From a virus, in the IMG/VR virus record IMGVR_UViG_3300010354_000835, positions 1 through 20,995 of that record: 20,995 nucleotides of DNA; one strand, written 5' to 3'. Below, in pieces: positions 1 through 20,995 of this stretch. Each line of letters begins with the position of its first letter. Position 1 is the first letter of the stretch. The notes under the pieces are model-generated. The model saw only the letters and a list, made by a program, of their open reading frames with translations. It was not told the DNA's origin and did not search any database. The translations under genes were made by a program, and so were the position numbers.

Positions 1-413
1 CCATTGCCACCATCTAGTATTTCTAGTCTGGTAACAAATTTGTAATCGATACCTGCCGCAGCACTAGATTGCTCTAAGAAGTCAAACTGCTTCTGGATTT
101 GTTCTCCAACTAACTTGGAGATGTTACCGCCGGCATCATCTCTTAGAGTACAAGTCACTGTCTGCCATTCTGGCTTACCAGCAAGGTATACTTTGCTGTT
201 ATAAACATCAACAGCAAAAGAATTAAATTGTACTGTTGGTCTCTTAAAATCTATAACTTGTTTTGTAAGTTCTGTAACATTTCCGCTAACCCCAAAGTTT
301 TCAAAAGTGACTCTGAAACGATATTTCATCTTTGGCATTAACAGACCTTGATTGCTAGCACTCTGATTGCTACTTAACGGAACAGTCAGTTTTGTTAATG
401 ATGAAACTGCCAT
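1..413 (-). CDS. Tail tube protein, gp19-like (3' end outside window)
   Basis: This is the inner tube subunit of a contractile tail, the conduit for DNA inside the sheath. I translated it by hand because it runs off the window. 137 complete codons are visible, starting MAVSSLTKLTVPLSS. The stretch around residues 29-41 (MKYRFRVTFENFG), then TELTKQVIDFKRP, VYLAGKPEW and LVGEQIQKQFDFLEQ, and finally GIDYKF near residue 121, match the pattern I know for tail tube proteins of marine T4-like phages. The ATG at 413 is supported by AGGAGA at 421-426, seven bases upstream. It lies directly downstream of the sheath gene on the same strand, the T4 gene 18-19 order. A hairpin terminator (481-507) and a late-type promoter (445-452) separate the two, so the tube can be transcribed on its own, as expected for a protein needed in many copies. 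The C-terminal part is not seen. Confidence 0.88.
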   Translation of the reverse strand, partial: MAVSSLTKLTVPLSSNQSASNQGLLMPKMKYRFRVTFENFGVSGNVTELTKQVIDFKRPTVQFNSFAVDVYNSKVYLAGKPEWQTVTCTLRDDAGGNISKLVGEQIQKQFDFLEQSSAAAGIDYKFVTRLEILDGGN

Positions 414-444
414 TTTGTGATCTCCTTTAATCTGATCTTAAATT

Positions 445-452
445 TATTTATC
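445..452 (-). promoter_or_regulatory. T4-type late promoter for the tail tube gene
   Basis: GATAAATA on the minus strand, one base from the T4 late consensus TATAAATA recognised by a gp55-type sigma factor. Transcription would start near 439, about 13 bases before the ribosome site at 421-426. Assignment rests on motif and position only. Confidence 0.6.
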
Positions 453-480
453 ATTATTTTGAATTTATTTTTTACCCAAA

Positions 481-507
481 AAAATAGGGGCCTAAGGCCC
501 CTATTTT
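481..507 (-). terminator. Hairpin terminator after the tail sheath gene
   Basis: Perfect inverted repeat AAAATAGGGGCC / GGCCCCTATTTT (12-bp arms, 3-base loop TAA), beginning 14 bases past the sheath stop codon. The A/T ends give a U-tract in either direction, so it may work on both strands, but only minus-strand genes flank it. Confidence 0.85.
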
Positions 508-520
508 AATTACCAAACTA

Positions 521-3500
521 TCAAATATCTCCGGGATTACGTATACGTAAAGGAATGTAAATAAATTCCACCGAACGTACAGGAGCTATTGCTATATCTA
601 CATATAGTTCATAACGAGCTATACGACTAGGATCATTGTTAGTTTCATCGCAAACAACTAGATAATCGTACAATGCACGTTTAGCAACTAAATCATTCAT
701 TAAACTCTCAACCGATTGTTTAATTTGATCTCTAGTTACTTTATCGTTAGGTTCAAATAAGAAATTATTGCTTAATGGTTGTAATGCTTTTCTTACGTAG
801 TTAACTAATCTTGCAACATTAATACGATCAAGAGCACTAGTTAATCCATATCGTGTTTTTTGTCCGTATATAAGAATACCAGTTCCGGGCAATCTTGTAA
901 TAGGATTAATTTTGTTCTCATATAGTGTATCACGAGTTGCTTTGCCTACACCAAATACCTGGAATTCACCAGTTGCTTCGTTGATGTATCCGATATTAGA
1001 AGCATTATCGACATTGCCGCGACGAGCACCAGCTGGTGCAAACCACTGATAACTCTTTGCATCGCTGCTTAGTAATGTTCTTAATACCATATGACTTGGC
1101 GGAACAACGATTTGTCTACCGCTAAGATCAGTTGTTAATCCCGACGGATAAAAGAATCCTAAGTATTCGCTAGAAGTACCAGCACCGTCGCCATTGTTAG
1201 ACCAATTCAATATATCAACTTGATTTGGAGCTAATGTCATTGGTGTGTCGCCAACAACAAAAGCCGTTAAGTTTCTGTCGTTGTTTAGTGATAAAAGATT
1301 TGGTACTACTTCGGGGTATCCGGGACAAGCAATAACATTAAATTCGTATTGATCTTCTCTAACAGTTACATTAGAATCGACCACGGATTTAAGTGCAGAA
1401 ACAACCATTGCTCTTTGAGCCTTAGGTCCAGCATACATACTACCGTCGGTTTTAAGTCCGCTTGCTGTTACCCATGTATCTTTAACAGTGGGCAATGTTT
1501 CGCCGGGATATGCAACCGCATTAAATCTATTAGCATGAAACTGTTTAACATTAAATCCACTTCTACGTAGATTAAACAGTAACATTCCTCTAGGATACAA
1601 TTCCCAATTTGGTGCATCTAAATCTAAATAATTACTAGTTGTCAAAGATGCAATTGATGGTATGTCGTCACCCACGGGATCAACAGATCCGCTAGTTCCC
1701 CAACGAGCATCAGCAAATAAAACTCCATCGCTGCTGACTTGATCTGTATTGTCAATTAGATCCCAAGTTGTACCATTGTATCGATACAATTTAGGATAAT
1801 TAACAAGATCGCTCGTATCTAACCATAAATCTCCGGCAACTAACGCAGGGGTAACTGAATCGTCTGGCTGCTCAGTTGGTTCTGTTGCACTTACTATGAC
1901 TCCACCAGGATTAGTTAAGCTTAAATTATAACCACGGTAATCACTTGTTACTGTTCGATATCCTTTCCAACCAGTTGTAGTATTAATCATGATATCGACT
2001 TCGGTACTATCACTGTAATACCATAATGTTCCGTTATCTGGTGTAGCGACCGGTTCATTGGTATCAAAAGTATAAGTCAATGGTTCGAATCCAGTTAGGG
2101 TAACACCAACAGTTCTTAATCCGCTGGACCAAACCTCCGACCATTTGTTTCCATATGTGCCGTCGCTTAGATACGCATAAGTTTTTTCATTTGTGGTATT
2201 GTACCACATATCGCCGTCGAGTTTAGTTCCTGCTGGTTCTGATGATCCTGAACTAAATCTATCGGCAGTCGATGATGCTACCCAATTACTTCCATCGTTT
2301 GCTGGATCGTAAATGTATTCTTTTCCGTCTACAAGATAAAATAGTTTATCACCAATTTCTGGTGCTGTTGGCACCCCGGCACTAACGGTGTAAGAGTTTC
2401 CAATTAGTTCAACAGTGGCACTAGTAACCGTAACAGTTTGTCCTGAAGGTATTGTTCCGCTACCAATCCAATTTGTTGACGAAATTGAAATCACTCCGCT
2501 ACCACTATTATACGAGCCAACTAGTCCTCTTATAGCTGTATATGCAGTAATAGATGTGCTAGCAACTGTTTGACTGTCACTTACTGTGTAAGTACCAACT
2601 CCGCCTGACCCGCCCACAAACGCGGTTATAGTTGTTCCTTCTTCGATTCCTGTGCCTGTTATAACCTGTCCTACAAATAGTACACCCGATGCTACAGCGG
2701 AAACTGTTAAAAGTGTACCGGCTATAGATCCAGTTATTTCTGCTACATGTGTTAAAGTAACAAACTGTCCTGACTGGAATCCTAATCCTGTTCCAATTGT
2801 GGGACTCTTAGTTCCTGCCCCGACAGCGATTCCGCCGCCACCTACGGTACCGGTACTAGTAATTCCAACATCAAATAATTGATTAGAATTTTCTGTATGG
2901 TAGTTGTCGATTAATCCTTGTTTAATTGATACTGGCCAAGAAGCATTATTCGTCGACACAAATCCTGCATCAGTTACTGGATTTCCTATTAAATTAGTTA
3001 AATTAATTAATCCACCCCCAGTATGAGTAATTGTAATCAATCCGCTATCTGAAAGGCTAATATCGAGATTAGGAATATTAACTAATTGTACATCTTCAAC
3101 AAATGAGCTAGCTGTGGTTCCCGATAATACTACAGTATAAGAAACGTATGAAGATCCGTCGCTTATACCGACAGTAAACGAATCACCTGCCAAAAATGTT
3201 CCTGGCGTGGTTCCAGTGATACTGGTTGATCCTAGTATCGAACGACGATAAATTTCTATATTAGTACGTCCCTGCTTATTAACGTCAGTAGAAACATATA
3301 AAGTTCCTACTGTAATAGACGATCCACCGTTAGTACTATCTAATGCTCCTAGTGCATCTAATTCTGTTGCATATGTAGGTACTGCTACTGGTGCCCACTC
3401 GGCATTATCGGCATCATATTGTGACATTGCCAACGATAAACCGTTACCTACAGCCGAATTTTTCATCCATACACTTCCGCTAGGACGTGGTGCAGGATCG

Positions 3501-4579
3501 TTTGATGCCCACTCAGGAACCGAACTATTACTACTAATTTGAACTATAGGTGCATAAAATGTAGCAACATTCCCGACATAATCAACACCGAGATCATCTA
3601 GTATCCCGGTAGAGTCAACACCTAAGTCTTGTTCAAAAATTAATTTACCATCTGCGACGTCATCGCCAAGACTCGAAGCTTCGTTAGTAACACTAAGAAT
3701 TAATTTTCCTGATGCCACTCTAGCTGAAACTCCGTCGATACTTGCTGAATTAATTTGACTTGCCCAATTTGATACTGATCCAGTCAAAGTGATAGCAGTT
3801 CCATTCAGAATAATATCAGCACTACCACTGATAGAGGGATTAGCTACCGAAGCTATCATTGCAGTAATTTTAGATTGCCAATCAATACTACCTACTAATT
3901 GCCAGGTGTTGTCGTATGCTTTATAAAAAATTCTTACTTCGGTTTCTGTGTCATCGGTAATATTACTGATAGTTGCATCACTTTTTGAAATTTCTGAGTC
4001 GGTACCGCCGATAACGATTGCGTAACTACCCAATGATCCAAAAGATCCCTTGGGTACATAATTATTTGATACTATTTCAATATTCGAACCAGTGGCCAAT
4101 AATGGAGTTTTTCCAACAAACTGATTTCCTGAATAGTCCCATTCAAAAATTCCAAAGTTTGAATCGTCTGTATCTAACCAATATGTTCCGTCTGCAGGCT
4201 CGCCGACCGGACGAGTAGTTCTAGGTTCTAATGCTTCAAGGTCTATATCTGCTCTTAAGATGTAGGCACGATTGCCTAACCCTAATGTACTATAAGCAGC
4301 CATGAGTCCATATTCATTTCTTTCGTCACCATGTATTGCTGTTCCAATCGATGTACGTCTAAAGACTGGTTGTCCATACTTAGTAACTAAATCTCTTTGT
4401 GACGAAACAGAATCTAATTTACCGGCATTAGATGCTAATGTTCCTGAGGTTAAATTATTGTTGTATAATTTATTAGTTCCCGACGCTAGTACAATGAGAG
4501 GTACCGTAGCCTGAGCTGTTGGTAAATATGTACTCTCGTCGATTGTTTGTACTTCTAAACCTGGTGATGTAAGTGCCAT
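521..4579 (-). CDS. Contractile tail sheath protein, gp18-like, with very large central insertion
   Basis: Sheath subunit whose rings contract to drive the tube into the cell. At 1352 aa it is about twice T4 gp18 (659 aa). The recognisable sheath parts are at the ends: residues 1-115 ([10 protein letters not shown]..., then [15 protein letters not shown]) and about 955-1352 ([78 protein letters not shown]). Between them lie roughly 800 residues of beta-rich, T/S/G-rich insertion. These include a glycine-rich module at 614-680 and aromatic motifs of the form G-x-x-W...Y-x-Y-x-G-x-x-W near 126-157, 358-400, 738-770, 780-818, 840-875 and 900-945. Insertions between conserved sheath ends are expected to project outward from the tail, so they may be surface decorations (inference). 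The start has AAAAGGAA at 4587-4594, seven bases upstream, with a late-type box before it. No frameshift is seen. Confidence 0.92.
1745..2368 (-). repeat. Four tandem aromatic 'W...YxYxGxxW' units in the sheath insertion
   Basis: Covers sheath residues 738-945. Each unit of about 35-45 residues runs from a G-D-x-x-W-type strand ([39 protein letters not shown]) to a second strand ending in G-x-x-W or similar ([35 protein letters not shown]). The units are diverged at the protein level. They are probably small beta hairpins or carbohydrate-binding-like modules, but the function is not known. Confidence 0.6.
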
Positions 4580-4610
4580 TTTCTGGTTCCTTTTAACATA
4601 AAGTTATTTT

Positions 4611-4618
4611 TATTTATT
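4611..4618 (-). promoter_or_regulatory. T4-type late promoter for the tail sheath gene
   Basis: AATAAATA on the minus strand, one base from TATAAATA. The predicted start near 4605 lies about 11 bases before the AAAAGGAA ribosome site (4587-4594) of the sheath gene. This is the weaker A-first variant, but its position matches the other units in the window. Confidence 0.5.
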
Positions 4619-4647
4619 CGAAACCTTGATTTTCAACGGTTTTGCCT

Positions 4648-4660
4648 GCCCTTTAAGGGC
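4648..4660. other. Short GC-rich inverted repeat between the sheath and zinc-ribbon genes
   Basis: GCCCTT-T-AAGGGC, a perfect 6-bp inverted repeat (it continues into AAGGGCCCTT). It sits where read-through from the kinase gene would have to be stopped before the sheath promoter, but there is no clear U-tract on either side. Weak terminator, operator or chance palindrome are all possible. Confidence 0.35.
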
Positions 4661-4670
4661 CCTTTATTCC

Positions 4671-4678
4671 AATAAATA
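4671..4678 (+). promoter_or_regulatory. Possible late promoter for the zinc-ribbon gene
   Basis: AATAAATA on the plus strand, ending five bases before the ATG at 4684. If used like a T4 late promoter, transcription would begin at or next to the start codon, giving a leaderless message. No ribosome site is visible upstream of this ATG, which is compatible with that reading but does not prove it. Confidence 0.3.
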
Positions 4679-4683
4679 GTGGC

Positions 4684-5031
4684 ATGAGAAGAAAAATTTG
4701 TCCGTCTTGTAATAAAAGACCTGTGGCTATAAATTATAAATTAGAAAATCGAATACATTATCGATCACGATGTGACCGTTGCAGTAGACAAAATAGATTG
4801 CCCAAGGATCCAATTCCAACTTGGGCAAGATCGGGATATGTAAAAAAAGAAAAATGCGAAAAATGCGGATTTAAAAGTATATTGCTAGAACAAATGTTTG
4901 TTTGGTTTTTAGACGGAAATGATCAAAACAATAAATGGTCTAATCTAAAAACCATTTGTTCTAATTGTAAAATTGAACTTACTAAAAAATATTTTATCTG
5001 GACTGATGATCCATTAAAACCCGATCGTTAA
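4684..5031 (+). CDS. Small four-CxxC zinc-ribbon protein, degenerate HNH-like
   Basis: 115 aa, basic, with four CxxC pairs: C6/C9 (CPSC), C30/C33 (CDRC), C58/C61 (CEKC) and C92/C95 (CSNC), enough for two zinc sites. The second half has the layout of an HNH nuclease: aromatic-rich strand, D-G-N at 77-79, N82/N83, then NLKTICSNC. In active HNH enzymes the residues before D-G-N usually include the catalytic His; here they are W74-F75-L76, so the nuclease is probably inactive or the protein is only a zinc-binding relative. It is transcribed opposite to the sheath and kinase on either side, and its last 38 bases overlap the kinase 3' end. This looks like a small gene inserted between structural genes, as homing-type genes often are in T4-like phages (inference). 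No good ribosome site precedes the ATG. Confidence 0.7.
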   Translation: MRRKICPSCNKRPVAINYKLENRIHYRSRCDRCSRQNRLPKDPIPTWARSGYVKKEKCEKCGFKSILLEQMFVWFLDGNDQNNKWSNLKTICSNCKIELTKKYFIWTDDPLKPDR

Positions 5032-5632
5032 TTAATCGATCAACTTGTGCGTATAGTGAAGCTAAATCTGAATTATTGTCAATGATGTGATCAAAATCAT
5101 ACCCAACCCAAGACCACTCAGATGAATGTACTATAGTAGCTATTTCGGCCCGAGCATGTGAATCACCTTGATTGGCTTTAATGGCTAAATCGTACCAGTC
5201 GGGATTTTTTCCTCTCACTACCATTAAAGATTTTCCGCCTAACTTTTTAATGGTTGCTAATTCGTTAGGGAATCGAGCATCCGAAATTACAACATTTCTT
5301 GCATTGTTCCTGATACGATTTTCTACACTGGCTATCCAAATATCATCATGAAACCCTTGTCGGCAGACTTCGGTGCCCCAATATTGTAAGATCCATCTTG
5401 GAGTAATATTCATACCAAGACGTTCACTCCACCAAATATCTTTAGTTTCTCTCCAGTATCGGCTTTCTACTGTTTTTCCTTCTAGCATTTCTCTATCCCA
5501 ACCAAAAATAGCAGAGACAGCATCTTTTAGTGCTCCGGCAAAACTGATTTGCTGAAACCCATATATACTTTGTAAGTATTCGCTAACAGTATCTTTTCCC
5601 GAGCCAATAAATCCACTAACTGTAACTATCAA
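4994..5632 (-). CDS. Deoxynucleoside monophosphate kinase, T4 gp1-like
   Basis: Transfers phosphate from ATP to dNMPs, supplying dNTPs for phage DNA synthesis in the cytoplasm. 212 aa, slightly shorter than T4 gp1 (241 aa). The N-terminus MIVTVSGFIGSGKDT holds a P-loop (G7-x-x-G-S-G-K13-D-T15). Further family-like blocks are FGWDREMLEGKTVESRYWR (43-61), TPRWILQYWGTEVCRQGFHD (77-96), VISDARFPNE (115-124), VVRGKNPDWYD (138-148) and a C-terminal SEWSWVGYDFDHIIDNN. The start is TTG at 5632, three bases after the neck gene's stop. Its AGGA ribosome site (5639-5642) lies inside the last codons of the neck gene, suggesting coupling. In T4, gene 1 is needed early, so read-through from the sigma70-type promoter at 7681-7709 would suit its role. 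No terminator is visible after the stop, so transcripts would run antisense into the zinc-ribbon gene. Confidence 0.9.
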   Translation of the reverse strand: MIVTVSGFIGSGKDTVSEYLQSIYGFQQISFAGALKDAVSAIFGWDREMLEGKTVESRYWRETKDIWWSERLGMNITPRWILQYWGTEVCRQGFHDDIWIASVENRIRNNARNVVISDARFPNELATIKKLGGKSLMVVRGKNPDWYDLAIKANQGDSHARAEIATIVHSSEWSWVGYDFDHIIDNNSDLASLYAQVDRLINDRVLMDHQSR

Positions 5633-5635
5633 AAT

Positions 5636-6415
5636 TTATCCTATCACAAATGTATATGGCATTGCACCATCTACATAATTTATAAGATCTTGCTCTAGTT
5701 TGTCAAGAAGTTCTTTCGCCTCAGTTTTTAATGTTCCACCGTTTAAGGTTGTACCGCCTTGTGGACCAGCAATAGTACTATACTTTTCTCGGGCTTCACC
5801 TAATGTATATTTGGCTAAAGCATAAGCATAATCCTGTATCCAAGGAAATGCCATATGATCCGACAATAATACCTGATCTGGTTTGTAGTTATATAACCAA
5901 AGTAGAACACTTTCACCATTGTCGGGTATCTTACGTATAATGGTCATTTTTTTGGTAACAGGATTAAAAGTGAAATTTATGTGACCACCAAACATACGCA
6001 TAGCTAGTTCTTGATACTGACTAAACAATTCGTAGTTAGTGAATCCCCCAACTCTACCTGCCACTAACATGTAAGTATTCAAATAACCACTAGCAAACGG
6101 TTCAAACTGACTAGCAGTTGTACCTGTTACAGATCCGATTCCCCTACGAAATACCTGACGCACACTCATTACTTCTTGAGGTAAGATATAGTCTTGTGTT
6201 TCTTTTACTAAATCTAAAAAAGCATAACTTTCCTCGACACTATTGCTGCTTCTTTGCCGATATTTTATTAGAGCTTGTTTAATAGATAATTCGTAATGTT
6301 CCTTGTCTAACTCAATGTCGATCATCTGATCGCCTAAACGAAGACGAATATAATCAATAATTTGATTTTTTATTGCATTAACCGATTCTAATTGAGCTGT
6401 AATTTCTGTGGTCAT
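5636..6415 (-). CDS. Neck (head completion) protein, gp13-like
   Basis: 259 aa. In T4, gp13 helps form the neck that closes the filled head and receives the tail; marine T4-like versions are of similar size to this one. The assignment rests on the N-terminal block NQIIDYIRLRLGDQMIDIEL followed by EHYELSIKQALIKYRQR, the LPQEVMSVRQVF segment near residue 80, and the C-terminal pattern with a GGTTLNGGTLKTEAKELLD stretch ending in a short hydrophobic tail, all features I associate with gp13-type connectors. The ATG at 6415 is preceded by AAAAGG seven bases upstream. That ribosome site lies in one arm of a perfect 14-bp inverted repeat (6416-6458), with a late promoter in the loop. The gene should therefore be translated only from late transcripts (inference). 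It is followed three bases later by the dNMP kinase. Confidence 0.75.
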   Translation of the reverse strand: MTTEITAQLESVNAIKNQIIDYIRLRLGDQMIDIELDKEHYELSIKQALIKYRQRSSNSVEESYAFLDLVKETQDYILPQEVMSVRQVFRRGIGSVTGTTASQFEPFASGYLNTYMLVAGRVGGFTNYELFSQYQELAMRMFGGHINFTFNPVTKKMTIIRKIPDNGESVLLWLYNYKPDQVLLSDHMAFPWIQDYAYALAKYTLGEAREKYSTIAGPQGGTTLNGGTLKTEAKELLDKLEQDLINYVDGAMPYTFVIG

Positions 6416-6458
6416 GGTTATACCTTTTAGAATATTTATCCGTGTAAAAGGTATAACC
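6416..6458 (-). promoter_or_regulatory. RNA hairpin hiding the neck gene's ribosome site, with a late promoter in its loop
   Basis: Perfect 14-bp inverted repeat GGTTATACCTTTTA (6416-6429) / TAAAAGGTATAACC (6445-6458) around a 15-base loop. On the minus strand the arm next to the start codon contains the AAAAGG ribosome site. The loop contains GATAAATA (6433-6440). RNA made from upstream carries both arms and would fold over the ribosome site. RNA started at the loop promoter begins near 6427 and lacks the upstream arm. Confidence 0.75.
6433..6440 (-). promoter_or_regulatory. T4-type late promoter for the neck gene, inside the hairpin loop
   Basis: GATAAATA on the minus strand, one base from TATAAATA and identical to the boxes before the tube gene and the 1447-aa gene. 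The predicted start, near 6427, falls inside the promoter-proximal hairpin arm, so the late message cannot form the inhibitory stem. Confidence 0.6.
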
Positions 6459-6472
6459 GTCGGTCAAATTAA

Positions 6473-7651
6473 TTATTCAACTTTCAATAAAATTGTATCC
6501 TCGTTAATGCGGCCGTTGGCTCTAGCTTCAACTGCGTTGATGTCATCTAGAAACTTTCTAAGTTGAATTTTGCTGGCTTTCATAAACTTAGATAACACCT
6601 CGGCGGGTTTACGAATAGTCTTACCCACGCTTTTAACTTCATCGTATCCAAGAATTGTAGTTCCTTTGATACTTAGTGTACTAGCAAGTTCGTCTGCTTG
6701 ATAACGATAAAGTTTACGAGTTTTAGTATTGTAAACCCAAAGTTTAGTTGCACCAATGATATCAACAGGATTGATACTAGTTAATTTAAGTTCTCGATCC
6801 TCTTTGAGATATTTTAGTTTAGAGACAAGTTTATCTTTGGATGGACTCTTTTTAACTCGTACTTTACGTGCTACTTTTTTGCTTTGAGCGTAGCTATCTA
6901 GATCTCCCCAAAGCTTTTCGTAGAAAGTAACAATCTGCTTAAGGCGAGCTTTCGAAAATCCTCGATAAGCTTCTTTCAATTGAGCATCTTTGCCTTCTAG
7001 TGCTTCGGCGAATTCCAACTGTTGCCGAGAGATTGTTTGGCGGAACTTCACAATCGAGCCTTGCGGAACATTATGCTCTTTAAGCCAATTGTAAAGATTA
7101 AACTCTTTTTTATTAAAAATAAAGTCGTCGATCAATCCTTCAACTTCACCGATGTACTCGGCTGTCTTTTCTGCTACACGGTCTGCAATAGTAGGAACTT
7201 TGACATCGGATCGTTTGGCTGCTGTAGGTTCTAGCTGTACTAGATTTTGATTTTCGTCGATGATTTTAGTTACTACTCTAACAATATGCTCCCGATATTT
7301 TTCTTTCATTGGCATACCGCGACGATATGCCATTACAAGACTACAAATGGTAATCGGACAGAACTGATCACTACTTTTGGCAAAAATGCTAATTTCTCGA
7401 GCATTGAGTTTGGTGTTTTCTTGCAACCACTCAATTACGTATTTTTTCAGTTCTTTGCTAGAGAACATATAATTATACCACCGAAAACTACGACGAAGGT
7501 GGTGTTCGAAATCTTCCTCGCTCATTGCAAGTGCTCGTTCAGTATCCCAGACTGGTTCTGCACCAATATATTTTTCGTCAACACTTAACGTACTTGCAAG
7601 TTTAGGTTGACGTTTTGTTGCAGTTTCTTTTTTAAGAGAAATACGAGCCAT
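6473..7651 (-). CDS. Conserved-looking phage protein of unknown function, probably early
   Basis: 392 aa, rich in Lys/Arg and predicted soluble, with no membrane segment, signal peptide or recognisable catalytic motif. I do not recognise a characterised family, though the C-terminal part resembles proteins I have seen uncharacterised in marine phages. Visible parts: helical, aromatic N-terminal region (HLRRSFRWYNYMF, 51-63), a mixed middle, a strongly basic stretch around 257-281 (KKVARKVRVKKSPSKDK), and a C-terminal domain from about 297 (LWVYNTKTRKLYRY at 304-317, then an alternating charged helix to the end). The basic stretch would suit nucleic-acid binding (inference). The ATG at 7651 is chosen because GGAG precedes it by four to five bases; an upstream in-frame start would lie inside the -10 box. 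It has the only clear sigma70-type promoter in the window, so it is probably expressed before the structural genes around it. Confidence 0.8.
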   Translation of the reverse strand: MARISLKKETATKRQPKLASTLSVDEKYIGAEPVWDTERALAMSEEDFEHHLRRSFRWYNYMFSSKELKKYVIEWLQENTKLNAREISIFAKSSDQFCPITICSLVMAYRRGMPMKEKYREHIVRVVTKIIDENQNLVQLEPTAAKRSDVKVPTIADRVAEKTAEYIGEVEGLIDDFIFNKKEFNLYNWLKEHNVPQGSIVKFRQTISRQQLEFAEALEGKDAQLKEAYRGFSKARLKQIVTFYEKLWGDLDSYAQSKKVARKVRVKKSPSKDKLVSKLKYLKEDRELKLTSINPVDIIGATKLWVYNTKTRKLYRYQADELASTLSIKGTTILGYDEVKSVGKTIRKPAEVLSKFMKASKIQLRKFLDDINAVEARANGRINEDTILLKVE

Positions 7652-7680
7652 ATTACACTCCAAAATTACCAGAAAAAACA

Positions 7681-7709
7681 ATTATACACTAAGATTCGAT
7701 CTTAGTCAA
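7681..7709 (-). promoter_or_regulatory. Sigma70-type early promoter with a palindrome in its spacer
   Basis: On the minus strand TTGACT (7704-7709), a 17-base spacer, then TATAAT (7681-7686): a near-perfect host sigma70 promoter, starting transcription near 7674 for the 392-aa gene. The spacer is almost exactly filled by a perfect 7-bp inverted repeat, CTAAGAT-TCG-ATCTTAG (7689-7705), a good candidate for a repressor or activator site. Confidence 0.85.
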
Positions 7710-7722
7710 CCGCTGCGGATTG

Positions 7723-7730
7723 TATAAATA
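7723..7730 (+). promoter_or_regulatory. T4-type late promoter (perfect TATAAATA) for the neck/tail operon
   Basis: TATAAATA on the plus strand, an exact match to the T4 late consensus. Transcription would start near 7736, followed by GGAG at 7742-7745 and the TTG start at 7753. It lies 13 bases beyond the -35 box of the divergent early promoter. Confidence 0.8.
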
Positions 7731-7752
7731 TTTAATAATTTGGAGAATAACC

Positions 7753-9123
7753 TTGCCTAGACTAAGTCTTTGGAAAGACGGTAAACATAGTAATGATTAT
7801 CGATACTTTGATCGTCAAATATCCGAAATGTTCACTGTTGGTGGCACAGGTATAAATGTACACAAATATCTAGGAACACTGGATCAGTCATTTAGTAGTC
7901 TAGTAACTACACAATCACAAACGACCCCGGGAACAACATTGACTTTTGCCAATACTTCAACTGTTAAAACTGGTGATTTTGTTTTTGGTACAGGGATAAC
8001 TACTTCAACAAAAATTTCTTCAAAAACTGCTACAACAATTGTACTGTCTCAACCGACTACTCAATCAGTTCCTTCAGGAACAACCATCAAATTTAGTGAA
8101 TCTGCTGACCAACCTGCATATATTAACGAAAGCGAAAAAAATATTCAAGATTTATTATTCCTAGAAAATAGAGATAGAAAATACGATACAGATGTTTACA
8201 GTATGAGGGGCATATATACTGTATCTGATACTGATTTTGATTTAACTCAATTTGGTCTGTTTTTAAGTTCTACTACCCTTTTTATGTCGTTTCATTTAAA
8301 CGACATGATCGAAATTTTAGGCAGAAGGTTAATGAACGGCGATGTTTTAGAATTAATGCATCTAAAAGATTATAATCCATTGGATGAGGATTTACCTACT
8401 GCATTAAAAAGATATTATGTTGTTAACGATGCTAGCCGAGCTAGCGAAGGATTTAGTCCAACCTGGTGGGCACATTTGTGGAGAGTAAAATTAACTCCAT
8501 TAGTTGATAGTCAAGAATACAAAGATATATTAAAAAATATTACTGCTAGCGAAGATAGCACCACTACTCTCGAAGATTTATTAAGCACATACCAAAAGTT
8601 TGCTAATATCAACGATGCTGTTATTGCTCAAGCCGAGTCCGACGTTCCACTAAGTGGATATGATACTGTTCCTCTATATACTAAAGGATTAAAAGCCAAT
8701 GGCTATCCCGAAGATCCAAATTTATTGGAAGCATCAGATCAAATTGTTATAAATGGGAATTCTAATATAACCGCAGACAATATTGGACAAACACCAGATA
8801 AAAGTATCTCAGGATATTTAACCGGCGACGGAATACCGCCCAATGGATATGCTGTTACTAGCGGTATTTCTTTTCCAGCTAATCCGGCATTAGGTGCGTA
8901 TTTTCTAAGGTTAGACTTTAAACCAAATCGATTATTTCGATGGAATGGAACAAAATGGGTCAAGGTCGAGGATAAGGTTAGAACTAATCTAACCCCAGGC
9001 TCAAATAATAAAACACTTAGATCTAATTTTGTTAACAATACAAATACACATACTAACAGTAATGACGATGTTTATAACGAACGTCAGGCACTAAACAAAA
9101 TATTTAAACCAAGAACAGAGTAA
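7753..9123 (+). CDS. Virion structural protein in the gp14 (neck) position
   Basis: 456 aa from a TTG start. GGAG (7742-7745) lies seven bases upstream, and an in-frame TTG at 7720 is excluded because it sits on the late promoter. The N-terminus MPRLSLWKDGKHSNDYRYFD, the block around 142-185 (RKYDTDVYSMRGIY, DFDLTQFGLFL, TTLFMSFHLNDMI), RRLMNGDVLELMHLKDYNPL (191-210) and TWWAHLWRVKLTPLVDSQEY (237-256) resemble proteins I associate with marine T4-like virions. The gp14 label rests mainly on being immediately upstream of a gp15-like gene, and the canonical gp14 N-terminal pattern is not seen. Two mosaic elements interrupt it: a T/S-rich beta module at 48-115 and an aromatic GAYFLRLDF...LFRWNGTKW motif near 380-402. 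The C-terminus is Asn/Thr-rich. A baseplate or other tail role is not excluded. Confidence 0.75.
   Translation: MPRLSLWKDGKHSNDYRYFDRQISEMFTVGGTGINVHKYLGTLDQSFSSLVTTQSQTTPGTTLTFANTSTVKTGDFVFGTGITTSTKISSKTATTIVLSQPTTQSVPSGTTIKFSESADQPAYINESEKNIQDLLFLENRDRKYDTDVYSMRGIYTVSDTDFDLTQFGLFLSSTTLFMSFHLNDMIEILGRRLMNGDVLELMHLKDYNPLDEDLPTALKRYYVVNDASRASEGFSPTWWAHLWRVKLTPLVDSQEYKDILKNITASEDSTTTLEDLLSTYQKFANINDAVIAQAESDVPLSGYDTVPLYTKGLKANGYPEDPNLLEASDQIVINGNSNITADNIGQTPDKSISGYLTGDGIPPNGYAVTSGISFPANPALGAYFLRLDFKPNRLFRWNGTKWVKVEDKVRTNLTPGSNNKTLRSNFVNNTNTHTNSNDDVYNERQALNKIFKPRTE
7894..8097 (+). other. T/S-rich inserted beta module in the gp14-position protein
   Basis: Residues 48-115: TTLTFANTSTVKTGDFVFGT then ITTSTKISSKTATTIVLSQP and SGTTIKFS. 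The alternating polar/hydrophobic pattern and 'VxxGDxVxGTxI...TTIVLS' layout are typical of small modules spliced into phage structural proteins. It separates the conserved N-terminal block from the conserved core. Confidence 0.5.
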
Positions 9124-9126
9124 TCA

Positions 9127-10497
9127 ATGCAACAATTTTTTTATTCAGGACAAATAAGAAGATTTATAAGTCAATTCGTACGAATGATGAGTAATTTTCA
9201 AGTCGAATATGGTAAAGACCGAGACGGTGTGACTAGTTTATTGCGTGTTCCGGTTGTATACGGAGACATGAATAGGCAGGTAGCTCAAATTTTGAGGGGC
9301 AACACCGAAAACGCATTAAATCATGTTCCTTCAATGGCTGTTTATATTTCCGGTCTATCGTATGATCGAGAACGTGTTCAAGAGCCATACCATGTAGATA
9401 AAGTTCATCTTAGAGAAAGAACTTATGATCCGATCACTGGAAACTATATTACTAACCAACAAGATAGTATAACGGTTGAACGACTAATGCCGGTTCCTTA
9501 TAAATTAGAACTAAAACTAGATATTTGGACTTCAAACGTAACCCAGAAACTACAGATAATCGAACAAATTGCATGTCTCTTTAATCCATCTTTAGAAATT
9601 CAAAATACAGATAATTATCTTGATTGGACTAGTTTAAGTATGATATCTTTAACAAATGTTAATTGGTCTAGTCAAACCGTTCCTGCCGGGGCCGACGATT
9701 CCATAGATATTATGAGTTTAACCTTTGAGATGCCGATTTGGATTACTACGCCAGCCAAGGTAATGAAGTTAGGAGTTATACAAAAAATTATTGCTTCTAT
9801 ATATGATCCTGCCGGCGAAATAAATGAAGATTCTATTTTAGATAGTAATCTAATAAGTCGACAATATATTACTCCTTTACAATATGGTGTTTTATTAATT
9901 GATAATACTTTGTTGTTAGTTAAAGAAAGTGAAATTCCCACAGACGACGGAAAAATAGGTACTAGAGATAGTTGGCCGGCTCTAATAGATGTATATGGTG
10001 TGATTAGAGATGGCACTAGTCAGATTAGATTACAAATCGACGACGACGGAAATGAAATCATTGGAACTATAGCCGAGCACCCGATGGACTCTTCGTTATT
10101 ATTATTCAATGTTTTTGAAGATACCTTACCAGCAAATACCGAGGCACCAATTTCAGCAATAATAGATCCATTTGCTGTTGATCCTGATGATACAGCTACG
10201 TTACAACCACCAACTGGAACACGATATCTTATATTAGAAGATATCGGAAGCGATATAGACAATGTTGCTGCCGAAGCTTGGAAAGGATTAAATAATTTAG
10301 AGTTGATTGCCAAGAAAAACGATATCATCGAATATAACGGTGTTAATTGGTGGGTTAGTTTTGTCAGTGAAGAAAGATCTGATGTTTCTTATGTTAGTAA
10401 TTTAAATACTGCTATTCAATACAAGTGGGACGGAATTCAATGGACCAAAAGCTATCACAGACATTATCCAGCAGGACAATGGAGTTTAATACTTTAG
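9127..10497 (+). CDS. Tail terminator/sheath stabiliser, gp15-like, with ~230-aa C-terminal extension
   Basis: In T4, gp15 caps the finished tail tube and sheath and joins the tail to the neck. The first ~225 residues match this family: short N-terminus leading into GQIRRFISQFVRMMSNFQVEY, a LLRVPVVYGDMNRQ strand (38-51), VPSMAVYISGLSYDRER (67-83), MPVPYKLELKLDIWT (121-135) and KLQIIEQIACLFNPSLEI (141-158), the family's 'QIIEQIL-x-x-F-x-P' motif. T4 gp15 is 272 aa. Here 456 aa include an acidic extension ending in two aromatic motifs, IIEYNGVNWWVSF (400-412) and IQYKWDGIQW (430-439), like those in the sheath and fibre proteins. The ATG at 9127 is three bases after the upstream stop, with a weak AGAG ribosome site, so it is probably translated by coupling. 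The Nudix gene overlaps its 3' end. Confidence 0.8.
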   Translation: MQQFFYSGQIRRFISQFVRMMSNFQVEYGKDRDGVTSLLRVPVVYGDMNRQVAQILRGNTENALNHVPSMAVYISGLSYDRERVQEPYHVDKVHLRERTYDPITGNYITNQQDSITVERLMPVPYKLELKLDIWTSNVTQKLQIIEQIACLFNPSLEIQNTDNYLDWTSLSMISLTNVNWSSQTVPAGADDSIDIMSLTFEMPIWITTPAKVMKLGVIQKIIASIYDPAGEINEDSILDSNLISRQYITPLQYGVLLIDNTLLLVKESEIPTDDGKIGTRDSWPALIDVYGVIRDGTSQIRLQIDDDGNEIIGTIAEHPMDSSLLLFNVFEDTLPANTEAPISAIIDPFAVDPDDTATLQPPTGTRYLILEDIGSDIDNVAAEAWKGLNNLELIAKKNDIIEYNGVNWWVSFVSEERSDVSYVSNLNTAIQYKWDGIQWTKSYHRHYPAGQWSLIL

Positions 10498-10940
10498 AAC
10501 ATAATCCCACTGTAATTGCTAGTGTAGGTTCTTTGATATACTCAAAAAATACTAAAAGATATCTTTTTCTTTTACGCAACGGAGATAGATTCAACGATAC
10601 CTGGAGTATTGCCGGAGGGAAAATTAATAAAAACGAATCTATTGTTAATGCACTAAAAAGAGAAGTTTACGAGGAAATTGGATTTGATATTTCAAATTAC
10701 AAATTAATTCCTCTAGAAACTTTTACAACACCAAACAATTATTTTTGTTATTATACTTTTTTAATACCAATTGAAACAGAATTTATTCCTATATTAAATA
10801 ATGAACATAAAGGTTGGGCGTGGACTGATATAGAGAATATACCTAAACCAACTCACCCAGGATTATTTAAAACTGTTCGTTTAGAAGAAATATTATCAAA
10901 AATTAAAACTACAGAAACTATTCATTTTTCGACGAATTAA
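10479..10940 (+). CDS. Nudix hydrolase
   Basis: Hydrolyses nucleoside-diphosphate-linked compounds; the exact substrate cannot be read from the sequence. The Nudix box is complete: G47-x5-E53-x7-R61-E62-V-x-E65-E66-I-G68-F69 ([14 protein letters not shown] then REVYEEIGF), with TWSIAGGK just before it. Length (153 aa) is close to T4 NudE (151 aa), but I would not transfer the name. The start at 10479 overlaps the gp15-like gene by 19 bases. Upstream starts at 10425 (GTG) and 10440 (ATG) would only add residues read out of frame from the gp15-like gene, before the expected first strand ([11 protein letters not shown]). The ribosome site (CAGGA, 10472-10476) is close and weak, so coupling is likely. 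It ends convergent with the fibre gene; the two stop codons share bases. A nucleotide-clearing enzyme at the end of a late structural operon is unusual. Confidence 0.88.
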
Positions 10941-10959
10941 TTTGATTTTTTTAATTCGT
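10932..10959. other. AT-rich 9-bp inverted repeat over the convergent gene ends
   Basis: ACGAATTAA (10932-10940) / TTAATTCGT (10951-10959) with a 10-base loop. It covers both stop codons: Nudix TAA at 10938-10940 (plus) and fibre TAA at 10937-10939 (minus). It may be a weak bidirectional terminator, but it lacks a U-tract after the stem and may be chance in AT-rich DNA. Confidence 0.35.
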
Positions 10960-13726
10960 TTATTTCAGCTTTTAATTCTTTAATTGCTTCAACTAATAAA
11001 GGAACTAATTTTTCATATTGTATGGTTAAATAATTTTCTCCCGATTTACTTTGCCCATTATCAGTCATATCGAAGGGAGCTGGCTTAACAATTTCCGGTA
11101 GTACCGCTTTAACTTCGTCTGCAAATAACCCTGCTTGTCTTTCATTTTTATCAAACTGTCCTAAATCCTCAGCAAGTTGATTAAAATTATAAGTTATACC
11201 ATTAAGTTGAGATACTTTTTCTAAGGCAGACTCAATTTTTAATACATTTTCTTTAAGACGTCTATCTGATGCATATGCTGTTACGTTGGAATGAACAAAT
11301 AAATTACCCGTTGTATCGGTATAAAATCTAGAGAATCCGCCTGAGTCGTATAATCCTACTACGTCATCTGAGTCGCGTCCAAAGAAATAAACATTTCTTC
11401 CAGTAAATTTCCATCGTAATGCTCTCTCAGAACTAGTAGCTTCAAGGTCCATACTTCCAGTTAATGTAACAGTATCTGAGAAAAATTTAAAATTATTTGA
11501 TCCGGTGATATTTGTTCCGTCGGCAGTATATAATATATGCTGTGCTGATAAACCAACAAGAGCAGCACCATCGTTACCTTTAATTCCTTGTAATCCCTGC
11601 GGTCCTTGAATACCTTGCGAACTACCGGCTGGTCCTTGAATACCTTGTATAAGTGCATCTGTACCTTGTAGTCCTTGTATACCTTGCCGTCCTTGAACAC
11701 CTTGGATTCCCTGTGTACCTTGTATGCCTTGTCCAGTTAGTCCTTGTGTTCCTTGTAATCCTTGCAGTCCCTGAATACCTTGATTGCCTTGTACACCTTG
11801 CAATCCTTGTAGTCCCTGTATACCTTGGTTGCCTTGTATACCTTGTCCAGTTAGTCCTTGTGTTCCTTGTATACCTTGCCGTCCTTGAGCTCCCTGGATG
11901 CCTTGGATTTCAGCGTTACTACCTTGCAGTCCTTGACGACCTTGAATCCCTTGCGTACCTTGAATCCCTTGTGTACCTTGAATCCCTTGTCCAGTTAATC
12001 CTTGCTGTCCTTGTAGTCCTTGAATCCCTTGTAGCCCTTGTGTACCCTGAGTGCCTTGTATACCTTGTCCGCCTGTAATTCCTTGAATATAGGCATCACT
12101 TCCTTGTAGTCCTTGGCGGCCTTGCAATCCCTGTATACCTTGGTTGCCTTGTAATCCTTGAAGAGTTATACCTTGAGTTCCCTGAATTCCTTGTACGTTA
12201 GCATTAGTTCCTTGTAGACCTTGTGTTCCCTGGATTCCTTGTCCTGTCAGGCCTTGTTGTCCTGTTAATCCTTGACGACCTTGAATTCCTTGCGTACCTT
12301 GGATCCCTTGTATATTAGCATCTGACCCTTGAATACCTTGTTGTCCTTGTAGACCTTGTGTTCCCTGAATCCCTTGCCCAGTTAGTCCTTGGTTTCCCTG
12401 AACACCTTGAGTTCCCTGTAATCCTTGTGTACCTTGAATTCCTTGTCCTGTCAGGCCTTGTTGTCCAGTTACTCCTTGTATTCCTTGTGTTCCTTGAATA
12501 CCCTGAACACCGTCGCCTTGTTGCCCTTGTATACCTTGTTCTCCTGTTATACCCTGAGTCCCTTGAGTCCCTTGAATACCTTGAGTCCCTTGAATACCCT
12601 GAATTCCTAATTGGCCCTGAGTTCCTTGTAATCCTTGAGTTCCTTGCCGTCCCTGAACACCTTGTAATCCTTGTGGACCAACTATTGGACCAACATTTTT
12701 CCAAGACCCCTCGGCCACTGACCAAACATATAAATCTGTTAATACTATATATGCTTCTGATAAATCAGTTGGTGGAGTGCCCGGAAGCCCGCCACCAGGT
12801 AATTCTGATTCGCTGGTTAATGTATCTATAATTTTTAATCCAGGACCAATATTGCCCTGAACACCCTGACGTCCTTGTATACCCTGTGTTCCTTGTATAC
12901 CTTGATGTCCTGTTAATCCCTGTTGACCTTGAGTTCCTTGTAAGCCTTGTCGTCCTTGGGTGCCTTGTAAGCCTTGTCCCGTTAATCCCTGTTGGCCAGT
13001 TAACCCTTGTACTCCGGTATTTCCTTGTAAACCTTGGACACTTTGCGGTCCCTGTATACCTTGTGTACCTTGTATACCTTGCTGTCCTGTCAATCCTTGT
13101 TGTCCAGTAATACCTTGCGTACCTTGAATTCCTTGTGTGCCTTGTGTTCCTTGTATACCTTGCGGACCCCTGAAAGGACCAACATTTATCCAAGTTGCCC
13201 CATCGTACACCCAAAGATCGCCTAATAGAGAATCAATAACGGCATTACCGGTTACTGCACCAGGAAAGGCTGTGTTAAGAGTAGTCTGTGGATTAGCTGG
13301 CGGAGCAACATTTACATCCGGAACCGATCCTAAAACAGTGATACTAGCACCATAAGACCCCTGAATTCCTTGAGTTCCTTGGATTCCTTGTCTGCCTTGT
13401 ACCCCTTGAGGTCCAGCAAATCCGTCTGGCCCTGTTTCAACCCATTGTCCGTTTCCAACACCGTCGTCGATATATGTATATTCTTTACCTGTGTCTGTAT
13501 CAAACCAACGATCACCTTCTGTAACATCGATAGTAGGCGGTGTTGCCTGAAAATAATATCTAGGACCTGTAACAACTGTATCTGGGTTACTAAATTTAAG
13601 TCCAGATCCGTCGTTGTCAACAACTACTATATCACCCGTTCTAGCCAGAGTTCCGTCTTCTCGTCGATACGATTCTGGTGTATCAACTAAAGTTCGAGTA
13701 AATCGAGGATCAAGTAGCCGTGGCAT
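10937..13726 (-). CDS. Collagen-like tail fibre with S74 intramolecular chaperone domain
   Basis: 929 aa, probably a trimeric fibre or whisker on the virion surface. An N-terminal region (~1-100) with an [11 protein letters not shown]...GQWVET motif precedes G-x-y collagen-like tracts (about 102-124, 186-296, 351-718). Globular inserts with aromatic motifs lie at ~125-185 and ~297-350. After the tracts comes a beta-rich segment, then a Peptidase_S74 chaperone: [20 protein letters not shown] with the Ser-x4-Lys pair (S820, K825) that self-cleaves in endosialidases, [16 protein letters not shown], and a C-terminal coiled coil ([18 protein letters not shown]). The domain should trimerise the fibre and then be cut off. 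The collagen tracts are Gln-rich ([15 protein letters not shown]) with very little proline, unlike animal collagen. The ATG at 13726 has GGAG seven bases upstream; a TTG six bases earlier fits the ribosome site less well. It overlaps the preceding 213-aa gene by 17 bases, the last cistron of the fibre operon. Confidence 0.9.
11573..13171 (-). repeat. Collagen-type G-x-y coding repeats, interrupted once
   Basis: Near-continuous 9-base periodicity, seen on the plus strand as endless variants of CCTTG-TATA-CCTTG. A non-collagen insert sits at about 12683-12838. Five short breaks of the form [S/T][D/N]A-x-[I/V]QG and seven LTGQG[I/L]QG register skips punctuate the protein repeat. A shorter tract lies at 13355-13423. 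The DNA is prone to slippage, so copy number may vary and assembly here should be checked. Confidence 0.9.
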
Positions 13727-14351
13727 TAGCAATCTCCAATAAGCTTACTGTTACATCTACGACATTAGGAACATTACATAAAATATACAATCCCAATTTT
13801 GCTGTTAATACCAGGTTACCGTTTAACGGATCGAATGCATTATTTGCTAAAACAGGATAATCTTTAACTAAATCTACACTAGTTAATGTTGTTAAATCTT
13901 TCACTCTGGCTGTTATTTTAACTGAGCTAAAATCAGCAGTCATATTTCCGGCTTCAGTTGTTAGTGCTTCGGCACTACCTCCTGGAGAAGTACTTACAGT
14001 AAATGTTGTTGAACTTGCAATGTTTTGAACATAGTAAGTTGTTGATGTGCTTAACCCCCCGAGCAAATTAGTTCCAGTAAAAAAGACCGGCATATCAACC
14101 GTTAAATTACCGGTATCGGCTGTAGTTAATACATTAGTACCGGTGGTTGAATTAGTAATTACTTTATTAGGTATATACGTTCTTTTATTTGAGCACTGTA
14201 CTGTTAGAACAACCGAGCTAACTTCTTCAGGCAAAACACCCAATTCAAGTCCTCTAGTTCCTCGTCCGATATCGACAGCGTAAACTAATTCTTCAGTATT
14301 ACTAGTAATAGGTACTCGAATATTTCTAAATTTAAAAATCGGGGCGGCCAT
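13710..14351 (-). CDS. 213-aa virion protein of unknown function carrying a dispersed beta module
   Basis: Not recognised as a named family. The N-terminal part ([40 protein letters not shown]) and C-terminal part ([39 protein letters not shown]) read as one small beta-rich domain. It is split at about residues 66-141 by a copy of the module repeated in the neighbouring 1447-aa protein ([50 protein letters not shown]). Without the module the protein would be about 135 aa. It lies between the large beta-helix protein and the collagen-like fibre in one operon: 22 bases after the former and overlapping the latter by 17 bases. A linker or base protein for the fibre is plausible (inference). The ATG has an AGAAGG-type site about nine bases upstream. 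Confidence 0.75.
13929..14156 (-). repeat. Dispersed beta module, copy in the 213-aa protein
   Basis: Residues 66-141. Shares with the four copies in the 1447-aa protein the order 'TNVLT - VxMxVxFxGT - GG - TTYYV - I - TTFTxS - GGSAxxL - TxxGxMTxxF'. Nucleotide identity cannot be judged by eye. Confidence 0.65.
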
Positions 14352-14373
14352 TCTTTATTTCCTTCTACTTTTA

Positions 14374-17300
14374 TTATCTTCTACTTGTTAATGCTAATAC
14401 AAACGGAGCTATAAATCCAAAAATACTTTGATAAAATGCTCGACCATCTATAGCTCCACTTGATTGATTTATTCTAAATAACGGTTTGGGCGTTTCACCT
14501 GCATCAGCCGGAACAACTTTACCGACATAAAAGTCTCCTTTTTCATCTGTTGCAGTAATAAACACTCTGCCGCCATCTAATTCAATTGTGTATTTATTAG
14601 GATCGGCTATACCGGTTCCACCTTGTCCTTTGCTTAATTTACTATAATCAATACCGGCACCAGCATAACTTAATGTATATCCAGTAGCTTCAATCAAACT
14701 TCCAAAATCCTCTTCAAGTGCGATCGACCCATCTCTAATTATTGCAATAATAGTATTGAAATTCTTTTCGATTTCATAAGCAGCACTAGCTCGTACTCTC
14801 GAAACGGCCATCGGATTAGCCGGACTAGCTGTAGTTATACCAGTATAGATCGTTCCACCGGATTCTAAACTAATAGTAAAGGTCGTTGAGCTTAATTTTT
14901 CTTTAACATAATAAATTGTACCGTCAACTACCCCTCCAAAAATCTGTCCTGTTGTACTAGAAACAAATCTAATTGCATCACCTTCTTTAAGATAAAAGGT
15001 TGTATCACAGGTTAATACATTAGTTGAATTATCAGTGGACGATACTAACGAAATAAATTGTTGTGTTTCGTTAGTTTGATAAGGTGTACTATAATATCCA
15101 ACTGGTGTCATTGAAGAATATTCAATCGAGCTAATGTCCCAGGCATTGATTAAATTATATTCTATGATACTATCTGAATTTAATCCAACTATATACAATT
15201 TTAATCCATTGGATCTAAATTTTACCCCTGTTATTTCTTCTTCCACGTTTGATATACTAACCGATTCGACAAAATTAATTGTAGATGTAATATCGAACCC
15301 CGAACTTAATTCATAATTTAAAATAGCATCATTAGTTGCACCGCTTATATACATTTCAGTTCCACTAGAATTAAAAGTTATCCCAGTTGGAAAATTTTCT
15401 CTATCCGAAATATTATAATCAGAAGGAACTCCTGCACTTGTTAAATCCCAGGCTACGCCTAAAGAATATTGATAAATGGCAGCATCCACTGACCCAACAA
15501 TAAACATTTCTGTTCCTGACGGATTAAATGTTATCCCCGAAGGAGTAGAAACATCTGTTACTGCTAACGAAGAATCATAGCTAGCCTGAGTCACATCCCA
15601 TGCGTCAAGAGCCGGTATAGTATATTTGTATACTGTTCTGGCATCAGTCTCGTCATCAGCTGCACCAGTTCCGACGATAAACATTTTTTGTCCATCGGAA
15701 CTAATAAACAAGCCTTGAGGAGTAATTTCTTGATCTGAAAAATCAAAACTACCAGTAAATGTTATATCGCTGGTATCCCATGCTGTAGAAAGAGTAAATT
15801 GATATACTTTAGGTCCTATTCCGCCTAAAATATATAAGACTGTTCCGTCGGTTTTAAAGAATAAATCTCTAGGTTGTAGAAGAGCCGGAGATCCAATTGG
15901 AGGTGTTACATCACTATTGATAATTTTTAATGATAATCTCTTTGCATAGTCAATTGCACTTAATGTGTCTGGAATTTGTGCAACAAAATTTTCCGATACT
16001 GATGATGTTCCACGCCAATATGCATTACCGGCCATTAACGTCGATTCCTGACTATTAGTGGCCAAATCACTAATTATTGCATCAACTATATAACCCACAT
16101 CTCTCATACATTTATCCTGATCGTATATTATACAATACATCGACCCCGACCCACCGTTAAGATCTTTTATTCCGCCGCCTAATGTAGCTGATATCTTAAA
16201 TTGTGTATCGTTAACTATAGTATGAACATAATAAACTGTATTTTCTGTAATATTTGTTTCAAAAACGGTTGGATTTCCAATAAATCTTACAGCTTGTCCC
16301 ACAGATAAAATATTAGTAGTGCGACAAGTTATTACTTCACTTACTGCATTCGAACTAAAACATTTTGTACTTAAAGAGAGTTCGTTATTAACATATGCTA
16401 CTACTTCTTCTTTGATAAAATCTTTATTTAAATTAAGCAATATTCTAGCATCTTCGTATACTGGTCCTGGGATTAAATCATCTTTATCCGGAGAATTAGT
16501 TAATATATCAATAATTACATTAAAAAATTTAACTACTATATTTTCTCCAATAATTCCCGATATATCAGTTGTAATTAAATCCTGTAATTCTTCAAGTGCA
16601 TCGATTGTTGGTGCAAGTTGTGCATTATCAAATACTAGAGTCGGAGTTACAAATGGAATATCAACTACACCTTGATAATACGCATTTCCTGCTGCTCGAC
16701 TTGCTCTGCCTGTTCCTGTTATTAGGTCACTAACTACAGACTGAATAATATACTCAACATCTCTGGCACATTTAGCTGTATCGTATGTCAGAGAAGGATA
16801 TGTAAGATTTATATAATTAATTATATCGGTCTGATAGGTTCCAAGATTAGTTTGTATTACTGTACGTGCTGCCTCAAATGGTTTGTTAGGTCCATTTTCT
16901 ATAAAGTCTTTAATTGTGTCGATACTACCGCCGATTGTATAAATTGACGGGTCTCCAACTAATGTAGGATCAGTTAATATTAAATTCGCTAGATAATCTA
17001 TGGCATCTAATGTCTGTGTTATTTGTCCACTAACTAAACTAGTTACACCATCCCAGTATGCCGATCCGGCTCTTCTAGAATATATAAAGCTTTCTGTTCT
17101 TAAATCTTCAATAAGAGCATCAATTATATGACCAACATCTCGACCACATTTACCACTGTCGTAATAAAATTGTACAGTCATTGACCCTGAATCTGTAGTT
17201 AATGATACTTCGTCGCCGGTTACAGTTAAACTAATTGTAAAATCAGTGCCGTTTAATATTTCTCTAACATAGTAAGTTGTGTAAGCACTAATATTAGAAC

Positions 17301-18717
17301 CACCAAATAAAGTACCGCTAAATCTTACTGTCATTCCAACAAACAATACTGATGTATCAGTGCAAGTAATTACATTTGTTCCGGTGGTTGTGTTAGTACA
17401 AGTTGTACTATATGATGATAGTGTAGAGTTCACATAACTAATAACACTTGATTGATAAGAAGCCCTATTAGTTAATAATAAAGATCTTGCAGTTTCGTAT
17501 GGAACAACTTCACGTTGCCACAAAGTCACATCCATATTTTGAGTAGATTGATCGCTTAAAGCTACAGCCGAACCGCCTTCGGTAAGAGAAACAGAAAATT
17601 GTGTAGCACTAATAATATCTTTAACATAGTATTTTGCACCCGCAGAAACACCGCCAAATATTGCACCTGTTCCTGGTATAAATTCGACTTGCATATTTGG
17701 TTTTAATTGTTCGGTGCTATCGCATAAAAATGTATCTGAGCTTGCATAACTGCCAATACAGTTAGCATACACATACGGACTATCTTCTATATCCTCGGTG
17801 TCGTCGGGTTCTCTTACTAACTGTCTACTTCCCTCGCTCCAGAATGCGTAATTACCAAATGAGCAGTTAGAGTTTAGTAGTGTAACGTGGCCGCCATCTA
17901 CACAAAGTATACCAAATTGACAAAAGTTAACGAAGAAAGAAACTAACTGCATATATCCACGGCCAACAACTTTACAACCAATACCACCTTGATTAATTTG
18001 GGTAAACGCATCAAGAACAATACTATTAATTCGATTTCCTTCGGCACAAACACCGGGATCAACTAAAATTCCTCCGCCGCCAGGTACATAATCTTCGCTA
18101 CCAAAAACTCCACTACCACTAATACTCGAACAATTTTGAATATAGGGACTTACACGGATAACCGCACCAGGAGCAAAACTGAAAGCAAAGCCGGTCTGCG
18201 GTGTATTTCTTGGTAATCCTAATCCATTATATCCAGCATAACCTTCTGGTGTGATATCCAATGCACTAGGACTCAGTCTATGTCCTCTTACGGTCATTCC
18301 CCAAATATAACAATTACTGTTAAGATAAAATACATTACTAGTAGGATCGCTTGGACGAACAGTAACCGATCTTAGATTATCTCCAATTAATGCCACACCC
18401 GGAGGAACTGTAATAGGACATTCTTCCGTATAATCACCGCTAGCTATAAAAATACTTACGTGGTCGACTTCTACTTCTGCACTGTCAATCATCGTCTGAG
18501 CTAGCTCGCAGGCTGCTTTAATTGTTCTTTTTGCTTTAGCCCAACTTAATCCGTCCTGGGTATCATCTGGTGCTCCTTTACTGACATAGATTCTATTAGG
18601 AACATCCTCAAAATCGATTTCTCCAGTAACAACTAAATCGCTATCAATAATGACTTGAGAACTAGGCCCAAGTGTTTTTATAGTATAATCACCCGTTACT
18701 CTTTTAGTTTCTGGCAT
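14374..18717 (-). CDS. Giant mosaic virion protein: beta-helix, repeated helical units, beta-propeller
   Basis: 1447 aa, probably a fibre or baseplate-attached adsorption protein. Order of parts: residues ~40-300, a pectin-lyase-like right-handed beta-helix (NRIYVSKGAPDDTQDGLSWA; VSIFIASGDYTEECPITVPPGVALIGDN; NGLGLPRN). At 405-905 three units end in K-C-x-R-D-V-x-Y-I-x-D-A...A-G-N-A-Y-[WY]-x-G (523-560, 649-683, 869-903). Four dispersed beta modules lie at 320-398, 440-517, 786-864 and 1224-1305. At 945-1200 there are five ~50-residue propeller-like repeats (e.g. PSGITFNPSGTEMFIVGS, then YQYSLGVAWD). A C-terminal domain ends in GDFYVGKVVP...LFRINQSSGAIDGRAF. No catalytic triad is apparent, so receptor binding is more likely than enzymatic cleavage (inference). 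The ATG has AAGG at 18727-18730 nine bases upstream and a late-type box before that. It is first in the fibre operon. Confidence 0.85.
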   Translation of the reverse strand: MPETKRVTGDYTIKTLGPSSQVIIDSDLVVTGEIDFEDVPNRIYVSKGAPDDTQDGLSWAKAKRTIKAACELAQTMIDSAEVEVDHVSIFIASGDYTEECPITVPPGVALIGDNLRSVTVRPSDPTSNVFYLNSNCYIWGMTVRGHRLSPSALDITPEGYAGYNGLGLPRNTPQTGFAFSFAPGAVIRVSPYIQNCSSISGSGVFGSEDYVPGGGGILVDPGVCAEGNRINSIVLDAFTQINQGGIGCKVVGRGYMQLVSFFVNFCQFGILCVDGGHVTLLNSNCSFGNYAFWSEGSRQLVREPDDTEDIEDSPYVYANCIGSYASSDTFLCDSTEQLKPNMQVEFIPGTGAIFGGVSAGAKYYVKDIISATQFSVSLTEGGSAVALSDQSTQNMDVTLWQREVVPYETARSLLLTNRASYQSSVISYVNSTLSSYSTTCTNTTTGTNVITCTDTSVLFVGMTVRFSGTLFGGSNISAYTTYYVREILNGTDFTISLTVTGDEVSLTTDSGSMTVQFYYDSGKCGRDVGHIIDALIEDLRTESFIYSRRAGSAYWDGVTSLVSGQITQTLDAIDYLANLILTDPTLVGDPSIYTIGGSIDTIKDFIENGPNKPFEAARTVIQTNLGTYQTDIINYINLTYPSLTYDTAKCARDVEYIIQSVVSDLITGTGRASRAAGNAYYQGVVDIPFVTPTLVFDNAQLAPTIDALEELQDLITTDISGIIGENIVVKFFNVIIDILTNSPDKDDLIPGPVYEDARILLNLNKDFIKEEVVAYVNNELSLSTKCFSSNAVSEVITCRTTNILSVGQAVRFIGNPTVFETNITENTVYYVHTIVNDTQFKISATLGGGIKDLNGGSGSMYCIIYDQDKCMRDVGYIVDAIISDLATNSQESTLMAGNAYWRGTSSVSENFVAQIPDTLSAIDYAKRLSLKIINSDVTPPIGSPALLQPRDLFFKTDGTVLYILGGIGPKVYQFTLSTAWDTSDITFTGSFDFSDQEITPQGLFISSDGQKMFIVGTGAADDETDARTVYKYTIPALDAWDVTQASYDSSLAVTDVSTPSGITFNPSGTEMFIVGSVDAAIYQYSLGVAWDLTSAGVPSDYNISDRENFPTGITFNSSGTEMYISGATNDAILNYELSSGFDITSTINFVESVSISNVEEEITGVKFRSNGLKLYIVGLNSDSIIEYNLINAWDISSIEYSSMTPVGYYSTPYQTNETQQFISLVSSTDNSTNVLTCDTTFYLKEGDAIRFVSSTTGQIFGGVVDGTIYYVKEKLSSTTFTISLESGGTIYTGITTASPANPMAVSRVRASAAYEIEKNFNTIIAIIRDGSIALEEDFGSLIEATGYTLSYAGAGIDYSKLSKGQGGTGIADPNKYTIELDGGRVFITATDEKGDFYVGKVVPADAGETPKPLFRINQSSGAIDGRAFYQSIFGFIAPFVLALTSRR
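14803..15048 (-). repeat. Dispersed beta module, copy 4 in the 1447-aa protein
   Basis: Residues 1224-1305: STNVLTCDTT, LKEGDAIRFVSST, FGGVVDGTIYYVKEKLSSTT, FTISLESGG. The most diverged copy at its C-terminal end, placed after the propeller repeats. Confidence 0.6.
15118..15885 (-). repeat. Five beta-propeller-like repeats in the 1447-aa protein
   Basis: Residues 945-1200. Each repeat has a 'P-x-G-[IL]-x-F-x-x-[SD]-G-x-x-[ML]-[YF]-I-[VS]-G' strand pair, then 'V/I-Y-x-Y-x-L-x-x-[AG]-[WF]-D-[IVLT]', about 50 residues per unit. Examples start at ~946, 999, 1058, 1109 and 1163. Five blades is at the low end for a closed propeller. Confidence 0.65.
16003..16467 (-). repeat. Composite unit 3 (helical pair with inserted beta module)
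   Basis: Residues 751-905: an ARILLNLNKDFIKEEVVAYVN helix, then beta module copy 3 (786-864, about 16126-16362), then DKCMRDVGYIVDAIISDL and AGNAYWRG. Confidence 0.65.
16663..16884 (-). repeat. Composite unit 2 (helical pair without the beta module)
   Basis: Residues 612-685: ARTVIQTNLGTYQTDIINYI runs straight through a 10-12 residue linker into AKCARDVEYIIQSVVSDL and AGNAYYQG. This unit lacks the beta module found at the same place in units 1 and 3, so it acts as an empty site for comparison. Confidence 0.65.
17038..17505 (-). repeat. Composite unit 1 (helical pair with inserted beta module)
   Basis: Residues 405-560: ARSLLLTNRASYQSSVISYV, then beta module copy 2 (440-517, about 17167-17400: FVGMTVRFSGTLFGG, TTYYVREILNGTDFTISLT, LTTDSGSMTVQF), then GKCGRDVGHIIDALIEDL and AGSAYWDG. 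Confidence 0.65.
17524..17760 (-). repeat. Dispersed beta module, copy 1 in the 1447-aa protein
   Basis: Residues 320-398, straight after the beta-helix: SDTFLCDSTEQLKPNMQVEF, IFGGVSAGAKYYVKDIISAT, QFSVSLTEGGSAVALSDQ. Same order of sub-motifs as the other copies. Confidence 0.6.
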
Positions 18718-18740
18718 ATCCGATAACCTTGAATTATAGT

Positions 18741-18748
18741 TATTTATC
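18741..18748 (-). promoter_or_regulatory. T4-type late promoter for the fibre operon
   Basis: GATAAATA on the minus strand, about 24 bases upstream of the 1447-aa gene's start and 28 bases after the hairpin terminator at 18776-18799. No comparable box was seen between the three genes of the operon. Confidence 0.6.
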
Positions 18749-18775
18749 TAATGCAAAAAGAATTAATATCCAAAT

Positions 18776-18799
18776 AAAAAGGGCCAATAGGCCCTTTTT
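18776..18799 (-). terminator. Bidirectional-type hairpin terminator after the 426-aa gene
   Basis: AAAAAGGGCC (18776-18785) / GGCCCTTTTT (18790-18799), perfect 10-bp arms, loop AATA, with A/T ends that give a U-tract on either strand. It begins 19 bases past the 426-aa gene's stop. Confidence 0.9.
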
Positions 18800-18817
18800 A
18801 CGTACTCAAAACATAAA

Positions 18818-20098
18818 TTATGTATTTTGAATTTTAACTTTCTCGTTAATTGCTGCTGAACCAAATGTCCATTCGATAGATTGATTATTAGCAAATTGAT
18901 AAGAAAGACCGACTAACGTTTTTCTGTATAGTGTAGCACGATGTCTTGTTAATTTAATAACATAATATTCATTATTATCACTGTCTAGTGCAATAATGTT
19001 TGCTTCACCTGCTGCTGGAGCAGCGGCTACTAAACGAACTTTACCAACACCATCAGCATTTTCAACAACATAACGTGTTTTGTTAACTTGTTTTTGAATA
19101 TCGCCATTTTTTGCAGCGACACCGCCGCCGCCAGAAATTAATCCAGTAGCCGCAGTAGTTGGTAGATAAGCCGAAATAGTAATTGCATTTTCGTTAGTGC
19201 CATACTCGTAAATTCCGGTGCCGTCAGTTTCTAAAACGCTAGCACCAGTTGCAGTTGATGTACCTGCACTGAATGTTGGTGCAGCATCTGATACAGTACT
19301 ATAACCCGAACCTTTTTCTGTCATTGTAACACTATCTACTTCATAAGTAGCAACAGCAACAGTTGCACCCGCACCGCCACCTACAGTTGTAGTGCTTTGA
19401 GCAGCAGCCGGCATTGTTGCAGCAGTATACGAACCTTTAGCAGTTGGTGTTGTGGAAACTGTAGCAAGAGCACCAGCAGTACTTCCTGTTGTATAAGTTA
19501 ACCCAGTTGGAGTTCCCGCTGTAGTTACAATAGCACCACCTGTGCCTGCAATAGCAGCAGCATATGTGCTAACAAGAGTTGCTGTTGTGGTTGTAGCAAC
19601 TTTCACAAAATATGTTGTTGGATCTGTATATCCTGTAATTGATCCAGTTCCGCCGTAAGTCCCCGAAATTGTTACAGAAGTTCCCTGTAGCATTGCTGTT
19701 CCAGTTGAGTCAAAGCTAATTTCGCCTGCTGTACCAGTAATTACTACGGTTGTCAATGTACCTGTAGCTGCAATTGTTGCAGTTGTAGCAGTGGTTCCAT
19801 TTGAACCCAGCGTTAAAACCTGACCAACTTGATAGGCTTTAGTTTGTGTTCCAGAAACAGCAGCAGTTAATGTTCTTGCACGATATGTTACTGTACCAGC
19901 AGCAGTTACAGCACCGGCACCAGCTAAGTCCGGTGCACTAAATGTTACAGTTGGGCGGCTACCGCCAGCAGCATAATTACCTGCACCAGTGACTGTAACA
20001 CTGGCAACACGACTACCGCCAAGCCCTTCGTCATTCTCTGTACTTGGGCTACCTAAATTTCTATTACCGAAAAATCTTTTTGGAAGAGGACGTCCCAT
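18818..20098 (-). CDS. 426-aa A/T/G-rich virion structural protein, unknown role
   Basis: Low-complexity, Ala/Thr/Gly-rich beta protein flanked by ordered ends. The N-terminus MGRPLPKRFFGNRNLGS and the C-terminal domain from ~300 (AITISAYLPTTAATGL, KTRYVVENADGVGKVRLV, YYVIKLTRHRATLYRKT, SIEWTFGSAAINEKVKI) resemble structural proteins I associate with marine T4-like phages, but I cannot name its location in the virion. Two related 'V-x-S-V-T-x-T-x-x-G-x-G/N-Y' units lie near 32-70 (VASVTVTGAGNYAAGGSRP) and 254-290 (VDSVTMTEKGSGYSTVSD). Between them (~126-203) is a module resembling the dispersed beta module (VTISGTYGGTGSITGYTDPT, TYFVKVATTTTATL). The ATG at 20098 has AAGGAGA five bases upstream, the strongest ribosome site among the large genes, with its own late-type promoter and a terminator after it: a monocistronic, probably abundant product. 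Confidence 0.75.
   Translation of the reverse strand: MGRPLPKRFFGNRNLGSPSTENDEGLGGSRVASVTVTGAGNYAAGGSRPTVTFSAPDLAGAGAVTAAGTVTYRARTLTAAVSGTQTKAYQVGQVLTLGSNGTTATTATIAATGTLTTVVITGTAGEISFDSTGTAMLQGTSVTISGTYGGTGSITGYTDPTTYFVKVATTTTATLVSTYAAAIAGTGGAIVTTAGTPTGLTYTTGSTAGALATVSTTPTAKGSYTAATMPAAAQSTTTVGGGAGATVAVATYEVDSVTMTEKGSGYSTVSDAAPTFSAGTSTATGASVLETDGTGIYEYGTNENAITISAYLPTTAATGLISGGGGVAAKNGDIQKQVNKTRYVVENADGVGKVRLVAAAPAAGEANIIALDSDNNEYYVIKLTRHRATLYRKTLVGLSYQFANNQSIEWTFGSAAINEKVKIQNT
19490..19723 (-). repeat. Diverged beta module in the 426-aa protein
   Basis: Residues 126-203. Shares 'SVTISGT-x-GGTGSITGYT-x-PTTYFV' and a following TTATL strand with the modules of the fibre operon, but contains more Gly/Ala. 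Homology to those copies is likely but not certain by eye. Confidence 0.45.
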
Positions 20099-20177
20099 TT
20101 TTTTCTCCTTGTATTATGATCGTTCTAGGATCTACGCAGTGGGATTCTGCATAAACTCTTGATTAGAGCGAACATTG

Positions 20178-20185
20178 TATTTATT
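20178..20185 (-). promoter_or_regulatory. T4-type late promoter for the 426-aa gene
   Basis: AATAAATA on the minus strand, followed by a ~70-base leader before AAGGAGA at 20104-20110. The leader can form a small hairpin (GCAG-AATCCCA-CTGC, about 20136-20150). This is the longest leader of any late gene here except that of the small unit at the right end. Confidence 0.45.
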
Positions 20186-20201
20186 TAATTTTTGCTAAAT
20201 T

Positions 20202-20663
20202 TTATCTATATAATCTTAATGAAAACATTATAGCCTGTACAGGTGTTTGTTCTCTCTGGCCTGTTTGTGGATTTCTTACGTTAACAGTAATTTGCTGGCC
20301 CGATTGATCTTTAAGTTGCATTCTAACAGGTTGAGTGATATAATTTTCATTATTTTTATTCTTGTAGGGCAAAATATCTTGTTGCCAATATTGAACTATT
20401 TCCTTTGCATCCTTTTCGTTCCAAAAAGGAATCTCGAAATGTGCCGATGCGTCCCTGGTTTGTTCGCCCGCCTCCCACCTCCAATATACATTATTCATAC
20501 CACGCTTTTGAGCTATAAACTCATTTGTCCCATGATCCAATAATCTCGCCATGAGGTCTGAAAAACCATACGCAACTTGTTGTGTTGCCATGCGATCGTA
20601 TTTTGCTTGTTCGTTATTTTCGTTTAAAACATCTAAATATCTTCTCATTAAGTTTGAACTCAT
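20202..20663 (-). CDS. 153-aa conserved-type phage protein, unknown function
   Basis: Not recognised. 153 aa, hydrophilic and Gln/Asn-rich, without cysteines, membrane segments or signal peptide. A helical N-terminal half (SSNLMRRYLDVLNENNEQAK; GFSDLMARLLDHGTNEFIAQ) leads to an aromatic stretch (NVYWRWEAGEQTRD) and a C-terminal beta-type tail (PVRMQLKDQSGQQITVNVRN; QAIMFSLRLYR). The ATG at 20663 has AAAAGGAA (20671-20678) seven bases upstream. An AATAAATA box (20695-20702) and a terminator (20717-20737) precede it, so it has its own late promoter. No terminator was found before the 426-aa gene, so the two may be partly co-transcribed. Timing suggests a virion or assembly protein; nothing more can be said. 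Confidence 0.7.
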   Translation of the reverse strand: MSSNLMRRYLDVLNENNEQAKYDRMATQQVAYGFSDLMARLLDHGTNEFIAQKRGMNNVYWRWEAGEQTRDASAHFEIPFWNEKDAKEIVQYWQQDILPYKNKNNENYITQPVRMQLKDQSGQQITVNVRNPQTGQREQTPVQAIMFSLRLYR

Positions 20664-20694
20664 AGCAATGTTCCTTTTAATATCTATATATTTC

Positions 20695-20702
20695 TATTTA
20701 TT
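20695..20702 (-). promoter_or_regulatory. T4-type late promoter for the 153-aa gene
   Basis: AATAAATA on the minus strand, 15 bases after the terminator at 20717-20737 and about 17 bases before the ribosome site at 20671-20678. Confidence 0.5.
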
Positions 20703-20716
20703 CTAAAAATAAAAAA

Positions 20717-20737
20717 GCCCCAATAGTTGATTGGGGC
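20717..20737 (-). terminator. Hairpin terminator of the small transcription unit
   Basis: GCCCCAAT (20717-20724) / ATTGGGGC (20730-20737), perfect 8-bp arms, loop AGTTG, followed on the minus strand by TTTTTTATTTTT. This is the best unidirectional terminator in the window. Confidence 0.92.
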
Positions 20738-20740
20738 ACT

Positions 20741-20884
20741 ATGCGGGCAGACCGCTTGCTATTTTCATCAATGATAGTCGATACTTATGTCAGGGCGGAT
20801 TTTCGCCATGAAGACTATCAATGATATGGAGTTCCCAAAGATTATGCATCTTGTTTAACCTCCTACGCAGAGTAAAAGTTCTGC
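20741..20884 (-). ncRNA. Candidate structured small late RNA
   Basis: The expected transcript from the promoter at 20890-20897 to the terminator at 20717-20737 is about 165 nt. It contains a 5' hairpin (GCAGA/TCTGC, 20867-20884), a long imperfect stem (20767-20779 with 20813-20825, 12 of 13 pairs) enclosing a GGCG/CGCC stem (20794-20807), and GCGG/CCGC (20743-20755). It is more GC-rich than its surroundings. It may be only the message for the 19-codon ORF within it. Confidence 0.4.
20790..20849 (-). CDS. 19-codon small ORF with strong ribosome site
   Basis: The peptide reads MHNLWELHIIDSLHGENPP and stops at TGA (20790-20792). It matches nothing I know. AGGAGG at 20859-20864 lies nine bases before the ATG, the best Shine-Dalgarno sequence in the window and hard to explain unless something is translated here. 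It is the only such ORF in a self-contained late unit, between a perfect TATAAATA promoter and a strong terminator. Part of the coding sequence lies in a long imperfect hairpin, so an RNA role for the same transcript is an alternative. Two overlapping minus-strand ORFs of 13 and 9 codons follow, linked by a TGATG overlap, but they lack ribosome sites. Confidence 0.45.
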   Translation of the reverse strand: MHNLWELHIIDSLHGENPP

Positions 20885-20889
20885 AAGAA

Positions 20890-20897
20890 TATTTATA
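20890..20897 (-). promoter_or_regulatory. T4-type late promoter (perfect TATAAATA) of the small unit
   Basis: TATAAATA on the minus strand, an exact late consensus and one of only two perfect copies noted in intergenic DNA here. It lies seven bases after the terminator at 20904-20926, and transcription should begin near 20884. Confidence 0.75.
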
Positions 20898-20903
20898 TAA
20901 TAA

Positions 20904-20926
20904 AAAAGCCCTATAACAGGGCTTTT
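20904..20926 (-). terminator. Bidirectional-type hairpin terminator of the right-end gene
   Basis: AAAAGCCCT (20904-20912) / AGGGCTTTT (20918-20926), perfect 9-bp arms, loop ATAAC. It lies 21 bases past the stop of the partial gene at 20948-20995. Confidence 0.85.
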
Positions 20927-20947
20927 AATTAATGTTACACCAAGATG

Positions 20948-20995
20948 TTAGTTTTGGCTCACAAACCGATTTAGGCGTTCGGCTTCTGTTATAAC
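20948..20995 (-). CDS. C-terminal end of a minus-strand gene (5' part outside window)
   Basis: Fifteen codons, open to the window edge, read VITEAERLNRFVSQN and end with TAA at 20948-20950. The amphipathic helical look, the same strand as its neighbours, and a terminator 21 bases downstream support a real gene end. The protein cannot be identified from this much. Confidence 0.5.
   Translation of the reverse strand, partial: VITEAERLNRFVSQN

Follow-up and report, generated by a model that had tools for sequence, protein, structure and literature searches.

The neck protein gene of a 20,995-base virus record from IMG/VR (here called the window, meaning the whole stretch of DNA that was analysed) very probably carries a cis-acting temporal lock on its translation, of the T4 type in which a hairpin over the Shine–Dalgarno (SD) sequence has a late promoter nested within it. 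A sequence-only reading of the window had proposed the design used by the T4 genes e and soc, with the SD paired in read-through RNA and free in RNA started in the loop, and this proposal is strongly supported by the sequence. The mechanism is already known from T4; what is new is the neck gene of RaK2/PA5oct-like jumbo phages as its target, where it is unusually well conserved.

From the layout of the locus we infer promoter use, read-through, timing and repression as follows. Early RNA would start at a host-type promoter (7709–7681, minus strand), cross the gene for a 392-aa protein and run on into the neck gene. In this read-through RNA the two 14-nt arms of the hairpin would pair and bury the neck-gene SD beside the AUG, so that on our proposal ribosomes could not start there. 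In the late phase a polymerase with a late sigma factor like gp55 of T4 would start at GATAAATA in the loop, at about 6427, giving a late RNA that would lack the 5′ arm and in which the SD would be open and the neck gene translated. The outcome would be a virion component withheld until needed, with transcription through the locus still allowed.

Genes and promoters of the locus

The gene content of the window resembles that of jumbo phages of the RaK2/PA5oct/Atu_ph07 type and also includes a gp18-like sheath protein and a gp15-like sheath stabiliser. The order of genes on the minus strand is the 392-aa gene (6473–7651), the neck gene (5636–6415) and a dNMP kinase gene (4994–5632). The neck gene encodes a T4 gp13-like protein of 259 aa (head–tail adaptor Ad2; phrog_211, E 3.5e-33), the homologues of which are annotated as neck protein in PA5oct (with an ESI-MS/MS note), 121Q and GAP32, while the kinase is T4 gp1-like (phrog_139, E 3.4e-50, with Pfam DNMK) and has a TTG start. 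Elsewhere in the window, a small HNH-like ORF (4684–5031, plus strand; phrog_14736, E 2e-5) runs antisense to the kinase gene, overlaps its 3′ end by 38 nt and has AATAAATA 5 nt ahead of its ATG. A 931-aa protein (10937–13732, minus strand) is composed mostly of collagen-like GIQGTQG repeats, and by eye it has a stretch like a tail-fibre chaperone domain at its C terminus.

The 392-aa gene, which starts at the ATG at 7651 with GGAG ahead of it, belongs to phrog_11903, a family without assigned function, and is of early type by its promoter and neighbourhood. In other T4-like phages its homologues have nrd, glutaredoxin, RNase H and ligase genes as neighbours, and this setting amid genes of nucleotide metabolism fits early expression. 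At a cut-off of E ≤ 0.001 the protein gave no PDB match by sequence or by fold; its AlphaFold model has a mean pLDDT of 83 and a pTM of 0.37. Present in many T4-like phages and modelled with good local confidence, it is an early-type protein worth study in its own right.

The sigma70-type promoter ahead of this gene, TTGACT-17-TATAAT (7681–7709, minus strand), matches the consensus at 11 of 12 positions and is the best site in positions 1–11000. An equally strong sigma70 site stands upstream of the 392-aa homologue at about 17 distinct loci, including that of PA5oct (0/100 shuffles each), and, to judge by these sequences, the promoter is probably used early. A terminator scan detected no terminator between it and the late promoter of the neck gene; the late promoters at 20897, 20702, 18748 and 452 (all minus strand) in the window are directly preceded by an intrinsic terminator. 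Terminator and lock were never found together in the scanned genomes (0/27 tandem genes with a terminator).

Anatomy of the hairpin

As had been read from the sequence, a perfect 14-bp inverted repeat lies between the 392-aa gene and the neck gene. On the minus strand its 5′ arm, GGTTATACCTTTTA (6445–6458), and its 3′ arm, TAAAAGGTATAACC (6416–6429), are complementary at 14 of 14 positions and enclose a loop of 15 nt, CACGGATAAATATTC (6430–6444). This is the longest perfect non-overlapping inverted repeat of the window at distances up to 60; the next longest, of 13 bp at 481–507 and 11 bp at 18775–18800, are both terminator-like. The 3′ arm does contain the ribosome site of the neck gene, since AAAAGG occupies 6428–6423 and the arm abuts the ATG at 6415–6413, and the late-promoter motif GATAAATA (6440–6433), which matches the T4 late −10 element, was likewise confirmed in the loop. 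In T4 late promoters 5 nt separate +1 from the final A of the motif, and with this spacing the late transcript is predicted to start at 6427, downstream of the 5′ arm, which would then be present in read-through RNA only. When the minus-strand RNA was folded, as the sequence-only reading had suggested, its energy was −18.1 kcal/mol, compared with −7.8 ± 2.2 in shuffled RNA (z −4.8; 0/200), and the SD was fully paired (4/4) in the long transcript.

The distribution of the motif in the window is consistent with promoter function. ATAAATA shows no overall excess (10 copies, 11.6 expected); nine of the ten copies lie outside genes, in the roughly 6% of the window that is intergenic and where about 1.4 were expected, and several of these are closely upstream of structural genes. 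In the relatives CBB and GAP32, late promoters with this same motif have been predicted, and a gp55-like sigma factor has been reported in CBB (PMC5259590).

Energetics and dependence on context

The lock test compares the energy needed to open the SD through the AUG in the read-through RNA with that in RNA from the predicted late start, and its null confines shuffling to the RNA upstream of this start; the folds are purely thermodynamic and ignore co-transcriptional folding and RNA chaperones. Taking the hairpin of the window with and without its upstream arm bore out the proposed difference, as opening costs 15.8 kcal/mol in the read-through RNA and 2.0 kcal/mol in the late RNA. With shuffled upstream RNA the value is 4.0 ± 1.5 kcal/mol (0/200), and the result is insensitive to the assumed late-start spacing over 3–8 nt. 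Within the window, no other scored late-promoter gene is locked.

The lock is common among homologous loci. In a first set of 53 distinct neck-gene leaders, 37 pass the test at 0.05 and 22 at 0.005; with nine more leaders added, 45 of 58 distinct tandem leaders are locked (p ≤ 0.05), a count that is not of independent cases because the leaders are related. When the gp13 proteins are clustered, most leaders are locked in 29 of 41 clusters at 90% identity and in 18 of 27 at 80%. Start codons in the set were assigned by rule, four leaders being excluded for unclear starts (L003, L023, L038 and L074) and two because TAAATA is absent within 60 nt (L029 and L030). Among other late-promoter genes, taken from 121Q, four IMG/VR relatives and the window, 19 of 169 are locked (Fisher 5e-16), and the median energy difference is 1.4, as against 9.0 in the neck leaders; for genes with sigma70 promoters the count at p ≤ 0.05 is 7 of 98. 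Two members of the late-promoter control set deserve mention in themselves. An HNH homing-endonuclease-like gene (by eye) on contig G003 (L134–L148; 48721–49707) has the strongest nested-late-promoter hairpin of that set (17.7 versus 1.0 kcal/mol), which resembles those of T4 I-TevI and Aeh1 mobE, and a late-promoter gene of 121Q (W01; 35078–35623), the product of which has by eye the look of a KTSC-type domain, carries a strong lock (16.9 versus 3.2 kcal/mol).

Applied to the first 100 kb of T4, the test places e, I-TevII, segB and 49 at the top of 14 late-motif genes, and none of the remaining ten reaches 0.05, the nearest being gene 16 (12/200). All four are named as hairpin-controlled late genes in reviews (PMC3014915, PMC2988022).

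The presence of the lock depends on what lies upstream. None of the five leaders with an opposite-strand gene upstream (Atu_ph07, Phosso, SCTP-2, L177 and Vibrio phage 2.275.O) is locked (Fisher 0.001 versus tandem), and within an Atu_ph07-like pair L177, which belongs to this set, is open whereas L178, behind a 392-aa gene, is locked. Across all late genes the locked share is the same in tandem (13%) and divergent (12%) positions, so that a tandem position is not by itself enough to predict a lock; in many cases the tandem late gene has a terminator, or its neighbours are themselves late.

Conservation and covariation of the stem

Variation of the arms without compensation, the outcome that the sequence-only reading had set against its own proposal, is not what the relatives show: the arms covary, and pairing is kept by stems that are wholly different. 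Compensatory double changes are found at six pairs in one leader group and at five in another, and the covariation score lies above every one of the 500 shuffles and every slid control. Even among close relatives (the window, L070 and L071) the stems are unrelated in sequence, with complementarity and SD placement retained. The 45 locked leaders fall into three layouts: in 37 the loop holds the promoter, in six the 5′ arm sits after the −10 element and before +1, and in two the 5′ arm overlaps the promoter. In all three the late RNA is without the 5′ arm. The lock test found no significant lock in the close relatives L067, L069 and L073, in which the 392-aa protein is about 90% identical to that of the window and the early promoter, where visible, is the same.

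Alternative explanations

An intrinsic terminator would act differently: early RNA would end at the hairpin, short of the neck gene, and the nested late promoter would escape termination. Part of the RaK2-like group does have a T-run after a GC-rich 3′ arm (GAGGTGCTTTTTTATG in L106, with L181 and L187 as further cases; 7 of the 45 locked leaders), and a secondary terminator role is possible there. The stem of the window, however, has a loop of 15 nt and is followed by ATGACCAC, not by a T-run, and terminator scanners also find no terminator at it; termination was rejected for the window on this ground. As 38 of the 45 leaders lack a T-run and pairing of the SD or AUG is retained in every layout, we regard termination as a very unlikely account of the hairpin. 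A promoter flanked by inverted repeats would also suit a palindromic DNA operator, on which a dimeric protein would bind the repeat and control the late promoter between the arms, and T4 I-TevI does bind over its own late promoter and represses it (PMC2988022). The preference for pairing in the mRNA strand rather than in its complement (G–U versus A–C, sense versus antisense fold) is just a trend (23/37, p 0.06), which leaves some room for a palindrome acting at the level of DNA. Nevertheless, complementarity and SD placement persist in close relatives with wholly different arms, the open state of all five leaders with an opposite-strand upstream gene is not predicted by an operator, and some leaders have the 5′ arm placed after −10 and before +1, all of which make an operator highly improbable.

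Long perfect stems can be substrates of RNase III, and an element of RNA processing or stability, such as an RNase III or RNase E site, might trim the read-through RNA with no block on translation. Such an element does not explain why the SD should lie in the 3′ arm or why the 5′ arm should precede the late start in all the layouts, and many of the locked stems are only 7–10 bp, so that we give this account scarcely any weight. That hairpins arise by chance, or generically, at AT-rich late promoters would agree with the approximately 11% of late-promoter genes that pass p ≤ 0.05 and with the three close relatives that have no lock, but is strongly disfavoured, to the point of being barely credible, by the 0/200 of the window, the group-wide excess, the covariation and the effect of strand context. 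A translation lock on the neck gene is accordingly the reading that we prefer.

The dNMP kinase and a possible temporal filter

The sequence-only reading went further and saw a polycistronic filter, in which one early transcript would feed the dNMP kinase past a held-back neck gene. This part of the proposal stood only in some respects. With no terminator before the neck gene and no promoter in the window for the kinase itself, read-through would serve the kinase; on the other hand the TTG start of the kinase gene lies 3 nt beyond the stop of the neck gene, so that translational coupling may withhold the kinase too, and several relatives have a sigma70-like promoter directly ahead of the kinase gene. 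Independent synthesis of the kinase from early read-through, with the neck gene locked, is a reasonable proposal that we nonetheless hold at somewhat less than probable. The layout would not be unprecedented, because in Aeh1 the locked late gene mobE lies within the nrd operon (PMC2988022).

In two relatives, L024 and L008, a hairpin at the junction of the gp13 and kinase genes covers the kinase SD; a promoter of sigma70 type (TTGACT-17-AATAAT in L024) ends at its 5′ arm, and a T-run follows. Opening of the kinase SD costs 12.4 versus 2.7 kcal/mol in L024 (0/200) and 8.4 versus 2.9 kcal/mol in L008 (6/200). This hairpin may be a mirror-image lock, whose nested early promoter of sigma70 type would leave late read-through RNA silent for an early enzyme, or possibly a terminator with a nested early promoter. 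The frequency of locks among sigma70-promoter genes given above is near chance, so that the mirror case is not general. It is rather unlikely, if conceivable, that the neck–kinase segment forms a two-way temporal filter, with the neck lock joined in some relatives by the mirror-image lock and with gain and loss through upstream recombination; under such a scheme locks would come and go with the genes that recombination places upstream.

Comparison with known systems

These results suggest that the early/late translation lock of T4 reaches beyond a handful of T-even phage genes that are dispensable or mobile. It appears to guard the neck gene across a widely spread group of jumbo phages, with stems re-invented many times, and its presence tracks a same-strand upstream gene, which supports the idea that locks evolve when module shuffling puts a late gene behind an early one. 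The scan of opening energies in read-through and late RNA recovers the known T4 cases and is usable on any T4-like genome.

In T4 e, the lysozyme gene, late promoters lie in the 5′ strand of an SD-sequestering hairpin, the long early RNA being repressed and the late RNA translated (Uzan and Miller, 2010; PMC3014915). The e hairpin, which gave 16.3 versus 1.9 kcal/mol in the lock test (0/200), has reported conservation among close T4 relatives; it controls a lysis enzyme, in contrast to the neck protein here, and the stems are unrelated in sequence. Within early or middle operons, an SD lock with a nested late promoter is also described for I-TevI, I-TevII and segB of T4 and for mobE of Aeh1 (Edgell, 2010; PMC2988022). 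Of these, I-TevII has the same arm–promoter–arm order as the window, and mobE is a locked gene already within a polycistronic early operon; all four are, however, mobile homing endonucleases, whereas the locked gene of the window is a virion gene. T4 49, a nuclease gene, has its 5′ arm downstream of the −10 motif but ahead of the start, as do L040, L049 and L054, a layout that differs from the window's own, and both main layouts of the neck leaders (promoter in the loop, arm between −10 and +1) are thus also found in T4. T4 soc, unscored in the lock test as there is no TAAATA within 55 nt of its start, is a late capsid gene in an early region, the start site of which is sequestered (PMC3014915); its product is an accessory capsid protein, while that of the window gene is a neck protein.
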